DNA from: Polaribacter gangjinensis
GTDB taxonomy: Bacteria > Bacteroidota > Bacteroidia > Flavobacteriales > Flavobacteriaceae
Assembly (NCBI RefSeq): GCF_038024125.1
Contig: NZ_CP150662.1
Location: 699,501 to 763,500 of the forward strand
Direction of reading: 5' to 3'
Length of the DNA: 64,000 nucleotides
Position 1 is the stretch's first letter, and every line of letters begins with the position of its first letter. The notes beneath the pieces are model-generated. The model did no database searches. It was not told the origin of the DNA and saw only the letters and a program-made list of their open reading frames with translations. A program made the position numbers and the translations under genes. This document shows positions 1 to 64,000 of the stretch, in pieces.

Positions 1-1611
1 TTGAATGTATTTTTCGCCCTCTATTTCAAGTTGATTTAGCCTAACATCTGTAGTGAACATTGTGCCATTTTCTTTGCAATGAACCCATTCAAAATGTTGA
101 GAACTTCCACCAGAGGATAACGCTATTTTTTGAAGTGCTCCTTCTTTAGAAGGCGTTCCATCTGGTTGATATTTTGGAAAATAACTAAATAAATTTTTAC
201 TCAATAATTGTGCTCTGCTAGATCCAAATAGCTTTATGGCACTTTCATTACAATCAACCCACCTATTATCTTTCAAAAGCAAAATTGCATCATCAGAACT
301 TTCAAATAACGTTCTATATTTTAATTCATTTTCTTTTAAAACATTTTCAGATCGTATTATTTCTGTAATATCTCTATTAACACCTATTATTCGCTGCGGA
401 TTTCCGTTTTCATCTTTGATAACTATTGCATCTGATTTAATATGAGCAACTTGACCATCACTTTTAATGATTCTAAAAGTACTATTAAAAGGTTCATTAT
501 TCTCGAGTATCAAATAAGATTCAAAAACGGCCCTCTCTTTATCTTCAGGATGTAAAATCTTTTTCCAATCATCGTAATGAAAATTATTATTTATTTTTTC
601 GATTCCATAAATTTCAAACATTTTATCATCAAAAATCATTAGTTTCTCTTCAATAAATCCCTCCCAAACACCAAGGTTTGCAGCAGAAACAGCTAACTTT
701 AATCGATGTTCATTTTCCTCAACTTTTAATCTTGTTTCAATCAATTCCAACTCAATTAATTTTCTTTCAGTAATATCTTGACAGGTTCCAAAAACTAATT
801 TTGGTTTTCCTTCAAAATCAAAAGAAACTTTCCAACGTTCTTCTACATATTTTGTATTTCCTTTTGATGTAATAATTCTATGTTCAATTGAATTGTAAGT
901 TTTTGATTCAAAAGATTTTATAAATGCATTATCAACCATTTCTTTATCATCTGGATGTACAAATTTTAAAAATGATTGATGAGTTGGACTGAATGTTGCT
1001 GCATCTAACTCAAAAATAGCATAAGTTTCTGCCGACCAAATTACTTGTAAAGTTTCTAAATCTGTTTCCCAATTACCTGTTTTTGAAGCTTTTTGTGCCT
1101 CTATTAACTTTCGCTCACTATTTTGAATTTGTATTTTTGAGCTTACTAACTCTTGATTTTGGTAAGAAATTTTTTTATTGATTTCTTTGAGTTTTTCTTC
1201 TGTTTTATATTGTTCTGTGACATCTTTATACAATGTAATAAATTCATTTTCAACATTTTGATAAATACTTTCAATAATTTTAAATGTTCCGTCTTTACAA
1301 AGAACTTTTGTTTGAATTGGTTGTGATTTATGAGAATTTTTATGAGAGTTTAAAACCTTTTCTTTCCATTCCTTTTTCACAAATTCTCTGTAGGATTCAT
1401 CTGGATAAACTTTTTGATACCAAGTTTCTTCATCAGGAACCTCTTCTGGAGTATATCCAATCATTTCAACCAAAGCTTTGTTGAAAAATAAAGAATTACC
1501 ATCTTCAATACTCAAACCTAAAGGAAGATTTTGAAGAATTTTTAACAATTTTACGTTTTCTTTATGTAAAATTTGGTCCGGGGAATTTTTCATTGTTATT
1601 TCAGATAACAT
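1..1611 (-). CDS. Multi-PAS sensor protein, 3' part cut off by the window edge
   Basis: An open frame of 537 codons runs from an ATG at 1611 to the left edge without a stop, so the C-terminus (kinase, GGDEF or other output) is not visible. About four PAS units can be read: roughly residues 12-125, 175-300, 310-435 and from 440 on. Each of the middle ones ends in a PAC-like element (DITERK near residue 290, NRDITEI near 420), and a coiled-coil linker lies near 125-165. A second ATG six codons downstream (1593) could also be the start. No signal peptide or membrane segment is seen, so the sensor is probably cytoplasmic. PAS arrays of this kind in Bacteroidota are most often hybrid or simple histidine kinases, which is inference here. 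Confidence 0.85.
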   Translation of the reverse strand, partial: MLSEITMKNSPDQILHKENVKLLKILQNLPLGLSIEDGNSLFFNKALVEMIGYTPEEVPDEETWYQKVYPDESYREFVKKEWKEKVLNSHKNSHKSQPIQTKVLCKDGTFKIIESIYQNVENEFITLYKDVTEQYKTEEKLKEINKKISYQNQELVSSKIQIQNSERKLIEAQKASKTGNWETDLETLQVIWSAETYAIFELDAATFSPTHQSFLKFVHPDDKEMVDNAFIKSFESKTYNSIEHRIITSKGNTKYVEERWKVSFDFEGKPKLVFGTCQDITERKLIELELIETRLKVEENEHRLKLAVSAANLGVWEGFIEEKLMIFDDKMFEIYGIEKINNNFHYDDWKKILHPEDKERAVFESYLILENNEPFNSTFRIIKSDGQVAHIKSDAIVIKDENGNPQRIIGVNRDITEIIRSENVLKENELKYRTLFESSDDAILLLKDNRWVDCNESAIKLFGSSRAQLLSKNLFSYFPKYQPDGTPSKEGALQKIALSSGGSSQHFEWVHCKENGTMFTTDVRLNQLEIEGEKYIQ

Positions 1612-1783
1612 TTATAAAATGACATAGAAATACAAAATTACTTTTTTAAAAAAACAAATATTTCTGTATCACTCTCAAAAACATTCCGAATATAATAAAT
1701 TTTAAGCTTTTATACTAATTTATACACCAATAAATGAACTTATTTATTTGAGAATCAATAAGACAAAATAAGTGTAAATACAT

Positions 1784-4234
1784 TTAATAAGCGTCAACAT
1801 CAATAACAAAACGAATCGACCTAAACTCTTTCACGGCCTCAAAGGTATTTCGAATTTTTTGTAATTGTTTTTTTGTAGCAGAAAGTGATTGTTTTGGCGG
1901 AATTTTAATCACCAAATTTTTAATATGTTGGTTTCTAATTCTTGAAACTGATGGGGCTGAAGGTCCTAAAACATGTTCTCCAAATACGCCTTGCAATGTT
2001 TTAAAAAGCCAATTGATTCCTAAATCTACTTTGGTGTAATCTTTATGTTTTAGGGTAATTTTTATCAATCGAAAATAAGGTGGATATTTGAATTTTAATC
2101 GCTCTTGCAGTTGCTCATGAAACATTTTTTCATAATCTGTACTAGCAACTTGCTGTAAAATTGGATGCTCTGGATTATAGGTCTGAATAGCAACATTTCC
2201 TTGCTTTTGAGCTCTTCCTGATCTTCCAGAAACTTGAACCATTATTTGATATGCGCGTTCATAAGCCCTAAAATCAGGAAAATTAAGCATATTATCAGCA
2301 TTTAAAATGCCAACTAAAGACACATTATCAAAATCCAATCCTTTAGAAAGCATTTGAGTTCCTACTAAAATATCAATTTCTCGAGCTTCAAAAGCACCAA
2401 TAATTTTTTGATAGCCAAATTTACCACGAGTGGTATCTAAATCCATTCTGCCAATTACATAATCAGGGAATAACGCTTTCAATTCTAACTCTATTTGTTC
2501 CGTTCCAAAACCTTTTGTATCTAAAGTATTGCTTCCACAAGCACCACAACTATTGGGCATTGCACGTTGATAACTGCAATAATGACAGCGCAATTCTTGC
2601 TTAAATTTGTGGTAAGTTAACGAAACATCGCAATTTGGGCATTGAGGTGAAAAGCCGCAAGAAGTGCATTCAACAATTGGAGAAAATCCACGTCTGTTTT
2701 GAAATAAAATGACTTGCTCTTTTTGATCAAGAGCGTTCTGAATATATTGCAATAAGGTATCAGAAAAATGTCCTTTTAATTGTTTTTTATGCTGTTTTTC
2801 TTTGAGGTCTATCAACTCAATTTTAGGCATCTTTACTTCTCCAAAACGTTTATGAAGTGATACAAATCCATATTTTTGTTGTTTGGCATTGAAATAACTT
2901 TCTAAAGAAGGAGTTGCTGAACCAAGAATTATTTTTGCTTGATGCATTTTTGCCAACACAATAGCTGCGTCACGCGCATTATATCTTGGAGAAGGATCAA
3001 ATTGTTTGTAAGATGTTTCATGTTCTTCATCAACAACAATCAATCCTAGATTGGAAAATGGCAGAAAAATCGCTGAACGGGCGCCTAAAATAATTTGGGC
3101 TTTAGGTTTATTATCCAACACATTGTGCCATACTTCTACTCTTTCATTCATGGAATATTTGGAATGAAAAACGGAAATTTGATTGCCAAAATACGTTTGT
3201 AATCGCGTTATAATTTGAGTTGTCAAGGCAATTTCGGGCAATAAAAAAAGAACTTGTTTTCCAGCTTGTAATTGCTCATCTATCAATTTTGAATACACTT
3301 CTGTTTTTCCTGAACTCGTAATGCCATGTAACAATACAATCTCTTTTTCTTTGAATTCATTTTTGATTTCTGAGAATGCTTTTTCTTGAAATTCGTTCAA
3401 ACTTTTTAAAGAATTTGAGCTTCCATCAAATGAAATTCTATCAACTTGTAATTGATACAATTCAAAAACATTTTTTTCAACCAATGCTTTTAAAACTGCA
3501 CTAGAAATGCCTGCTTTTTTCTCTAAATCTTTTGCTTTAATAGCTTTTTTTGAGGAATTTAATTGAAAAAAAGTAAGTACAGCTAAATGTTGTTTTTTCG
3601 CGTTTGAAAGTTCAGAAAGTAATTTTTGTAATGATTGATCATCTGAATATTTTGCATGTAAACGAACATATTTCTCCAATTTTGGTTTGTATTGCTCGTA
3701 AATTTCTTCTTTAATATAGATAACCGATTTTTTAATCAATTGATTGATAATCGGCATTACTTTTTTCTTTCCTAAAATATCAGAAACTTGTTGAATCGTT
3801 ATTTGGGATTGATGCTGCAATGCTTCAAAAATTAAAAACTCTTCATCATTCAATAAAGATTCATCATCAAAGGCCTGATTTTTGTATATAACTGTTTCAC
3901 TTTCTAGCAACAAAGCTGATGGTAATGCAGCTCTAAAAACTTCTCCTAAAGAACACATGTAATAAGATGAAATCCATTCCCAATGTTTCAATTGAAATTC
4001 AGAAACAATTGGAGTTTCATCTAAAATTTGATGAATTTCTTTAGCTTCATATAGCATTGGTGCATTTTGGTGAATTTCCAAAACAATGGCTGTATATATA
4101 GAATTACTTCCAAAAGAGACTGCAACACGCATTCCTTTTTTCAAAAAAGCAGCTTCTTGTTCAGTAACTGCATAAGTATATGCCTTTTGTATAGGAATGG
4201 GTAAAACAACATCAATAAAGAAAGGTGAAGTCAA
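1784..4234 (-). CDS. priA: Primosomal protein N' (replication restart helicase PriA)
   Basis: PriA is a 3'-5' DNA helicase that recognises stalled forks and reloads the replicative helicase. At 816 residues it is of normal family length. The N-terminal DNA-binding part is followed by a Walker A motif GITSSGKTE near residue 306, a DEEH box near 401 and helicase motifs GSATPS and QVSGRSGRA. Eight cysteines in CxxC pairs between about 523 and 566 form the two zinc sites, all retained. The start at 4234 gives the usual opening strand (FIDVVLPIPI). It stands alone; the next gene is divergent. Confidence 0.97.
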   Translation of the reverse strand: MTSPFFIDVVLPIPIQKAYTYAVTEQEAAFLKKGMRVAVSFGSNSIYTAIVLEIHQNAPMLYEAKEIHQILDETPIVSEFQLKHWEWISSYYMCSLGEVFRAALPSALLLESETVIYKNQAFDDESLLNDEEFLIFEALQHQSQITIQQVSDILGKKKVMPIINQLIKKSVIYIKEEIYEQYKPKLEKYVRLHAKYSDDQSLQKLLSELSNAKKQHLAVLTFFQLNSSKKAIKAKDLEKKAGISSAVLKALVEKNVFELYQLQVDRISFDGSSNSLKSLNEFQEKAFSEIKNEFKEKEIVLLHGITSSGKTEVYSKLIDEQLQAGKQVLFLLPEIALTTQIITRLQTYFGNQISVFHSKYSMNERVEVWHNVLDNKPKAQIILGARSAIFLPFSNLGLIVVDEEHETSYKQFDPSPRYNARDAAIVLAKMHQAKIILGSATPSLESYFNAKQQKYGFVSLHKRFGEVKMPKIELIDLKEKQHKKQLKGHFSDTLLQYIQNALDQKEQVILFQNRRGFSPIVECTSCGFSPQCPNCDVSLTYHKFKQELRCHYCSYQRAMPNSCGACGSNTLDTKGFGTEQIELELKALFPDYVIGRMDLDTTRGKFGYQKIIGAFEAREIDILVGTQMLSKGLDFDNVSLVGILNADNMLNFPDFRAYERAYQIMVQVSGRSGRAQKQGNVAIQTYNPEHPILQQVASTDYEKMFHEQLQERLKFKYPPYFRLIKITLKHKDYTKVDLGINWLFKTLQGVFGEHVLGPSAPSVSRIRNQHIKNLVIKIPPKQSLSATKKQLQKIRNTFEAVKEFRSIRFVIDVDAY

Positions 4235-4452
4235 TTTGATTAAAATTTAGTCCAAAATTACTCAAAAAATAATTGGTTAAAAATAAGTTATGATATTATT
4301 GTATAGATTTAAAAAAAATAAAAAACAATTCACATAGAATATTTTTTAAAAAAAACCGGAAGTTATTTAAAGAAAACTATTAAATTAATGTAAAATAACC
4401 ATTAAATTTAAAAAAAATATGAGATTGATAGTAATTCTTTAAAATAAAATAG

Positions 4453-4460
4453 TATATTTG
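4453..4460 (+). promoter_or_regulatory. -7 promoter element TATATTTG
   Basis: A perfect match to the Bacteroidota -7 consensus TAnnTTTG lies 45 bases before the start at 4506. No clear TTTG -33 box is present at the expected distance. It probably drives the two-gene hydrolase-fold operon. Confidence 0.55.
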
Positions 4461-4505
4461 CCATGACATAACATTATTAAGTTAATAATTAATCCCCCGT
4501 AAATT

Positions 4506-5414
4506 ATGACTGCACAAGAGTGGAAGAGTTATGGCAAATTCGTTCGTATTAACAACAACGATTTATTTGTCATAGACACAGCAGAAGATGAAACTTCATC
4601 AAAAGAAACATTAGTAATCATTAATGGATATCCTTCAACAACTTATGATTACAATAGAATTATCCCAATTTTAAGCGAATATTACAGAGTAATTATTCAT
4701 GACCATTTTGGATTTGGTTTTTCTGACTTGCCAGATACGTATTGCTTTTCATTAATGGATCAAGCAAATGTGTGTATTGAACTTTGGAGAAAATTAAATT
4801 TAAAAAGCTTTACAATTTTAGCAGACGGTTATGGTTCTAAGGTTGCAAAAGAAATCTTATACAAGAAAAATGCTAATTTCATTTCTTTTAACATCAAAAA
4901 ACTACTAATTTGTAATAGTATATCAAATGATATTTATTCTGACTTAAATACTATTACTTCGCTTATAAACAATAAAAAAATAGCGAAATACAAAGATATT
5001 TTAATGAATTACAAGAGTAATCATTTTTATCAACTTTCTGGAGAAAACAACAAGTACAAAGACAAAGAAAAAATTGATAGAATTTGGCAAAAATTCAATG
5101 AATTAGAACATCAAAAAGAAGCTTTGGTTTTATGCTGTTATAATGAAGAAAGTTATTTGTATTGGCATAGATGGATGGGTGCTTTAAAAGAAACCAATAT
5201 TCCTGTCAAGATTTTTTGGCGCAAAGACGACCTTTCTAACATCAAAAATATTTTACTAAACATAGCTTCAAATCATCACAATAATATAGAAATTATCGAA
5301 AATAAAAACTGTTTTGTTTTAGATAAAGAACCTATAAATTGGTTGTTGATGGTTTTAAAAGAGCTAGACCAATCAATTTATCATTCTTACAAATACGAAT
5401 TTGCAACTGCATAA
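4506..5414 (+). CDS. Alpha/beta-hydrolase-fold protein, likely catalytically inactive (first of pair)
   Basis: The 302-residue protein has the fold's landmarks: an oxyanion-strand motif (VIINGYPSTTYDY, residues 37-49), a DHFGFGFSD motif near 66-74 and a nucleophile-elbow strand. The elbow reads A106-D-G-Y-G110, so the third position, which should be Ser, Asp or Cys, is Gly108. The family usually has HDYG here. The C-terminal position that normally carries the catalytic His aligns with Cys269. No signal peptide is seen. The neighbour nine bases downstream is a diverged paralogue with the same losses. Either a pseudoenzyme, perhaps a binding or scaffold protein, or a shifted active site. Fold assignment is firm, lack of activity is inference from alignment by eye. 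Confidence 0.8.
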   Translation: MTAQEWKSYGKFVRINNNDLFVIDTAEDETSSKETLVIINGYPSTTYDYNRIIPILSEYYRVIIHDHFGFGFSDLPDTYCFSLMDQANVCIELWRKLNLKSFTILADGYGSKVAKEILYKKNANFISFNIKKLLICNSISNDIYSDLNTITSLINNKKIAKYKDILMNYKSNHFYQLSGENNKYKDKEKIDRIWQKFNELEHQKEALVLCCYNEESYLYWHRWMGALKETNIPVKIFWRKDDLSNIKNILLNIASNHHNNIEIIENKNCFVLDKEPINWLLMVLKELDQSIYHSYKYEFATA

Positions 5415-5423
5415 AAGAAGCAA

Positions 5424-6278
5424 ATGAATATTAAAGATTGGTCAACCAAGCATCAAACAATTGAATTGTTAGGGCAAAGGGTATCATTCATAGATACTGT
5501 AGTGGGTGAAAAAATAATTTTAGTGATTCACGGTTATGGATCGTGTTCATACGATTACCATAAAGTAATAGATGAGCTAAAATTAACGTATCGAATGGTG
5601 ATACCCGATTTGGTTGGTTTTGGACTTTCTTCAAAACCAACCAATTATTATTTTTCAATGATTCAACAAGCAGAAATAATTTTAACTTTACTTCAAAAAT
5701 TAAAAATAAAAGAAGTTTCAATCATTGCTCAAGGTTTTGGTACTGGTGTTTTGTGTGAAATTTTATCTATTATTTCATCAGGATTTTCTTATTTAAAAAT
5801 AAATAAGATTTGGCTTTTAAATACAAGTCTCTCTATTGAATTGAGTCCTGACAGGCAAACACAAGATTTCGTTATAAAATACATCAATGATACCTTTTTA
5901 AAAATTTCAAGTTCATTTGAAATGTTTAAAAAATATATTCGTAAAAATTTTAATGATGAAAACTCTATTAGCGACGAAGAATTAAGTATTTATTGGAAAT
6001 TACTTACCTATGAAGATGGATTAAAAACATTGAATTTCATAAATTATTGGATTGTTGAAATTCAACAATATTCTAATAAATGGTTAGAGGCTATTAAAAA
6101 TACAACAGCAACTATCGAAATTATATGGGGAATTGAAAAATCATCAGTAGATAATGAAACACCTAATATAATTAATGATTTTTTAGATATTAAAAAAACA
6201 CACTTGATAGACAATTGTGGCAAATTTCCAATGCTCGAAAAACCATCAATCTTCATTGATATTCTAAAGGGCGTCTGA
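5424..6278 (+). CDS. Alpha/beta-hydrolase-fold protein, likely catalytically inactive (second of pair)
   Basis: This 284-residue paralogue of the preceding gene lies nine bases after it in the same transcription unit. Fold motifs are LVIHGYGSCSYDYHKV (residues 33-48) and PDLVGFGLSSKP (61-72). The nucleophile elbow is A102-Q-G-F-G106, again with Gly at the nucleophile position, and Lys267 (GKFPMLEKP) stands where active relatives have GHFPxxExP. The acid-bearing strand (IWGIEKSS) also lacks the usual Asp. The 3' end overlaps the convergent methyltransferase gene by 15 bases, and a hairpin with a T-run lies just after the stop. Confidence 0.8.
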   Translation: MNIKDWSTKHQTIELLGQRVSFIDTVVGEKIILVIHGYGSCSYDYHKVIDELKLTYRMVIPDLVGFGLSSKPTNYYFSMIQQAEIILTLLQKLKIKEVSIIAQGFGTGVLCEILSIISSGFSYLKINKIWLLNTSLSIELSPDRQTQDFVIKYINDTFLKISSSFEMFKKYIRKNFNDENSISDEELSIYWKLLTYEDGLKTLNFINYWIVEIQQYSNKWLEAIKNTTATIEIIWGIEKSSVDNETPNIINDFLDIKKTHLIDNCGKFPMLEKPSIFIDILKGV

Positions 6279-7436
6279 ATTATTTTTAGACGCTTTTTTA
6301 GAACCTTCATACAAATCATAACGCACAAACTTACAATCTAAATCTCCATTTTTTAATGGAATTCTTTTGGATGTTTTTAAACCAACATGTTTGAGAGCAT
6401 CTATATTTGAAGTAATTAACCAAGCTGTTGAACCTGGATAATTGTGTTTTAAGGTATCTCCTATTTTCTTATAAAACTCAGCAAGTTCAACATTTAAACG
6501 CTCACCATAAGGCGGATTGAACAAAATGGTTGTATTGCCAAAAACTTCTTTTTTAGAATTGAAAAAATTTACGTGATGCACACCAATAAATTCCTCTAAA
6601 TTGGCTGAAATGATGTTTTGCTTTGCTTTTACAATGGCTGAGGGAGCTTTGTCAAATCCCATAATTTTAAAATGAGAACTTCTTATTTTTTTTAACAATG
6701 CATCTTGAATGGTAAAATACAAATCCTCGTCATAATCTTTCCAATTTTCAAAAGCAAAATGTTTTCTATTGATATTTGCTGGGATATTATTGGCAATCAT
6801 GGCTGCTTCAATCAAAATTGTTCCAGAACCACACATAGGATCTATGAAATTTTCATCACCAATATAACCAGACAATAACACCATTCCTGCTGCCAAAACT
6901 TCGTTGATAGGCGCAATATTTGTGGCTGTTCTGTACCCACGTTTGTGCAAAGAATCGCCTGAAGAATCCAAAGAAACTGTCAACAAATCTTTTTGGATAT
7001 GCACGTGAATTTTTAAATCGGGATAATCCAAATCAACATCTGGTCTTTTTTGATATTTATCCCTAAAATAATCAGCAATGGCATCTTTCGATTTTAAAGC
7101 AATATAATGCGAATTATTTGTGAAATTAGGAGAATTAACTACTGCACCAACAGCAAAACTACCATCAACCTTTAAAAATTCATCCCATTTTATTTTTTTA
7201 ATGGCATCATACAAATCTTCTTCATCATAAATTTTAGTGACTTTGATTGGTTTTAAAATACGGATTGCCGTTCTCAAAGCAATATTTGCCTTGTACATAA
7301 AACCTTTGTCTCCCTTAAAAGAAACACTTCTTATGCCCTCTTGAACATCTTGGGCACCTAATTTTCGTAATTCATCAGCCAAAACGTTTTCCAAACCGAA
7401 AATTGTAGTAGCCACCATTTTAAAATCAGTATTCAT
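6264..7436 (-). CDS. THUMP-domain class I SAM-dependent RNA methyltransferase
   Basis: The 390-residue protein belongs to the YpsC / RlmL N-terminal-half family, which methylates a guanine N2 or similar position in 23S rRNA; the exact target cannot be told from sequence. A THUMP RNA-binding region occupies about residues 45-155. The methyltransferase domain shows the SAM-binding motif DPMCGSGTILIEAA near 200 and the catalytic NPPYGER near 307. It ends with a short Lys/Ser-rich tail whose coding region overlaps the convergent upstream gene and its terminator. It is a single-gene unit. Confidence 0.92.
   Translation of the reverse strand: MNTDFKMVATTIFGLENVLADELRKLGAQDVQEGIRSVSFKGDKGFMYKANIALRTAIRILKPIKVTKIYDEEDLYDAIKKIKWDEFLKVDGSFAVGAVVNSPNFTNNSHYIALKSKDAIADYFRDKYQKRPDVDLDYPDLKIHVHIQKDLLTVSLDSSGDSLHKRGYRTATNIAPINEVLAAGMVLLSGYIGDENFIDPMCGSGTILIEAAMIANNIPANINRKHFAFENWKDYDEDLYFTIQDALLKKIRSSHFKIMGFDKAPSAIVKAKQNIISANLEEFIGVHHVNFFNSKKEVFGNTTILFNPPYGERLNVELAEFYKKIGDTLKHNYPGSTAWLITSNIDALKHVGLKTSKRIPLKNGDLDCKFVRYDLYEGSKKASKNNSDAL
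6271..6299 (+). terminator. Terminator of the hydrolase-pair operon
   Basis: A GCGTCT / AGACGC stem (6271-6276 with 6288-6293) is followed by six T. It spans the stop of the + strand gene and lies inside the 3' coding end of the convergent methyltransferase gene. Confidence 0.65.
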
Positions 7437-7547
7437 ATTGCTAAATTTCTATGCAAAAATACATTTTCTAACATCGAAAATTCAGAAAATCACAAATTCA
7501 TTTTTTCTAATCTAAGATTTGGTTACTTTTACATTACCAAAAAACTC

Positions 7548-8273
7548 ATGAGAACAAAAGATTGGTTTACTGATTGGTTCAATACGCCCTATTATCATAT
7601 TTTGTATAAAGACAGAAATGATATTGAGGCGCAACAGTTTATGAGAAATATCACCCAATTTTTACCACTTCCTGAAAATGCGTTGTTGTTGGATTTACCT
7701 TGTGGAAAAGGACGTCATTCCGTCTTTTTAAATTCATTAGGCTATAAAGTTATTGGTGCAGATTTGTCTGAAAATAGCATTCAATTTGCAAAAAAATTTG
7801 AAAATCAAAAATTAAAGTTCATCATACAAGATATGAGAGAACCCTTTGATTTACAATACGATGCAGTATTTAACTTATTTACTAGTTTTGGGTATTTTAA
7901 AGAAGATTCAGAAGATATTTTAGTGTTGCAAAACATAAAAAATTGTTTGAAAGAAAACGGATTTTTTGTTTTTGATTTTTTAAATGCTTCTTTTGTAAAA
8001 GACACTTTAGTTACCGAAGAAACTAAAATAGTTGATGGAATTTCATTCCACATTCAGAGAGAAATTGTAGATGGTTTTATTTTAAAGCATATTGCATTTT
8101 TTGCTGATGGTGAACATCATCATTTTACAGAAAGAGTTAAATATTTAGATCTTCAAAAAATGACTACTTTCTTCGAAAAAGTGGGATTGAACTTACAGTA
8201 TGTTTTTGGAGATTATCAACTGAACACCTTTGATGAAACCAATTCTAAAAGATTAATTTTAATTGCACAATGA
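7548..8273 (+). CDS. Class I SAM-dependent methyltransferase
   Basis: A 241-residue cytoplasmic methyltransferase. The SAM-binding motif I LLDLPCGKGRH lies at about residues 46-56, the acidic motif II GADLSE near 71-76, and a motif IV-like region (YDAVFNLFTSFGYF) near 103-116. The fold is of the UbiE/small-molecule type; the substrate cannot be assigned. The stop overlaps the ATG of the following ZIP transporter gene (ATGA), so the two are probably co-transcribed and translationally coupled. A TACTTTTA -7-like box lies at 7524-7531. Confidence 0.88.
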   Translation: MRTKDWFTDWFNTPYYHILYKDRNDIEAQQFMRNITQFLPLPENALLLDLPCGKGRHSVFLNSLGYKVIGADLSENSIQFAKKFENQKLKFIIQDMREPFDLQYDAVFNLFTSFGYFKEDSEDILVLQNIKNCLKENGFFVFDFLNASFVKDTLVTEETKIVDGISFHIQREIVDGFILKHIAFFADGEHHHFTERVKYLDLQKMTTFFEKVGLNLQYVFGDYQLNTFDETNSKRLILIAQ

Positions 8274-8947
8274 CCTATATTTTATTATTACTCTCTGTTT
8301 TGCTTGGTGCTTTTTTAGTGATTTTTATAAAGTTACCTAAAAAAATAGTACGTTTGCTATTGGCTTTTAGCGGTTCGTATTTACTTTCTATCACCATTTT
8401 ACATTTGATGCCCGAAGTTTTTACAGGAGATAATGATTCAAAAACAATAGGACTTTTAATTTTGATTGGCATTGTGTTGCAATCTGTTTTAGAATCTTTT
8501 TCTAAAGGTGCAGAACATGGACATATTCATATACATGGTAATGAAAATAAATTTCCATTGTTGCTTTTTATCAGTTTGTGTATTCATGCTTTTTCTGAGG
8601 GATTGCCTATTGAACATGCTAATGATAATTTGTTATGGGCAATTATCGTTCATAAAATTCCGATTGCAATTGTATTGACAACCTATTTAATGCACTCCAA
8701 TTTTGCCAAAAAAACCATATTTATCTATATTTTAGTTTTCGGATTAATGAGTCCTTTAGGGGTTTTAGTTGCAGATAAAATCGACTTTTTTTCCATTTAT
8801 AACAGAGAAATTACTGCCATAATTATTGGTGTTTTTTTACATATTTCTACGATTATTTTATTTGAAGGTTCTGAAAACCATAGCTTTAACATCAAAAAGT
8901 TTTTAGCCATTATTTTAGGAATTGTATTGACAATTTTAACGGTGTGA
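8270..8947 (+). CDS. ZIP-family divalent metal transporter
   Basis: The 225-residue membrane protein moves divalent cations such as Zn2+ into the cytoplasm. About seven to eight hydrophobic segments are visible. The family's metal motif in TM4 is HAFSEGLPIEH (about 106-116), and TM5 has HKIPIA near 127. A His-rich loop (EHGHIHIHG) sits between TM3 and TM4, as usual. It overlaps the preceding methyltransferase gene by four bases. Metal preference is not readable from the sequence. Confidence 0.92.
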   Translation: MTYILLLLSVLLGAFLVIFIKLPKKIVRLLLAFSGSYLLSITILHLMPEVFTGDNDSKTIGLLILIGIVLQSVLESFSKGAEHGHIHIHGNENKFPLLLFISLCIHAFSEGLPIEHANDNLLWAIIVHKIPIAIVLTTYLMHSNFAKKTIFIYILVFGLMSPLGVLVADKIDFFSIYNREITAIIIGVFLHISTIILFEGSENHSFNIKKFLAIILGIVLTILTV

Positions 8948-8960
8948 TTTTTTTGAAAAT

Positions 8961-8976
8961 ACCTACATATAGGTAG
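8961..8976 (+). promoter_or_regulatory. Candidate response-regulator operator, site 1
   Basis: The inverted repeat ACCTACATATAGGTAG has 5-bp arms ACCTA/TAGGT. With the preceding T it reads TACCTAC-AT-ATAGGTA, a 7-2-7 layout. Exactly 22 bases separate it from the -7-like box at 8999-9006. It lies 57 bases before the start at 9034. Confidence 0.7.
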
Positions 8977-8998
8977 CCGTCTTTGAAAAAATTTTTTT

Positions 8999-9006
8999 GA
9001 TATTTA
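8999..9006 (+). promoter_or_regulatory. -7-like element GATATTTA of the 9034 operon
   Basis: It matches TAnnTTTG at A, T, T and T (GATATTTA) and keeps the same 22-base gap from operator site 1 as the other three copies. The weak box suits a promoter that needs an activator. Confidence 0.5.
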
Positions 9007-9033
9007 CATAAACTAACTAATATCAAATAAATT

Positions 9034-9531
9034 ATGAGAGAAATTAAATTCGAAGAATTAAAAAACCATACTAGAAAACCATTTTACAAACAGAAAAAAA
9101 ATCTTGATTTAGCTGATAAAGGAAAAAAATTTAGTTATTTAAACTTAAGTAAAAAATATGTTCGATTTGAAATTTTGACTGCAAATGATAATTTTAAATT
9201 AAAAAATGTTTTTTTTACCATTCAAAATAATAAAAAATACTTTATTGTTCATATTTCAGACAATACTCCAATCTCAACAAGAAGCCTTGCTTCTAATTAT
9301 TTGATGAATATTAAAGAGCCTTTAAGTTCAATTCAAAATTGTAGTTCAAGCCCTATTTCACTTTCAGTAAATGAAGAGATAGATGTGATAGTTTTTAATG
9401 ATGAAAAACAAATATTTTGTTCAATTTTAGACGATATAATTAATTCTTATTCAAAAGAAAAAAACACTGATGAAAAAGATTTGATACAGCCTTCTGAAGC
9501 TGGAGGTGGCGTAATTGTTAAAGGGCCTTAG
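9034..9531 (+). CDS. Unknown soluble protein in front of the TPR histidine kinase
   Basis: I do not recognise this 165-residue protein. It has no signal peptide or membrane segment. The first 50 residues are Lys-rich (many KK and KxK); the middle (about 50-135) alternates short strands and looks globular. The C-terminus is an acidic stretch followed by a Gly-rich tail EAGGGVIVKGP. The stop at 9531 is one base before the kinase ATG (9533), so both are surely one transcript behind operator site 1. Its place suggests a partner or modulator of the kinase, which is only inference. The gene is as AT-rich as its surroundings. Confidence 0.75.
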   Translation: MREIKFEELKNHTRKPFYKQKKNLDLADKGKKFSYLNLSKKYVRFEILTANDNFKLKNVFFTIQNNKKYFIVHISDNTPISTRSLASNYLMNIKEPLSSIQNCSSSPISLSVNEEIDVIVFNDEKQIFCSILDDIINSYSKEKNTDEKDLIQPSEAGGGVIVKGP

Positions 9532-9532
9532 C

Positions 9533-11212
9533 ATGCCAACATTAAAAAATTTAAATTTACAAAAACTACAAATCATCATTTTTTTGATTTGTAGTTTTTC
9601 GTATGCACAAAAATCAGAGTTAGATATTGCCTATGATTATTTTCAAAAAGCAACAAAATTTGATAATGAAAATAACCACTTTAAAGCTTATGAAAACTAT
9701 ACAAAATCGTTACATCTTTATAAAAAAGTAAATGCTTTTGATAGCATTGCAAAATGTAATTTAATCTTGTTTGATATTTTGCAGTCTCAAAATGATTTGA
9801 ATTATGATGCCAAACCTTTTTTAGATGCCTATTATCAATTTGCCTTACAAAAAAATGATTCCCTTAAAATACTTACTTCTTATTTTAGGTATGCTGAATA
9901 TAATTTTGATAGAAACCCAAGATTAGCATCCAATTTTTATCATAAAGCAATTAAATATACCAAAAAATCAAGTTCAATAGCAATTGCTTATGCAAATTTA
10001 GCGCTTTTATATACCCAAACTCAACCAGATTCTGCCCGTTTTTACTTTAAGAAAAATTTAGATTTGATTGATATTACAAATAGCAATGCTTTGATTAGCT
10101 TTTATATCAACTATGCCAACTTTTTTCAAAAACAAGGAGATTATAAAGAAGCAATCATTCAATTAAAAAAAGCGGAAGAAATTGAGCCAACTGCATACAA
10201 ACTAAAATATGATAAAATTTTATATGAAAAGTTTGCAAACTGTTATAAAGGTTTAGGAGATTACAAAAACGCTTACTCCTATTACGAAAAATACAATATA
10301 GCAAACGATAGTCTCAACTTTACAGCCCAAAATATCGCCATTTCTGATTTGGATAAAAAATACCAAACTGCCGAAAAAGAAAAACGAATTTTAGAAGTAG
10401 AAGCCAAAAACAAAGAGCAAAAAAAATTGATTATTTGGACGGTTGTTTCGCTTTTTTTAATAGGAATTATCTCATTTCTTGCCTTAAAGAATAGTAACAA
10501 AAAACAAAAATTAGCCAATCAAGAGAAAGAGCTAGAAAAACAAAAAAACCTAACACTTTTAAAAGAGCAAGAATTGGTGGTAATTAATGCCATGATTGAG
10601 GGTCAAGAAAAAGAACGCAAACAAATTGCAGAAGATTTACACGACAATATTGGGAGTGTTTTAGCCACTTTAAAACTGCATTTCGAAAATCTTAAACTCA
10701 ACAGAGAAAAGAAACAATTTGATCAAGAAAAACTCTATGAAAAAACTGAAAACTTGATTGATGAAACCTATAAAAAAATTCGAGGAATTGCTCATGCAAA
10801 AAATGCAGGAGTCATTGCAAATGTTGGTTTGCTGAATGCAGTGCAAATTATGGCTCAGAAAATTTCTGAAGCTGATAAAATCCAAATTGAAGTTGTTCAT
10901 TTTGGACTCAATCAACGATTGGAAAACAGTCTAGAAATCACCATTTTTAGAATCATTCAAGAGTTGATTACCAATGTTATTAAACACGCAGAAGCCAACA
11001 ATGTGACCATCAATATTTCTTTATATGACAACATGGTTAACATTATTTTTGAAGATGATGGAAAAGGTTTTGAGAAAAATAAAGTTACCTTTTCCAATGG
11101 AATGGGATTGGATTCTATTGAAAAAAGAATCACACATTTAAACGGAAGTTTTGAAATTGATTCTACCATTGGCAAAGGAACAACGTTTGTGTTGAACATT
11201 CCAATTGAATAA
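9533..11212 (+). CDS. TPR-containing sensor histidine kinase (HisKA_3 type)
   Basis: I start it at the ATG 9533 (559 residues), one base after the upstream stop; a TTG six codons earlier lies inside the previous gene. An N-terminal signal peptide or anchor (to about SYAQ) precedes a periplasmic TPR region (about 25-290). One membrane helix (IIWTVVSLFLIGIISFLAL) and a coiled coil follow. The dimerisation/phosphoacceptor region has IAEDLHDNIGS with His370. The HATPase domain shows RIIQELITNVIKHA and GKGF/GMGL boxes. This is the NarL-partner class of kinase. It should phosphorylate the LuxR-type regulator encoded next. Confidence 0.93.
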   Translation: MPTLKNLNLQKLQIIIFLICSFSYAQKSELDIAYDYFQKATKFDNENNHFKAYENYTKSLHLYKKVNAFDSIAKCNLILFDILQSQNDLNYDAKPFLDAYYQFALQKNDSLKILTSYFRYAEYNFDRNPRLASNFYHKAIKYTKKSSSIAIAYANLALLYTQTQPDSARFYFKKNLDLIDITNSNALISFYINYANFFQKQGDYKEAIIQLKKAEEIEPTAYKLKYDKILYEKFANCYKGLGDYKNAYSYYEKYNIANDSLNFTAQNIAISDLDKKYQTAEKEKRILEVEAKNKEQKKLIIWTVVSLFLIGIISFLALKNSNKKQKLANQEKELEKQKNLTLLKEQELVVINAMIEGQEKERKQIAEDLHDNIGSVLATLKLHFENLKLNREKKQFDQEKLYEKTENLIDETYKKIRGIAHAKNAGVIANVGLLNAVQIMAQKISEADKIQIEVVHFGLNQRLENSLEITIFRIIQELITNVIKHAEANNVTINISLYDNMVNIIFEDDGKGFEKNKVTFSNGMGLDSIEKRITHLNGSFEIDSTIGKGTTFVLNIPIE

Positions 11213-11217
11213 ATAAT

Positions 11218-11233
11218 CCTTATTTGTAGGGAT
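11218..11233 (+). promoter_or_regulatory. Candidate response-regulator operator, site 2
   Basis: CCTTATTTGTAGGGAT matches the consensus ACCTAnnnnTAGGGAT with a degenerate left arm. It lies between the kinase stop (11212) and the regulator start (11277) and has the conserved 22-base gap to the box at 11256-11263. It implies autoregulation. Confidence 0.65.
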
Positions 11234-11255
11234 TTTTACGAAAACAAAAATTACT

Positions 11256-11263
11256 TATTTTTA
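11256..11263 (+). promoter_or_regulatory. -7-like element TATTTTTA of the regulator gene
   Basis: It fits TAnnTTTG except for the last base, 14 bases before the ATG at 11277. The transcript leader would be very short. Confidence 0.5.
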
Positions 11264-11276
11264 CAAAAAATAGTTT

Positions 11277-11918
11277 ATGATTACACTTATAATGGCAGAA
11301 GATCATCAAATGTTGATTGATGGAGTTACTTCTTTTTTTGAATTTGATGAAGAAATCAAAATTATTGGTAGTGTAAATAATGGTGAAGATTTGGTAAAAT
11401 TAGTCGCTTTAAAACAACCAAAAGTGGTTATTACAGATATTCGAATGCCAAAAATGGATGGCATTGAAGCCACAAAACGCATCAAAAAACAATTTCCTCA
11501 TGTTCATGTATTGACAATGACGATGTTTGATCAGCCAGAAGCCATCAAACAAATGTTACAAGCTGGCGCTATTGGTTATATTTTAAAAAATTCAGGAATT
11601 AAAATGTTGTCAAAAGCTATTTTGACAGTTTCAAAAGGAGAAAAATTTTTTGATCCAAATGTTGCTTTTAATTTTTTGAATGACTTTATAGATGATACTA
11701 TAACCATTGGAAAAAGTGAAAAAGTTGTCTTATCCAATAGAGAAAAAGAAATTTTACTGTTGATTGCTGAAGGAAAAACTTCACAAGAAATCTCAGAAAA
11801 TTTATTTTTAGCGAAATCTACCATTGATACGCATAGAAAAAACATGATTCGAAAACTAGAATTATCTTCTGGAAGTGAATTAGTGAAATATGCTATTGAT
11901 ATGAAATATCAGTTTTAA
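11277..11918 (+). CDS. LuxR/NarL-type response regulator
   Basis: The 213-residue protein has a receiver domain (1-120) with acidic pocket AEDH, phospho-acceptor Asp54 in VVITDIRMPKMDG, and the conserved Lys in YILKNSG. A LuxR-type helix-turn-helix (about 148-205: NREKEILLLIAEGKTSQEI, then AKSTIDTHRKNMIRKL) follows. It pairs with the upstream kinase. Its own promoter carries operator site 2, so it is probably autoregulated. The lipoprotein gene 13 bases downstream is likely co-transcribed. Confidence 0.95.
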   Translation: MITLIMAEDHQMLIDGVTSFFEFDEEIKIIGSVNNGEDLVKLVALKQPKVVITDIRMPKMDGIEATKRIKKQFPHVHVLTMTMFDQPEAIKQMLQAGAIGYILKNSGIKMLSKAILTVSKGEKFFDPNVAFNFLNDFIDDTITIGKSEKVVLSNREKEILLLIAEGKTSQEISENLFLAKSTIDTHRKNMIRKLELSSGSELVKYAIDMKYQF

Positions 11919-11931
11919 AAGTTTATTTATT

Positions 11932-12780
11932 ATGAAAAAAGTAGTTTTATTATTCGGTTTATTTGTTTTTATTTCATGTACAAATTCAAAATTAATCAGT
12001 TATAAAAATAACTTTAAAAAGACTAAAACTCAAGCAGAGTTTGTTTATTTAAAAATAAAAGAAGATTCTACATTAACAGACGAGAAATCAAATAATAAAG
12101 CATTTATTGAAACCCTAGTTGGAGCTGAAATTATCAATCAAATAGTGAAAATTCCAGATTATGTTGAAAAAATTATTGAGAACAACAAAGTAAAATATAC
12201 GCAAATGTATATGGCTCGGAATTCAATTGATTTTCCTTTAATTGACTCAATAAGAATTGAAAAAGGTAAAGAAAGTATATTTGTTAAAAGATTAAAGCTT
12301 GGAGAAATTGAATTAATCAGAAAAATATCAATTAATGATTCGATTTTTGATGCAATCAAACTTAATTTCACTCCTAAAAATCTTAATAATGGATTTATGC
12401 TTTTTAAATTCAATCCAGAAAACAGTAATATCAATTTCACTAAAGCAAAGACCACAAAATCATATCCATTTGTCAATTTGAGGATAGTTATCAAAGGTTT
12501 TTATATTGATAATGATGGAAATGGAATCACAGAAAATGAGGTAGTCTCTAAAGAAATGATAATCCCTTTTAAAAATGCAGCGAATTTCAAAGAATTTTTA
12601 AATGGTATTGAAATTTATAGTACACCTTTTAAAATTCAAAATTTAATGGCACTTGAAATTGAAGTTAATGAAACGAATCCTTATCATATAAAACTAGAGG
12701 AAATAGATTCAAAATTCGATGAAAACTCGAACGAATTAACAGAAATTTTAAAACGTCTTTTAAAAACTGAGGAAGAATAA
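11932..12780 (+). CDS. Predicted lipoprotein of the 9-17 kb regulon, unknown function
   Basis: A 282-residue protein with a lipoprotein signal (LLFGLFVFISC, Cys16 as lipid site). The body is rich in Lys, Ile and Asn with a mixed strand/helix pattern and no domain I can name. It contains an acidic loop (DNDGNGITENE, about 190-200) resembling a calcium-binding loop. The C-terminus is a charged helix. It starts 13 bases after the response regulator and shares its operon, which links it to the regulon. Confidence 0.8.
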   Translation: MKKVVLLFGLFVFISCTNSKLISYKNNFKKTKTQAEFVYLKIKEDSTLTDEKSNNKAFIETLVGAEIINQIVKIPDYVEKIIENNKVKYTQMYMARNSIDFPLIDSIRIEKGKESIFVKRLKLGEIELIRKISINDSIFDAIKLNFTPKNLNNGFMLFKFNPENSNINFTKAKTTKSYPFVNLRIVIKGFYIDNDGNGITENEVVSKEMIIPFKNAANFKEFLNGIEIYSTPFKIQNLMALEIEVNETNPYHIKLEEIDSKFDENSNELTEILKRLLKTEEE

Positions 12781-12814
12781 ACTCAGATATTACATTAAAA
12801 TTTACGTAAAATAT

Positions 12815-12830
12815 ACCTAATTGTAGGGAT
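12815..12830 (+). promoter_or_regulatory. Candidate response-regulator operator, site 3
   Basis: ACCTAATTGTAGGGAT, preceded by T (TACCTAA-TT-GTAGGGA). It sits 22 bases before a perfect -7 box and occupies the place of a -33 element. It heads the five-gene envelope operon at 12884-16976. Confidence 0.75.
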
Positions 12831-12852
12831 ATTTTCACCTTTAACTTCATAA

Positions 12853-12860
12853 TACATTTG
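12853..12860 (+). promoter_or_regulatory. -7 element TACATTTG of the envelope operon
   Basis: A perfect TAnnTTTG match 23 bases before the ATG at 12884. There is no TTTG at -33; operator site 3 is there instead, as expected for an activator-dependent promoter. Confidence 0.65.
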
Positions 12861-12883
12861 ATTAAACTTAAATCAATTATATT

Positions 12884-13729
12884 ATGAAAAACTTACTTTT
12901 TATTTCAATTACTTACTTTTTTGCCGGATCTATACTGCTAGCTCAAAATGCAAATCTTACCGCAATTAATCTAAAAGAGGTAAATCTTGGTAAAGAATTT
13001 ATCAACGATAATAGTTTAGAAAATTTCTCTGGAGAATTTAAAATTCTAGATGGTCAACTTGTATTTATGCCAGATGATTGTTCTATGAGAAATTCTGGAA
13101 TGCTTTTAAAAGACATAGATGGTGGTGATTTTAAGTCGAAAAAATGGATCAAACAAGTTCAAAAATCAGAAAACAAAATTGTAGATCAAGTTTTAATTGT
13201 AGGAGTAAAAGCACCTGATGCACCAGTAATTTTTGTTAAAAAGGCTACAATTCCTTTAAAATCAGCAAAAACTTGGTCAAGTGGATCTGCAAGTTTGTAT
13301 TTAACATCAGCACAAGAACTTTATCAAAACACTATTAAATTAAGAGAGGATTTTGACATTTTTAGTGTATCAATTGATGAAGTGGAAGACCCTACTTTAG
13401 GTAAAATAACAGAGTATACCCTTTTCGATTCGAAATGTAATAAATTATCACCTGATGAAATTAAAAAAATGAGCGATAAAGAGTTAGATGGCTTAAATAA
13501 TGCACTTAAAATTGGAGGTGATTTACTATTAAAACAAGCTGCTCTAACTGGTTTGGCAGCTTTAAGCACCAAAGAAATTGCTTCAGCAGGTATGTTAGAT
13601 AAAGCTTTGATGGGAAAAGATGCAATGACTGCAGGAATTTTTCAAGCTGCTATTATTGCGCAGTTGCCAAAAATTGTAAAAAACTTAGAAGAATCAAAAA
13701 AATACATTGAGCAATTAAAAGGAGAATAA
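12884..13729 (+). CDS. Secreted protein, first gene of the envelope operon, unknown function
   Basis: A 281-residue protein with a signal peptide ending near SILLAQ. No known family is recognised. The N-terminal half (25-165) looks like a beta-rich domain with two cysteines (DDCSMR and DSKCNK). The C-terminal third (about 205-281) is helical, with a small-residue-rich hydrophobic stretch (QAALTGLAALSTKEIASAG) that could associate with a membrane, then a charged tail. It leads a tightly spaced operon of five genes (gaps 18, -4, 13 and 10 bases), all exported. Confidence 0.82.
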   Translation: MKNLLFISITYFFAGSILLAQNANLTAINLKEVNLGKEFINDNSLENFSGEFKILDGQLVFMPDDCSMRNSGMLLKDIDGGDFKSKKWIKQVQKSENKIVDQVLIVGVKAPDAPVIFVKKATIPLKSAKTWSSGSASLYLTSAQELYQNTIKLREDFDIFSVSIDEVEDPTLGKITEYTLFDSKCNKLSPDEIKKMSDKELDGLNNALKIGGDLLLKQAALTGLAALSTKEIASAGMLDKALMGKDAMTAGIFQAAIIAQLPKIVKNLEESKKYIEQLKGE

Positions 13730-13747
13730 TCAAAAGAATTCGTAAAA

Positions 13748-14581
13748 ATGAAACTACAAACCAAGTACCTTTTTTTTACTTTCATGTTTATTTCTCTTTT
13801 CAAAGGCTATTCTCAAACTGAAGAAGATTATAGATTGATTGTTGGTGTTACTAAATTCACCTCATTAGATATTAGGCATGAACAATTTGCAAATATGTTA
13901 TCTGAGAGAGTCTTGGATGTTTTAAATCAACAAAATAGGTTTTTAGTTATTGATTTAGATGGAACTGCAAGAAAAGAAGTCATCAACAAAGCACAAGAAA
14001 ATTATAAATCTACAAACTGGATTGAAGCTAATAAATCAATCAATGCTGAATATACTTTAGCAGGAGTTTTAACAAGTGTAAAATTCATTAGACTCAATGC
14101 AGGCAAAGGTTATAAAGCAACAATTACTTACACAATAAAAATTATAAATACTGAATCTGGTGAAATAATTCAAAACGGAACAGCCACATTATCATCTAAT
14201 GAAAGTGAAATTAAATTAACACCAGAAACTGCTCTTGAAAGTGCAATTAAAACAACAATTCCTGAATTAAGTAATTATTTTACTTCCAGTTTTCCCATCA
14301 AATTAAACCTGGTTAGAATTGAAAAAGAAAAAAATGAAAAAGCTATTTCAGTTCTTTTAGATGGAGGTTCAAAGGTAGGAGTTCAAGAAAATTTGGTTTT
14401 TGAATGTTATTATGTTGACAACTCTCTAGGCAAACCATTGCCAAGAATTATAGGAAAAATTAAAATATCTAAAATTTTAAGTGAAGATTTTTCGGAAGCA
14501 AAAGTATCAACTGATGGTAAAGAAATTTATTCCAATTTTAAAGAAGAAAAAAAAATAATCTGTAAAAACATAGAAAAATGA
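13748..14581 (+). CDS. CsgG/LpoB-like periplasmic protein
   Basis: The 277-residue protein has a signal peptide (cut near GYSQ) and a domain of the CsgG/LpoB type: a strand YRLIVGVTKF, a helix with LSERVLDVLNQQNRFLVID, then YTLAGVLTSVKF and a strand repeat ITYTIKIINTESGEIIQNG. CsgG itself is a lipid-anchored outer-membrane pore; this one lacks a lipobox and has an extra C-terminal beta domain (about 190-277). It could be a soluble adaptor. The stop overlaps the next gene's ATG (ATGA), indicating translational coupling to the LPP20-like lipoprotein. Confidence 0.78.
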   Translation: MKLQTKYLFFTFMFISLFKGYSQTEEDYRLIVGVTKFTSLDIRHEQFANMLSERVLDVLNQQNRFLVIDLDGTARKEVINKAQENYKSTNWIEANKSINAEYTLAGVLTSVKFIRLNAGKGYKATITYTIKIINTESGEIIQNGTATLSSNESEIKLTPETALESAIKTTIPELSNYFTSSFPIKLNLVRIEKEKNEKAISVLLDGGSKVGVQENLVFECYYVDNSLGKPLPRIIGKIKISKILSEDFSEAKVSTDGKEIYSNFKEEKKIICKNIEK

Positions 14582-15093
14582 AAACAACAATAAATTACAT
14601 AATATTACTGATAAGTATATTTTTATTATCTAGCTGTGGAAGCCAAAAAGTGGCATTTTTTCCAACTTCAGAGGTAACTTATCAAAGCTATAATGGCGAT
14701 GTCTTATCACTTAGAGTTTTAGGTTATGGTGGCAATGAAAATAGTGCTATTGAAGATGCGCAAATGCGAGCAATGGAAACACTTTTCTTTAGAGGAATAC
14801 CAAATTCAAGTTTATCTAATCCATTAATCGGATTCAATGAAAACGAATTAAAAAGAAGTCATAATAATTATTTTAAAGATTTTTTTGGATACAAAAGATT
14901 TTTAACATTTATCTCTGAAACAACTTTTATTGGAGGTCAAAAACAAAAAGTAATTGCTACAAAAATTGACAAAAAATCTGCAAAACAAGACATGGTTGAT
15001 GCTTTAGTTGTAGCAGTTGATGTTTTTGTTAATGTAAAAACTCTTAGAAAAGATCTTGAAGATCAAAATGTTATCAGAAAATTCGGATTTTAA
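14578..15093 (+). CDS. LPP20-like lipoprotein
   Basis: A 171-residue lipoprotein with lipobox LLSSC (Cys20). The body reads like the LPP20 fold: a strand (DVLSLRVLGYGG), a helix beginning at AIEDAQMRAMETLFFRG, and a final strand/helix pair (ALVVAVDVFVNVKTLRKDL). It overlaps the CsgG-like gene by four bases, and such pairs probably act in one envelope complex (inference). Family membership is by pattern only. Confidence 0.72.
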   Translation: MKTTINYIILLISIFLLSSCGSQKVAFFPTSEVTYQSYNGDVLSLRVLGYGGNENSAIEDAQMRAMETLFFRGIPNSSLSNPLIGFNENELKRSHNNYFKDFFGYKRFLTFISETTFIGGQKQKVIATKIDKKSAKQDMVDALVVAVDVFVNVKTLRKDLEDQNVIRKFGF

Positions 15094-15106
15094 AATTTAA
15101 TAACTC

Positions 15107-16018
15107 ATGAAAATACACAAATTAATATTCGTCCTTTTTGTTGTCATAAACACTAGTGTTTTTGCACAACAAGTAGAACAAGTTCAGCCAACAATTATGG
15201 TTATGCCTTTTACAAAATCAGGTGAAAATGCTCTAGAATTATTTGAAAATGATTTTAAATGGCAATCAATAATTGCAAGAGTAAATAATGCTTTTCAAGA
15301 ACGAGGTTTTAGACCTAAAGATCTGCAAGAAACAATCAATCAGGTAAAAAAATCAAAAGCAATAAGCACTTTAAAAAATGCCACATTCAATGTAGAAGAA
15401 GCAATTTATATGGAGGCAAGAACTGATATAATTGTCAAAGCATTTATCAATATTCATTCAGAGGATAATAATGTAACTAACAGCGTTCAAGTTTCATTAA
15501 AAGCAATTGAAGCTTCTTCAAGAATGGCTTTATATGATTTGCCTACCTCTAGTTCTCCCCCATTTAAAACTACAGATTATGGTTATTTAGTGGATAGAGT
15601 TTTGACTGAAGAAAATAGAATTGAGAAATTTATCAATGGAATCAATGATGCTTTTACACAAATTATTACGCTTGGAAAAGCAATTACAGTAGAAATAATT
15701 GTAACAGAAGAAAGTGTTTTTAAACTTGATGATGAGAGAAGTGAAAGTAAATTTATTTCAGAATTAATAACAGAATGGGTACAAAGTAATTCTTACAAAA
15801 ATCAATTTAGAATAAAACAAGATTCTGAAAATATATTGAGTTTTGATGAAGTTCGAATACCATTAAAAACAGAAACTGGAGCCAATTACTCAGTCAATGA
15901 TTTTGCAAGAATTTTATCTGTTGCTGTTGTAAATATTTGCGGAACTAAAGATGGTGTAAAAGCAAAAAGAACAAGACCATCTGTTTCTGAAGGAACAATC
16001 AGAATTATTTTACCTTAA
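15107..16018 (+). CDS. DUF6175-like secreted protein
   Basis: The 303-residue protein has a signal peptide (cut near SVFAQ). The mature start (QPTIMVMPFTKSGENAL) and the helix with FQERGFRPKDLQETI are typical of DUF6175, a Bacteroidota family of unknown function often found with CsgG-like proteins. The second half (about 190-303) repeats a strand-helix-strand unit (VEIIVTEESVF, then FARILSVAVVNICGT), suggesting a duplicated CsgG-like fold. It is the fourth gene of the operon. Molecular function is unknown. Confidence 0.75.
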   Translation: MKIHKLIFVLFVVINTSVFAQQVEQVQPTIMVMPFTKSGENALELFENDFKWQSIIARVNNAFQERGFRPKDLQETINQVKKSKAISTLKNATFNVEEAIYMEARTDIIVKAFINIHSEDNNVTNSVQVSLKAIEASSRMALYDLPTSSSPPFKTTDYGYLVDRVLTEENRIEKFINGINDAFTQIITLGKAITVEIIVTEESVFKLDDERSESKFISELITEWVQSNSYKNQFRIKQDSENILSFDEVRIPLKTETGANYSVNDFARILSVAVVNICGTKDGVKAKRTRPSVSEGTIRIILP

Positions 16019-16028
16019 AAATCAAATT

Positions 16029-16976
16029 ATGAAAACAAATTTCTTATTCTCAATAATGTGTTTTTTATCAATATTTAACATAAAATCACAAGAAACGAAT
16101 TCACTCTTAAATTCAAGAATTATAATTTCTGTTGTCATGCCAGAAAATGAAGAAAAAATTTCAAACGCAAATTTTGCAAAGATAAAATCAAAAATTAAAC
16201 AGATTATCTCAAAAAATGATGTTGCTGCAACTGATTATTATGCAGATTTTTTAGTATATCCATCAATTGAAATTTATGATGAAGAAAATTTAGATGCTGG
16301 TTTACAACCAATTTCAATAATCAGTGGAGAATTTACATTGTTTGTAAAACAATTTTCAACAAACAATCAATTTGGAAGTATAACTGTAAAATTCAAAGGT
16401 TCTGGGAAAGATAAATCAGAAGCAATTAAAAATGGCATTTTAAAAATAAATTCAAACAACAAAGATTTTCAAATATTTTTAAACTCTGTAAAATCAAAAA
16501 TTATAAATTATTATCAAAATAATTGCTCATTAATAATTGCGGAAGCTGATAAATTAAATGCAAGTAATTTATACGAAAAAGCAATCATCCAATTAATTTC
16601 AATTCCCTCTGGAATATCAAAATGCGATCTAGAAATTAATAGAAAAATCGTTCAATACTATAAAAATTACTCCAATGCTGTTTGTGAAAAAAATATGATG
16701 ATTGCCAATGGCTATTTTAGTGAACAAAATTTTTCTAAAACATTAGAAGTCCTAAGAACCATCAATCCTGAATCAAAATGCAAGAATAATGCACTAAGTT
16801 TAATGAAAAAAATTGAATCAAAAATTGATGCAAAAGAAAAAGAAATTTTTGATTTGATGATGAAAGTGTATAATGATCAGGTTGCCTTAGAAAAAATGAA
16901 AATTAATAGTATCAAAGAGATTGCAATGGCTTATTATCAAAACCAACCTGAAACAAAAATCAATATCATAAAGTGA
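16029..16976 (+). CDS. Secreted protein with CsgG-like N-terminus and helical-repeat C-terminus
   Basis: A 315-residue protein, signal peptide cut near NIKSQ. Residues 28-160 show a strand/helix order like the upstream CsgG/DUF6175 proteins (RIIISVVMP, then ADFLVYPSIEIYD, ISGEFTLFVKQF). Residues about 170-280 are TPR-like helical pairs (ASNLYEKAIIQLISIPSG, ANGYFSEQNFSKTLEVLRT). The tail is a charged helix. It ends the envelope operon; helical repeats suggest protein-protein contacts in a periplasmic assembly. No named family is recognised. Confidence 0.75.
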   Translation: MKTNFLFSIMCFLSIFNIKSQETNSLLNSRIIISVVMPENEEKISNANFAKIKSKIKQIISKNDVAATDYYADFLVYPSIEIYDEENLDAGLQPISIISGEFTLFVKQFSTNNQFGSITVKFKGSGKDKSEAIKNGILKINSNNKDFQIFLNSVKSKIINYYQNNCSLIIAEADKLNASNLYEKAIIQLISIPSGISKCDLEINRKIVQYYKNYSNAVCEKNMMIANGYFSEQNFSKTLEVLRTINPESKCKNNALSLMKKIESKIDAKEKEIFDLMMKVYNDQVALEKMKINSIKEIAMAYYQNQPETKINIIK

Positions 16977-16982
16977 TAAATT

Positions 16983-16998
16983 ACCTATTTATAGGGAT
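16983..16998 (+). promoter_or_regulatory. Candidate response-regulator operator, site 4
   Basis: ACCTATTTATAGGGAT, preceded by T. TACCTAT matches the NarL heptamer TACYYMT exactly. The gap to the -7-like box at 17021 is again 22 bases. Confidence 0.75.
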
Positions 16999-17020
16999 AA
17001 AACGACTCTTCGATTTACAA

Positions 17021-17028
17021 TAAATTTA
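17021..17028 (+). promoter_or_regulatory. -7-like element TAAATTTA of the small lipoprotein gene
   Basis: It matches TAnnTTTG except the last base and lies 26 bases before the ATG at 17055, at the fixed distance from operator site 4. Confidence 0.55.
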
Positions 17029-17054
17029 TCCTAAATAATTTAAAACCAATTACC

Positions 17055-17348
17055 ATGAAAAAAATTAAAACTTTATTTTTTGTAGCTATTACAGCCATTG
17101 CATTTTCATTTACAGGTTGTGAAGTTTTTGAAGAAGAAACTACAGATGCAGTTTGCAATATTGATTCTGAGTATAATAGCTATTTAAATGCAGTTACTGC
17201 ATTTAGCAACAATCCAACAAGAACAAATTGTAACAACATGAAAACAAGAGCAAATGCATTTATTTCTGCAGCATCAAGATGTTCAGGTGGAGTTGATGTT
17301 AGCTCTGCTAGAGATATGATAAATTCAATAGATTGTTCAGATTTTTAA
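17055..17348 (+). CDS. Small Cys-containing lipoprotein, probable end product of the regulon
   Basis: A 97-residue lipoprotein; the lipobox is FSFTGC (Cys22). The mature 76 residues hold four further cysteines (VCNI, TNCNN, RCSG, DCSD), which would allow two disulfides around a small helical domain rich in Asn, Ala and Ser. It has its own promoter with operator site 4 and a strong terminator right after, so it is a single short transcript, as often seen for an abundant structural or effector product. Family unknown. Confidence 0.8.
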   Translation: MKKIKTLFFVAITAIAFSFTGCEVFEEETTDAVCNIDSEYNSYLNAVTAFSNNPTRTNCNNMKTRANAFISAASRCSGGVDVSSARDMINSIDCSDF

Positions 17349-17354
17349 CTGTAT

Positions 17355-17400
17355 TAATTCATAAAAAAAAGTGGCTTGCGCCACATTTTTTTATGAATTA
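17355..17400. terminator. Bidirectional terminator between the small lipoprotein gene and recQ
   Basis: A 21-bp stem (one mismatch) closed by GTGGC/GCCAC with loop TTGC and flanked by an A-run and a T-run works in both directions. Its right end includes the recQ stop codon. Confidence 0.85.
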
Positions 17401-19581
17401 ATTCCCAACTTCACTAATAAACTTTATCCGCATTAAACGTAATTCGTCTTCATCATATTCACCATCAAATTCATCTAAAGCATCCTGAATTTTATCGGTT
17501 TTGGCTTCCATGAAATAATCATAAATTTCTTCTTGCTGATCTTCATCCAACAAATCATCCAATGCATAATCAATATTTAATTTAGTTCCAGAATAAATAA
17601 TGGCTTCCATTTCTTTAATCAGTTCGCTCATTTCCAATCCTTTAGAATCTGCAATATCTTCTAAAGGTAGTTTTCTATCGGTATTTTGAATGATGTATAA
17701 TTTTATTCCTGAGTTAACTCCTGTACTTTTTACAATCAAGTCGTCAGGTCGTAAAATGTCATTTTCCTCTACATAATCTGCAATAAATTTCACAAAATCA
17801 TTTCCAAACTTTTTAGCTTTTCCCTCTCCTACACCATGAACTTTAGAAAGTTCGTCTAAATTGATGGGGTATTTCAATGCCATATCTTCTATTGAAGGAT
17901 CTTGAAATATTGCAAAAGGCGGAATTCCCAATTTCATGGCTGCTTTTTTACGCAAATCTTTGAGTTGTTTTACCAAAACTTCATCAGCAGAACCTCCAGA
18001 AGATTTTGAGTTTGCAATGATCGAATTATCATCTTCTTCGTTGTAAGAATGATCTTCAGTCATCATGAATGAAGTAGGTTTTTTCAAAAATTCTTCACCT
18101 TCTTTTGCCATTTTAATTACACCATATTGTTCTATTTCTTTTTTAATGAAATGAACTACCATAATTTGTCGCAATAAGGCCATCCAATAAGAGGCGGATT
18201 TATCTTTACCAATTCCAAAATAGGGTTGTAAATGTGTTTTGTGCGAGGTTAATAGTGCGTTTTCTTTACCTATTAGAATATTGACTATTTCTTTTGATTT
18301 GTATTGTTGTAAAGATTCTTTTATAACTTTTAAAAGTTTTGCAACATCTTCTTTTGCCTCGTGTTTTTTCTTTGGATTACGAGAGTTGTCATCCATATCT
18401 GCACCTTCACCATTGATTTCATCAAAATTTTCTCCGAAATAATGTAGCAGATATTTTCTTCTATTCATAGAAGTTTCGGCATAACCAACAACTTCTTGTA
18501 ACAAAGCATGACCAATTTCTTGTTCTGCAACTGGTTTGCTTGACATGAATTTTTCGAGTTTTTCAATGTCTTTGTAAGAATAAAATGCCAAACAATAGCC
18601 CTCTCCATCATCACGTCCTGCTCTTCCTGTTTCTTGATAATAACTTTCTAGAGATTTCGGAATATCATGATGAATTACGTAACGAACATCTGGCTTGTCT
18701 ATTCCCATTCCAAATGCAATTGTTGCTACAACTACTTCACAATCTTCCATCAAAAACATATCTTGATGTTTTACTCTGGTTTTTGCATCCAAACCTGCAT
18801 GATAAGGCACAGCTTTGATGCCATTTACTTGCAAAATTTGGGCAATTTCTTCCACTTTTTTTCTACTTAAACAATAAATAATGCCTGATTTTCCTGGTCG
18901 CTGTTTTACAAAACGAATGATGTCTTTTTCAACTTCTTTCGTTTTTGGACGCACTTCATAAAATAAATTAGGTCTATTAAATGAAGCTTTGAAACAATTG
19001 GCATCAGTAATTCCGAGTGTTTTTAAGATATCTTCTTGTACTTTTTCGGTGGCAGTTGCTGTCAAACAAATTACAGGAACATTATCAATCGTTTTGATGA
19101 TATTTTTTAGATTTCTATATTCAGGTCTAAAATCATGTCCCCATTCAGAAATACAATGTGCTTCATCAATTGCTACAAAAGAAATTTTTTGAGATTGTAA
19201 AAAAGTAATGTATTCTTCTTTAATCAAAGATTCTGGAGCTACATACAAAAGTTTTGTAATTCCGTTTACAATATCTTCTTTTACCTGATTGATTTCTGTT
19301 TTATTCAAAGAAGAATTTAAAACATGAGCAACTCCGTTATTTTCAGAAATACCTCTAATGGCATCAACCTGATTTTTCATCAACGCAATTAATGGCGAAA
19401 CCACAATTGCTGTCCCTTCTTTCATCAAAGCTGGTAATTGATAGCACAATGATTTGCCTCCTCCAGTTGGCATAATCACAAAGGTATTATGATTATTTAC
19501 AATGCTTTCAATTACTTTTTCTTGTAATCCTTTAAACTTATTGAATCCAAAATACTTTTTAAGAGGACTGTATAAATCCAT
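17398..19581 (-). CDS. recQ: ATP-dependent DNA helicase RecQ, zinc cysteines absent
   Basis: RecQ unwinds DNA 3'-5' in recombination and repair. This 727-residue protein has Walker A MPTGGGKSLC near residue 38, DEAHCISEWGHDFRPEY near 140-156, the motif VI region ESYYQETGRAGRD, an RQC region and an HRDC domain (about 534-605). The RQC zinc site, normally CRR..CxxCxxC, reads SMNRRKYLLHYFGE followed by a Gly/Asp/Asn-rich loop without any cysteine, so zinc binding seems lost. The C-terminal about 110 residues form an extra acidic helical extension. Confidence 0.95.
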   Translation of the reverse strand: MDLYSPLKKYFGFNKFKGLQEKVIESIVNNHNTFVIMPTGGGKSLCYQLPALMKEGTAIVVSPLIALMKNQVDAIRGISENNGVAHVLNSSLNKTEINQVKEDIVNGITKLLYVAPESLIKEEYITFLQSQKISFVAIDEAHCISEWGHDFRPEYRNLKNIIKTIDNVPVICLTATATEKVQEDILKTLGITDANCFKASFNRPNLFYEVRPKTKEVEKDIIRFVKQRPGKSGIIYCLSRKKVEEIAQILQVNGIKAVPYHAGLDAKTRVKHQDMFLMEDCEVVVATIAFGMGIDKPDVRYVIHHDIPKSLESYYQETGRAGRDDGEGYCLAFYSYKDIEKLEKFMSSKPVAEQEIGHALLQEVVGYAETSMNRRKYLLHYFGENFDEINGEGADMDDNSRNPKKKHEAKEDVAKLLKVIKESLQQYKSKEIVNILIGKENALLTSHKTHLQPYFGIGKDKSASYWMALLRQIMVVHFIKKEIEQYGVIKMAKEGEEFLKKPTSFMMTEDHSYNEEDDNSIIANSKSSGGSADEVLVKQLKDLRKKAAMKLGIPPFAIFQDPSIEDMALKYPINLDELSKVHGVGEGKAKKFGNDFVKFIADYVEENDILRPDDLIVKSTGVNSGIKLYIIQNTDRKLPLEDIADSKGLEMSELIKEMEAIIYSGTKLNIDYALDDLLDEDQQEEIYDYFMEAKTDKIQDALDEFDGEYDEDELRLMRIKFISEVGN

Positions 19582-19636
19582 ATTTCTAAATTTTCTAATT
19601 AAATATGTATCCGAAAACGGAAACTATTTTATAATT

Positions 19637-19666
19637 TTTGATGTAACTTATTTTGTAGTAAATTTG
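19637..19666 (+). promoter_or_regulatory. Promoter of kdsD-tatC
   Basis: TTTG (19637-19640) and TAAATTTG (19659-19666) are separated by 18 bases, close to the Bacteroidota consensus TTTG-N19-TAnnTTTG. The start codon is 54 bases downstream. Confidence 0.6.
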
Positions 19667-19720
19667 TGAACTTTTGTAATATAAAGATATAACAATTTTT
19701 TTTAGATAAAACCATAACTT

Positions 19721-20689
19721 TTGAAAGATTATTCTAAAATTATCACGACAGCTAAAAATACGATACTAACTGAAAGTAATGCTATTGCTAATTTAGCAAA
19801 TTTTATTGATACAAATTTCGAAAATGCTGTAAAATTTATTTACAATTCAAAAGGTAGAGTGATTGTAACCGGCATAGGAAAAAGCGCAAATATCGCTACA
19901 AAAATTGTAGCAACATTCAATTCTACAGGAACTCCAGCTGTTTTTATGCATGCTGCAGATGCTATTCATGGCGATTTAGGTAGTGTTTTAGAGGATGATG
20001 TGGTAATTTGTATATCAAAAAGTGGCAACACTCCAGAAATAAAAGTTTTGGTTCCTTTGATAAAAAATTATGGAAATAAAATCATTGCCATTACAGGAAA
20101 TATTGATTCTTTTCTTGGAAAAAATGCTGATTTTGCACTAAATACTTTTGTTGAAAAAGAAGCTTGTCCAAATAACTTAGCACCTACAACAAGCACCACT
20201 GCTCAATTAGTAATGGGAGATGCTTTGGCAGTTTGCTTATTGGAATTGAAAGAATTTTCAAGTGCTGATTTTGCAAAATATCATCCTGGAGGCGCTTTAG
20301 GAAAACGTTTGTATTTGCGTGTTTCAGATTTGATTGCAAATAATGAAATACCGCAAGTATCTGAAAATGATTCAGTTGCAAAAGTGATTGTAGAAATTTC
20401 AGCAAAAAGATTGGGAGTAACTGCTGTTGTTGAAAATTCAAAAATTATTGGAATTATTACAGATGGTGATATCAGAAGAATGTTGACAAAATCAACTGAA
20501 ATCAATCATTTGACGGCGAAAGATATCATGAGTAAAAACCCAAAAACTATTCAAGAAGATGCCATGGCAATTGAAGCTTTAGAACGAATGGAAACCAATA
20601 GTATTACTCAAATATTAGTGACAAATCACGATGATAATTATATAGGAGTTGTACATTTACACGATTTAATCAAAGAAGGAATTTTTTAA
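19721..20689 (+). CDS. kdsD: Arabinose-5-phosphate isomerase (KdsD/KpsF)
   Basis: The enzyme converts ribulose-5-phosphate to arabinose-5-phosphate, the first step to Kdo of lipopolysaccharide. The 322 residues show a SIS domain (about 30-175: VIVTGIGKSANIATKIVATF, HGDLGSV, ISKSGNTPEI) and two CBS domains (about 200-320). The start is TTG: an in-frame TAA lies two codons upstream and no ATG is near. The stop overlaps the tatC ATG by one base. A kdsC homologue is at 50848. Confidence 0.93.
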   Translation: MKDYSKIITTAKNTILTESNAIANLANFIDTNFENAVKFIYNSKGRVIVTGIGKSANIATKIVATFNSTGTPAVFMHAADAIHGDLGSVLEDDVVICISKSGNTPEIKVLVPLIKNYGNKIIAITGNIDSFLGKNADFALNTFVEKEACPNNLAPTTSTTAQLVMGDALAVCLLELKEFSSADFAKYHPGGALGKRLYLRVSDLIANNEIPQVSENDSVAKVIVEISAKRLGVTAVVENSKIIGIITDGDIRRMLTKSTEINHLTAKDIMSKNPKTIQEDAMAIEALERMETNSITQILVTNHDDNYIGVVHLHDLIKEGIF

Positions 20690-21519
20690 TGGCAGCACAA
20701 CAAAAAGAAATGTCTTTTTTAGGACATTTAGAGGAATTAAGATGGCATTTGGTAAGAAGTGCAGCTGTTGTAATAATTTTAGCAGTCGTTTTTTTTGTAT
20801 ACTCTGAACAAGTGTACGACTATTTTTTATTAGCGCACATTCAGCCAGATTTTATTACTTACCAAGTTTTTTGTGATTTTTTCAATTTTTTTGGAATGGA
20901 CAGTGATTTTTGCCACGTTACTTTTTCAGATAAAAAATTGCAAAGTATTGAAGTAACATCGCAATTAATGAACTCTTTATGGTCATCAATTATCTTAGGA
21001 ATTATTGTGGCATTTCCTTATTTATTGTGGGAAATTTGGCGATTTGTTGCTCCAGGTTTAACAGATCAAGAAATCAAACATTCTAGAGGATTTATTTTTA
21101 TTGCGTCACTTCTATTTTTTATTGGTGTTTTGTTCAGTTTTTATGTAATTGCACCTATATCAATTCATTTTTTATACAACTTTCAAATTTCAGATAATAT
21201 TGTAAATAGTTTTACATTACAATCGCATATAAGCCTGGTTACCAATTTATTAATTGGAGTTTCTGTCATTTTTGAGTTGCCAGTTGTGATTTATTTTTTA
21301 ACTAAAATCGGACTTTTAACTCCCCAATTTTTACGAAAATACAGAAAACATTCTTTGGTTCTTGTTTTGATTGTAGCCGCAATCATTACACCACCAGACA
21401 TTGCAAGTCAAATTATTGTTACCATTCCAATTATGATTTTATATGAAGTTGGAATTTTAGTTTCACAAAGAGTTATTAAAAATCAAGAAAAAAATGCACA
21501 AAAAAGTTCGAGAGTTTAA
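20689..21519 (+). CDS. tatC: Sec-independent protein translocase TatC
   Basis: TatC is the multi-spanning receptor of the twin-arginine export pathway. This 276-residue protein has about six membrane helices. Family motifs are FLGHLEELRWHLVRS at the N-terminus, WEIWRFVAPGLTDQE in the first cytoplasmic loop, and DIASQIIVTIPI near the end. An insert in the first periplasmic loop (about 45-85) is typical of Bacteroidota. It overlaps kdsD by one base and the next gene by 26 bases, so the three form one operon. No tatA is in the window. Confidence 0.95.
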   Translation: MAAQQKEMSFLGHLEELRWHLVRSAAVVIILAVVFFVYSEQVYDYFLLAHIQPDFITYQVFCDFFNFFGMDSDFCHVTFSDKKLQSIEVTSQLMNSLWSSIILGIIVAFPYLLWEIWRFVAPGLTDQEIKHSRGFIFIASLLFFIGVLFSFYVIAPISIHFLYNFQISDNIVNSFTLQSHISLVTNLLIGVSVIFELPVVIYFLTKIGLLTPQFLRKYRKHSLVLVLIVAAIITPPDIASQIIVTIPIMILYEVGILVSQRVIKNQEKNAQKSSRV

Positions 21520-21841
21520 CGAGTATCGTCAAAAAATGAATGAAAAAATTTTGGCAACCGATAATAAGGTTATCAAAAGAATTTTCAATTTAGATACCAA
21601 TACCTATACAGAAGGACATTTATCAGTAAAAACAAAAGAATTGCTTGGTTTGGTTGCATCTGCTGTTTTACGATGTGATGATTGTATTGCATATCACTTA
21701 GAAACTGCCTATAAAAATGGCGTAACTAAAGAAGAAATGATGGAAACAATGTCAATTGCAACGTTGGTTGGTGGTACTATTGTTATTCCACATTTGCGGA
21801 GAGCTGTTGAATTTTGGGAAGCTTTAGAAAGTGGGAATTAA
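21494..21841 (+). CDS. Carboxymuconolactone decarboxylase/AhpD-family protein
   Basis: The 115-residue protein is a small all-helical AhpD-like protein. The redox or proton-transfer centre is CDDCIAYHLETA, with CxxC and a His three residues later, followed by KEEMMETMSIATLVGG. Such proteins are thiol peroxidase partners or lactone decarboxylases; the substrate cannot be told. The start at 21494 lies inside tatC; the next ATG (21536) would drop a conserved N-terminal helix, so I keep the longer form. Confidence 0.88.
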   Translation: MHKKVREFNEYRQKMNEKILATDNKVIKRIFNLDTNTYTEGHLSVKTKELLGLVASAVLRCDDCIAYHLETAYKNGVTKEEMMETMSIATLVGGTIVIPHLRRAVEFWEALESGN

Positions 21842-21941
21842 TTGACTTTCTATTTTTAAGAGCAAATTAAGATTCATAAAAAATCAAAATTGATATTTTT
21901 ACTTTACAATTCAAATATATAGTTAACCAAGTTTTCAAAAC

Positions 21942-22679
21942 ATGATTTTAAGAGCAGAAAACACCCAAAAAATTTACGGCAGCAGAAAAGTAGTTCAAGG
22001 AATTTCTTTGGAAGTAAAACAAGGAGAAATCATTGGTTTGTTAGGCCCAAATGGAGCTGGAAAAACAACTTGTTTTTATATGATTGTTGGAATGATCAAA
22101 CCCAATGAAGGTCATATTTATTTGAATGATGAAGAGATCACCAATGATGCCATGTACAGACGCGCTCAAAAAGGAATTGGATATTTAGCACAAGAAGCAT
22201 CTGTTTTTAGAAAACTTTCTGTGGAAGATAATATCATGTCTGTTTTGCAATTCACTAAACTTTCTAAATCTGATCAAAAAAAGAAATTAGAATCCTTGAT
22301 TGAAGAATTTCATATTGGTCATGTTCGAAAAAATCGTGGCGATTTATTATCTGGTGGTGAAAGACGCAGAACAGAAATTGCTCGTTGTTTAGCATCAGAC
22401 CCAAATTTTATTCTATTAGATGAGCCTTTTGCAGGTGTAGATCCTATTGCTGTTGAAGATATTCAAAATATTGTAGCACACTTAAAAGATAGAAATATCG
22501 GAATTTTAATTACAGATCACGATGTACAAGCTACATTAGCCATTACTGACAAAACCTATTTGATGTATAATGGTAGCATCCTAAAAGAAGGAACTCCAGA
22601 AGAATTAGCTGCTGATGAAATGGTTCGAAAAGTATATTTGGGTAAAGATTTCGAACTTAAAAAGAAAAAAACAGTTTAA
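21942..22679 (+). CDS. lptB: Lipopolysaccharide export ATPase LptB
   Basis: LptB is the ABC ATPase that powers LPS extraction by LptFG. The 245 residues contain Walker A GPNGAGKTT (about 37-45), a Q-loop YLAQEASVFRKLSV, signature LLSGGERRRTEIARCL, Walker B FILLDEPFAGVDP and the switch His in LITDHDVQATL. The signature with ERRR is characteristic of LptB. It stands alone after a 100-base gap and overlaps convergent pssA by four bases. Confidence 0.95.
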   Translation: MILRAENTQKIYGSRKVVQGISLEVKQGEIIGLLGPNGAGKTTCFYMIVGMIKPNEGHIYLNDEEITNDAMYRRAQKGIGYLAQEASVFRKLSVEDNIMSVLQFTKLSKSDQKKKLESLIEEFHIGHVRKNRGDLLSGGERRRTEIARCLASDPNFILLDEPFAGVDPIAVEDIQNIVAHLKDRNIGILITDHDVQATLAITDKTYLMYNGSILKEGTPEELAADEMVRKVYLGKDFELKKKKTV

Positions 22680-23425
22680 GCTTTTTTAATTAAATTATTT
22701 ACCAATGATAATACTACATAAAAAGTAATTATCAAAGGTACTGCCATGTATTTCAGTAAAACAATCATCGGAACTGAAACTGCAAGAAATACATATTTCA
22801 CGGCATTATTTTTCAAAGAAAAATCTTTAAATTTTAAAGAAAATAACGGAATTTCCAAATTCATTAAAAGACTTAAAACTACTGCAATTCCAACTAAAAA
22901 ATTATTATCAAGCAACAACGTTTTCACCATTTCAATATCTGTAGATTGATAAATTAAGGGTAATGAAATTACAAATAAACTCATGGCTGGTGTTGGCAAT
23001 CCAATAAACGAGTCTGATTGTCTTGTATCTAAATTAAATTTTGCCAAACGATATGCAGCAGCAATTGTCAATAAAAATGCGACATAAGGGAGCAATCCAA
23101 ATTTCGGTTCAAATTGTCCAAAAGAAATCTCCATTTCTACATTTGGGCCATTAATAACGTTTGTTTTAATCAAAAAGAATAACAATAATCCAGGAACAAC
23201 CCCACTTGTTACAACATCTGCTAAAGAATCTAATTGCTTTCCTAATTCGCCACTAACTCCTAAAATACGTGCTACAAATCCGTCTAAAAAATCAAAAAGA
23301 ATTCCAATTACCACAAAAATTGCAGTCATTTCATAAAATCCTTTTACGGCATACATTGTGGCAACTGCACCACAAAAAAGATTGGCAAGCGTTAATAAAT
23401 TGGGAATGTGACTTTTTATTTTCAT
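22676..23425 (-). CDS. pssA: CDP-diacylglycerol-serine O-phosphatidyltransferase
   Basis: The enzyme makes phosphatidylserine, the precursor of phosphatidylethanolamine, in the inner membrane. The 249 residues have about seven hydrophobic segments and the CDP-alcohol phosphotransferase signature DGFVAR, then eight residues, GKQLDSLAD (DG-x2-AR-x8-G-x3-D-x3-D, about residues 48-70). The N-terminal IPNLLTLANLFCG is typical of PssA. Confidence 0.93.
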   Translation of the reverse strand: MKIKSHIPNLLTLANLFCGAVATMYAVKGFYEMTAIFVVIGILFDFLDGFVARILGVSGELGKQLDSLADVVTSGVVPGLLLFFLIKTNVINGPNVEMEISFGQFEPKFGLLPYVAFLLTIAAAYRLAKFNLDTRQSDSFIGLPTPAMSLFVISLPLIYQSTDIEMVKTLLLDNNFLVGIAVVLSLLMNLEIPLFSLKFKDFSLKNNAVKYVFLAVSVPMIVLLKYMAVPLIITFYVVLSLVNNLIKKA

Positions 23426-23477
23426 TTGATAGTTGATTTTATTGAAAAGCTAAAGTAAGAAATCTATTGAAAGTGCT

Positions 23478-23509
23478 TTTGTGTTTTCAATCATTTTTTG
23501 TCATATTTG
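23478..23509 (+). promoter_or_regulatory. Promoter of the YheT-family hydrolase gene
   Basis: TTTG (23478-23481) and CATATTTG (23502-23509) are separated by 20 bases, matching the Bacteroidota promoter layout; the ATG at 23525 follows 15 bases later. Confidence 0.55.
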
Positions 23510-23524
23510 TAAAAAATACGTCAT

Positions 23525-24508
23525 ATGCCCGTCTTTACTTCCGATTTTTTACCAACAATTCCTTTCAGAAATGGTCATTTTAATACGATGTATAGACCTT
23601 TATTTATGAAAGATATTGTTAAGTATAATCGAAAAAGAATCACGACTTGGGATCATGATTTTATTGATTTGGATTTTTCATTGATTGGTTCAGAAACACT
23701 TGCCGTTTTAATTCATGGTTTGGAAGGAAGTTCAGAATCTAAATATATGACTTCTACAACCAATCATTTAAATTCTAAAGGTTTAGATGTTGTTTGTTTC
23801 AATTTACGTAGTTGTAGTGGTGAGGATAATTTGTTACTTTCAACATATCACAGTGGAAAAACAGAAGATGTAGATTTTGTCATCAAACATATTTTAGCAA
23901 ATTATTCCTACAAAAACATTGTTATTATTGGTTTTAGTTTGGGCGGAAATTTGACTTTAAAATATTTGGGTGAACAAAGTGATGCCATTTCTCCTATTAT
24001 AAAAGGTGGCATTGCTGTTTCAGTTCCAATTGACATTGCTTCTGCAGAAAAAGAAATGGAAAAACTAAAAAACAAATTGTATTTAGAAGTTTTTTTTAAA
24101 ACTATGAAAACAAAAGTTTTAGAGAAAGCACATAAATTTCCTGAATATCAATTAGATAAAGATAAATTATTCAAAGCTACGAAATTCAAACATTTAGAAT
24201 ATTTATATACTGTTCCTGTTTTCGGATTTGAAAGTCCAGAAGATTATTGGGAAAAAGCAAGTTCAAAACCATTTATTACAGCAATCAAAAAACCAACATT
24301 ATTAATCAATGCAAAAGACGACACCTTTTTATCAAAAGAATGTTATCCTTTTGATGAAGCGCACAATTCTGATTTATTTCACTTAGAAGCTCCAAATTAT
24401 GGTGGACATTGTGGCTTTATAAATTCTTTTAAAGCATCAGAAAATACTTGGCTAGAAGAACGAATTGCTCGTTTTATCAATGAAAATATCGGAATTACAA
24501 TCTTGTAA
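23525..24508 (+). CDS. YheT-family alpha/beta hydrolase
   Basis: The 327-residue protein belongs to the YheT/ABHD1-3 group of hydrolases or esterases. It carries an oxyanion motif LIHGLEGSSESKY near 73-85, the nucleophile elbow GFSLGGNLTLKYLG with Ser near 139, an acid in INAKDDTF, and the catalytic His in GGHCGF near the C-terminus. All triad residues are present, unlike the two hydrolase-fold proteins at 4.5-6.3 kb. Substrate unknown. Confidence 0.9.
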   Translation: MPVFTSDFLPTIPFRNGHFNTMYRPLFMKDIVKYNRKRITTWDHDFIDLDFSLIGSETLAVLIHGLEGSSESKYMTSTTNHLNSKGLDVVCFNLRSCSGEDNLLLSTYHSGKTEDVDFVIKHILANYSYKNIVIIGFSLGGNLTLKYLGEQSDAISPIIKGGIAVSVPIDIASAEKEMEKLKNKLYLEVFFKTMKTKVLEKAHKFPEYQLDKDKLFKATKFKHLEYLYTVPVFGFESPEDYWEKASSKPFITAIKKPTLLINAKDDTFLSKECYPFDEAHNSDLFHLEAPNYGGHCGFINSFKASENTWLEERIARFINENIGITIL

Positions 24509-24572
24509 ACAATATCTGCTAAAAACGACTGTTATTTTACTAGGTTTTTAGATATTTGTTATAAATTTTTTG

Positions 24573-25649
24573 ATGTCATTGAAATACAAATTTTTACTAT
24601 TTTTACTATTATTTCCAGTAATTATAAAAGCACAAGCTTTTAGAAATTATTCTAACGAATTTTTATCAATTGGTGTGGATGCAGCCGCTTTAGGAATGAG
24701 CAAAGCTGTGGTTGCAACTACCAATAATGTGAATGCAATGTATTGGAATCCAGCAGGTTTAGCTGGTATTGAAGACTATCAAGGTTCGTTAATGCATGCA
24801 TCGTATTTTGCAGGAATTGCCAATTACAATTACGCTGCTTTTGCCATGCCAATTGACCAAAACAGTGCTTTAGGATTTTCTGTAATTCGTTTTGGTGTGG
24901 ATGATATTTTGAATACCACAGAATTGATTGATGGTGATGGAAATATCGATTTTAACAGAGTGAGTTTGTTTTCAGCAGCTGATTATGCGTTTAATGTTGC
25001 TTATGCAAGAAATTTGATTTTTAAAGATGTAAAATTCGGAGTAAATGCCAAAGTTGTTAGAAGAATTATTGGTGAATTTGCTACTTCTTGGGGTTTTGGC
25101 TTTGATGCAGGAATTCAATTTCAACGAAATGATTGGCATTTTGGATTGATGGTTCGTGATATCACAACAACTTTTAATAGTTGGAGTATCAATGAAACAG
25201 AGTTTGAAAAAATTAAAAATGCGATTCCAGGTCAAAACCAAGAATTGCCAGAAACCACTGAAATTACCAAACCAAAAGTGCAATTGGGTGTTGCTAAAAA
25301 CTTTAGAATTGGACGTTTTTTCAACTTGTTATCAGAAGTGGATTTGAATATTCGTTTTGCCAGAACAAATGATGTTATTTCTACAGATTTTGCTAGTATT
25401 GATCCTGCCATTGGATTTCAACTGGATTATGAACGTATTGCGTTTTTAAGAATTGGCGTTGGAAATTTTCAAAATACCACCGAATTTGACAATTCAAAAT
25501 CTTTATCTATGCAACCTAATTTTGGATTAGGTTTTATTTACAAAGGCATTCAAGTTGATTATGCTTTGACAAATATTGGCAGTGTAGGCAATGCGCTTTT
25601 TTCGAATATTTTCTCCATAACTTTTGATTATAGTTTTTTTAGAAGATAA
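24573..25649 (+). CDS. PorV/PorQ-family outer-membrane protein (PorV2-like)
   Basis: A 358-residue outer-membrane barrel with signal peptide (to about IKAQ). The mature start (SIGVDAAALGMSKAVVA, then NAMYWNPAGLAGI) is the PorV/PorQ/FadL-type hallmark. PorV proteins serve the type IX secretion system as shuttles for cargo; this paralogue resembles PorV2, whose exact role is unclear. I start at ATG 24573; a TTG one codon earlier is less likely. A GATATTTG -7 box lies at 24551-24558. The next gene follows after five bases. Confidence 0.85.
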   Translation: MSLKYKFLLFLLLFPVIIKAQAFRNYSNEFLSIGVDAAALGMSKAVVATTNNVNAMYWNPAGLAGIEDYQGSLMHASYFAGIANYNYAAFAMPIDQNSALGFSVIRFGVDDILNTTELIDGDGNIDFNRVSLFSAADYAFNVAYARNLIFKDVKFGVNAKVVRRIIGEFATSWGFGFDAGIQFQRNDWHFGLMVRDITTTFNSWSINETEFEKIKNAIPGQNQELPETTEITKPKVQLGVAKNFRIGRFFNLLSEVDLNIRFARTNDVISTDFASIDPAIGFQLDYERIAFLRIGVGNFQNTTEFDNSKSLSMQPNFGLGFIYKGIQVDYALTNIGSVGNALFSNIFSITFDYSFFRR

Positions 25650-25654
25650 TTTTT

Positions 25655-26830
25655 ATGATAAAAAAATACGCTTTTCTAATTCTTTTTTCGCTGTTTTTCA
25701 ATTCATTACAATCGCAAGTTCAATTATCTGTTTACTCAGAAATTAGCATTGTAACTACTGGTCCTGGAACTGAATTGTATGAAGCTTTTGGTCATTCAGC
25801 TATCAGAGTAAAAGACCCAATGTTGCAATTGGATTTGATTTACAACTATGGAATGTTTGATTTTAATCAGCCAAATTTTTACTCCAATTTTGTCAAAGGA
25901 AAATTATTATACACTTTAGGAAGATATCCTTTCAGCACTTTTTTACAGAGTTATTATCAAGACAAACGCTGGGTAAAACAACAAGTTTTGAATTTAACCC
26001 AACAAGAAAAACAAGCTTTTTTCAATTACCTAGAAAATAATGCACTTCCTCAAAATAGCGATTATTTATACGATCCTTATTTTGATAATTGTGCGACAAA
26101 ATTGAGAGATATTACTTCTTCTGTTTTAAAAAATAAGCTTCATTTTGGTGAGGAAAATCTTCCAAAAAATCAAACTTTTAGACAATTGATGAATCAAGAA
26201 ATACCTTGGAATTCTTGGGGAAGTTTTGGAATTAATGTGGCTTTAGGAAGTAAATTAGATAAAAAAGCGTCTGTAGAAGGATTTATGTATTTGCCAAAAT
26301 ACATATACTCAATTTTTAAAAACAGTAAAATTACAAATCAAGGAAATTCTGAAAATTTGGTAAAAAATGAAGAAATTTTACTTGATTTTAAAAATTTAGC
26401 TCCAAAAACTTCACTTTTTAGTCCCTTTTTAATTTTCCTGATTTTTTCTATTATTGGAATTTACATCACTTTTTCTGATATAAAAAATCAAAAACGAGCA
26501 AAATGGTTAGATGTTACTATTTTCTCATTTACAGGAATTGTAGGAATATTGATTGTTTTTTTGTGGTTTTTCACCAATCATTCAACAACACCAAACAACT
26601 TTAATTTTTTATGGGCTTTTGCGCCTAATTTTTTAATTGCTTTTTTCCTTTTTAAGGAAAAACCACCAAAATGGATTGCAAAATACGTAAAATTATTAAT
26701 TGTTTTTTTGAGTTTGATTCCTATTCTTTGGTTATTAAAAATTCAAGAATTTCCAATGGCAGTCATTCCTTTACTTCTTTTATTTGCTGTAAGATTTTGG
26801 TTTTTAACTCATAAAAACCTTTATAAATAA
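25655..26830 (+). CDS. DUF4105 protein (Lnb N-terminal periplasmic domain)
   Basis: The 391-residue protein has a signal peptide (to about LQSQ), a periplasmic domain (25-235) and four to five membrane helices (about 255-388). The domain matches DUF4105, renamed for Lnb, a Bacteroidota lipoprotein N-acyltransferase. Likely active residues are the His in EAFGHSAIRV (near 47) and the Cys in DNCATKLRD (near 146). Lipoprotein acylation is therefore the best guess; DUF4105 proteins may have other roles. It is co-transcribed with the PorV2-like gene. Confidence 0.78.
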   Translation: MIKKYAFLILFSLFFNSLQSQVQLSVYSEISIVTTGPGTELYEAFGHSAIRVKDPMLQLDLIYNYGMFDFNQPNFYSNFVKGKLLYTLGRYPFSTFLQSYYQDKRWVKQQVLNLTQQEKQAFFNYLENNALPQNSDYLYDPYFDNCATKLRDITSSVLKNKLHFGEENLPKNQTFRQLMNQEIPWNSWGSFGINVALGSKLDKKASVEGFMYLPKYIYSIFKNSKITNQGNSENLVKNEEILLDFKNLAPKTSLFSPFLIFLIFSIIGIYITFSDIKNQKRAKWLDVTIFSFTGIVGILIVFLWFFTNHSTTPNNFNFLWAFAPNFLIAFFLFKEKPPKWIAKYVKLLIVFLSLIPILWLLKIQEFPMAVIPLLLLFAVRFWFLTHKNLYK

Positions 26831-26865
26831 TTTTGAATTTAAACCTTAGCAATTCACAAATCTGA

Positions 26866-27342
26866 ATGAAAACTCCTTCTTTTGAAATTATCCCATTTGA
26901 AAATCAATATGCACAAGATTTTTATGATTTGAATGCAGCATGGCTTCGCTCCTATTTTTATATAGAACCTTATGATGAATTGGTGCTGAGCCAACCAAAA
27001 AAATACATTTTAGATTCAGGAGGCTTTATTTTTTTAGCAAAATATCAAGAGGAAATTGTAGGTGTTGTTTCTTTAATCAATCAAAAAACGTATTTCGAAT
27101 TGAGTAAAATGGCTGTAAAACCAAGTTTTAGAGGACAAAAACTAGGAGAAAAATTAGTGTTACATTGTTTAGAATTTGGTAAAAATAAAGGTTGGAAAAG
27201 TATTACATTATATTCAAATTGAAAATTGATTCCTGCAATAACCTTATATCACAAAATTGGTTTTAAAGAAGTTGAATTAGAGAAAACAGCCAATTACAAA
27301 CGCGCAGATATTAAAATGATTTTTGATTTAGATTATTTTTAG
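26866..27342 (+). pseudogene. GNAT acetyltransferase interrupted by an in-frame TGA
   Basis: A 158-codon GNAT-family N-acetyltransferase frame is broken by TGA at 27220-27222 (codon 119). Upstream are the acetyl-CoA fold motifs AKYQEEIVGVVSLI and MAVKPSFRGQKLGEKLV. The same frame continues past the stop with the family's last block (PAITLYHKIGFKEVEL) to a TAG at 27340-27342. The residue at the stop is usually Arg, Thr or Asn, so a single base change (for example CGA or AGA to TGA) explains it. The truncated product lacks the last strands and is probably inactive. Confidence 0.85.
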
Positions 27343-27752
27343 CCAAAACTTTTCAAAGCCAATTCATAGCCTTGCAAACCAAAACCAACGATTATTCCTT
27401 TGGCATTTGGCGCAATAAAACTTTGATGACGAAATTCTTCGCGGGCATGAATATTAGATATATGCACTTCAACAACAGGAGTTTGAATAGCTTTTACAGC
27501 ATCTCCAATTCCAACAGAAGTATGTGTATATGCAGCAGCATTTAAGACAATTCCATCAAAATCAAAACCAACTTCATGAAGCTTATCAATAATTTCACCT
27601 TCAATATTTGATTGAAAATAATGTAATTTTAAATGTTGAAATTTTTGTTGTAAAGTATCAAAATACATTTCAAAAGTTTCATTGCCATATATTGTTGGCT
27701 CTCTTTTTCCGAGGAGATTTAAGTTGGGACCGTTAATAATGATAATTTTCAT
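27339..27752 (-). CDS. aroQ: Type II 3-dehydroquinate dehydratase
   Basis: AroQ dehydrates 3-dehydroquinate in the shikimate pathway. The 137 residues hold the family motifs GPNLNLLGKREPTIYG (with the active-site Arg and Tyr), LNAAAYTHTSVGIGDAV and EVHISNIHAREEFRHQS (His and Arg), ending with GFGLQGYELAL. It overlaps the 3' end of the broken GNAT gene by four bases. In relatives it often neighbours xerD; here two outer-membrane protein genes lie between. Confidence 0.96.
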   Translation of the reverse strand: MKIIIINGPNLNLLGKREPTIYGNETFEMYFDTLQQKFQHLKLHYFQSNIEGEIIDKLHEVGFDFDGIVLNAAAYTHTSVGIGDAVKAIQTPVVEVHISNIHAREEFRHQSFIAPNAKGIIVGFGLQGYELALKSFG

Positions 27753-27783
27753 AGTTCAAAAATACAATATTATTGTATAAAAA

Positions 27784-27809
27784 AAACGGAAACTTTTCAG
27801 TTTCCGTTT
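27784..27809 (-). terminator. Terminator of the 27832-28311 gene
   Basis: A perfect 10-bp stem AAACGGAAAC/GTTTCCGTTT with a six-base loop ends in a T-run on the minus strand. Confidence 0.75.
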
Positions 27810-27831
27810 ATAATATGATTTTTATTTACTA

Positions 27832-28311
27832 CTATAATCCAAACATTAAGCCAAGTCCAAAGCTGCCCCAGTTTCCACCACCATTACTAACATTTACAGT
27901 TGAATATGATGCAGTAACCATCATTTTTTCTGAAAGGTTGTAACCTAACATCGGTTTGTAATAAAAACCTCCATCATTTCCAGAAGGAGAAAGACCAAGA
28001 GCGTAACCAAGATCAGCACCTAAAACGAAATCTTCTGATAAATTATATCTTCCAGAAGCTGCAATTGGCAAAAAGGAAGCATTGTCAAAAGGATCTTTTT
28101 TGAAGAAAAAATTGATTCCAGCAGTAACACCATAATTAAAAGTGTCATCAGATGTGAACATATAGTTTACTTCACCTCCTAAAACGAAAGAAGAAACCAT
28201 GTCAGCATCACCAGCTGGTAAACCTAAATTTACTCCAGCATTAAAACTTTGAGCATTTGCAGTTCCTAATCCACAAATTGCAAAAAAAGCAATAAATAAC
28301 ATTTTTTTCAT
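27832..28311 (-). CDS. Small outer-membrane beta-barrel protein
   Basis: A 159-residue protein with a signal peptide (FFAICGLGTANAQ) and about eight amphipathic strands, ending in the Phe/Leu-rich barrel signature GLGLMFGL. It belongs to the broad OmpW/OmpA-barrel group of Bacteroidota. Motifs such as NAGVNLGLPAGDAD at the mature start resemble other flavobacterial porin-like proteins. A 26-bp palindrome and a TATATTTG -7 box lie upstream, and a terminator follows, so it is a separately regulated unit. Confidence 0.82.
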   Translation of the reverse strand: MKKMLFIAFFAICGLGTANAQSFNAGVNLGLPAGDADMVSSFVLGGEVNYMFTSDDTFNYGVTAGINFFFKKDPFDNASFLPIAASGRYNLSEDFVLGADLGYALGLSPSGNDGGFYYKPMLGYNLSEKMMVTASYSTVNVSNGGGNWGSFGLGLMFGL

Positions 28312-28336
28312 AATTATTAATTTTTAAATTATGAAA

Positions 28337-28344
28337 CAAATATA
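28337..28344 (-). promoter_or_regulatory. -7 element TATATTTG of the outer-membrane protein gene
   Basis: Read on the minus strand, this is a perfect TAnnTTTG match 25 bases before the ATG at 28311. Confidence 0.6.
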
Positions 28345-28394
28345 TAAAATAAAATGAATATCGCAATAATTTGTGATATATTTTATTGATATTT

Positions 28395-28420
28395 AAAAAT
28401 ACTACATATGTAGTATTTTT
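28395..28420. promoter_or_regulatory. 26-bp perfect palindrome, candidate operator
   Basis: The core is TACTACATATGTAGTA (28400-28415), extended by A- and T-runs to 26 bases of perfect dyad symmetry. It lies about 50 bases upstream of the -7 box of the minus-strand barrel gene. A 15/16 match lies at 57445-57460 in the second two-component locus. Confidence 0.6.
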
Positions 28421-28479
28421 TTTCACAATTATCTTTTTTAAATTACGAGCTTACGCTTTTTGAAAATAAATTCTAATAA

Positions 28480-28505
28480 AAAAGGAAGCAAATTTGCTTC
28501 CTTTT
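28480..28505 (-). terminator. Terminator of the 28526-29050 gene
   Basis: AAAAGGAAGCAAA/TTTGCTTCCTTTT forms a perfect 26-base palindrome just after the stop. Confidence 0.75.
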
Positions 28506-28525
28506 ATAAATATGAATAGTTTTTT

Positions 28526-29050
28526 TTAGAATCTATACCCCAAACCTAATTGAAAAGTGTCAAATTTAGATGTAACTCCCATTGATGTATCTTGAAATCT
28601 ATTACTTAATCCTAGCGAATATCTTGAAGCTACAAATACTTTATCAGACAAATCATACCCTAATCCAAATCCTAAACCTACTCCAAATTTATTCAATCCA
28701 TCAGACTCTTCAGTCACAAAATCAAATTGAGGCCCGGCTTGTAAATTTAATTTTTCTGTTACAAAATATTTTAACATTACAGGAATGATAATTTCATTCA
28801 AAGATTCTCCCTCTTGATATGCAGATGCAAAATGAATTTCAGGTTGGATATTCAACTTTTCAGAAACATTGAAATCAGCAAAAAATCCAAGAAAAAAACC
28901 AGCTGCACCATCTGAAACTGTAAAACCTCCTGCTGATGCACTGATTGTGACATTGTGAAATCCTCCAGTAATTCCATATTTAGTCTCTTGAGCGTTTACA
29001 TTTACTATCGCAGATAAAACAATAGAAATTACTAATAATACTTTTTTCAT
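28526..29050 (-). CDS. Outer-membrane beta-barrel protein
   Basis: A 174-residue barrel with signal peptide (to VNAQ). The mature part starts KYGITGGFHNVTIS and proceeds through alternating strands (NIQPEIHFAS, KYFVTEKLNLQAGPQF, FGVGLGFGLGYDLS) to the C-terminal GLGYRF barrel end. It is of the PorT / OmpA-barrel-like type (outer membrane protein beta-barrel domain). Monocistronic, with its own promoter and terminator. Function unknown. Confidence 0.85.
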   Translation of the reverse strand: MKKVLLVISIVLSAIVNVNAQETKYGITGGFHNVTISASAGGFTVSDGAAGFFLGFFADFNVSEKLNIQPEIHFASAYQEGESLNEIIIPVMLKYFVTEKLNLQAGPQFDFVTEESDGLNKFGVGLGFGLGYDLSDKVFVASRYSLGLSNRFQDTSMGVTSKFDTFQLGLGYRF

Positions 29051-29077
29051 GAGTTATATTTATTAAAAATTAAGGGG

Positions 29078-29085
29078 CAAATCTA
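29078..29085 (-). promoter_or_regulatory. -7 element TAGATTTG of the 29050 gene
   Basis: A perfect TAnnTTTG on the minus strand, 27 bases before the ATG. Confidence 0.55.
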
Positions 29086-29177
29086 AATAAAATAACCTTT
29101 AGTTTAGATTCTATTTTTTTTTATTACAATAAAAATCAAACTTTTTTCTTTAAATGTATTTTAACTATCTTTAGTTT

Positions 29178-30074
29178 ATGAATTGGAATATCGCCATCAA
29201 AGATTATCAAACATTTTTAAAAATTGAACGTGGTTTGTCTATCAATACCATCAATAGTTATACAAATGATTTAGAAAAATTAAGCAAATTTCTCTCGGAA
29301 AATGAGATTTCTATTTCACCAATTGCAATAGATGAAACCGTCATTCAACAATTTATTTATGATGCTGCAAAAAAAATAAATGCAAGAAGCCAAGCGCGAT
29401 TAATTTCGGGCTTAAAAAGTTTTTTTGAATATTTAGTTTTTGAAGATTATCGAAAAACAAATCCTACAGATTTAATTGAAGCCCCAAAAATAGGGCGCAA
29501 ATTACCTGATACACTTTCTGAAGAAGAAATTGATGCTTTGATTGGAGCCATTGATTTAAGTCATCCTCAAGGAGAAAGAAATCGAACTATTTTAGAAACC
29601 ATGTACAGTTGTGGTTTACGAGTTAGTGAAGTTATTACGTTAAAAATTTCAGATTTATTTTTTGATGAAGGTTTTATTCGTGTTTTAGGAAAAGGAAATA
29701 AAGAGCGTTTTGTGCCAATTCATACACAAGCTCAAAAATTTATTCAGTCCTACATTAATGTAATCAGAATTCATGAAAAACCTCAAAAAAATCATGAAGA
29801 CACGTTGTTTTTAAATAGACGTGGGAAGGGATTAACGCGTCAAATGATTTTTATGATGATTAATGAAAATGCTACTAAAATCAATTTGAAAAAGAAAATA
29901 AGTCCACATACTTTTCGTCATTCTTTTGCTACACATTTATTAAAATATGGTGCAGATTTAAGAGCAATTCAGCAAATGTTAGGTCATGAAAGTATAACAA
30001 CAACTGAAATTTATGTGCATTTAGATAAAAGTTATTTGCGCGAAGTTGTAGAAACCTATCATCCTAGAAGATAA
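29178..30074 (+). CDS. xerD: Site-specific tyrosine recombinase XerD
   Basis: XerD resolves chromosome dimers at dif with its partner XerC. The 298-residue protein has an N-terminal SAM-like core-binding domain (1-90) and the catalytic domain with Arg in YSCGLRVSEV, the HxxR pair in SPHTFRHSFATHLL, the His in MLGHESITT and the nucleophile Tyr in TEIYVH. Length and motifs are those of the chromosomal XerD, not a phage integrase. A TATCTTTA -7-like box lies at 29166-29173, so the leader is nearly absent. Confidence 0.94.
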   Translation: MNWNIAIKDYQTFLKIERGLSINTINSYTNDLEKLSKFLSENEISISPIAIDETVIQQFIYDAAKKINARSQARLISGLKSFFEYLVFEDYRKTNPTDLIEAPKIGRKLPDTLSEEEIDALIGAIDLSHPQGERNRTILETMYSCGLRVSEVITLKISDLFFDEGFIRVLGKGNKERFVPIHTQAQKFIQSYINVIRIHEKPQKNHEDTLFLNRRGKGLTRQMIFMMINENATKINLKKKISPHTFRHSFATHLLKYGADLRAIQQMLGHESITTTEIYVHLDKSYLREVVETYHPRR

Positions 30075-30175
30075 AAGCCCATCCTAACATTCACAGAGGA
30101 AAATAACTAATAGTTATTTTGAAAAAGGAATTAAGAACAGCTTTAAAAAGTGAATTTTAACTCTTTTCTAAAACA

Positions 30176-30204
30176 AAAAATCTTGCTTAAAAAGCAAGAT
30201 TTTT
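30176..30204. terminator. Bidirectional terminator between xerD and rny
   Basis: A 13-bp stem AAAAATCTTGCTT/AAGCAAGATTTTT with a 3-base loop serves both convergent genes. Confidence 0.8.
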
Positions 30205-30256
30205 CTTAAATCATATTTTTAAAAAAATATTTTGTCTAATGAGTTTTAATAACTAA

Positions 30257-31825
30257 TTATTTAGCCACATTGACAGCTCTTGTTTCTCTGATTACAGTAA
30301 CTTTTACTTGTCCTGGATACGTCATGTCATTTTGAATTTTTTGAGAAATATTAAATGACAATTCAGATGCTTTTGTATCACTCACTTTTCCGCTTTCAAC
30401 CATTACACGTAATTCACGTCCTGCTTGAATTGCATAGGCTTTTTGGACTCCTGGAAAACCAAAAGCGATGTTTTCTAAATCTTTTAAACGTTGAATATAC
30501 GAATCCAACACTTGACGTCTTGCACCTGGTCTTGCTCCAGAAATTGCATCACAAACTTGTACAATTGGCGAAATCAAATACTTCATTTCAATTTCATCAT
30601 GGTGCGCTCCAATCGCATTGCAAACTTCCTCTTTTTCACCGTATTTTTCAGCCCATTGCATACCTAATAATGCGTGTGGTAAATCACTCTCAGCATCTGG
30701 AACTTTTCCAATATCATGTAATAATCCTGCTCTTTTTGCCAATTTTACATTCAAGCCCATTTCAGCAGCCATGATTCCACAAAGATTGGCTACTTCACGT
30801 GAATGCTGTAATAAATTTTGACCATAAGAAGAACGATATTTCATTCGTCCAACGATTTTAATCAACTCAGGATTCAAACCATGAATACCTAAATCAATTA
30901 CGGTTCTTTTACCAATTTCAATAATTTCTTGGGTGATTTGTTTTTCAGTTTTTTCAACAACTTCTTCAATTCTTGCAGGGTGAATTCGTCCATCAGTTAC
31001 CAATTTGTGCATTGCCAAACGTGCAATCTCTCTACGAACAGGATCAAAACAAGATAAAATAATAGCATCTGGAGTATCATCAACAATAATTTCAACACCA
31101 GTTGCAGCTTCTAAAGCCCTGATATTTCTACCTTCTCTACCAATGATCCTTCCTTTAACATCATCAGATTCTAAGTTAAAAACAGATACACAGTTTTCAA
31201 CAGCTTGTTCAACACCAACTCTTTGAATGGTTCCTAAAACAATTTTACGAGCTTCTTGTTCTGCTGTTAATTTGGCTTCTTCTATGGATGTTTGAACAAA
31301 AGCCATAGCTTCTGATTTTGCTTGGTCTTTTAAAGAAGCTATCAATTCTTTTTTAGCTTCTTCTACTGACAATCCTGAAATTTGTTCTAGCATGTCTATA
31401 TGACGACTGTGCATTTTTTCAAGATCGCTCTCTTTCTTCTCTAAAAAATCAAGTTTTGTATCGTAATCTTTTTGTTTGTCTTCAAGAGATTTGGTTAATC
31501 GTTTATTTTTATCAATTTCTGATGCAACAATTGATTCTTTTTCACGAACTCTTTTTTCAACTTCTGAAATCTTTTTTTCTCTAGCTAAAATTACTTTTTC
31601 GTGTTCTGATTTTAGTTCAATAAATTTTTCTTTTGCTTGTAGAATTTTGTCTTTTTTAATTGATTCTGCATCAATTTTTGCTTCTTTGATAATAGAAGCC
31701 GCTTCTTTTCTTGTATTTTCTAGTATTCTTTTTCCTTTTGATTTTTCTAGTGCTTTAAAGATTATAAAACCTATAGCTACTCCAGCTAAAACTCCCAATA
31801 AAATGGGAAGAATCATTCCATCCAT
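30257..31825 (-). CDS. rny: Ribonuclease Y
   Basis: RNase Y is a membrane-bound endoribonuclease that starts mRNA decay. The 522 residues begin with a membrane helix ([19 protein letters not shown]), then a long coiled coil (25-200), a KH domain ([19 protein letters not shown] near 215-235) and an HD domain with LLHDIGK. It follows the 6S RNA gene and zapA in the same orientation. Confidence 0.97.
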
Positions 31826-31843
31826 AATTTAAATTTAGTATAT

Positions 31844-32020
31844 AAAAAAGCCTACATTAGTGGGGTTTATATAAACTCTATTATTACATGATTAGGACTA
31901 ACTAGCTGATCAAGGATCCATCTAAAGAAACTAGTTCTGATGGCTTGCTTTAGCAACTAAAACTCATCCTCTATAATAGATTTTTGTTGAGTTTATCAAA
32001 CAAATTACTAACGTAGGCAG
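31844..32020 (-). ncRNA. ssrS: 6S RNA (6S-Flavo-like)
   Basis: The noncoding space between zapA and rny folds, on the minus strand, as 6S RNA should. A closing stem GCCTACGTTAGT/ACTAATGTAGGC (32018-32007 with 31861-31850, one G-U) is followed by GTTTGATAAACTC pairing with GAGTTTATATAAAC. Next come a large internal bubble and an apical hairpin region, and the 3' end runs into six U (31849-31844). 6S RNA mimics an open promoter and binds RNA polymerase in stationary phase. Location next to zapA also fits known 6S genes. Ends are approximate. Confidence 0.78.
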
Positions 32021-32045
32021 TGTGTGTTAATGTATTTTAAAGAAC

Positions 32046-32339
32046 TTACTTTAAATGTTCATTGACCAAATTTGTCAATTCATTTAATTTTTCTATTGCT
32101 TCTTTATTGGTGGAATTTTTCTCTAAAGCACTGATTTCTAATTTCGAAGCAAATTGCAATGCACACATAGCCAACACATCTTGTTTGTCGCTAACAGCAT
32201 AGTTTTGCTCATAAAGGGTTATCAATTTATTGATAGCATTTGCAGCTTTACGCATTCCTTCCTCTTCATTGGTGTTATTTACACTCAAAGGATAGGTTCT
32301 GCCCGCAATTACTACATTAATCTTTAGTTTTTCCGCCAT
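32046..32339 (-). CDS. zapA: Cell division protein ZapA
   Basis: ZapA bundles FtsZ filaments. The 97 residues match the family: an N-terminal beta hairpin (KINVVIAGRTYPLSV), a helix (EEGMRKAANAINKLI), the region ALQFASKLEI and a C-terminal coiled coil. It lies ten bases after the small coiled-coil gene, so both are co-transcribed, and the 6S RNA follows directly. Confidence 0.92.
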   Translation of the reverse strand: MAEKLKINVVIAGRTYPLSVNNTNEEEGMRKAANAINKLITLYEQNYAVSDKQDVLAMCALQFASKLEISALEKNSTNKEAIEKLNELTNLVNEHLK

Positions 32340-32349
32340 TTAAAGAACT

Positions 32350-32640
32350 TTATTCTTGTAACTGAACAATACATTTATCAATTTCTCGAATCAATGCGTT
32401 TATTTTCAATTTTGTATCTTTTGTATCTTTACTACTGCCTTCGATAGTTTTTGCAATTTTAAGCATTTCATATTCTTTCTTTTGATTTGCTAAAAATTGT
32501 TCATTTTCTAAGAGCTGCTGTTGTAATTTTGTATTCGTTTGAAGTAAAATCTGGTTTTCTTTTACCAAAAATTCATAATTAGAAAGTAATTTTTGCAACG
32601 TAACTTCCAATAAATGAACTGCTTCAAGCGTATTACTCAT
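32350..32640 (-). CDS. Small coiled-coil protein upstream of zapA
   Basis: A 96-residue protein that is almost entirely coiled coil (about 5-75: EAVHLLEVTLQKLLSNYEFL, QILLQTNTKLQQQL). No enzymatic motif is present. Position ten bases before zapA suggests a division-related partner, similar in role to ZapB, but sequence similarity to ZapB cannot be judged by eye. Conserved gene order in Flavobacteriia is expected, not verified. Confidence 0.8.
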   Translation of the reverse strand: MSNTLEAVHLLEVTLQKLLSNYEFLVKENQILLQTNTKLQQQLLENEQFLANQKKEYEMLKIAKTIEGSSKDTKDTKLKINALIREIDKCIVQLQE

Positions 32641-32787
32641 TTTTGCTTTTTAGAATAAACTATCCTTACAAAGTTAGTAATCTGTTTTTTATTTTACAAC
32701 TATTAACTGCTTTTTTATTCATACATTACTAACAAAGAATTTACAAAAACCATATTTTTTATTATTTTTACAAAAAATAATTGTCTT

Positions 32788-34491
32788 TTGAGAAAAATTC
32801 TGTTCACTTTTGTGCTGTTTTCCTATTTTTTTGGGATTTGTCAAGCCCCATACCCAAAAGATTATTTTCAATCTCCTTTAAAAATTCCGATCATTTTATC
32901 AGGTTCTTTTGGTGAACTAAGAAACAACCATTTTCATTCAGGATTAGATATCAAAACTCAAGGAATTGAAGGACTAGAAGTTCTTGCTGCCGCTGAAGGA
33001 TATATTTCAAGAATCAAAGTAAGTCAATTTGGTTATGGCAAATCTATTTATATCACTCATCCAAACGGATTCACCTCTGTGTATGCACATCTTAGCAAAT
33101 TTGCTCCAAAAATTGAAGCTTATTTAAAATCAATTCAGTATCAAAAAGAATGTTATGAAATTGAAGAAACAAGATTAAAAGAAGATTCTTTCCCAATCAA
33201 AAAAGGCGAATTGATTGCTTTTTCTGGGGATACTGGAGGTTCTGGAGGACCTCACTTACATTTCGAAATTCGTGATACAGAAAGTGAAAAAATTATCAAT
33301 CCTTTGCTTTTCGGAATCGCAATCAATGACAGCATACCTCCTATTTTTCAATCCGTAAAAGTTTTTGCTTTAAACAACAATTCTCATATCAATCATCAAA
33401 ACAATAGTTTTCAGCTATCTGTAAAAAAAATTGCCAACAATAATTATATTACTGATAAAATTATGGCAAATAATACCATTGGTTTTGGTGTTGAAGTGTT
33501 TGATAAAAGTAATGATACTTACAATAAATTAGGCATTCAAAGCCTTGAAATGTTCGTGAATGGAAAACGGTTTTACCATCATGATCTACAGTCTTTTTCA
33601 TTTGATGAAAGCAAATTCATCAATCTTCATATTGATTATGAGCATTTTAAAAAATACAAAACTCGTTTTCAAAAAACATTTATTGATTCTGTAAATACTT
33701 TATCAACCTACAAAGACTTGATTGATTTTGGAAAAATCAATATCGAAAAAGATTTAAATTATACTGTAAGTATCATTGCTAAAGATTTTTATGGAAATGA
33801 AAGCACGTTAAAAATCCCTGTGATTGGTAAAGAAACTGAATCCATTTTATCTCAAAAAAATTATACAACTTCATTCAAAATAGTTGCAAAAAAATTCCAT
33901 AAATTCTCTTTGAATGGTGTAACAGTTGCCTTTCCAAAAAGCACATTTTATAGTGATACATATTTAGATTTTAAAGTTGAAAACGGAATTGCCAAAATTT
34001 ACCCACAAACAATTCCTTTAAATGATCAATTTACACTCACTTTTGATGTTTCTAAATACAGTGATGAAGAAAAAAAACAACTTTATATTGCCAATATTGA
34101 TTATCCAAAATATCCAAGATATCAATATACCAGGAAAAGGGACAGCACTTTTTTTACAACAACTAAATATTTAGGAAATTACACGTTAGCAACTGATAAT
34201 CAAAAACCTAAAATACAATTACTCTACGTAAAAGATGGGCAATGGATTTCAAATTCCGAAACTTTAAAAGTAAAAATTAGTGATATTGGTTCAGGGATTG
34301 ATACCTATAGAGCCACCTTAAATGATGAATGGATTTTAATGGAATACAATCACAAAACAGGAATTCTTACCTACGATTTTACTGATAAAGTTTTGGTTGG
34401 TAGCAAACATTTGTTTAAAATTGTAGTTTATGACAATGTGGGAAATACGAACGAGCTTTCTGTTACGTTCTTTAAAAAACAAGTAAATTAG
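32788..34491 (+). CDS. M23-family metallopeptidase
   Basis: The 567-residue secreted protein has a signal peptide (to about GICQA) and a LytM/M23 domain at about 45-175. The zinc ligands are visible in HFHSGLDI (near 51) and HLHFE (near 157). The rest (200-567) is a long beta-rich region with Ig-like folds. It is probably a cell-wall endopeptidase or a regulator of one. The start is TTG; no ATG is available upstream before the noncoding region. The TonB-dependent receptor gene follows five bases later. Confidence 0.9.
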   Translation: MRKILFTFVLFSYFFGICQAPYPKDYFQSPLKIPIILSGSFGELRNNHFHSGLDIKTQGIEGLEVLAAAEGYISRIKVSQFGYGKSIYITHPNGFTSVYAHLSKFAPKIEAYLKSIQYQKECYEIEETRLKEDSFPIKKGELIAFSGDTGGSGGPHLHFEIRDTESEKIINPLLFGIAINDSIPPIFQSVKVFALNNNSHINHQNNSFQLSVKKIANNNYITDKIMANNTIGFGVEVFDKSNDTYNKLGIQSLEMFVNGKRFYHHDLQSFSFDESKFINLHIDYEHFKKYKTRFQKTFIDSVNTLSTYKDLIDFGKINIEKDLNYTVSIIAKDFYGNESTLKIPVIGKETESILSQKNYTTSFKIVAKKFHKFSLNGVTVAFPKSTFYSDTYLDFKVENGIAKIYPQTIPLNDQFTLTFDVSKYSDEEKKQLYIANIDYPKYPRYQYTRKRDSTFFTTTKYLGNYTLATDNQKPKIQLLYVKDGQWISNSETLKVKISDIGSGIDTYRATLNDEWILMEYNHKTGILTYDFTDKVLVGSKHLFKIVVYDNVGNTNELSVTFFKKQVN

Positions 34492-34496
34492 CCTTT

Positions 34497-36944
34497 GTGA
34501 AAAAATTACTCTTTCTATTCCTTTTTTTTCCTACTTTTTTGGTAGCTCAAAAAACAACCATCGTAAAAGGAACTGTAAAAAACAACCTAAAACAACCTAT
34601 TGATAAGGTCTCAATTACTTATGGAAATACAGGAACAGAAACTGACGAAAACGGAAATTATTCCATCAGAATTCCTGTAAATACTGAAGTTACACTTGTT
34701 TTTAGTCATATTTCTTACCGAACTTTATCAGAAAAAATAACTGTAAATAATAGAAATGGCATTCGCTTTTCACCTATTCTAACTTTAAAAACAGAAGAAT
34801 TAAAAGAAATTGTTATCAAAGACAATAAAAAAGAAGCGCAAGGAATTACAAAAATCGACATCAACAAAGTAAAAAATGTAGTTGGCCCAAATGCAGGTGT
34901 TGAAAATATTTTAATGACTTTACCTGGTGTAAATAACAACAATGAATTGAGTACACAATACAATGTTCGTGGTGGAAATTTTGATGAAAATTTAGTGTAT
35001 GTAAATGGTATTGAAGTATATAGACCTTTTTTAATTCGTTCAGGACAACAAGAAGGTTTGAGTTTTATCAATACTAACATGATTCAAAATATCAATTTTT
35101 CTGCTGGTGGTTTTCAAGCAAGATATGGTGATAAACTCTCATCGGTTTTAGACATTACTTACAAAAAACCTACAGAAACTGCCACCACAATTGATGCTAG
35201 TTTTTTAGGAGGAAGTGCCACTTTTGAAGGTCAGTTTTTAAATAAAAAATTAAGTACCATAACTGGAGTTCGTTACAGAGACAATAGTTTGTTCGTAAAC
35301 AGCCAACAAATTGAAGTGAATTTTAGGCCCAAATTTACAGATGTTCAAACACATCTTTCATATGAGTTTTCAGAAAAATTTGGCTTGAATTTCTTAGGAA
35401 ATTTTTCGTTAAATAATTACAATTACAAACCACTTTCTAGAAGAACTCGTTTTGGAACAGTTGCAAATCCATTAGAATTGATTGTATTTTACAATGGTCA
35501 AGAACAAGATAATTATTTGACACTTTTTGGAGCATTTTCTGCAGATTATAAAATCAATGAGAACTTTACAATCACCACAATTGCATCAAGATACAACACG
35601 CAAGAAGAAGAATATTTTGATATTGCTGCCCAATACAATTTGGGTGAAGTAGATGCCAATATTGGCTCAGAAAATTTTGGCGAAGTTCAATTTTCACAGG
35701 GAATTGGTTCGCAACTCAATCATGCTCGAAACGATTTAGATGCGTTAATCACCAATTTTCAAGTAAGAGGTAGCATTAATAAAGATCAAAAACAATGGAC
35801 TTTTGGTGCGAAATATCAAAAAGAAGATATTAGAGATCGTATACGCGAATGGGAAGTTATTGACTCTTTAGGATTTTCAATTCGTCCTCCACATCATGCA
35901 GGAAATAATCAACCTTATGAGCCTTTTGAAGGTGAAATTGTACCATTTCAAAATATCAGAAAAGATAATGAAGTTTCCATAAATCGTGTTTCTGGCTTTG
36001 TTCAGTTTGATGAAAGAACTTTTTGGAACGACCACGAAATTTTTTACAATATTGGCGTAAGAGCGCATCATTGGTCAGTTACAGGAAATGGAATTGCCTC
36101 AAAAAATCAAACAATTATAAGTCCGAGAGCGCAATTTGCCATCAAACCCAATTGGGATAAAGACATGCTTTTTAGAATTTCTGGTGGTTTGTATGCACAA
36201 CCTCCTTCTTATCGTGAATTGCGTGATTTTAATGGAAATATCAATGTGGATGTAAAAGCACAACAGTCCATTCATTTGGTAACAGGAATGGATTACAGTT
36301 ACGATATGTGGGAACGTCCTTTTAAATTGACAGTGGAAGCATATTACAAAGATTTGAATGATGTAAATGCATATACTGTTGATAATGTGAGAATTAGATA
36401 TAGAGCAGACAATGCTGCAACTGCTTATGCTTACGGAGTTGACATTCGTTTGAATGGTGAGTTTGTACCAGGAAGTGAAAGTTGGGTAAGTTTGGGTTAT
36501 TTAAAAACTGAAGAAAATATCAATAATCAAGGTTTTATTGCAAGACCCACAGATCAACGAATTAAATTCGGAATTTTATTTCAAGATTATGTTCCGAATT
36601 TGCCAAATTTAAAAGCGTATTTGAATTTAGTGTATAATTCTGGTTTGCCTGGAGGTTCTCCTGCGTATGCTGATGTATATCAATTTCAACAGCGTTTGCG
36701 CGATTATAGACGTGCAGATTTAGGAATTTCATACGTTTTTACAGATGCCAATAAACGATATCAAACTGGATGGTTATCTAATTTTAAAGAACTAACAGCA
36801 GGTTTGGAATTGTTCAACATGTTTGATATTCAAAATGCCATTACCAATACTTGGGTTCGTGATGTGTATTCTAAAACACAATTCGGAATTCCGAATTTTA
36901 TGACAGGAAGGGTTTTAAACTTTAAAATTGGAATGAAGTTATAA
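34497..36944 (+). CDS. TonB-dependent receptor with carboxypeptidase-like N-domain
   Basis: An 815-residue outer-membrane receptor. It has a signal peptide (to LVAQ), a CarboxypepD_reg-like beta-sandwich (about 20-100: VKGTVKNNLKQPIDKVSITY, YGNTGTETDENGNYSIRI), a plug (about 115-225 with MTLPGVNNNNELSTQYNVRG and VNGIEVYRPF), then a 22-strand barrel ending TGRVLNFKIGMKL. It starts with GTG. The ligand is unknown; no SusD-like partner is next to it, so a glycan role is not supported. Confidence 0.93.
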   Translation: MKKLLFLFLFFPTFLVAQKTTIVKGTVKNNLKQPIDKVSITYGNTGTETDENGNYSIRIPVNTEVTLVFSHISYRTLSEKITVNNRNGIRFSPILTLKTEELKEIVIKDNKKEAQGITKIDINKVKNVVGPNAGVENILMTLPGVNNNNELSTQYNVRGGNFDENLVYVNGIEVYRPFLIRSGQQEGLSFINTNMIQNINFSAGGFQARYGDKLSSVLDITYKKPTETATTIDASFLGGSATFEGQFLNKKLSTITGVRYRDNSLFVNSQQIEVNFRPKFTDVQTHLSYEFSEKFGLNFLGNFSLNNYNYKPLSRRTRFGTVANPLELIVFYNGQEQDNYLTLFGAFSADYKINENFTITTIASRYNTQEEEYFDIAAQYNLGEVDANIGSENFGEVQFSQGIGSQLNHARNDLDALITNFQVRGSINKDQKQWTFGAKYQKEDIRDRIREWEVIDSLGFSIRPPHHAGNNQPYEPFEGEIVPFQNIRKDNEVSINRVSGFVQFDERTFWNDHEIFYNIGVRAHHWSVTGNGIASKNQTIISPRAQFAIKPNWDKDMLFRISGGLYAQPPSYRELRDFNGNINVDVKAQQSIHLVTGMDYSYDMWERPFKLTVEAYYKDLNDVNAYTVDNVRIRYRADNAATAYAYGVDIRLNGEFVPGSESWVSLGYLKTEENINNQGFIARPTDQRIKFGILFQDYVPNLPNLKAYLNLVYNSGLPGGSPAYADVYQFQQRLRDYRRADLGISYVFTDANKRYQTGWLSNFKELTAGLELFNMFDIQNAITNTWVRDVYSKTQFGIPNFMTGRVLNFKIGMKL

Positions 36945-36946
36945 CT

Positions 36947-36983
36947 AAAAAAGCGTTTTCTAAATTTGAAAAACGCTTTTTTT
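36947..36983. terminator. Terminator between the receptor gene and bcp
   Basis: AAAAAAGCGTTTTC and GAAAAACGCTTTTTT pair across a short loop. It serves both convergent genes. Confidence 0.8.
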
Positions 36984-36999
36984 GTAAAAAGAATTAGAC

Positions 37000-37455
37000 T
37001 TATTTTCCTAAAATCTGTGTTGCATGTTCTTTGGTTTTTACTTTTGCAAAAATCTCTTCAATAAAACCATTTTCATCTATTACAAATGTGGTTCTATGAA
37101 TTCCATCAAAAGTTTTTCCCATAAATTTTTTAGGACCCCAAACACCATAAGCTTTGATTACTTCTTTGTCTTCATCAGCAAGTAATGGAAAAGGCAACTC
37201 ATATTTGGTAGTAAAACTTTGTTGTTGCTTTGCAGCATCAGCACTTACTCCCACAATATCATACCCTTTTGCTAAAAATACAGTGTAATGATCTCTCAGA
37301 TCACAAGCCTCTGCTGTACAACCTGGCGTATTTGCCTTTGGATAAAAAAACAATACTAACTTTTTTCCTAAATAATCCTGCAAACGGATGGTATTTCCAA
37401 TTTGATCTTTTGCCTCAAAATTGGGTGCTTTGTCTCCTTTTTTTAGTGATGTCAT
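37000..37455 (-). CDS. bcp: Thioredoxin-dependent thiol peroxidase (Bcp/PrxQ)
   Basis: The enzyme reduces peroxides. The 151 residues match the PrxQ type: LVLFFYPKANTPGCTAEACD, with peroxidatic Cys and a resolving Cys five residues on, then GVSADAAKQQQSF, PFPLLAD and the C-terminal HATQIL. Cytoplasmic, monocistronic. Confidence 0.95.
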   Translation of the reverse strand: MTSLKKGDKAPNFEAKDQIGNTIRLQDYLGKKLVLFFYPKANTPGCTAEACDLRDHYTVFLAKGYDIVGVSADAAKQQQSFTTKYELPFPLLADEDKEVIKAYGVWGPKKFMGKTFDGIHRTTFVIDENGFIEEIFAKVKTKEHATQILGK

Positions 37456-37557
37456 CTGTAATTTGAATTTAATTTGAAAATAATTTCAAAAATAAGTCAT
37501 TTGCCTTATTTAATTTCGAATAAATTCAAATTTAATTTGTGATTAAAAATATCAATT

Positions 37558-37989
37558 ATGAGAAAACGTACCTTTTTAATCACTTTGCTAATGATTAACT
37601 CAATTACTTTTAGTCAAACTAAAAAATTCAAAGATATTGCAGAAGTTCAGGCTTTTACTAAAAAAACTGCCAATGATTTTTTAAATATGAATTTTGAAGT
37701 TGCCTTTAATGATATAAAACCTTACTGGGCACTTAGTGAAATTGAAGTCGATTCAATAAGAATCAAAACAGAGAGTTATAAAGATTATTTCATCTCTAAT
37801 TTTGGTAAAAGTGTTGACGTTATCAAAGTAAAAGAGACTAATTTGAAAAATGTACTTTATAAAGAAGTCTATGCGATTCGATTTGAAAATTTTATACTAA
37901 GAATGAGAATTAGTTTTTACCAAAATAATATTGGTTGGGCAGTTAAAGGATTTGAATGGGATGATGATATTTATGCAGAATTAGATTAA
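37558..37989 (+). CDS. Small secreted protein, unknown function
   Basis: A 143-residue protein with a signal peptide (to SITFSQ). The mature part starts with a helix (IAEVQAFTKKTANDFLNM) and ends in strands (VYAIRFENFILRMRISFYQNNIGWAVKGFEWDD, in part). The layout resembles an NTF2/cystatin-like fold. No family is recognised. It has a short gap to nth and may share its transcript. Confidence 0.75.
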   Translation: MRKRTFLITLLMINSITFSQTKKFKDIAEVQAFTKKTANDFLNMNFEVAFNDIKPYWALSEIEVDSIRIKTESYKDYFISNFGKSVDVIKVKETNLKNVLYKEVYAIRFENFILRMRISFYQNNIGWAVKGFEWDDDIYAELD

Positions 37990-38025
37990 TCTGTTTAAAT
38001 TTGTATTCCAATCAAATTTAAATTG

Positions 38026-38682
38026 ATGACCAAACAAGAGCGCGTAAACTTTATCATTCAAAAATTACAGGAATTCTATCCAGAAATTCCCATTCCGTTA
38101 AATCACAAAGATCCCTACACTTTATTGGTAGCTGTCTTATTATCAGCACAATGTACTGATGTTCGAGTAAATCAAATCACTCCGATTTTGTTTGCAAAAG
38201 CAGACAATCCTTTTGATATGGTAAAACTCACTGTGGATGAAATCAAAGAGATTATCAAGCCTTGTGGATTGTCACCAATGAAAAGTAAGGGCATTTATGG
38301 ATTGTCAAAAATATTGATTGAAAAATATGATGGTGAAGTTCCGCAAAGTTTTGAAGCTTTGGAAGCATTACCTGCTGTTGGCCATAAGACAGCGAGCGTT
38401 GTTATGAGTCAGGCTTTTGGAGTTCCTGCTTTTCCTGTAGATACTCATATTCACAGATTGCTTTTTCGTTGGAATTTATCGAATGGAAAAAATGTGGTGC
38501 AAACAGAAAAAGATGCTAAAAGATTGTTTCCTAAAGAATTGTGGAACGATTTGCATTTGCAAATTATTTGGTATGGACGTGAATATTCTCCTGCAAGGGG
38601 TTGGGATTTAGAAAAAGACATCATTACAAAAACGGTTGGAAGAAAATCTGTTTTGGATGAATATTACAAAGCAAAATCTTAA
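38026..38682 (+). CDS. nth: Endonuclease III, iron-sulfur cysteines absent
   Basis: Nth is a DNA glycosylase/AP lyase that removes oxidised pyrimidines. The protein (218 residues from ATG 38026; a TTG one codon before is unlikely) has the helix-hairpin-helix LEALPAVGHKTASVVM with catalytic Lys near 121 and the catalytic Asp in FPVDTHIHRL near 139. The usual C-terminal 4Fe-4S motif C-x6-C-x2-C-x5-C is missing: the segment GREYSPARGWDLEKDI and all after it contain no cysteine. Activity is probably kept because both catalytic residues are present. Confidence 0.94.
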   Translation: MTKQERVNFIIQKLQEFYPEIPIPLNHKDPYTLLVAVLLSAQCTDVRVNQITPILFAKADNPFDMVKLTVDEIKEIIKPCGLSPMKSKGIYGLSKILIEKYDGEVPQSFEALEALPAVGHKTASVVMSQAFGVPAFPVDTHIHRLLFRWNLSNGKNVVQTEKDAKRLFPKELWNDLHLQIIWYGREYSPARGWDLEKDIITKTVGRKSVLDEYYKAKS

Positions 38683-38995
38683 CTAATTATCAGTTCTAAA
38701 GTCTTAAAGAAAAACTTTGCGAAAAACCTTTGCGACTTTGTGTTAAAAAAAATCATAAAAAAAGCCTCAACGTTTGTTGAAGCTTTTTCCACTCTTAATT
38801 CAAATTCAATTCAATGAAATTTTTTGATTTTGTTTTTACAATAGTTAGCGACTTGGAAAAATTAATCAAAAATTGAACTGTTTCTTTTCTAGGTTGCATC
38901 TGAATTTCAGATGACTTTTTGGAGTAAAGTTGCATCATATAGTGAATTTAACGACTTGATTATAAATCCTTAACGATACAATTTTATCTTTATTG
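38683..38995. other. Intergenic region between nth and the sigma factor gene
   Basis: No gene is visible in these 313 bases. It contains a doubled CTTTGCGA (38715-38722 and 38728-38735), a short noncoding repeat type, a terminator at 38757-38788, and a palindrome CATCTGAATTTCAGATG at 38897-38913 whose arms are 8 bp. Confidence 0.6.
38757..38788 (+). terminator. Terminator of nth
   Basis: AAAAAAGCCTCAAC and GTTGAAGCTTTTT form a stem with one mismatch and a 4-base loop, then T-run. Confidence 0.7.
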
Positions 38996-39583
38996 TTAAT
39001 TAATTAAAATAATTTTATGTTTTTCTATTAATTTTCTCATGTTGATGAGTGCATAACGCATTCTTCCTAAGGCTGTATTGATGCTAACACCAGTATTGTC
39101 GCTAATTTCCTTAAAACTCATGTCTCTATACATTCGCATAATCAACACTTCTTTTTGTTCTTCTGGCAATTCATTGATCAACTCTCGCACATCATCAAAA
39201 ATCTGTTCTTGAATAATTTGTTTTTCAGCATTTAAGGAATCATCGCTGATGATTGAAAAAATATCAAACTCATCCGAATTTTTAAAATTTGGCATTCGGT
39301 TATTTTTCCTAAAAAAATCAATGATTAAATTGTGAGCAATTCGCATTATCCAAGGTAAAAACTTACCTTCTTCATTGTAATTTCCTTTCTTTAAAGTTTT
39401 AATTACTTTGATAAATGTATCTTGAAAAATATCATTGGCAACATCTTTATCTTTTACTTTACTATAAATAAAACTAAAGAGTCTTTGTTGGTGCTTATTG
39501 ATTAAAATTTCTAAAGAAGATTCATCTCCTAAAATATAATTTTTGACTAATAAACTATCTGAAGTGACATTTGTACGCATCAT
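38996..39583 (-). CDS. ECF-type RNA polymerase sigma factor
   Basis: A 195-residue sigma-70 family factor of the ECF group. Region 2 (about 25-95) reads INKHQQRLFSFIYSKVKDKD, IFQDTFIKVIKTL and FLPWIMRIAHNLIIDFFRK; region 4 (about 130-185) has LPEEQKEVLIMRMYRDMSF and an HTH with ALGRMRYALINMRK. No anti-sigma gene is adjacent, as is usual for the conserved flavobacterial housekeeping-type ECF. The start is the second or first of two Met codons. Confidence 0.92.
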   Translation of the reverse strand: MMRTNVTSDSLLVKNYILGDESSLEILINKHQQRLFSFIYSKVKDKDVANDIFQDTFIKVIKTLKKGNYNEEGKFLPWIMRIAHNLIIDFFRKNNRMPNFKNSDEFDIFSIISDDSLNAEKQIIQEQIFDDVRELINELPEEQKEVLIMRMYRDMSFKEISDNTGVSINTALGRMRYALINMRKLIEKHKIILIN

Positions 39584-39799
39584 AACTACTTTTTTTGAAA
39601 GAAAATTCTTTCAATTTTGATTAATTTGATATTAATTTTAAAAGTAGTTTTTTAGTATATGCGTCTTGTTTTGTGGTTATTACGTGGTCAAATATAGAAT
39701 TATTTTTTAGACAAACAAATAATTTTAACAATTAGAAATAGAAACTTTTTTTAAGTAAATGATTTTATTGGTACTTTTATAGTTTATTTTTCGAAGACC

Positions 39800-42589
39800 A
39801 TGAAGACCGATTTAGCGACTATAAATCCCAAAGAAAATATCATCATAAAAGGTGCAAAACTCCATAATTTAAAGGATATTGATGTTGTTATCCCTCGAAA
39901 TAAATTGGTGGTAATTACTGGTTTATCTGGCTCAGGAAAATCTTCTTTGGCGTTTGATACACTTTATGCTGAAGGTCAAAGACGTTATGTAGAAAGTTTG
40001 TCATCGTATGCAAGACAATTTTTAGGAAAATTAGACAAACCAAAAGTTGACTATATCAAAGGAATTGCACCTGCAATTGCCATTGAACAAAAAGTAAATG
40101 CTACAAATCCACGTTCAACTGTAGGAACTTCAACAGAAATTTATGACTACATGAAGTTGGTATTTGCTAGAATTGGTAAAACCTTCTCTCCTATTTCTGG
40201 CAATGAAGTAAAAAAAGATTCGGTTTCTGATGTAGTGAATTTTATCAAAGAATTTGTTGATGGAACAAAATTATTATTGCTTTCTCCTATATATATACCA
40301 GAAAACAGAAATTTAGAAACGGTTTTTCAAGTTTTAGAACAACAAGGATATGCACGTATAAAATGGCAAGAAACTGTGTATAGAATTCCTGATTTTCCTC
40401 TAGAAATCTATAAAAATGAACCTATATATTTAGTTATTGACAGAATCATCACCAAAAATGACGAAGATTTTTACAACAGATTGGGTGATGCTATTCAAAC
40501 TGCATTTTTCGAAGGAAAAGGCACTTGTTTTGTAGAAAATTTAGAAACTTCAAAAATTTTTGAGTTTAGTAATAAATTTGAATTGGACAATCTCTCTTTT
40601 TTAGAACCCAATACTCATTTATTCAGTTTTAACAATCCTTATGGAGCCTGTCCAACTTGCGAAGGTTATGGAAATGTCATTGGAATTGATGAAGATTTAG
40701 TTATTCCAAATACAGGATTATCCATTTATGAAGATGCAATTTTCCCTTTTAAAACAGATTCTTTCAGACATTACAAAGAAGATTTAGTGGCTGTTGCGTA
40801 TCAATTTGATATCCCAATTCATAAACCTTGGTTCGAATTGACAGAAAAACAAAAAGAATTGGTTTGGAATGGAAACAAAAGTTTTCATGGCATTCACCAC
40901 TTTTTTGAGGCTTTGGAAGAAAAAAGCTACAAAATTCAAAACAGAGTGATGCTTTCTCGTTATCGAGGAAAAACAAAATGTCAAACCTGTCAAGGAAAGC
41001 GCCTGCGAGTTGAGGCAAATTATGTAAAAATAAATGACAAAACTATTACAGATTTGGTAACTCTTCCTTTGAATGAGTTGGCTGCATTTTTTAAAAATTT
41101 ACACCTCACTATATATGAAGAAATAGTTGCGAAACGATTATTGGTTGAAATCAAAAATCGCTTGCAATTTTTAAATGATGTTGGTTTGAACTATTTAACT
41201 TTGAACAGACCATCCAATACACTTTCTGGAGGAGAAAGTCAGCGAATTAATTTAGCAACTTCTTTAGGAAGTTCGTTGGTAGGTTCCATGTATATTTTAG
41301 ATGAGCCAAGTATTGGTTTGCATCCAAAAGATACTGAGCGTTTGATTGGAGTTTTAAAAAATTTGCGCGATTTAGGAAACACAGTCATTGTTGTAGAACA
41401 TGATGAAGACATCATGAAAGAAGCTGATTATATTATTGACATTGGCCCTGAAGCAGGAACCTATGGTGGAAATGTAGTTGCTGAAGGAAATTTTGATGAA
41501 ATTTTGCAATCCAATTCGCTAACTGCAAAATATTTAAATAATCAACTTAAAATTGAAGTTCCTAAAAAAAGAAGAATTTCTAAAAATTCCATTCAAATTT
41601 TAGGTGCAAGAGAGCACAATCTTAAAAATATCGATGTTACATTTCCTTTGGAGTGTTTAACAGTAATTACAGGAGTTTCAGGCTCAGGAAAAAGCACCTT
41701 GGTTAAAAAGATTTTATATCCCATCATGCAGAAAAAAATAGCAGGTTATGGAGATAAAATCGGGCAACATACTGCTGTAAAAGGAAGTTATGAGTTTATA
41801 AAACATGTCGAATTTATTGATCAAAATCCCATTGGTCGTTCATCAAGATCCAATCCAGTAACCTATATCAAAGCTTACGATGACATTAGAACGCTTTTTT
41901 CAAATCAAAAATTGGCAAAAATCAGAAATTATCAACCAAAGCATTTTTCTTTTAATGTTGATGCAGGACGTTGTGAAGTATGTAAAGGTGAAGGCGAAGT
42001 AACCATTGAAATGCAATTTATGGCAGATGTTCATTTAGAATGTGATGCTTGCCATGGAAAACGATTCAAAAAAGAAATTTTAGAAGTAACTTTTGCTGAA
42101 AAAACGATTGATGATATTCTGAATTTAACCATTGATGATGCTGTATCATTTTTTACTGAAAATTCTGCTGGAAAAATTGCACAAAAACTAAAACCTTTGC
42201 AAGATGTTGGTTTGGGATATGTTACTTTAGGACAATCCTCTTCTACTCTCTCTGGCGGAGAAGCACAAAGAATTAAACTTGCTTCATTTCTAGTTAAAGG
42301 AGCAACCAAAGAAAAAGCCCTTTTTATTTTTGATGAACCTACCACTGGATTGCATTTCCATGATATTAAAAAACTATTAGCCTCTTTTAATGCTTTGATT
42401 GAAAATGGACACTCAATAATAGTCATTGAACATAATATCGAATTGATAAAATGTGCAGACTATATTATTGATTTAGGTTTGGAAGGTGGAATTAGAGGAG
42501 GAAATATTATTTTTCAGGGAACTCCAGAAGAACTTATAAAAAATAAAATTTCACTCACAGCTCCATATTTAAAGGAAAAATTAGGATAG
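39800..42589 (+). CDS. uvrA: Excinuclease ABC subunit A
   Basis: UvrA scans DNA for bulky lesions with UvrB. The 929 residues hold two ABC ATPase units: Walker A GLSGSGKSSLAFD near residue 40 and GVSGSGKSTLVKK near 625; signatures LSGGESQRINLATSLG and LSGGEAQRIKLASFLV; Walker B YILDEPSIGLHP and FIFDEPTTGLHF. Zinc sites CPTCEGYG / CQTCQGKR and CEVCKGEGEV / CDACHGKRF are complete. Single-gene unit with its own terminator. Confidence 0.97.
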   Translation: MKTDLATINPKENIIIKGAKLHNLKDIDVVIPRNKLVVITGLSGSGKSSLAFDTLYAEGQRRYVESLSSYARQFLGKLDKPKVDYIKGIAPAIAIEQKVNATNPRSTVGTSTEIYDYMKLVFARIGKTFSPISGNEVKKDSVSDVVNFIKEFVDGTKLLLLSPIYIPENRNLETVFQVLEQQGYARIKWQETVYRIPDFPLEIYKNEPIYLVIDRIITKNDEDFYNRLGDAIQTAFFEGKGTCFVENLETSKIFEFSNKFELDNLSFLEPNTHLFSFNNPYGACPTCEGYGNVIGIDEDLVIPNTGLSIYEDAIFPFKTDSFRHYKEDLVAVAYQFDIPIHKPWFELTEKQKELVWNGNKSFHGIHHFFEALEEKSYKIQNRVMLSRYRGKTKCQTCQGKRLRVEANYVKINDKTITDLVTLPLNELAAFFKNLHLTIYEEIVAKRLLVEIKNRLQFLNDVGLNYLTLNRPSNTLSGGESQRINLATSLGSSLVGSMYILDEPSIGLHPKDTERLIGVLKNLRDLGNTVIVVEHDEDIMKEADYIIDIGPEAGTYGGNVVAEGNFDEILQSNSLTAKYLNNQLKIEVPKKRRISKNSIQILGAREHNLKNIDVTFPLECLTVITGVSGSGKSTLVKKILYPIMQKKIAGYGDKIGQHTAVKGSYEFIKHVEFIDQNPIGRSSRSNPVTYIKAYDDIRTLFSNQKLAKIRNYQPKHFSFNVDAGRCEVCKGEGEVTIEMQFMADVHLECDACHGKRFKKEILEVTFAEKTIDDILNLTIDDAVSFFTENSAGKIAQKLKPLQDVGLGYVTLGQSSSTLSGGEAQRIKLASFLVKGATKEKALFIFDEPTTGLHFHDIKKLLASFNALIENGHSIIVIEHNIELIKCADYIIDLGLEGGIRGGNIIFQGTPEELIKNKISLTAPYLKEKLG

Positions 42590-42606
42590 AATATATTTTT
42601 GATTTC

Positions 42607-42649
42607 AAAAAACGTATCAAAGAAAACTCAATTCTTTGATACGTTTTTT
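42607..42649 (+). terminator. Terminator of uvrA
   Basis: An 18-bp perfect stem (AAAAAACGTATCAAAGAA with its complement at 42632-42649) and a T-run follow the uvrA stop. Confidence 0.88.
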
Positions 42650-42772
42650 TATTTTGAAGATTTTCAATCAAAAAAAATACTAGAGATTTTAAATTCAGAA
42701 TTACTCATTTTGATATTATAAAATGAAAAAATCTGCCATAAAATATATTACAAGATTGTCAGATTTATATTC

Positions 42773-42776
42773 AAAC
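42773..42776. repeat. Target-site duplication AAAC, left copy
   Basis: AAAC occurs directly outside both ends of the IS element (42773-42776 and 43995-43998). Four bases is the usual duplication for the IS407 group. Confidence 0.85.
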
Positions 42777-42819
42777 TGTAAGCTTCCCCAAAATTCGGCC
42801 ATTTAAAAATAGAATTCGA
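42777..42819 (+). repeat. Left terminal inverted repeat of the IS
   Basis: It starts TGTAAGCTTCCCC and pairs with the right end over about 40 bases with a few mismatches and one gap. Confidence 0.85.
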
Positions 42820-42874
42820 CAAGCGACGAAGGAGCGCGTTCAGTAAAAATTATTAAATTTAAAGCCGAAAACTT

Positions 42875-43141
42875 ATGAAGACAACCCAATTTACCGAAAA
42901 CCAGATTGTTGCCATGTTAAAACAACAAGAGCAAGGAGTTAAAGTTACCGATATTGCCAGAGCCAATGGTATATCCGACAAAACGTTTTATCGTTGGAAA
43001 AGCAAATATGGAGGTATGGATGCCACAGAACTAAAACGCATAAAAGAACTAGAAGCAGAGAATTCAAAGCTCAAAAGAATGTATGCCGATTTAGCACTGA
43101 TGAATCAAGCATTAAAAGATGTGATTGAAAAAAAGCTTTAA
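42875..43141 (+). CDS. IS3-family transposase OrfA
   Basis: An 88-residue DNA-binding subunit: FTENQIVAMLKQQEQGVKV, HTH region DIARANGISDKTFYRWKSKY, then a leucine-zipper helix (KRIKELEAENSKLKRMYADL). The sequence type is that of the IS407 group. The frame ends in IEKKL-stop. The slippery heptamer A-AAA-AAG at 43129-43135 allows a -1 shift into OrfB, giving a fused transposase of about 359 residues. Confidence 0.93.
   Translation: MKTTQFTENQIVAMLKQQEQGVKVTDIARANGISDKTFYRWKSKYGGMDATELKRIKELEAENSKLKRMYADLALMNQALKDVIEKKL
43129..43135 (+). promoter_or_regulatory. Programmed -1 frameshift heptamer A-AAA-AAG
   Basis: The heptamer is in the correct phase for OrfA (A AAA AAG) six bases before the OrfA stop codon. 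It is the standard slip site in IS3-family elements. Confidence 0.85.
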
Positions 43142-43953
43142 CGCTTTGCGAGAAAAAAGAACTAGTCACTTACATCACAAGTAATTATGCTATAAGTGAA
43201 CGTAAAGCGTGTAAAATAGTCACAGTTCCTAGAAGTAGCTTCAGTTACAAGGCGGTTGTTAAGCAAGATGATGTATTTATAAAACAACTTGATTTGCTGG
43301 TACAAAAACATGTAACCATTGGTTTTTGGCAAAGTTATCATCGCATACGAAAGTCAGGAACTCTTGTTAATCACAAAAAATTATATCGCATTTATACATC
43401 CATGAAATTAAATATAAGAAGACGTTCCAAGAAAAGATTACCTGCAAGAGTCAAACAACAACTATTTCAGCCAACGCAAATGAACGAAGTTTGGAGTATT
43501 GATTTTATGAGTGATTCTCTGTGGAATGGTAGAAGAATCCGATTATTAAACGTTATAGATGATTATAATAGAGAAGTATTGATGATTGAAACAGATACCT
43601 CATTACCAACACTAAGAGTTATTAGATGCTTAGCCCAAATAGGCGAACGTAGAGGATTACCAAAAATGATTAGGGTTGATAATGGTCCCGAATTTATAAG
43701 TGCAAAACTCGATAGTTGGTGCAAAGAAAATGAGATTAAACTCATATTTATCCAACCAGGAGAACCAACACAAAATGCTTTTATTGAAAGATTAAACGGG
43801 ACTTTTAGAAGAGATATACTCAATGCTTACGTGTTTAAATCTATCCAAGAAGTAAAAGATATAAGCCAAGAGTGGATAAACGATTATAATTACAATAGAC
43901 CACATAAATCACTTAAAAATAAATCACCAATTGAATACAGATTAAATGAATAA
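43129..43953 (+). CDS. IS3-family transposase OrfB (made by -1 frameshift)
   Basis: OrfB has the DDE integrase domain: first Asp in WSIDFMSD, second in RVDNGPEF, Glu in NAFIERLNGTFRRD, and the family end motif YNYNRPHKSLKNKSPIEY. Its frame opens after a TGA at 43126-43128, right before the slippery run, and has no ATG until 43294, which is well inside the conserved N-terminal region. Expression as the OrfAB fusion is therefore expected. It ends just before the right inverted repeat. Confidence 0.92.
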   Translation, partial: KKALTLCEKKELVTYITSNYAISERKACKIVTVPRSSFSYKAVVKQDDVFIKQLDLLVQKHVTIGFWQSYHRIRKSGTLVNHKKLYRIYTSMKLNIRRRSKKRLPARVKQQLFQPTQMNEVWSIDFMSDSLWNGRRIRLLNVIDDYNREVLMIETDTSLPTLRVIRCLAQIGERRGLPKMIRVDNGPEFISAKLDSWCKENEIKLIFIQPGEPTQNAFIERLNGTFRRDILNAYVFKSIQEVKDISQEWINDYNYNRPHKSLKNKSPIEYRLNE

Positions 43954-43994
43954 AATTCTATTTTTGAATGGATCGAATTTAAGGGAAGCTTACA
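43953..43994 (-). repeat. Right terminal inverted repeat of the IS
   Basis: Read inward it starts TGTAAGCTTCCCTT and matches the left end. Confidence 0.85.
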
Positions 43995-43998
43995 AAAC
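43995..43998. repeat. Target-site duplication AAAC, right copy
   Basis: Second copy of the 4-bp duplication flanking the IS. Confidence 0.85.
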
Positions 43999-44118
43999 GC
44001 TGTCAACCTTTTTTAAAAATTGACAAAAATCAGGAAGAATTTGACTTTTTATACTCCACTTTAAGGTGATTTTGAATCAAATTTCAACATCATTTGTGGT
44101 ATTTTTACCGCAAATCAT

Positions 44119-44148
44119 AAAAAAAATGAAAATATTTTCATTTTTTTT
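44119..44148. repeat. 30-bp perfect palindrome, A/T-rich
   Basis: The centre is TGAAAATATTTTCA flanked by eight A on the left and eight T on the right. It could fold as a weak bidirectional terminator or be a protein site. Confidence 0.6.
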
Positions 44149-44289
44149 CACTTCCATTGTTAAATTCATGGTAAAACCTGTTAAAATTTATCATTTTTCA
44201 CATATAATTTCGTTAATTTATTTAATTCAATACTTTATATAATTATATTTAATTTATTATAAATCAATATTATAATTTTTTATATATAA

Positions 44290-44441
44290 ATGATTGATTT
44301 AAGGATTGAAGAAATTTTGTATATACTCAAAAAGAAGTAAAATCACTCAAAATTGATTCAAAATATTACTATAAATTACAAAATTTAGATGAATTTATGA
44401 CTAAAATTGAAAATATTTTTCAGCACTTACATTGTTTGTAG
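44290..44441 (+). pseudogene. Possible frameshifted short ORF
   Basis: A 16-codon frame from ATG 44290 (MIDLRIEEILYILKKK) stops at 44338-44340. A -1 shift in the A-run just before it continues as EVKSLKIDSKYYYKLQNLDE and on to a TAG at 44439-44441. The joined 50-residue product would be a plausible helical protein. It may be the relic of a small gene or chance. Confidence 0.25.
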
Positions 44442-44452
44442 ATTTTTTTTAC

Positions 44453-44460
44453 TACATTTG
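44453..44460 (+). promoter_or_regulatory. -7 element TACATTTG of the HTH gene
   Basis: A perfect TAnnTTTG ends 14 bases before the ATG at 44475, so the mRNA would be nearly leaderless. Confidence 0.6.
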
Positions 44461-44474
44461 TTGACCCCTTTACA

Positions 44475-44843
44475 ATGAAACGTGCAGATAAAGAAAGAGC
44501 AGAAAGAGTAATTATGGTTTTTAATGATACTGGTTTAAATCAAAGACAGTTTTCCGAACTCATTGGAGTTTCTCAACAACTTGTCAGCGCTGTAATCAAC
44601 TTCACCAAAAAACCAAATGAAACGATTTTGCTCGGAATTATCGACAATATAAAAGAAATAGATCCAATGTGGTTGTTTACTGGCGTTGGAAAGTATAGAA
44701 ATAACTATGTACCCCTAACTGAAGTTCAATCCCCTATAGAATTTCATATTCAAAGCATAGTTAGAAAACAATTTGAAGAATTATCAAATGGTATTCTTCA
44801 AAGACTATCAAATATTGAAGAGTCTGTTAAAAAATCTAATTAA
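44475..44843 (+). CDS. HTH (XRE-type) transcriptional regulator
   Basis: The 122-residue protein has an N-terminal helix-turn-helix (about 5-65: FNDTGLNQRQFSELIGVS, QQLVSAVINFTKKPNE, then LLGIIDNIKEIDPMWLFTG), a form common in Bacteroidota mobile elements and phages, and a C-terminal coiled coil (EELSNGILQRLSNIEESV). It probably acts as a dimeric repressor. It lies alone between the IS and tRNA-His, in an accessory-looking patch. Confidence 0.85.
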   Translation: MKRADKERAERVIMVFNDTGLNQRQFSELIGVSQQLVSAVINFTKKPNETILLGIIDNIKEIDPMWLFTGVGKYRNNYVPLTEVQSPIEFHIQSIVRKQFEELSNGILQRLSNIEESVKKSN

Positions 44844-44962
44844 CTAAAGTACCCCTAGAGTTAATCAGACAAACAGAACTGTTAAATACAAAGTTCCCTA
44901 GCTTTTTATTTAAATTGACATCTTCAATATTTGATATTTTTTTAAAAAAAATCCCCAAAAAC

Positions 44963-44996
44963 AAAAAACCTTCTTGAAAAATCAAGAAGGTTTTTT
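44963..44996 (-). terminator. Terminator of tRNA-His
   Basis: AAAAAACCTTCTTG/CAAGAAGGTTTTTT is a perfect 14-bp stem directly after the tRNA on the minus strand. Confidence 0.85.
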
Positions 44997-45001
44997 TGTT
45001 G

Positions 45002-45076
45002 GGTGGAAGACCGGTTTCGAACCGGCGACCTCTAGAACCACAATCTAGCGCTCTAACCAGCTGAGCTACAACCACC
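45002..45076 (-). tRNA. tRNA-His (anticodon GTG)
   Basis: On the minus strand a full cloverleaf is read: G-1 start GGTGGTTG, D-arm with AGCTCAGCTGGTTAGAGC, anticodon stem CTAGA/TCTAG around TTGTGGT, T-arm GCCGG-TTCGAAA-CCGGT, and C73 opposite G-1, the histidine identity pair. The acceptor stem has two neighbouring U-U oppositions (positions 5-68 and 6-67). CCA is not encoded. Confidence 0.93.
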
Positions 45077-45132
45077 GTATATAACTTGCGGGTGCAAATA
45101 TAATTTATTTTCGAATACTCAAAAAGAAAATC

Positions 45133-45852
45133 TTAAATTAATTTACTAAAATTTTCAACTGCCACAAAACGTTCAGTTGTAAACCCTTCTGCAGATTCCA
45201 CATCTATCAATCTTCCTAAATCTCTTGCTCGATATACAATACTGTCTATGAAGTTTTTACTGGTAATTGGGGTTTCTGGCTCAGTACTTTTAGGATCGTA
45301 AAATTGAGAAGTATAAGCCATTACTGAAGCTACTTTTTTATCTAAAAAACCTGAAACGTTTACCACAAAATCTGGTTCAATATTTTTCCATTGGATGTAA
45401 TGATATACTTGTTTTGGGCGCCAACGATCTTGAATCTTGCCATCAACAGTAGTTTTAATCTTTATCAAGCCACTTAAAAAGCAGGCATCTGAAACCAATT
45501 TACTTCCTTTTGAATGATCTATATGTCTATCGTCAATAGCATTACACAACACTATTTCAGGTTGGTATTTTCGAATCATTTCAATAACTTTCAACTGATG
45601 TATTTTATCATTTACAAAGAATCCGTCAGCAAAATCTAAATTTTCTCTAACACAAACTCCTAATATTTCTGCAGCTTTTGTGGCCTCTTTTTGTCTTATT
45701 TCAATAGAACCTCTTGTTCCTAATTCACCTCTCGTCAAATCGATAATGCCTACTTTTTTTCCTAGCCAAATTTCTTTGGCAATGGTTGCACCACAACCCA
45801 ATTCAACATCATCAGGATGTGCACCAAAAGCAAGTATGTCTAGTTTTATCAT
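45133..45852 (-). CDS. bshB1: Bacillithiol biosynthesis deacetylase BshB1
   Basis: The enzyme deacetylates GlcNAc-malate in bacillithiol synthesis. The 239-residue LmbE-like protein shows the zinc motif AHPDDVELGCG (His, Asp, Asp), DLTRGELGTRGS, DDRHIDHSKGS and the conserved tail EGFTTERF. No other bsh genes are in the window. Confidence 0.94.
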   Translation of the reverse strand: MIKLDILAFGAHPDDVELGCGATIAKEIWLGKKVGIIDLTRGELGTRGSIEIRQKEATKAAEILGVCVRENLDFADGFFVNDKIHQLKVIEMIRKYQPEIVLCNAIDDRHIDHSKGSKLVSDACFLSGLIKIKTTVDGKIQDRWRPKQVYHYIQWKNIEPDFVVNVSGFLDKKVASVMAYTSQFYDPKSTEPETPITSKNFIDSIVYRARDLGRLIDVESAEGFTTERFVAVENFSKLI

Positions 45853-46051
45853 AGTTTAATAATAATTATTGTGAATTAAACGATTCTTAAAAGTCATTTT
45901 TGAGGACTTTCAATATGTTTTCATTTGTCAAAAATAGACATTTCAAAGAAAGTTTTTACATAAATATCAAACTAATTGATTATGGTTTTTAGAAAAATCA
46001 ATAATCGATTAAAAGCTTTTAAAAATTCATAAAAATATTGAATTTCAGTGT

Positions 46052-46098
46052 TTTATGATATTTATCATAAAAATACTTCCTTTAGTAGAGTACTTTTA
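46052..46098 (+). promoter_or_regulatory. pckA promoter with palindrome over the -33 region
   Basis: TTTATGATATTTATCATAAA (9-bp perfect arms, 2-base spacer, 46052-46071) ends 19 bases before the -7-like box TACTTTTA (46091-46098). The position suggests a regulator site overlapping -33. Confidence 0.55.
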
Positions 46099-46109
46099 TA
46101 ACACTATTC

Positions 46110-46149
46110 AAAGTCAATGAAAACCCACTTTAACCCCTAAATTGACTTT
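46110..46149 (+). promoter_or_regulatory. Possible hairpin in the pckA leader
   Basis: AAAGTCAAT (46110-46118) and ATTGACTTT (46141-46149) are perfect complements separated by 22 bases containing CCCACTTTAACCCC. The stem ends 31 bases before the ATG. Confidence 0.4.
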
Positions 46150-46180
46150 CTTCAATAGCATTAAATAATATCTATGTACT

Positions 46181-47809
46181 ATGGAAACAATCAATCAAAT
46201 AAAAAAACCAAGTTTACGTCAATATGGTATAAAAAATGCAAAAGTATTTTGGGATTTACCCCCAAATGAATTGCAAAGAATCACGACTGAAAAAAGAATG
46301 GGTGTTGAGACAAAAAACGGAACATTAGCCGTTAATACAGGTAAATTTACAGGAAGATCGCCTCAAGACCGATTTATCGTAAAAGACAATTACACTGCTA
46401 ATAAAGTTTGGTGGGGAAAAATTAATAAACCATTATCATCAGAAAACTTTGATAAACTTCAACAAAACGTTGTTGAATACTTATCAAATAAAGAATTGTA
46501 TGCAAGTGATGCTTTTGTTTGTGCTGCTCCCGAATTTAAAACTAATATCAGAACCATTGCAGAATATCCTTGGTCAAGTATGTTTGTATATAACATGTTT
46601 TTACGACTTTCAGAAGAAGATCATGAAAACTTTCAAGAAGATTGGTTGATTCTTTGTGCGCCAGGTTACATTTGTGAAAATCCTGAAGCATATGGCATTA
46701 GACAAGGCAATTTCTCAATTTTAGATTTCACTAAGAAAATTGCCTTGATTGGTGGATCAGCCTATACTGGAGAAATGAAAAAAGGAATCTTTTCTGCTTT
46801 AAACTTGATATTGCCAATTGAAAGAAATGTATTGCCAATGCATTGCTCTGCAAACGTTGGTGAAGCTGGTGATACCGCTATTTTCTTTGGATTATCAGGA
46901 ACTGGAAAAACTACATTATCAGCTGACCCTAAAAGAAAATTGATTGGTGATGATGAACATGGATGGACAGCTGATAATACTATTTTTAATTTCGAAGGTG
47001 GCTGCTATGCCAAAGTAATTGATTTAACAGAAGAAAAAGAACCTGATATTTTCAGAGCAATTAAACCCGGAGCAATTTTAGAAAACGTTGTTTTTGATGA
47101 GAATGGTGAAGTAGATTTTGCCGATTTTTCTATCACACAAAACACGCGAGTTAGTTATCCTATTTATCATATAGATAATATTCAAGAACCTTCATTTGCA
47201 GGCAATCCTACCAATATTTTCTTTTTAACGTGTGATGCTTTTGGGGTCTTACCTCCTATTTCAAAATTAACGCCTGGTCAAGCTGCCTATCATTTTATTT
47301 CTGGGTATACTGCTAAAGTTGCAGGAACTGAGGCTGGCATAACTGAACCTGTTCCTTCTTTTTCTGCTTGTTTTGGTGAACCTTTTATGCCTTTACATCC
47401 CACAAAATATGCTGAAATGTTGAGCAAAAAAATGACAGAAGCTGGCGTAAATGTTTGGTTGATAAACACAGGTTGGACAGGAGGTCCATTTCGAGTTGGC
47501 TCTAGAATTAAATTGAGATACACAAGAGCAATGATTACTGCTGCTTTGGAAGGAAAATTAGATGAAGTTGATTTTGAACAACATCCTATTTTTGGATTGT
47601 TTATGCCAAAATATTGTCCTGGAGTTCCTACAGAAATGTTAGACCCTATGAATACTTGGTTGCAAAAAGGAGCTTACATAGGCAAAGCAATTCATTTGGC
47701 TCACTTTTTTCACTTGAATTTTGAAAAATTTGCGAATGAAGCTTCTAAACAAATCATTGAAGGAGGCCCATTAATTGACGAACACCATAATTTGTCTGAG
47801 CATATTTAA
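46181..47809 (+). CDS. pckA: Phosphoenolpyruvate carboxykinase (ATP)
   Basis: PckA converts oxaloacetate and ATP to PEP and CO2 in gluconeogenesis. The 542 residues contain FTGRSPQDRFIV, MHCSANVGEAGD, the P-loop GLSGTGKTTLSADPKR, the metal site LIGDDEHGW and the C-terminal FRVGSRIKLRYTRAMI. Length is normal. It is a single gene with its own regulated promoter and a terminator. Confidence 0.97.
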   Translation: METINQIKKPSLRQYGIKNAKVFWDLPPNELQRITTEKRMGVETKNGTLAVNTGKFTGRSPQDRFIVKDNYTANKVWWGKINKPLSSENFDKLQQNVVEYLSNKELYASDAFVCAAPEFKTNIRTIAEYPWSSMFVYNMFLRLSEEDHENFQEDWLILCAPGYICENPEAYGIRQGNFSILDFTKKIALIGGSAYTGEMKKGIFSALNLILPIERNVLPMHCSANVGEAGDTAIFFGLSGTGKTTLSADPKRKLIGDDEHGWTADNTIFNFEGGCYAKVIDLTEEKEPDIFRAIKPGAILENVVFDENGEVDFADFSITQNTRVSYPIYHIDNIQEPSFAGNPTNIFFLTCDAFGVLPPISKLTPGQAAYHFISGYTAKVAGTEAGITEPVPSFSACFGEPFMPLHPTKYAEMLSKKMTEAGVNVWLINTGWTGGPFRVGSRIKLRYTRAMITAALEGKLDEVDFEQHPIFGLFMPKYCPGVPTEMLDPMNTWLQKGAYIGKAIHLAHFFHLNFEKFANEASKQIIEGGPLIDEHHNLSEHI

Positions 47810-47837
47810 AGTTTGTATTATTAATTATTTGAATTGA

Positions 47838-47870
47838 AAAGAGCGGTTTTCACCATAAAAACCGCTCTTT
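47838..47870. terminator. Terminator between pckA and the trans-sulfuration gene
   Basis: AAAGAGCGGTTTT/AAAACCGCTCTTT forms a perfect 13-bp stem with a 7-base loop between convergent genes. Confidence 0.82.
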
Positions 47871-47887
47871 CTAATGGTATAATTAAG

Positions 47888-49048
47888 CTATTTCTTCAGC
47901 GTTTTTTCTATAGCAAGTTCAATATCAGCAATTAAATCTTCAGGCTCTTCTATGCCTACTGAAAATCGAATCAACCCATTCTTAATACCTCTTTCCAAAC
48001 GCTCTTGTTCACTTAATAAAGCGTGAGTTGTTTGCACTGGACTTACAGTTGTACTTTCTAATCCTGCTAAACTCATAGAAGGTTTTATCAACTGTAAATT
48101 GCGTTGAAATTGCATGGCATCAATATGACTTTTCAACTCAAAAGATAACATGGCCCCAAATCCCTTCATTTGTTTTTTAGCAATTTCATATTGAGGATGA
48201 CTTGGCAATCCTGGATAATACACTGCGTCAATATGCTCGCTTTTTTCTAAATATTCAGCCATGATTTGCGCATTTTTGGTTTGTTCTTTTACACGCAAAT
48301 TCAAAGTTTTCATACTACGCTCTAACAGCCAAACTGTTTGATCACTCAAATTTCCTCCGTAGTTAATGGCTGTTTCCCAAATTTTAGCAATATGTTCTTT
48401 GCTTGCTGCAATAGCTCCAGCAGAGATATCAGAGTGACCTCCCATGTATTTGGTGGCTGAATGCAACACAATATCAATTCCAAAATCAGCAGGATTTTGA
48501 TTGATAGGTGACGCAAATGTATTGTCAATCATGGTAATTATTTGATGTTGTTTCGACAAATCTGCAATTGCTTTCATATCTGTAATTCCCAACAACGGAT
48601 TAGATGGTGTTTCAATATACATCACCTTTGTATTTGGACGAAGTAAAGGCAAGAAATCTTCAATTTTGTCAGATTCTGTGAACGAATATTCAATTCCAAA
48701 TTTCTCAAATTCATTCACCATAAAGTTAAAAGTACCTCCATAAATTACTTGTTGCACAATTACGTGATCACCATTTTGCAGAAATGCAAACAACGCTGCT
48801 GAAATGGCAGCCATTCCAGAACTAAAAATCAAAGCATCTTCTGTGTGCTCTAAAACTGCAATTTTTTTATGCAACATTTCTTGATTTGGCGTGTTGAAAT
48901 ATCTTGGATAACGTTTGATATCAACGCCATCAAAAGCATAAGAAGTTGATGGATAAATGGGCGAAACTGCGCCTTTAAATTGTTCATCTTTTACTTCGCC
49001 AATATGAACACAGGTTGTGTTGATTCCGAATTTTTTAGTGCTTTTCAT
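47888..49048 (-). CDS. Trans-sulfuration-family PLP enzyme (cystathionine/methionine gamma-lyase type)
   Basis: The 386-residue PLP enzyme belongs to the Cys/Met metabolism family. Motifs are SSGMAAISAALFAFL, YIETPSNPLLGITDM, MIDNTFASPINQNP and the PLP Lys in SATKYMGGHSD near residue 203, with the C-terminal SVGIEEPEDLIADIE. It could be a cystathionine gamma-synthase/lyase or a methionine gamma-lyase; side-chain preference is not readable by eye. No S-box-like leader was seen upstream. Confidence 0.9.
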   Translation of the reverse strand: MKSTKKFGINTTCVHIGEVKDEQFKGAVSPIYPSTSYAFDGVDIKRYPRYFNTPNQEMLHKKIAVLEHTEDALIFSSGMAAISAALFAFLQNGDHVIVQQVIYGGTFNFMVNEFEKFGIEYSFTESDKIEDFLPLLRPNTKVMYIETPSNPLLGITDMKAIADLSKQHQIITMIDNTFASPINQNPADFGIDIVLHSATKYMGGHSDISAGAIAASKEHIAKIWETAINYGGNLSDQTVWLLERSMKTLNLRVKEQTKNAQIMAEYLEKSEHIDAVYYPGLPSHPQYEIAKKQMKGFGAMLSFELKSHIDAMQFQRNLQLIKPSMSLAGLESTTVSPVQTTHALLSEQERLERGIKNGLIRFSVGIEEPEDLIADIELAIEKTLKK

Positions 49049-49263
49049 GAAACTAATTTAGGATGGCTAAATTACTAAATTCCATTGGAATCTTATGAAA
49101 AAGCTTTTTTGACTTGAATTAAATTATGACACGAATTACACTAATTCCACAAACTAGAATTATTTTTAATTTCACAAATGGTTGAATAACGGAAATACAA
49201 TGTTTCAAAGAATTTTTTAAAGGAAAACAGCTAAAAATTGTAATATTCAGTTGCCATACTTCC

Positions 49264-49271
49264 TATATTTG
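49264..49271 (+). promoter_or_regulatory. -7 element TATATTTG of the DUF808 gene
   Basis: A perfect TAnnTTTG match 14 bases before the ATG at 49286. Confidence 0.55.
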
Positions 49272-49285
49272 CATAAAAAAAACGA

Positions 49286-50161
49286 ATGGCTTCAGGAATA
49301 TTTTCTTTGTTAGATGATGTAGCAGCATTGATGGATGATGTAGCAGCAATGAGTAAAATTGCAACCAAAAAAACTGCGGGTATTTTAGGAGACGATTTGG
49401 CTGTAAATGCTGAAAAAGCGATGGGATTTGTATCAGATCGCGAAATTCCTGTTATTTGGGCAATCACTAAAGGTTCGTTTGTAAATAAATTAATAATTCT
49501 TCCAGTTGTATTTATTTTAAATGCTTTGTATCCACCAGCTATTATTGTTATTTTAGTGATTGGAGGTTTGTATTTGGCATATGAAGGAGCTGAAAAAATA
49601 TTCGAATTTTTTGTACCCCATCCAAAAGAACAAGAAACCGAACAAATAACAGAAGTGACTCCTGAGCAAGTGATTGCTTTCGAAAAAACAAAAATTAGCT
49701 CAGCCATTCGTACTGATTTTATTTTATCATTAGAAATCGTCATTATTGCCATAGGTACTGTTACAGAAGCACCTTTTATCAAACAACTTTTGGTGGTAAC
49801 TATAGTGGCTTTAATTGCAACTGTTGGCGTTTATGGCATTGTAGCATTGATGGTTAGAATGGATGATGCAGGATATAAATTGATAAAAAAAGGTACTGAT
49901 AAAAGTAAATTGTTAGTGTCTTTTGGTAGCATTTTAGTAAAATCTTTACCCATAATTATTCGTTTGTTGGCTGTTTTAGGAACATTAGCCTTGCTATTGG
50001 TTGCAGGTGGAATTTTTGCACATCATATAGACTTTTTTCATCACATGTTAACATCATTACCTGCAACGCTAAAAGAATTTATAGTTGGTTTAGGAGTAGG
50101 TTTTGTGATATTGCTTTTTGTACTAGCTTTCCAGAAAATTAAAAATTTGGTAACTTCGTAA
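49286..50161 (+). CDS. DUF808 (YedI-type) inner-membrane protein
   Basis: A 291-residue membrane protein with the DUF808 opening ASGIFSLLDDVAALMDDVA, the soluble segment KIATKKTAGILGDDLAVNAE and about six membrane helices (LIILPVVFILNALYPPAI, IIVLVIGGLYLAYEG-like region, FILSLEIVIIAIGTV, and three more). YedI is a membrane protein of unknown function. It lies one base before the next gene, so 49286-51804 may be one operon. Confidence 0.92.
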   Translation: MASGIFSLLDDVAALMDDVAAMSKIATKKTAGILGDDLAVNAEKAMGFVSDREIPVIWAITKGSFVNKLIILPVVFILNALYPPAIIVILVIGGLYLAYEGAEKIFEFFVPHPKEQETEQITEVTPEQVIAFEKTKISSAIRTDFILSLEIVIIAIGTVTEAPFIKQLLVVTIVALIATVGVYGIVALMVRMDDAGYKLIKKGTDKSKLLVSFGSILVKSLPIIIRLLAVLGTLALLLVAGGIFAHHIDFFHHMLTSLPATLKEFIVGLGVGFVILLFVLAFQKIKNLVTS

Positions 50162-50162
50162 C

Positions 50163-50858
50163 ATGATTTCAATTCTGATTGTTGGAAAAGGTAATGTGGG
50201 CACTCAATTGTATGAGGCTTTTAAAAGCATTGAAACACTGAATGTTCAATTGATTTCTTCAAGAGATTTGAATGCTATTCCAAAATCTGATGTTACTATT
50301 ATAGCTGTTTCTGATGATGCAGTTGCAACAGTTTCCTCACAAATTTCAACTGATTTCGTGGTTCATACTTCAGGAAGTGTGCCTTTATCAGGCTTAAAAA
50401 ACAACACTCGAAAAGGTGTTTTTTATCCCTTACAAACCTTTAGCAAAGATAAAAAAGTAGATTATACACAAGTTCCTTTTTGTATAGAGGCCACTACTGA
50501 AAGTGATGTAAAATTACTCGAAACATTAGCTGGTTTTTTAAGTAAAAAAATATATCATATAAGTTCTGAACAGCGCAAAGCAATACATGTAGCTGCCGTT
50601 TTTGCGAACAATTTTACCAATCATTTGTATAAAATTGCTCATGATATTTGCGATACACATCAAATTCCTTTTGAAATATTGCATCCATTAATCAATGAAA
50701 CTGCTGACAAAATTAAAGTGTTACCTCCTGCCCTAGCTCAAACAGGACCTGCTATAAGAAAGGATGCTGCAACCATAAAAAATCATTTATTTTTGTTGAC
50801 AGAAAAACAACAAGAAATTTATACAATCTTAACAAAATCGATACAAAATGACGCTTAG
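50163..50858 (+). CDS. Rossmann-fold/DUF2520 domain protein
   Basis: The 231-residue protein has an NADP-binding Rossmann motif at the N-terminus (ILIVGKGNVGTQLYEAF), TIIAVSDDAVATVS and HTSGSVPLSGL, then a helical DUF2520 domain (KAIHVAAVFANNFTNHLYKI near 140-160). The family resembles ketopantoate/6-phosphogluconate-type dehydrogenases; substrate unknown. It overlaps kdsC by 11 bases, a conserved pairing in flavobacteria. Confidence 0.88.
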   Translation: MISILIVGKGNVGTQLYEAFKSIETLNVQLISSRDLNAIPKSDVTIIAVSDDAVATVSSQISTDFVVHTSGSVPLSGLKNNTRKGVFYPLQTFSKDKKVDYTQVPFCIEATTESDVKLLETLAGFLSKKIYHISSEQRKAIHVAAVFANNFTNHLYKIAHDICDTHQIPFEILHPLINETADKIKVLPPALAQTGPAIRKDAATIKNHLFLLTEKQQEIYTILTKSIQNDA

Positions 50859-51372
50859 TTACAAACAATTATTGGCAAACATCACCACGTTTATTTTTGA
50901 TGTAGATGGCGTATTGACTAATGGAATGCTAACCATTATGCCAGATGGCGAATTGTTACGTCACATGAATGTGAAAGACGGATATGCCATGAAAACAGCT
51001 TTAAACAGTGGATATCGGATTTGCATTATTTCTGGTGGTACTAATGAAGGTGTTCGCAAACGTTTGAAAGTTTTAGGGATTGAAGACATTTATTTAGGTG
51101 CACATAATAAAATTGTGCAATACCAAGAATTGGTAAAAAAATACGATTTGAAACCTGAAAATATATTGTATATGGGAGATGATTTACCCGATATTCCAGT
51201 AATGCAATTGGTGGGATTGCCCTGTGCACCCAATGATGCAGCACCTGAAGTACAAAAAATTGCCCAATATGTTTCATATCAAAAAGGTGGTGAAGGCTGT
51301 GTGCGTGATATTATTGAACAAACCATGCGTGTACAACAAAAATGGAATACCTATTTCGATGCTCAAATCTAA
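50848..51372 (+). CDS. kdsC: Kdo-8-phosphate phosphatase (KdsC-type HAD)
   Basis: KdsC releases Kdo from Kdo-8-phosphate in LPS synthesis. The 174 residues show the HAD motif FDVDGVLTNG (two Asp), IISGGTNEGV, and GDDLPDIPVM, and the tetramer-type class C0 HAD size without a cap. Its partner step enzyme KdsD is at 19721. Confidence 0.93.
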   Translation: MTLSYKQLLANITTFIFDVDGVLTNGMLTIMPDGELLRHMNVKDGYAMKTALNSGYRICIISGGTNEGVRKRLKVLGIEDIYLGAHNKIVQYQELVKKYDLKPENILYMGDDLPDIPVMQLVGLPCAPNDAAPEVQKIAQYVSYQKGGEGCVRDIIEQTMRVQQKWNTYFDAQI

Positions 51373-51378
51373 TTAATT

Positions 51379-51804
51379 ATGAAAAAAATTCTTTTAACGA
51401 CATTCTTTTTAATTGCCGCTTTCAGTATACAATCTCAAACAATTTTTGGAAAATGGCATTCTACCAATGAAGAAACAGGCGAAGTTGATTCTGTGATTGA
51501 AGTATATGAAAAAAATGGCAAAGCCTTTGCAAAAGTTGTAGAAATCAAAAATCCGAAGCGTAAAAATGCTGTCTGTGATTTGTGTACGGGCGAAAATAAA
51601 AACAAACCCATTTTAGGATTGAACATCTTAACTGGATTGGAAAAAGACGGTGAAGAATGGTCAGGAGGTAAAATCTTAGATCCAAGAAATGGTAAAGTAT
51701 ACAAATGCTACATCAAACTTGAAACCGAAAACAAGTTGAAAATCAGAGGATATATCGGATTTTCTTTGATTGGAAAAACAGCCTTTTGGACGAGAGCTTT
51801 ATAA
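51379..51804 (+). CDS. DUF2147 secreted protein
   Basis: A 141-residue protein with signal peptide (to SIQSQ). The beta-rich mature domain fits DUF2147: FGKWHSTNEETGEVDSVIEV, CDLCTGENKNKPILG, GGKILDPRNGKVYKCYI and RGYIGFSLIGKTAFWTR. Function unknown; probably periplasmic. It starts six bases after kdsC, so it may share its transcript. Confidence 0.9.
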   Translation: MKKILLTTFFLIAAFSIQSQTIFGKWHSTNEETGEVDSVIEVYEKNGKAFAKVVEIKNPKRKNAVCDLCTGENKNKPILGLNILTGLEKDGEEWSGGKILDPRNGKVYKCYIKLETENKLKIRGYIGFSLIGKTAFWTRAL

Positions 51805-52128
51805 TTATTTAGGTACAATAACATTGATATTTCTTATAGAAGATACAAATGATTATTGTACTTTATTAGAAAATCATGCCTTTTCGAATACTAAAAATGG
51901 TTTGTATTTCTTAAGGTCTATGACTTTATAAATTTCAAAAAAAAACAAAAGATTTGGTGTTTAGACTATTTACGAGCACAACTGAAATCACATTAGTGAG
52001 CATTTGCAAACTCGCAGGTATACTAATACCTAGCATTTGTGTTATTTTTTAATAAAAAATGCTGTAAATATAAATTTGCCAATCAAACAAACCGTTCCAA
52101 AATCAAAAGATTGAAAAGAAAATTAGTA
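51805..52128. other. Intergenic region between DUF2147 and ppc
   Basis: No gene or clear terminator is visible in 324 bases. An inverted repeat AGGTATACTAATACCT lies at 52016-52031 between two copies of GCATTTG. Both flanking genes are convergent. Confidence 0.5.
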
Positions 52129-54831
52129 TCAACCTGTATTTTTTAAACCACTAGATAACGAGTTTATAATGCTTAATAATTGTGTAAGCATCTTTTCTTT
52201 TTCAGGACTGTTGTCATCAATTAGTGCCCTCCACTCTTTCAAATATTTAATGTGCAGTCTGTTTAAAATTTGTAGTTTGTGATCTCTCCAAGTTAAATTA
52301 TCATATTGTCCTTGTCTTCTAGTAGCTGCATTTTCACCAAAAAGTTCGGCAATTAAGCTAAGTCCATGATGATGATCTGTCAAAATTTTATCCATAAAAA
52401 TGGTTCTTTGTGCAGTATTATCATCTAAAGCTGCATACATCTTCATCATTTCAACATTCGAAAGAATCAAATTGGTTTCTGTTTGAATCATTAAAAATTT
52501 AAAGAATGTCCAATCATTAATGGTCGATTTTAATGCTTCAAATTCAGCCGGTTTTTCCGCCTTTAATTGTTTGAGAGCTCCTCCCAAACCGTACCAACCT
52601 GTCAAAGTAATTCTAGAAAGATTCCAACTAAAAACCCAAGGAATTGCTCTTAAATCGTTCAATGTTCTTGTGCCAGTTCTTCTTGCGGGTCTTGAACCAA
52701 TTTTACTTTTTTCTAACACATCTATGCAAGTAACCTTTCCATAAAAATCTATAAAACCAGGTGTATCAATAAAATCTCGGTAATGTTCAAATGATTTTTT
52801 GGCAAGATATTCTATAGTTTCCATTGGAAATTTGCTTTCATTTTCTATCAAAGAATTTTCGATACTCTTTTTAGCAACTCCAGAAGCCAAGGCATTTAAA
52901 TTATAGGTTGCCGTTAACGGATTGCCAAAAAGTTGTGCAATCGTTTCACCTTGAACCGTAATTTTGATGGTATTATTTACTGTATTCGCAGGCATACTTT
53001 CTAAAAAACGATGGTATTTTCCTCCTCCTCTACTAATTGTTCCTCCAGCTCCATGAAAAAAGTACATTTCAGTGTTGTTTTCTCTTCCAATTGCAGCTAG
53101 TTTTTTTTCAGCTTTAAACAAATTCCATTTACTTGCTATAGTTCCTCCATCTTTATTGCTATCACTATAACCCAACATCACTTCTTGAATATTATTGACT
53201 AAGCTTGCACGTTTCTTAGTAATAGGATGTTGTAAAAATTGAGACAAAATTTCAGAACCATTTTCTAAATCCTCAATTGTTTCTAACAATGGCACTACTT
53301 TAATATTGGTGTTTAGCAATTGTGTTTCGCGCATTAACAAGTACACCACTAGCAAGTCACTTACATTACGCGTCATACTTACAATGAACGACCCAATTCC
53401 TTCTGAACCAAAAAGATTGATATGATTTCTAATGACTCTGTAACAATCCAACACATTATCAGCTTCTGTTCCGTAAGAAACAGTTATATCAGTAATTGGA
53501 GCATTGTTTTCTAACAAAGAATTTAAAAAATCAACTCTTTTTTGCTCATTCCAGTTTTCAAAATCAGTGTCTTTTTCACCATTTGCTTTTAAAATCTGAG
53601 AAATTGCTTTATCGTGAAAAGCACTATTTTGTCTAATATCTAACGTTGCTAAATGAAATCCGAAGCAATGAACAGCTCTTTCTATGGGAAAAAGCAAATC
53701 TTCTGATAATCCTTTATAGCCATTTTCATTGAGAATTGTTCTTAAAAATCTCAAATCATCTGCTAAATTTTTGCTTGATTTATAGTGTGCATTGGCATCT
53801 GTATTTTTGCCGCAAATAGTATTTTCTAATTGAACTAGTAGCAAGCTAACAAACTGTCTCCAAGGTTCATACGGATTTCTTTGAATGGCTTTTTGACCTT
53901 CGTCACCCAAAGCAATAGCTTTTTTATGAATAGCTTCTGATAACAAAAAAGGCACAGGATTGCTGATCGCAGAAACAGACAGTTTACTTGCCAAAGTAGT
54001 AATGTATGTTTTTAGCAATGAAAGGGCGTTTTTTCGATGTAACAACAAGGTTTCTTGCGTAATTGTTGGAGTTACAAAAGGGTGCCCATCTCTATCTCCT
54101 CCAACCCAACTTCCGAATTTGATTTTTGGAAAGTTATCAGGATTTTTTATTTTAATAGGATTCAACCCCATTTCAATCCAAGAACCTTTGAGCTGTTGAT
54201 CGCTTTTTTTCAAAACATTCGGAAACACTTTTCTCAAATAATGAATGGTATTGGCTCTCTCATCTCTAATGGTTGGTTTTTCTAAATAAATTTCACCTGT
54301 TCTCCACCATCTTTCAAGTAAATGAATGATTCTTTCTTTGATATCATTTTGTTCAATTTTACTAAAAGCAGTGTTTTCTCTTTGTACCAATAACAAATAC
54401 AATTCACGATGAATTTCAATGACAGTAACCCTTTTAGCTTCTGTTGGATGCGCTGTCAACACAGGAATCACAGTTGTTTTTGCAATTGCTTCAAGCATTT
54501 TATCTTCGTGAATTCCGTTATCTTTCCATTGTTGAAAAGCTTCACCCCAAGAACCTCTAATGGCTGAGATTTTTTCTTCATTTTCCATTTTTCTTCGGTA
54601 TTGCGTTGCCGCATTTTCTTCTACCAAAGTCATTAATTGAAAATAAATACTTAATGATTGTATCAATTTTTCAACGGAAATTTGTTCGTTTTCAATGATC
54701 GAAAAATCTTCGGGATTGCTTTCTATTAGTTGGATAATTTCAGTTTCATTAATTCTTGACAACATTTCAATATAACAATTGATGATAAAATGCCTGTCAT
54801 TGGTAATTTTTTGGTAAGGATGATTGTTCAT
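52129..54831 (-). CDS. ppc: Phosphoenolpyruvate carboxylase
   Basis: Ppc carboxylates PEP to oxaloacetate, refilling the TCA cycle. The 900 residues contain the catalytic His motif VLTAHPTEAKR near 127-137, WVGGDRDGHPFV, GYSDSNKDGG, GSRPARR and the family signature FSWNLSRITLTGWYGLG, ending in the conserved NTG. Its product is consumed by the opposing enzyme PckA encoded 6 kb away. Confidence 0.96.
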   Translation of the reverse strand: MNNHPYQKITNDRHFIINCYIEMLSRINETEIIQLIESNPEDFSIIENEQISVEKLIQSLSIYFQLMTLVEENAATQYRRKMENEEKISAIRGSWGEAFQQWKDNGIHEDKMLEAIAKTTVIPVLTAHPTEAKRVTVIEIHRELYLLLVQRENTAFSKIEQNDIKERIIHLLERWWRTGEIYLEKPTIRDERANTIHYLRKVFPNVLKKSDQQLKGSWIEMGLNPIKIKNPDNFPKIKFGSWVGGDRDGHPFVTPTITQETLLLHRKNALSLLKTYITTLASKLSVSAISNPVPFLLSEAIHKKAIALGDEGQKAIQRNPYEPWRQFVSLLLVQLENTICGKNTDANAHYKSSKNLADDLRFLRTILNENGYKGLSEDLLFPIERAVHCFGFHLATLDIRQNSAFHDKAISQILKANGEKDTDFENWNEQKRVDFLNSLLENNAPITDITVSYGTEADNVLDCYRVIRNHINLFGSEGIGSFIVSMTRNVSDLLVVYLLMRETQLLNTNIKVVPLLETIEDLENGSEILSQFLQHPITKKRASLVNNIQEVMLGYSDSNKDGGTIASKWNLFKAEKKLAAIGRENNTEMYFFHGAGGTISRGGGKYHRFLESMPANTVNNTIKITVQGETIAQLFGNPLTATYNLNALASGVAKKSIENSLIENESKFPMETIEYLAKKSFEHYRDFIDTPGFIDFYGKVTCIDVLEKSKIGSRPARRTGTRTLNDLRAIPWVFSWNLSRITLTGWYGLGGALKQLKAEKPAEFEALKSTINDWTFFKFLMIQTETNLILSNVEMMKMYAALDDNTAQRTIFMDKILTDHHHGLSLIAELFGENAATRRQGQYDNLTWRDHKLQILNRLHIKYLKEWRALIDDNSPEKEKMLTQLLSIINSLSSGLKNTG

Positions 54832-55128
54832 AGTCTTTTATTGAAGTATTCAGTTTATCAATTGATAATGAATTATTCGTTTATAGTACAAGTTTACTCA
54901 TAAAATGAAAGCTTTCAAAATGTTTTTTGTGAAAATAGTGTCGCACTTTGAGCGATACTTTTTTTGCATTTTAATTTAAAAGAATTAAAGTAATCAAAAA
55001 AAATTGGTTGATGTAAAACTGAAGTAAGTTCAAAAAAAATAAATTAGATATTCATTTCATATCATTTTTTTTTGTTCCTTAGGTTTTTATTTAACAACTT
55101 GAATTGCTATTCTTTAAAAAAGAAATAA
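54832..55128. other. Divergent region between ppc and the second TPR kinase
   Basis: No gene is visible. An orphan terminator-like hairpin on the + strand (54937-54965) lies about 100 bases from the ppc start. Confidence 0.55.
54937..54965 (+). terminator. Orphan terminator-like hairpin near ppc
   Basis: AGTGTCGC (54937-54944) pairs with GCGATACT (54952-54959) with one G-U, followed by seven T. No + strand gene precedes it. Confidence 0.5.
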
Positions 55129-57441
55129 ATGAGAAATGAATGCCTTTTAAATTACAAAAAACACCCTTTTTATAAGTCACAATTAATCCTTTTTTTGGGA
55201 CTAATTATTATTTTTTTATTTGGAATAAATCCATGTATTGCGCAAGAAACTAATTTAGAAACTTTAAAATCATCGCTTTCTAAGAGTAAATCAATCACCG
55301 AAAAAGTTGATTTGCAAAACGAAATTGCTTTTTTATTGTATCGAAAAGATTCTGCAAGCACTTTTCAATATCTAAATGAAGCTTATAAATCAGCTAAAAA
55401 AATCAATTATGAAAAAGGTGTTTTGACTTCCTTAAAAATCAAAGCTGGTTATTTTATTTTTAAAAACAAAGGTAATCAAGCCATTGTTGCTTTAGAAGAA
55501 TCAAAAAAAATCTTGTTAAACAACAAAGACGAACTGCAGCTTGCGGATGTTTATAGAGAATTAGGACAAGCAAAAAGCACCATTAGCAAATACAAAGAGG
55601 CAATTGAAGATGTAAAGCGTGCTGAAAAGATTTTTATAGCTTATAAAAATGACTCTGGATTAGAAAAAACCTACGAAACATTGGGACTTAATTATGCGGA
55701 ATTGGGAGATTACGAAACTGCAGTTTCTTTTTTATTTAAATCTTTGGCAATCAAAGAAAAAATAGGAGTCAAAGATGGAATGGCAAGTATCTATAATAAC
55801 ATAGGCAGGCAATTATACAATCAAAGAAATTATGAGGAAGCTATTAAATATTATGATAAAAGTGCTGCTTACAGCAAAGCAGCAGGTGATGAAAAAACCT
55901 ATGGAATTACGTTGGTAAATAGTGCAAATATTCTTATTTCTCAGAAAAATTATCTTGAAGGAGAAAAGCGTTTGCTTTCAGCTATTGAGAGTTTTGAAAA
56001 ATTGAAATTTGATAGAGGTGTTCAAACTTGTTACAATAATTTGGGAGCTATTTTTTTGAGGGATGAAAAATATCAAAAAGGAATTGATTATCTTAAAAAA
56101 GCACTTATCATAGCCAACAAAAATCAAAATAAACAAGGTGTTCCTCTTATTTTACACAATATTGGTTACGGATATCGTGGTTTAAAAAACTATGAAGAAG
56201 CATTAAAATGGTATGAAGAAGCTGAAAAAGTTGCCACAGAAAACACTGCTGATGCTTATACTTTTACGGAGATTTACAAATATAGAGCCGTTTTAGATTC
56301 TACCAGAGGAAAATTTGAAAGTGCCTATTTGTACAAATCAAAATATCAAAAACTGTATGAAAAAATGTTGAATGACAAAAGCATTACTGCAGTTAACGAA
56401 CTAAAAACCAAATATGAAACTCAGAAAAAAGAGAATGAAATATTAAACTTGAGCAAGCAAAACGCTCAAAAAAACTTATTGATTGTAGCTCAAAAATTTG
56501 AGTTATCTGAATCTAAATTAAAATCGGCAAAAGATAGTTTATTATTATTTTCACAAAGTAAAGAACTATTAGAAAGCAAATTAGATGCCTCAGTTAAAGA
56601 AGAAAAAATTAACAATCTTTCGAAAATTGCACTACAAAAAGAAGTGGCTTTACAAAAAGAAAAGTTAGCAGTTCAATCTAAAAACAGTACCATTTTATTG
56701 ATTTCTAGTGGAAGTTTGTTGATGTTTTTAATTGGATTTGGATTGTTTCGTAAAAAGAAACTTGAGCAAAAAGCGTTGTTATTGGCAGAGCAACACAAAC
56801 AAAGAGAATTGCTCACACAAGCAGTTATTGAAGCAGAAGAAACAGAACGCAAACGCATTGCAGCTGATTTGCATGATGGAGTTGGACAATTGTTTAGCGC
56901 TGTAAAAATGAATTTAAATGGCTTATTAGATCGCATAGAAATCAAAAAAGAAGAAGATCAATTTTTGGCCGAAAAAACGATGGCATTGGTTGATGAAAGC
57001 TGCAAAGAAGTGCGCGTAATTAGCCATAAAATGATGCCTAATTTTTTATTAAAATCAGGAATTGCTGCAGACATCAAAAGTTTTATTGAAAAAATAGACG
57101 AAAACTCGCTCAAAATTTCTTTTGAAAGTATCGGTTTTAAAGATCAATTGGAGTTTAACGAAGAAATTATCTTATACAGAATCATCCAAGAATTGGTAAA
57201 TAATGTAATTAAACATGCTAAAGCCAATGAATTAAAAATTGTTTTAGAAAAAAATGCGCAACAAATTTTAGTTAAAATTAGCGATAACGGAATTGGTTTC
57301 AATTACCAAAAAGCCTTAGAAAAAGGAGGTTTAGGATTAAAAAATATGCAGGTTCGTATAGAGTATTTAAAAGGTAATATTCATTTTTCTGAGCTAAAAC
57401 CTCATGGAACAGAAGTTGAAATTAACATTCCAATCCTATAA
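55129..57441 (+). CDS. TPR-containing sensor histidine kinase, second locus
   Basis: The 770-residue kinase has a signal/anchor helix (LILFLGLIIIFLFGIN, about 20-35), a TPR array (about 75-380; for example YKEAIEDVKRAEKIF and YEEAIKYYDKSAAYSKAAGD), a coiled coil, a membrane helix (STILLISSGSLLMFLIGFGL, about 525-545) and the HisKA_3/HATPase module: IAADLHDGVGQLFSAVK with His582, RIIQELVNNVIKHAKA, and GGLGLKNM. It resembles the kinase at 9533 but is longer. A lipoprotein gene separates it from its probable regulator at 58107. Confidence 0.94.
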   Translation: MRNECLLNYKKHPFYKSQLILFLGLIIIFLFGINPCIAQETNLETLKSSLSKSKSITEKVDLQNEIAFLLYRKDSASTFQYLNEAYKSAKKINYEKGVLTSLKIKAGYFIFKNKGNQAIVALEESKKILLNNKDELQLADVYRELGQAKSTISKYKEAIEDVKRAEKIFIAYKNDSGLEKTYETLGLNYAELGDYETAVSFLFKSLAIKEKIGVKDGMASIYNNIGRQLYNQRNYEEAIKYYDKSAAYSKAAGDEKTYGITLVNSANILISQKNYLEGEKRLLSAIESFEKLKFDRGVQTCYNNLGAIFLRDEKYQKGIDYLKKALIIANKNQNKQGVPLILHNIGYGYRGLKNYEEALKWYEEAEKVATENTADAYTFTEIYKYRAVLDSTRGKFESAYLYKSKYQKLYEKMLNDKSITAVNELKTKYETQKKENEILNLSKQNAQKNLLIVAQKFELSESKLKSAKDSLLLFSQSKELLESKLDASVKEEKINNLSKIALQKEVALQKEKLAVQSKNSTILLISSGSLLMFLIGFGLFRKKKLEQKALLLAEQHKQRELLTQAVIEAEETERKRIAADLHDGVGQLFSAVKMNLNGLLDRIEIKKEEDQFLAEKTMALVDESCKEVRVISHKMMPNFLLKSGIAADIKSFIEKIDENSLKISFESIGFKDQLEFNEEIILYRIIQELVNNVIKHAKANELKIVLEKNAQQILVKISDNGIGFNYQKALEKGGLGLKNMQVRIEYLKGNIHFSELKPHGTEVEINIPIL

Positions 57442-57444
57442 ATA

Positions 57445-57460
57445 TACTACATATGTATTA
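57445..57460 (+). promoter_or_regulatory. Near-palindrome TACTACATATGTATTA, candidate operator
   Basis: It differs at one base from the 16-bp core of the palindrome at 28400-28415 and lies right after the kinase stop, 88 bases before the lipoprotein ATG. Confidence 0.5.
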
Positions 57461-57548
57461 TTGAATTCGTTTTAGTAATTGAGTTGTTTTGTGGTGTAAA
57501 TAATTACAAAAATCAAAAACAAATTATTAATTATTAAAACTACCCAAA

Positions 57549-58067
57549 ATGAAAAATGTATTAAAAATTACAGTATTTGCAATCATGACAGTATTCATGG
57601 TGAATTGTTCATCAAATGACGATGAAAGTTTAGGAGGAAATATTCCGTCTAACGGATGGAGAATTGGCTCAACCAATTATACAACATATTTATCTATGAG
57701 AAATATTGCTGGCGCTAACACTTTAGGTGCTTTTGACAAAATACCAGGTGATGGCACAAATACAGTTGCTGTCATATTCAATAATACTGCAGGTATTTCA
57801 GCAGGAACTTATAAAATTGTTACAACAGGTAATCAATCAGATTTATTAGCTGATGAAATTATGATTGGTACAAATATCAACTATAATAATTCAACTGGTC
57901 ATTATGAAAAAGAATTTGTTCCAGTAATTGGTCAAAATGTAAGTGCAACAGTAACCATAACAGGTGGAAAAGTGAAAGTTGTAATTCCTGAAATAAATAT
58001 TGTTTCTTTACCAATCTCTGCAAGCTCAACAACAAACACTTTTGCAGGTACCATTATAGAGCAATAA
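57549..58067 (+). CDS. Lipoprotein between kinase and regulator
   Basis: A 172-residue lipoprotein with lipobox VFMVNC (Cys20) and a Ser/Asn/Asp-rich linker. The mature domain is beta-rich with a repeated strand style (NTVAVIFNNTAGISAGTYKI, SATVTITGGKVKVVIPEI). No family is recognised. Many such small flavobacterial lipoproteins are surface-exposed. It lies between a sensor kinase and its regulator and may be a signal input or target, which is inference. Confidence 0.82.
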   Translation: MKNVLKITVFAIMTVFMVNCSSNDDESLGGNIPSNGWRIGSTNYTTYLSMRNIAGANTLGAFDKIPGDGTNTVAVIFNNTAGISAGTYKIVTTGNQSDLLADEIMIGTNINYNNSTGHYEKEFVPVIGQNVSATVTITGGKVKVVIPEINIVSLPISASSTTNTFAGTIIEQ

Positions 58068-58106
58068 AAATAGTCAATCAAAGATTTAGAACGTTTCTTT
58101 AAAAAA

Positions 58107-58787
58107 ATGAAAAAAATTCCAATCGCAATTGTTGATGACAAAAGACTTCTTAGAAATACTTTGTCAGAACAACTTCAGTACAATCAACCTATAGAGGTTT
58201 TGTTTACTGCCGAAAATGGAATTGACTTTCTAAAACAAATGGAGAAACGTTCTAAAAATTTACATCCTTTAGTGGTTTTGATGGATATTGAAATGCCAGA
58301 AATGGATGGATTGGAAACTGTTTTGATATCCAAAGAAATTTATCCAGACATTCAATTTTTAATGTTGACAGCTTTTAGTGAAGATGAAAAAATTTTTGAA
58401 GCTGTAAAAGCAGGTGCAAGCGGGTATTTATTAAAAGATGAAAAAATATCAAAAATTGTAACTTCTATTTTCGAATTGCTTAATGAAGGTACAGTGCCAA
58501 TGTCGCCAATAGTTGCCAAAAAAACATTAGAAATGCTACGTATTTCAGAAAAACCAACACCAAAAATTTCAGATTCAAACCAAGAAACGATTGATTATTT
58601 ATCCAGCAGAGAAATGGAAATTTTACAAGAAATCGTCTTAGGTTTGAATTACAAAGAAATTGCAGATAAACTATTTATAAGTCCGCATACAGTTCGTAAA
58701 CACATTGCAAATATTTATGACAAATTGCATGTATCAAACAAAACTGCAGCTATCAAAATTGCCATGAAAAAGAAATGGTTTAACTAA
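58107..58787 (+). CDS. LuxR/NarL-type response regulator, second locus
   Basis: The 226-residue regulator has a receiver domain (IVDDKR; Asp60 in VVLMDIEMPEMDG; Lys in LLKDEK) and a LuxR-type HTH (about 160-222: SSREMEILQEIVLGLNYKEI, SPHTVRKHIANIYDKLHV). It is the probable partner of the kinase at 55129. It starts 39 bases after the lipoprotein stop and shares that transcript. Confidence 0.94.
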   Translation: MKKIPIAIVDDKRLLRNTLSEQLQYNQPIEVLFTAENGIDFLKQMEKRSKNLHPLVVLMDIEMPEMDGLETVLISKEIYPDIQFLMLTAFSEDEKIFEAVKAGASGYLLKDEKISKIVTSIFELLNEGTVPMSPIVAKKTLEMLRISEKPTPKISDSNQETIDYLSSREMEILQEIVLGLNYKEIADKLFISPHTVRKHIANIYDKLHVSNKTAAIKIAMKKKWFN

Positions 58788-58902
58788 AATCTCCTCACTA
58801 ATTCTCATTTTTTTTAACTAAAAAAAATCGCTTATTTCTATAAGCTTAGAAATTCTTTGCCTTCTAAAAAAAACTCACACAATTTTAAAAAAAATACTAC
58901 GT

Positions 58903-60648
58903 ATGAAAACAATACAATTAATGCTGATTTTATTTGTATCAGCAATCACCTTAAAAGCCCAAAACAACATCAAAGAAAGTAATGTATTTTCTATGGATGG
59001 AAATGTTGAAACAATGCGAGTTGCTCCAGGAGGAATGCTTCTTGTAGGAACTTCGGACGGATTAACAGTCATTGAAGCTCATAATAAAAATGTAGTTTTT
59101 CAATACAAATCATTGGGAAAAATAAAACCTGAAGAATTAACATTGCTAGAAAATCTTCCTTATGTAGTGTTAACAAGAGGTTACTCAAAAGTAATTTTAA
59201 GTTATTTTACAGGAAAAGAGGTTTTCAATTCTTCAAAAGATGGATGGGGTAGCGTTTTTATGGTACGCCCAGATTACACCAATCAAAAAATCTACATGCT
59301 TGGTGGCACTGCAAAAGGATATTCATTAGGCGTTTTCGATATGGAAACACTTAAAAATGAAAATACCGTAAGTTTTACTGACAAAAAAACAATGGGTGCT
59401 TATATTGATGTCACAAAATATTATGAATCTAATGGCAAATTATTTGTAAGAACTGAAAAAGGAATTGTTTGTGTTGATAAGAATAACTTTACAATTGATT
59501 GGGTGTATGATGATTTAGACAAAGCAACTCCTTACATTTCGGTAATTGCTGATAGTGAAAAAGGATTGTTTTTTGTAACAGAAAGTGATGGAAAAAAATC
59601 ATTATTACACAAAATTGATGGTTCAGGAAAAAGAACAACCAAAAAACCAGAAAAATTAGAAGCAATTCCACAAGCACTTTCAATCACATCAAAAGGACTT
59701 TTAGTGCAAATGTTTGATGGAAAAGATTCATTTTTTCAGATGTACGATTTGAAAACTAGCGAAAATAAATGGGAAAAACCGGTGGATATTAGAGGTGGAA
59801 TTTTTATAGCTCAACCTACTGAAACCAATTTATATTATGCTTCTCATAATGGTTTGATGAATTCTTTAGATTTAACAACTGGTAAAACTCAATTAAAAAA
59901 AGAAATCAAGACAGGACCCGTTTTTAAAAATGTCGTGTTGTTAGAGAATGATTTGATTTTTTATATCACAAGTACTGATATGGGAATTGCCAATTTTAAA
60001 ACAGGAGAGTTTGCAAAAGATCCAACAAAATTTAAAAAAGCGACCAATTTAATTTCTTCGTACGATACCAAAAACGACAGATTTGTGGTTAGTTCAGGGA
60101 CAGAACTATTTTTTATTAAAAATGACGGAAGCAGCATAAAAGTAATGGATATCGATTTTAAAGAAAATGAAACTCCTACAAAAATTGAGTTTAGAGATAA
60201 CGGAATTTTATTGGGAGCAAAACAAAATAATTTGTTGGTTTCTTATGATGGAAAACTAATTTATGAATCGTATTTGAAAGCTCCTGGTCAAAGTTTATTA
60301 GGTAAAATTGCAATGGGAGCAGTAACTGCAGCTTTAATGAGTCAAAGTGTTAACCAAAATATGGCTAAAAATTATAAAGATGCAAGATATAGTGCTAATG
60401 CAGCTACTGGTATGTTAGGTGAAATGAATAAAAGATTTAGTGCAACAAAAGAAAGTAGAAATTATTTATACATCTTAACAAAATTAGAGGATGGTGTTGG
60501 TTTGGTAAAATTGAACAAAGAGGATGGTAAAAAAGTATCAGAACTTGTCTTGAAAGATAAAAAACCTGAATATGAAGTAGATGATGATTTTGGAATCTTG
60601 TATTTTAAAAATAGTAAAAAGCAAATCACTACATTCGACTTAAGATAA
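58903..60648 (+). CDS. Secreted beta-propeller-like protein
   Basis: The 581-residue protein has a signal peptide (to ITLKAQ) and a long run of four-stranded propeller blades with PQQ-like repeats (GGMLLVGTSDGLTVIEAH, EKGIVCVDKNNFTIDWVYDD, NGLMNSLDLTTGKTQL). Near residues 470-515 a small-residue-rich segment (GKIAMGAVTAALMSQSV) breaks the repeat and may be a membrane-associating insertion. It follows the response regulator with 115 bases between. Substrate or partner unknown; an envelope role is likely. Confidence 0.82.
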   Translation: MKTIQLMLILFVSAITLKAQNNIKESNVFSMDGNVETMRVAPGGMLLVGTSDGLTVIEAHNKNVVFQYKSLGKIKPEELTLLENLPYVVLTRGYSKVILSYFTGKEVFNSSKDGWGSVFMVRPDYTNQKIYMLGGTAKGYSLGVFDMETLKNENTVSFTDKKTMGAYIDVTKYYESNGKLFVRTEKGIVCVDKNNFTIDWVYDDLDKATPYISVIADSEKGLFFVTESDGKKSLLHKIDGSGKRTTKKPEKLEAIPQALSITSKGLLVQMFDGKDSFFQMYDLKTSENKWEKPVDIRGGIFIAQPTETNLYYASHNGLMNSLDLTTGKTQLKKEIKTGPVFKNVVLLENDLIFYITSTDMGIANFKTGEFAKDPTKFKKATNLISSYDTKNDRFVVSSGTELFFIKNDGSSIKVMDIDFKENETPTKIEFRDNGILLGAKQNNLLVSYDGKLIYESYLKAPGQSLLGKIAMGAVTAALMSQSVNQNMAKNYKDARYSANAATGMLGEMNKRFSATKESRNYLYILTKLEDGVGLVKLNKEDGKKVSELVLKDKKPEYEVDDDFGILYFKNSKKQITTFDLR

Positions 60649-60962
60649 TTGGGTAGCTTAAGTGAAAAGGAAATAGCCGTCAATTTGATGGCTATTTTTT
60701 TGTCATATTAATTTTTAAAAAGGATTTTTTGTAATTGTTTTTTTTAAAATTATCCAATTGATTTCATTTTTTAATGTAGCAAACAATAAAACTGAAAATT
60801 AAAATATTATTTATTTAACTGTATTTCATTTAGTTAACATTTTTTTTACTATTTTTTGAATATGTTTACAGCATTCGAATATTTTATATCTTCGATTGCG
60901 ATTAGAACAACGATTTAAGAATCTAAATTTTCAAATTTCAAAACAGCCATTTACAATTCAAT
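60649..60962. other. Intergenic region before the PBP gene
   Basis: The terminator at 60671-60697 is the only clear element in 314 AT-rich bases. The promoter of the penicillin-binding protein must lie in the right half; I cannot fix its boxes. Confidence 0.55.
60671..60697 (+). terminator. Terminator of the propeller protein gene
   Basis: AAATAGCCGTCA pairs with TGATGGCTATTT (one G-U) with a 3-base loop, then a T-run. Confidence 0.75.
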
Positions 60963-63299
60963 ATGAATTTACAGCTCATCAATTTAAAAACCTTTTTTAA
61001 AGAAAAAATAAATTTTATTATAAAAAATCCTTTTAAATCAGCTCTTTATGGATTTTTATCAATCATTTTTTTATTGACATTTATTTTTATACTCACCTAT
61101 TTGGGTGCTTTTGGAAAAATTCCTAAAGAAGCTGAATTGAAAAATTTAAAAAATCCTATTACATCAACTTTATATAGCAGTCAAAAGACGGTTTTAGCAA
61201 CCTATTTTTTACAAAACAGATCAAATATCGATAGCACTGAATTGAATAATTATTTAATTGATGCGCTCGTTGCTACAGAAGATGTTCGATTTTACGAACA
61301 CAAAGGGATTGATTATAAGAGTTATGCTCGTGTAATTATCAAATCGTTATTGTTGCAACAAGGCAAAGGTGGAGGAAGTACCATTACGCAACAAATCGCT
61401 AAAAATATTTTTGGTCGTAAAAAACAATATGTTTTATCGACTTTGATTAATAAAATGCGTGAGGTTATCATTGCCAGAAGATTAGAAAGTGTTTATACTA
61501 AAAATGAATTATTAGTATTGTATTTCAATACAGTTTCATTTGGTGAAAATTTATATGGTATAGAAAAAGCGTCACAACGATTTTTTAACAGAACTCCTAA
61601 AAAACTCTCTTTAGCTGAGTGTGCCACTTTAGTTGGTGTATTGAAAGCGCCTTCCTTTTACAATCCAAGAACACAACCAGAAAGATCAGAAAACAGACGA
61701 AATGTTGTTTTAAATCAAATGGTTAAATATGGTTATATTACTGAAAAAGAAGCTGAAAAACAAAAAAAACCTTTGAAATTACGTTATGTTCCGCCAGCAA
61801 AAATTTCATCGATTGCAAACTATTATAAAGAATTTGTAAAAAGCGAATTCAATGCTTGGGCAGAAAAAAATCCGACTAAAGAAGGTCATATTTATGATTT
61901 AGAATTAGATGGTTTAAAAATTTACACCACCATCAATCCTAGCGTTCAAACCTATGCTGAAAATGCTATGAAAAGAAACATGGACAGACTTCAAAATTTA
62001 ATGGATTTGTATTGGACAAGTGCCACAACTCAAGGAGGTAAAGAGGCGTTTATCAAAAAACTCATCAATAATCATTCAGAGGTAAAAGCTTTGAGAGCAG
62101 CTAACAAATCAGAAGCTGAAATACAGCAATTTGTTTCTAATAAAAAATTAAGAAAATACTGGGAAATTGGTGAGGGTTATCAAAATAAAATACAATCGCT
62201 TCAAGATTCTATCATCAGTGCAATCAACAGATTACATACAGGAATTTTAGTTATGAATAGTAGAAATGGTGCTATTTTAGGCTATTTAGGAGGCATTGAT
62301 TACGGATTTTCACAATATGATCAAATCCAAAATAAAAAACAAGTAGGCTCTACTTTTAAACCCATCACTTATTTAGCAGGTTTGGAAAGTGGAATTGATC
62401 CTTGCGATTTTTTTGATAATCAACCAATTACTTATAAAAAATATGACAATTGGAAACCAAGAAATGCGAATGGAAGTTATGGAGGAAGTTTTAGTACATA
62501 TGGTGCTTTGGCAAATTCTGTAAATACAGCATCTGTAGCAATTCAGTTGAGAGCTGGCACAAATAGAGTTTTAGAACAAGCCAGAAAAATGGGAATTGAA
62601 GCTAAAATTCCGAAAGTCCCTTCCATTGTATTAGGCACTGCAGACATCAGTTTGTATGAAATGGTAAAAGCTTACGCATCAATATCTAATGGAGGAAATC
62701 AAGTAAATCCTTATATTATTGATAGAATTGAAGATCATAATGGTGTTGTTTTATACAAAGCAACTCCAAAATACAATGGCAGAGTAGCGAGCTATAATAG
62801 TATTAAAAATTTACAAAAAATGATGGAATTTGCAACCACAAATGGTACTGGAGCAAGTATTCAAAACTATCAAATTCCGTATAATATTATTGGAAAAACA
62901 GGCACAACACAAAACAATGGTGATGGTTGGTTTATTGGTTGTTCACCTGAAATTGTCATAGGAGCTTGGGTTGGTACTTTAGATAAAAGAGTACAATTTA
63001 ATAGCACTCGTGTTGGTTCAGGAGCAAGTACTGCATTGCCAATGGTGGCAAGTATTTTTAAAAGTATGAGTAGTTGGAGAAATCCAATATTGACCAATTT
63101 TACATACGATTTCAAATATTTTCCTTGTCCGCCATTTAGTGAATTTTCTTCGGAAGAATCAAATGCAACGTTTAAAAATGATAGCACCTATTTAAAATCG
63201 CTGTTGCTTAGAGATTCAATTCTAGAAGTTGAGAGATTAAGAAAATTGGATAGCATTCAACAATTAGATAGTTTGAATATCAATAAGATTATTGAGTGA
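60963..63299 (+). CDS. Class A penicillin-binding protein (PBP1A type)
   Basis: A bifunctional peptidoglycan synthase of 778 residues. An N-terminal cytoplasmic tail and membrane helix (about 28-50) precede the GT51 transglycosylase domain (EDVRFYEHKGID with catalytic Glu near 102; GGSTITQQIAKNIFGR). The transpeptidase has STFKP (active Ser), SVN and KTGTT. The C-terminus is a Ser/Glu/Leu-rich coiled tail. Monocistronic. The gene could be called mrcA or ponA. Confidence 0.95.
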   Translation: MNLQLINLKTFFKEKINFIIKNPFKSALYGFLSIIFLLTFIFILTYLGAFGKIPKEAELKNLKNPITSTLYSSQKTVLATYFLQNRSNIDSTELNNYLIDALVATEDVRFYEHKGIDYKSYARVIIKSLLLQQGKGGGSTITQQIAKNIFGRKKQYVLSTLINKMREVIIARRLESVYTKNELLVLYFNTVSFGENLYGIEKASQRFFNRTPKKLSLAECATLVGVLKAPSFYNPRTQPERSENRRNVVLNQMVKYGYITEKEAEKQKKPLKLRYVPPAKISSIANYYKEFVKSEFNAWAEKNPTKEGHIYDLELDGLKIYTTINPSVQTYAENAMKRNMDRLQNLMDLYWTSATTQGGKEAFIKKLINNHSEVKALRAANKSEAEIQQFVSNKKLRKYWEIGEGYQNKIQSLQDSIISAINRLHTGILVMNSRNGAILGYLGGIDYGFSQYDQIQNKKQVGSTFKPITYLAGLESGIDPCDFFDNQPITYKKYDNWKPRNANGSYGGSFSTYGALANSVNTASVAIQLRAGTNRVLEQARKMGIEAKIPKVPSIVLGTADISLYEMVKAYASISNGGNQVNPYIIDRIEDHNGVVLYKATPKYNGRVASYNSIKNLQKMMEFATTNGTGASIQNYQIPYNIIGKTGTTQNNGDGWFIGCSPEIVIGAWVGTLDKRVQFNSTRVGSGASTALPMVASIFKSMSSWRNPILTNFTYDFKYFPCPPFSEFSSEESNATFKNDSTYLKSLLLRDSILEVERLRKLDSIQQLDSLNINKIIE

Positions 63300-63479
63300 T
63301 TGTTTTAAAAAAATCATACCTATAAATTTTACAAACTCTAAAAATCAATTATTTAAATGAAATTTTGAATTTTATTTCTAATTTTTAGGATTTTATAAAA
63401 AACAATTAAAATATTGTCATGTTTTTCAAATAGAATTTGTATAATTGACAAACAAAAAACTATAAAAAACAAATCTATA

Positions 63480-63818
63480 ATGGAAGCACAAAAAGTAGAC
63501 ATGTTCATCATGAGTAATGGAAAATATTTTGAAAGTCATCATGTAAATTCAATCAGAAATAGTTTGATTGCTGCTGATGATTCTAAATGGCCTATGTTAT
63601 CAGTTACTCAGTTTAATGATCCTTCAACAATATTGATTGTTTCAATTTTTGCAGGGCAATTGGGTATTGATCGTTTTATGATTGGTGATACAGGTCTTGG
63701 TGTTGGAAAATTATTGACTTGTGGTGGTTTAGGAATTTGGGCAATTATTGATTGGTTTATGATTCAATCTGCTACAAGAGAAAAAAATATGGAAAAAATC
63801 CAACGAATTTTAGCATAA
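63480..63818 (+). CDS. TM2-domain membrane protein
   Basis: I start at ATG 63480 (112 residues); an upstream in-frame ATG at 63414 gives an unlikely Cys/Lys/Asn-rich extension. A soluble N-terminal part (1-50) is followed by the TM2 domain: two helices around FAGQLGIDRFMIGDTGLGVG and KLLTCGGLGIWAIIDWFMI. TM2 proteins are small membrane proteins of unknown function. The stop overlaps the next ATG by one base. Confidence 0.88.
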   Translation: MEAQKVDMFIMSNGKYFESHHVNSIRNSLIAADDSKWPMLSVTQFNDPSTILIVSIFAGQLGIDRFMIGDTGLGVGKLLTCGGLGIWAIIDWFMIQSATREKNMEKIQRILA

Positions 63819-64000
63819 TGTCACTGACCAGCAACAAGTTGTATGTGCTAATTACTACAGCATGTATTGTTGGTTATGTTTGGTTGTTTTTTCATATTTC
63901 AGCAAATTATACTGATTTTAGTAATGTTAAAGTCTGTTTGGTTAAAGAAGTCACAGGCATACCTTGTCCGTCTTGTGGTACTACAAGAGGTGTAATTTCG
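63818..64000 (+). CDS. DUF2752 protein, 3' end cut off by the window edge
   Basis: 61 codons from ATG 63818 to the edge. A membrane helix (YVLITTACIVGYVWLFF) is followed by TGIPCPSCGTTRG, the hallmark CPxCGxTR of DUF2752, a small membrane protein often placed beside TM2 proteins. Starts inside the stop of the TM2 gene, so the two are translationally coupled. Confidence 0.88.
   Translation, partial: MSLTSNKLYVLITTACIVGYVWLFFHISANYTDFSNVKVCLVKEVTGIPCPSCGTTRGVIS

Follow-up and report, generated by a model that had tools for sequence, protein, structure and literature searches.

Four promoters with a LuxR-type dyad at fixed distance from the -7 box mark a putative autoregulated two-component regulon in Polaribacter gangjinensis

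The operators of NarL and NarP in E. coli have a 7-2-7 arrangement of heptamers, and in class-II activation by LuxR-type regulators the site is centred near -42. In Bacteroidota, the FimS-FimR system of Porphyromonas gingivalis combines a kinase with a LuxR-type regulator; nothing on the FimR site was found in a literature search. To our knowledge, few binding sites of regulators have been established in marine Flavobacteriaceae, and no description of the dyad, operator, regulon or kinase locus presented here was found in the literature searched (titles and abstract openings), whereas the proposed mechanism is already of a known kind. The excerpt of PMC4886647 gives the NarL heptamer as TACYYMT, and that of PMC9723704 places the sigma-A box of F. 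psychrophilum at -12 to -5. PMC12521978 reports that a colour mutant of T. discolor carries a change in uvrY_2, which may be a different gene from the regulator gene described here.

The locus lies in the window, the whole stretch of 64,000 nucleotides analysed, and comprises the following features, with the basis of each in brackets; the regulator is called 11277 after its first position.

8960..8975, + strand, dyad 1, TACCTACATATAGGTA (sequence match and composite pattern)
8999..9006, + strand, -7-like box of promoter 1, GATATTTA (spacing test in genus genomes)
9034..9531, + strand, 165-aa protein, first gene of the kinase unit (domain search, alignment)
9533..11212, + strand, TPR sensor histidine kinase, HisKA_3 plus HATPase_c (Pfam domains)
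11217..11232, + strand, dyad 2, imperfect, TCCTTATTTGTAGGGA (composite pattern; dyads also 5' of relatives' regulator genes)
11256..11263, + strand, -7-like box of promoter 2, TATTTTTA (sequence match)
11277..11918, + strand, LuxR/NarL-type response regulator, proposed reader of the dyad (Response_reg plus GerE)
11932..12780, + strand, 282-aa predicted lipoprotein (signal judged by eye)
12814..12829, + strand, dyad 3, TACCTAATTGTAGGGA (sequence match and composite pattern)
12853..12860, + strand, -7 box of promoter 3, TACATTTG, exact TAnnTTTG (sequence match)
12884..16976, + strand, five genes of predicted envelope proteins (signals judged by eye)
16982..16997, + strand, dyad 4, TACCTATTTATAGGGA (sequence match and composite pattern)
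17021..17028, + strand, -7-like box of promoter 4, TAAATTTA (sequence match)
17055..17348, + strand, 97-aa predicted small lipoprotein (signal judged by eye)
17371..17384, no strand assigned, bidirectional terminator-like hairpin at the end of the unit (terminator scan, which found 4 such sites vs 2.1 ± 1.5 in shuffles)

The preliminary description had reported 16-mers at 8961, 11218, 12815 and 16983, each followed after exactly 22 bases by a -7-like box, and this was confirmed at all four positions (boxes in order GATATTTA, TATTTTTA, TACATTTG and TAAATTTA), although only site 3 has an exact TAnnTTTG. The consensus it gave, ACCTANNNNTAGGGAT, was exact at sites 3 and 4 but had two mismatches at each of sites 1 and 2. 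Shifted one base to the left, the sites read as the dyads TACCTACATATAGGTA, TCCTTATTTGTAGGGA, TACCTAATTGTAGGGA and TACCTATTTATAGGGA, and the element becomes a 16-bp dyad of the 7-2-7 type with ANNTTTG 23-24 bases beyond it. The ideal dyad, TACCTA-N4-TAGGTA, is known from relatives; it is exact in site 1 and missed by the other three window sites, site 2 being furthest off. In the logo, an A-tract lies upstream of the ideal dyad, and the -33 region adjoining it is weak and poorly conserved.

The assignment to the NarL/LuxR 7-2-7 type was supported, but TACYYMT itself fits just two of the eight half-sites (site 1 right, site 4 left). Inverted heptamers and a GerE-domain response regulator are shared with NarL/NarP, and the core TACCTA overlaps the NarL heptamer; in contrast, the ideal dyad here has its own sequence and upstream A-tract, sits at about -43 of a Bacteroidota-type promoter, and no nitrate genes were seen in the unit. 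Regulator 11277 carries a receiver and a C-terminal GerE helix-turn-helix (Pfam Response_reg 87.6 bits, GerE 65.5 bits, both over cut-off) and is, by domain content, a NarL/FixJ (LuxR-type) response regulator. It scored under the NCBIfam cut-offs for NarL (107.7 vs 250 bits) and NarP (83.4 vs 343 bits), and the solved structures closest to it in sequence were VraR (1e-37), DesR (5e-27), NarL (2e-22) and DevR (2e-21), which come from other phyla and have other targets. HisKA_3 and HATPase_c exceeded cut-off in the neighbouring kinase, which weakly matched the model of FimS, likewise from Bacteroidota (E 1.8e-8), but reached only 33.1 bits vs the NCBIfam cut-off of 600.

The position of the transcription start is a prediction. 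The G of TTTG stands 37.5 or 38.5 bp downstream of the dyad centre, and the box position given in the excerpt of PMC9723704 would place the dyad at about -51 to -36 with its centre at about -43.5; a class-II site is expected near -41.5, overlapping or abutting -35/-33. The earlier suggestion of activation from one to two turns upstream of the polymerase would need correction, since the dyad at this predicted position abuts the -33 region, which would fit class-II activation rather than a site clear of the polymerase. As in class-II activation by LuxR-type proteins, the dyad would be flush with the -33/-35 region; the difference is that here it stands, at a predicted position, before a Bacteroidota promoter with TAnnTTTG.

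The box [TG]A..TTT[AG] occurs at 0.36% of window positions and at 1.05% of those in seven spacers, among which the four of the sites themselves are counted. With 60 offsets allowed, all four boxes would share an offset by chance with a probability of about 1e-8 to 7e-7; the argument that identical spacing speaks against chance was thus borne out. The bare 17-mer with up to two mismatches was not enriched in the genome (41 matches vs 84 in the reversed control), and bare-motif counting, being at or below that control, was dropped as evidence. The composite of relaxed dyad, spacing and box, in contrast, had five matches in the 2.94-Mb genome vs none in the reversed control, the pattern having been drawn to admit the four window sites, which make up four of the five. 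The fifth match is a candidate small-RNA promoter, and a stricter family pattern matched in this genome at the candidate small-RNA site alone; Rfam gave no match in the 7 loci searched. The one-mismatch 17-mer matches at G000:C1:179367, 403173 and 1600642 were rejected as sites, as they have no box at the correct place; that at 403173 sits within a coding frame. A sigma-70 promoter scan (64 vs 52 ± 9.8 in shuffles) was uninformative for this phylum.

The strong test of the composite lies in other genomes rather than in its own. Across 97 same-genus genomes, the exact dyad gave 155 matches at native spacing (1 in the reversed control) vs 2 after displacement of the box by 5 bp (0 in the reversed control), and 299 family genomes gave 63 composite matches vs 2 (reversed controls 0 and 6). 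At loci whose dyads were not selected for spacing, ANNTTTG occurred 40 times within 70 bases at 15 genus loci, 26 of these at offset 23 or 24, and 39 times at 27 family loci, 30 of them at these two offsets. The distance between the dyad end and ANNTTTG is constant in the window but takes two values in relatives, 23 or 24 bases.

Conservation 5' of orthologues was also found, with the composite element kept at orthologous loci. A dyad with at most two mismatches to the 17-mer lay 5' of the kinase unit in all 15 genus loci, the window included, with a box beside it, judged by eye, in 14 (L072 being without one). Among 27 family loci read by eye, 18 had a dyad 5' of the kinase unit and 15 had one within about 100 bases 3' of the regulator gene; neither position was filled at L117, L186, L194 and L200, the contig of L186 beginning inside the kinase. 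Dyads also occur 5' of the regulator gene in relatives, many of them imperfect.

The presence of the element followed that of the regulator gene. Within the genus, the dyad was found in all 34 genomes with an 11277 orthologue vs 26 of 63 without (p = 4e-10, kinship ignored), orthologue absence being set by the E-value used and one of the 26 (G399) holding a regulator fragment. Within the family, the composite was found in 23 of 48 genomes with the orthologue vs 20 of 251 without (p = 3e-10, kinship ignored), the exact composite being absent from the other 25 of the 48. The helix-turn-helix was almost invariant in 14 aligned species, and the next-best GerE match within the own genome was 53% identical. 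Because the composite is conserved at orthologous loci and co-occurs with the regulator gene, autoregulation by 11277 is the best reading; that 11277 is the exclusive reader was not supported, as dyads occur in orthologue-less genus genomes and other LuxR-type proteins lie beside some dyads or co-occur with them.

These orthologue-less genomes mean that the site is no proof of regulator 11277, and they speak for the rival reading of a generic site of several LuxR-type regulators, whose main reader here would be another protein, be it a solo LuxR or a member of a second response-regulator group. Of the orthologue-less genomes examined, 10 of 14 with dyads had the second group as best GerE match, vs 1 of 9 that are dyad-free (p = 0.007). 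They are a hand-chosen sample of the 26 and 37 such genomes, and membership was judged from each genome's best matches only (64-aa GerE query), with helices read by position; G399, one of the 14, had the second group as second-best match after its regulator fragment, and four of the 23 genomes, with unread helices (L291, L292, L293 and L299), were counted outside the group by identity. Solo LuxR genes or remnants lay directly upstream of 3 of the 40 dyad loci examined, two queries having been derived from these loci. The second group is a candidate reader in orthologue-less genomes, and elsewhere the dyad is probably read by other LuxR-type proteins. For the window genome, however, we consider another main reader unlikely: none of its five GerE matches fell in the second group by identity to the query, just one composite site lies away from 11277, and a search extending 1.5 kb from the genes of that group gave no relaxed dyad accompanied by a box.

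Autoregulators often repress, and a dyad abutting the promoter would also suit an operator at which the regulator blocks polymerase at -33 in negative autoregulation. We regard this as quite improbable, since the -33 element is weak, as at activator-dependent promoters, repression would not require a spacing that is kept to 1 bp, and 5 of the 15 genus loci (L065, L066, L069, L070 and L075) have a second dyad (at most two mismatches) upstream of the first at a distance of exactly 24 bp, which fits recruitment better. Chance similarity, or a dyad that is part of a sigma-factor recognition element, would agree with the background frequency of the bare 17-mer but is contradicted by the spacing controls in both genus and family, and with the two-fold symmetry, tandem copies and co-occurrence with a LuxR-type gene it is hardly credible.

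Class-II activation by 11277 at four operators of one autoregulated two-component regulon is, on the sequence evidence, the likely reading. Site and spacing recur across the family, most often in species that encode the regulator beside them, and so probably mark 11277-controlled genes. The TPR sensor kinase (9533-11212) would phosphorylate the response regulator (11277-11918), a dimer of which would bind the 16-bp dyad flush with the -33 region, some 43 bp before the predicted start, and recruit the housekeeping sigma factor to a promoter whose -33 is weak and whose -7 box is of the TAnnTTTG type. With operon limits likewise predicted, the targets would be the regulator's own signalling genes (promoters 1 and 2), the envelope-protein operon (promoter 3) and the small lipoprotein (promoter 4). 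The 282-aa lipoprotein gene is probably co-read with the regulator gene, and the five genes at 12884..16976 probably form one operon, encoding a 281-aa protein, a FlgO-like protein (22.3 bits, slightly under the 22.6 cut-off), a 171-aa lipoprotein, a DUF6175 protein and a 315-aa protein; of 14 genus relatives, three (L063, L065 and L070) have this set at the locus. The code of dyad plus spacing serves as a search pattern for whole genomes with very low background, from which a regulon can be predicted for each species, and it connects an uncharacterised sensor kinase locus with envelope proteins and a small-RNA candidate.

More tentatively, and in our estimate somewhat doubtful as a whole, the locus may represent a Flavobacteriaceae-wide sensing module in which a conserved regulator/kinase core is joined to a species-variable sensor half and front genes, the front sensing or processing a signal of protein or peptide nature and every version acting through a common DNA code on envelope proteins and a conserved small RNA. 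Regulator orthologues had a median identity of 85%, and the kinase half was conserved (73% identity) while the sensor half varied among species (32%). For peptide quorum sensing as the role of the variable front genes, evidence was found neither for nor against. The 165-aa protein had no Pfam or NCBIfam match; its C-terminal GGGxIVxGP was invariant across five aligned relatives. Gene content at its place differs among species, and a protease-like protein (papain, trypsin or subtilisin type) with no obvious export signal was present in 5 of 15 genus loci.

The four 16-mers, at 8961, 11218, 12815 and 16983, and their -7-like boxes (TAnnTTTG type) lie where the preliminary description placed them, and the gap between repeat and box was exactly 22 bases in 4/4 window sites, as claimed. 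A box of this kind occurred at 0.36% of window positions and at 1.05% in seven spacers (the four sites' own included), and the probability of four boxes sharing one offset by chance was about 1e-8 to 7e-7 with 60 offsets allowed. The proposed shared consensus held in part: it was exact in sites 3 and 4, differed by two mismatches each in sites 1 and 2, and was one base out of register. When shifted one base left, the four 16-mers become 16-bp dyads, for which relatives give the ideal TACCTA-N4-TAGGTA, present exactly at site 1 only. Two dyad-box spacings, differing by one base, are permitted; the longer was used at 4/4 window sites. The predicted units are as follows, with operon limits inferred from spacing and export signals judged by eye.

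Promoter 1: 165-aa protein gene (9034-9531) and TPR sensor kinase gene (9533-11212), the kinase unit
Promoter 2: response regulator gene 11277 (11277-11918) and a lipoprotein gene
Promoter 3: five envelope genes, including a FlgO-like gene (slightly under cut-off) and one for a DUF6175 protein
Promoter 4: small lipoprotein gene
17371-17384: terminator-like hairpin ending the unit

In the suggested genome scan, the bare 17-mer (up to two mismatches) was not enriched genome-wide, with 41 matches versus 84 for the reversed pattern. The composite (relaxed dyad, 22-24 bases and ANNTTTR, designed to admit the four window sites) yielded a single additional match in 2.94 Mb, at 517756 of contig C1 (reversed control 0). 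An additional dyad at 517197 has its box about one base closer; the gene behind it encodes 143 aa, and its product begins like a signal sequence.

Across 97 genus genomes, the exact dyad occurred 202 times (reversed control 27), and the dyad with a box at the window spacing gave 155 matches in 53 genomes (reversed control 1), compared with 2 matches in 2 genomes when the box was displaced by 5 bp (reversed control 0). The family composite, TACCYA-N4-TRGGTA with the spacing and ANNTTTG, gave 63 matches in 43 of 299 Flavobacteriaceae genomes (reversed control 0); displacing the box left 2 matches in 2 genomes, with 6 in its reversed control, so that chance accounts for a handful at most. Dyads with at most one mismatch were also taken at regulator loci without selection for spacing, over a 70-base range, and ANNTTTG stood at offset 23 or 24 in 26/40 occurrences at 15 genus loci and in 30/39 at 27 family loci. 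The 15 genus loci comprise the window and 14 loci from a separate set of 35 genus genomes, whose 11277 orthologues were 76-94% identical (others among the matches listed, at most 42%). Together with the window, these data uphold a shared inverted repeat at a fixed promoter distance, with consensus, position and exclusivity corrected: dyad and box are a real, conserved operator-promoter code of a LuxR-type two-component regulon, to which the regulator is predicted to bind. This type of mechanism is already known; of the papers listed in literature searches, none described the regulon itself. The genome with the closest 11277 orthologue outside the genus (G281) had 11 composite sites, four of them inside 1 kb (contig C46:14990-15963), possibly a gene family controlled through the dyad.

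Gene 11277 encodes a GerE-domain response regulator, whose orthologue (E <= 1e-80) was found in 34/97 genus genomes. The exact dyad was present in all 34 of these (mean 4.4 dyads) versus 26/63 orthologue-less genomes (mean 0.83; Fisher p = 4e-10, ignoring ancestry). One of these 63, G399, contains a regulator fragment. The family composite was present in 23/48 genomes with the orthologue (E <= 1e-60) versus 20/251 without (p = 3e-10, likewise ignoring ancestry). A dyad preceded the kinase unit in 15/15 genus loci, with a box read by eye in 14 (none in L072), and dyads, often imperfect, also lay upstream of the regulator gene in 15/15 (that of L063 seen in a separate scan; in L075 another gene intervenes). 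By eye, 18 of the 27 family loci had a dyad ahead of the kinase unit and 15 had one within about 100 bases downstream of the regulator gene; L117, L186, L194 and L200 had a dyad at neither place. The dyad-to-ATG distance of the regulator gene was about 60 bp in most genus loci, and promoter 2 (11217-11277) has a predicted leader of just about 9 nt. L065 and L069 hold duplicate kinase copies, each preceded by dyads and apparently feeding one regulator gene.

The dyads in orthologue-less genomes argue against 11277 as the exclusive reader, as do other regulators nearby. Among 20 dyad-promoter loci from such genomes, 16 lay ahead of a protein with a signal-like start (by eye) and 4 ahead of the candidate small RNA described below. 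In an author-chosen comparison (14 of 26 dyad-bearing and 9 of 37 dyad-free orthologue-less genomes), a second response-regulator group was the best GerE match (second-best in G399, one of the 14) in 10/14 versus 1/9; a solo LuxR-type gene or remnant stood directly upstream in 3/40 dyad loci. The dyad thus probably belongs to a common LuxR-type code. Within the window's genome, the four other GerE matches have 37-53% identity, so 11277 stays the best candidate reader.

Measured from its centre, the dyad stands 37.5 or 38.5 bp upstream of the G in TTTG. The sigma-A box TAnnTTTG of F. psychrophilum sits at -12 to -5 relative to mapped starts (excerpt of PMC9723704), so that the dyad would span roughly -51 to -36, centred at -42.5 or -43.5. 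This position, the weak conservation of the -33 region (74 sites, chosen for dyad and box) and a second dyad, weaker and exactly 24 bp farther upstream than the one at the first promoter, in 5/15 genus loci (L065, L066, L069, L070, L075) favour class-II activation, activation itself being predicted from sequence.

The regulator and kinase half are conserved between species and the sensor half is not (median identities 85%, 73% and 32% in 14 species, omitting L072, where the kinase N-terminus is uncalled). The front genes vary; in 5/15 genus loci the stretch from the first dyad to the kinase gene encodes a protease-like protein:

L070: S8, over the Pfam cut-off
L069: papain-like C70, over the cut-off
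L072: Mycoplasma-peptidase-like, over the cut-off
L065: papain-like, under the cut-off
L076: trypsin-like, under the cut-off

By eye, a papain-like, trypsin-like or subtilisin-class protein occupies the same interval in L113 and L192. A membrane-like front protein of about 110 aa recurs (L076:15567-15899, L190, L204, L205, L115, L197); a Pfam search with that of L076 gave nothing above cut-off. The 165-aa protein had just three relatives beyond itself in a large protein search, and its GGGxIVxGP tail was invariant across five aligned sequences. We would guess that the signal is a protein or peptide. In Tenacibaculum discolor, the genes altered in colour mutants include ones annotated uvrY_2 (regulator) and nreB_2 (kinase) (excerpt of PMC12521978), which may be counterparts of the 11277/kinase pair.

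The fifth composite site, at 517756 (L031:7757-7940), has no clear gene downstream. A transcript of about 125 nt is predicted there, ending in a GGCTCGC...GCGAGCC hairpin and a T run. Rfam matched nothing in the seven small-RNA loci searched. Of 13 loci examined, 11 aligned at the dyad, the box, the terminator and a GCTATGAAAAG-like internal stretch; 7 of these were from orthologue-bearing genomes and 4 from genomes counted as orthologue-less (one with the regulator fragment). The transcript is a candidate dyad-controlled small RNA; its fold z-score of -3.8 came mostly from the terminator hairpin.
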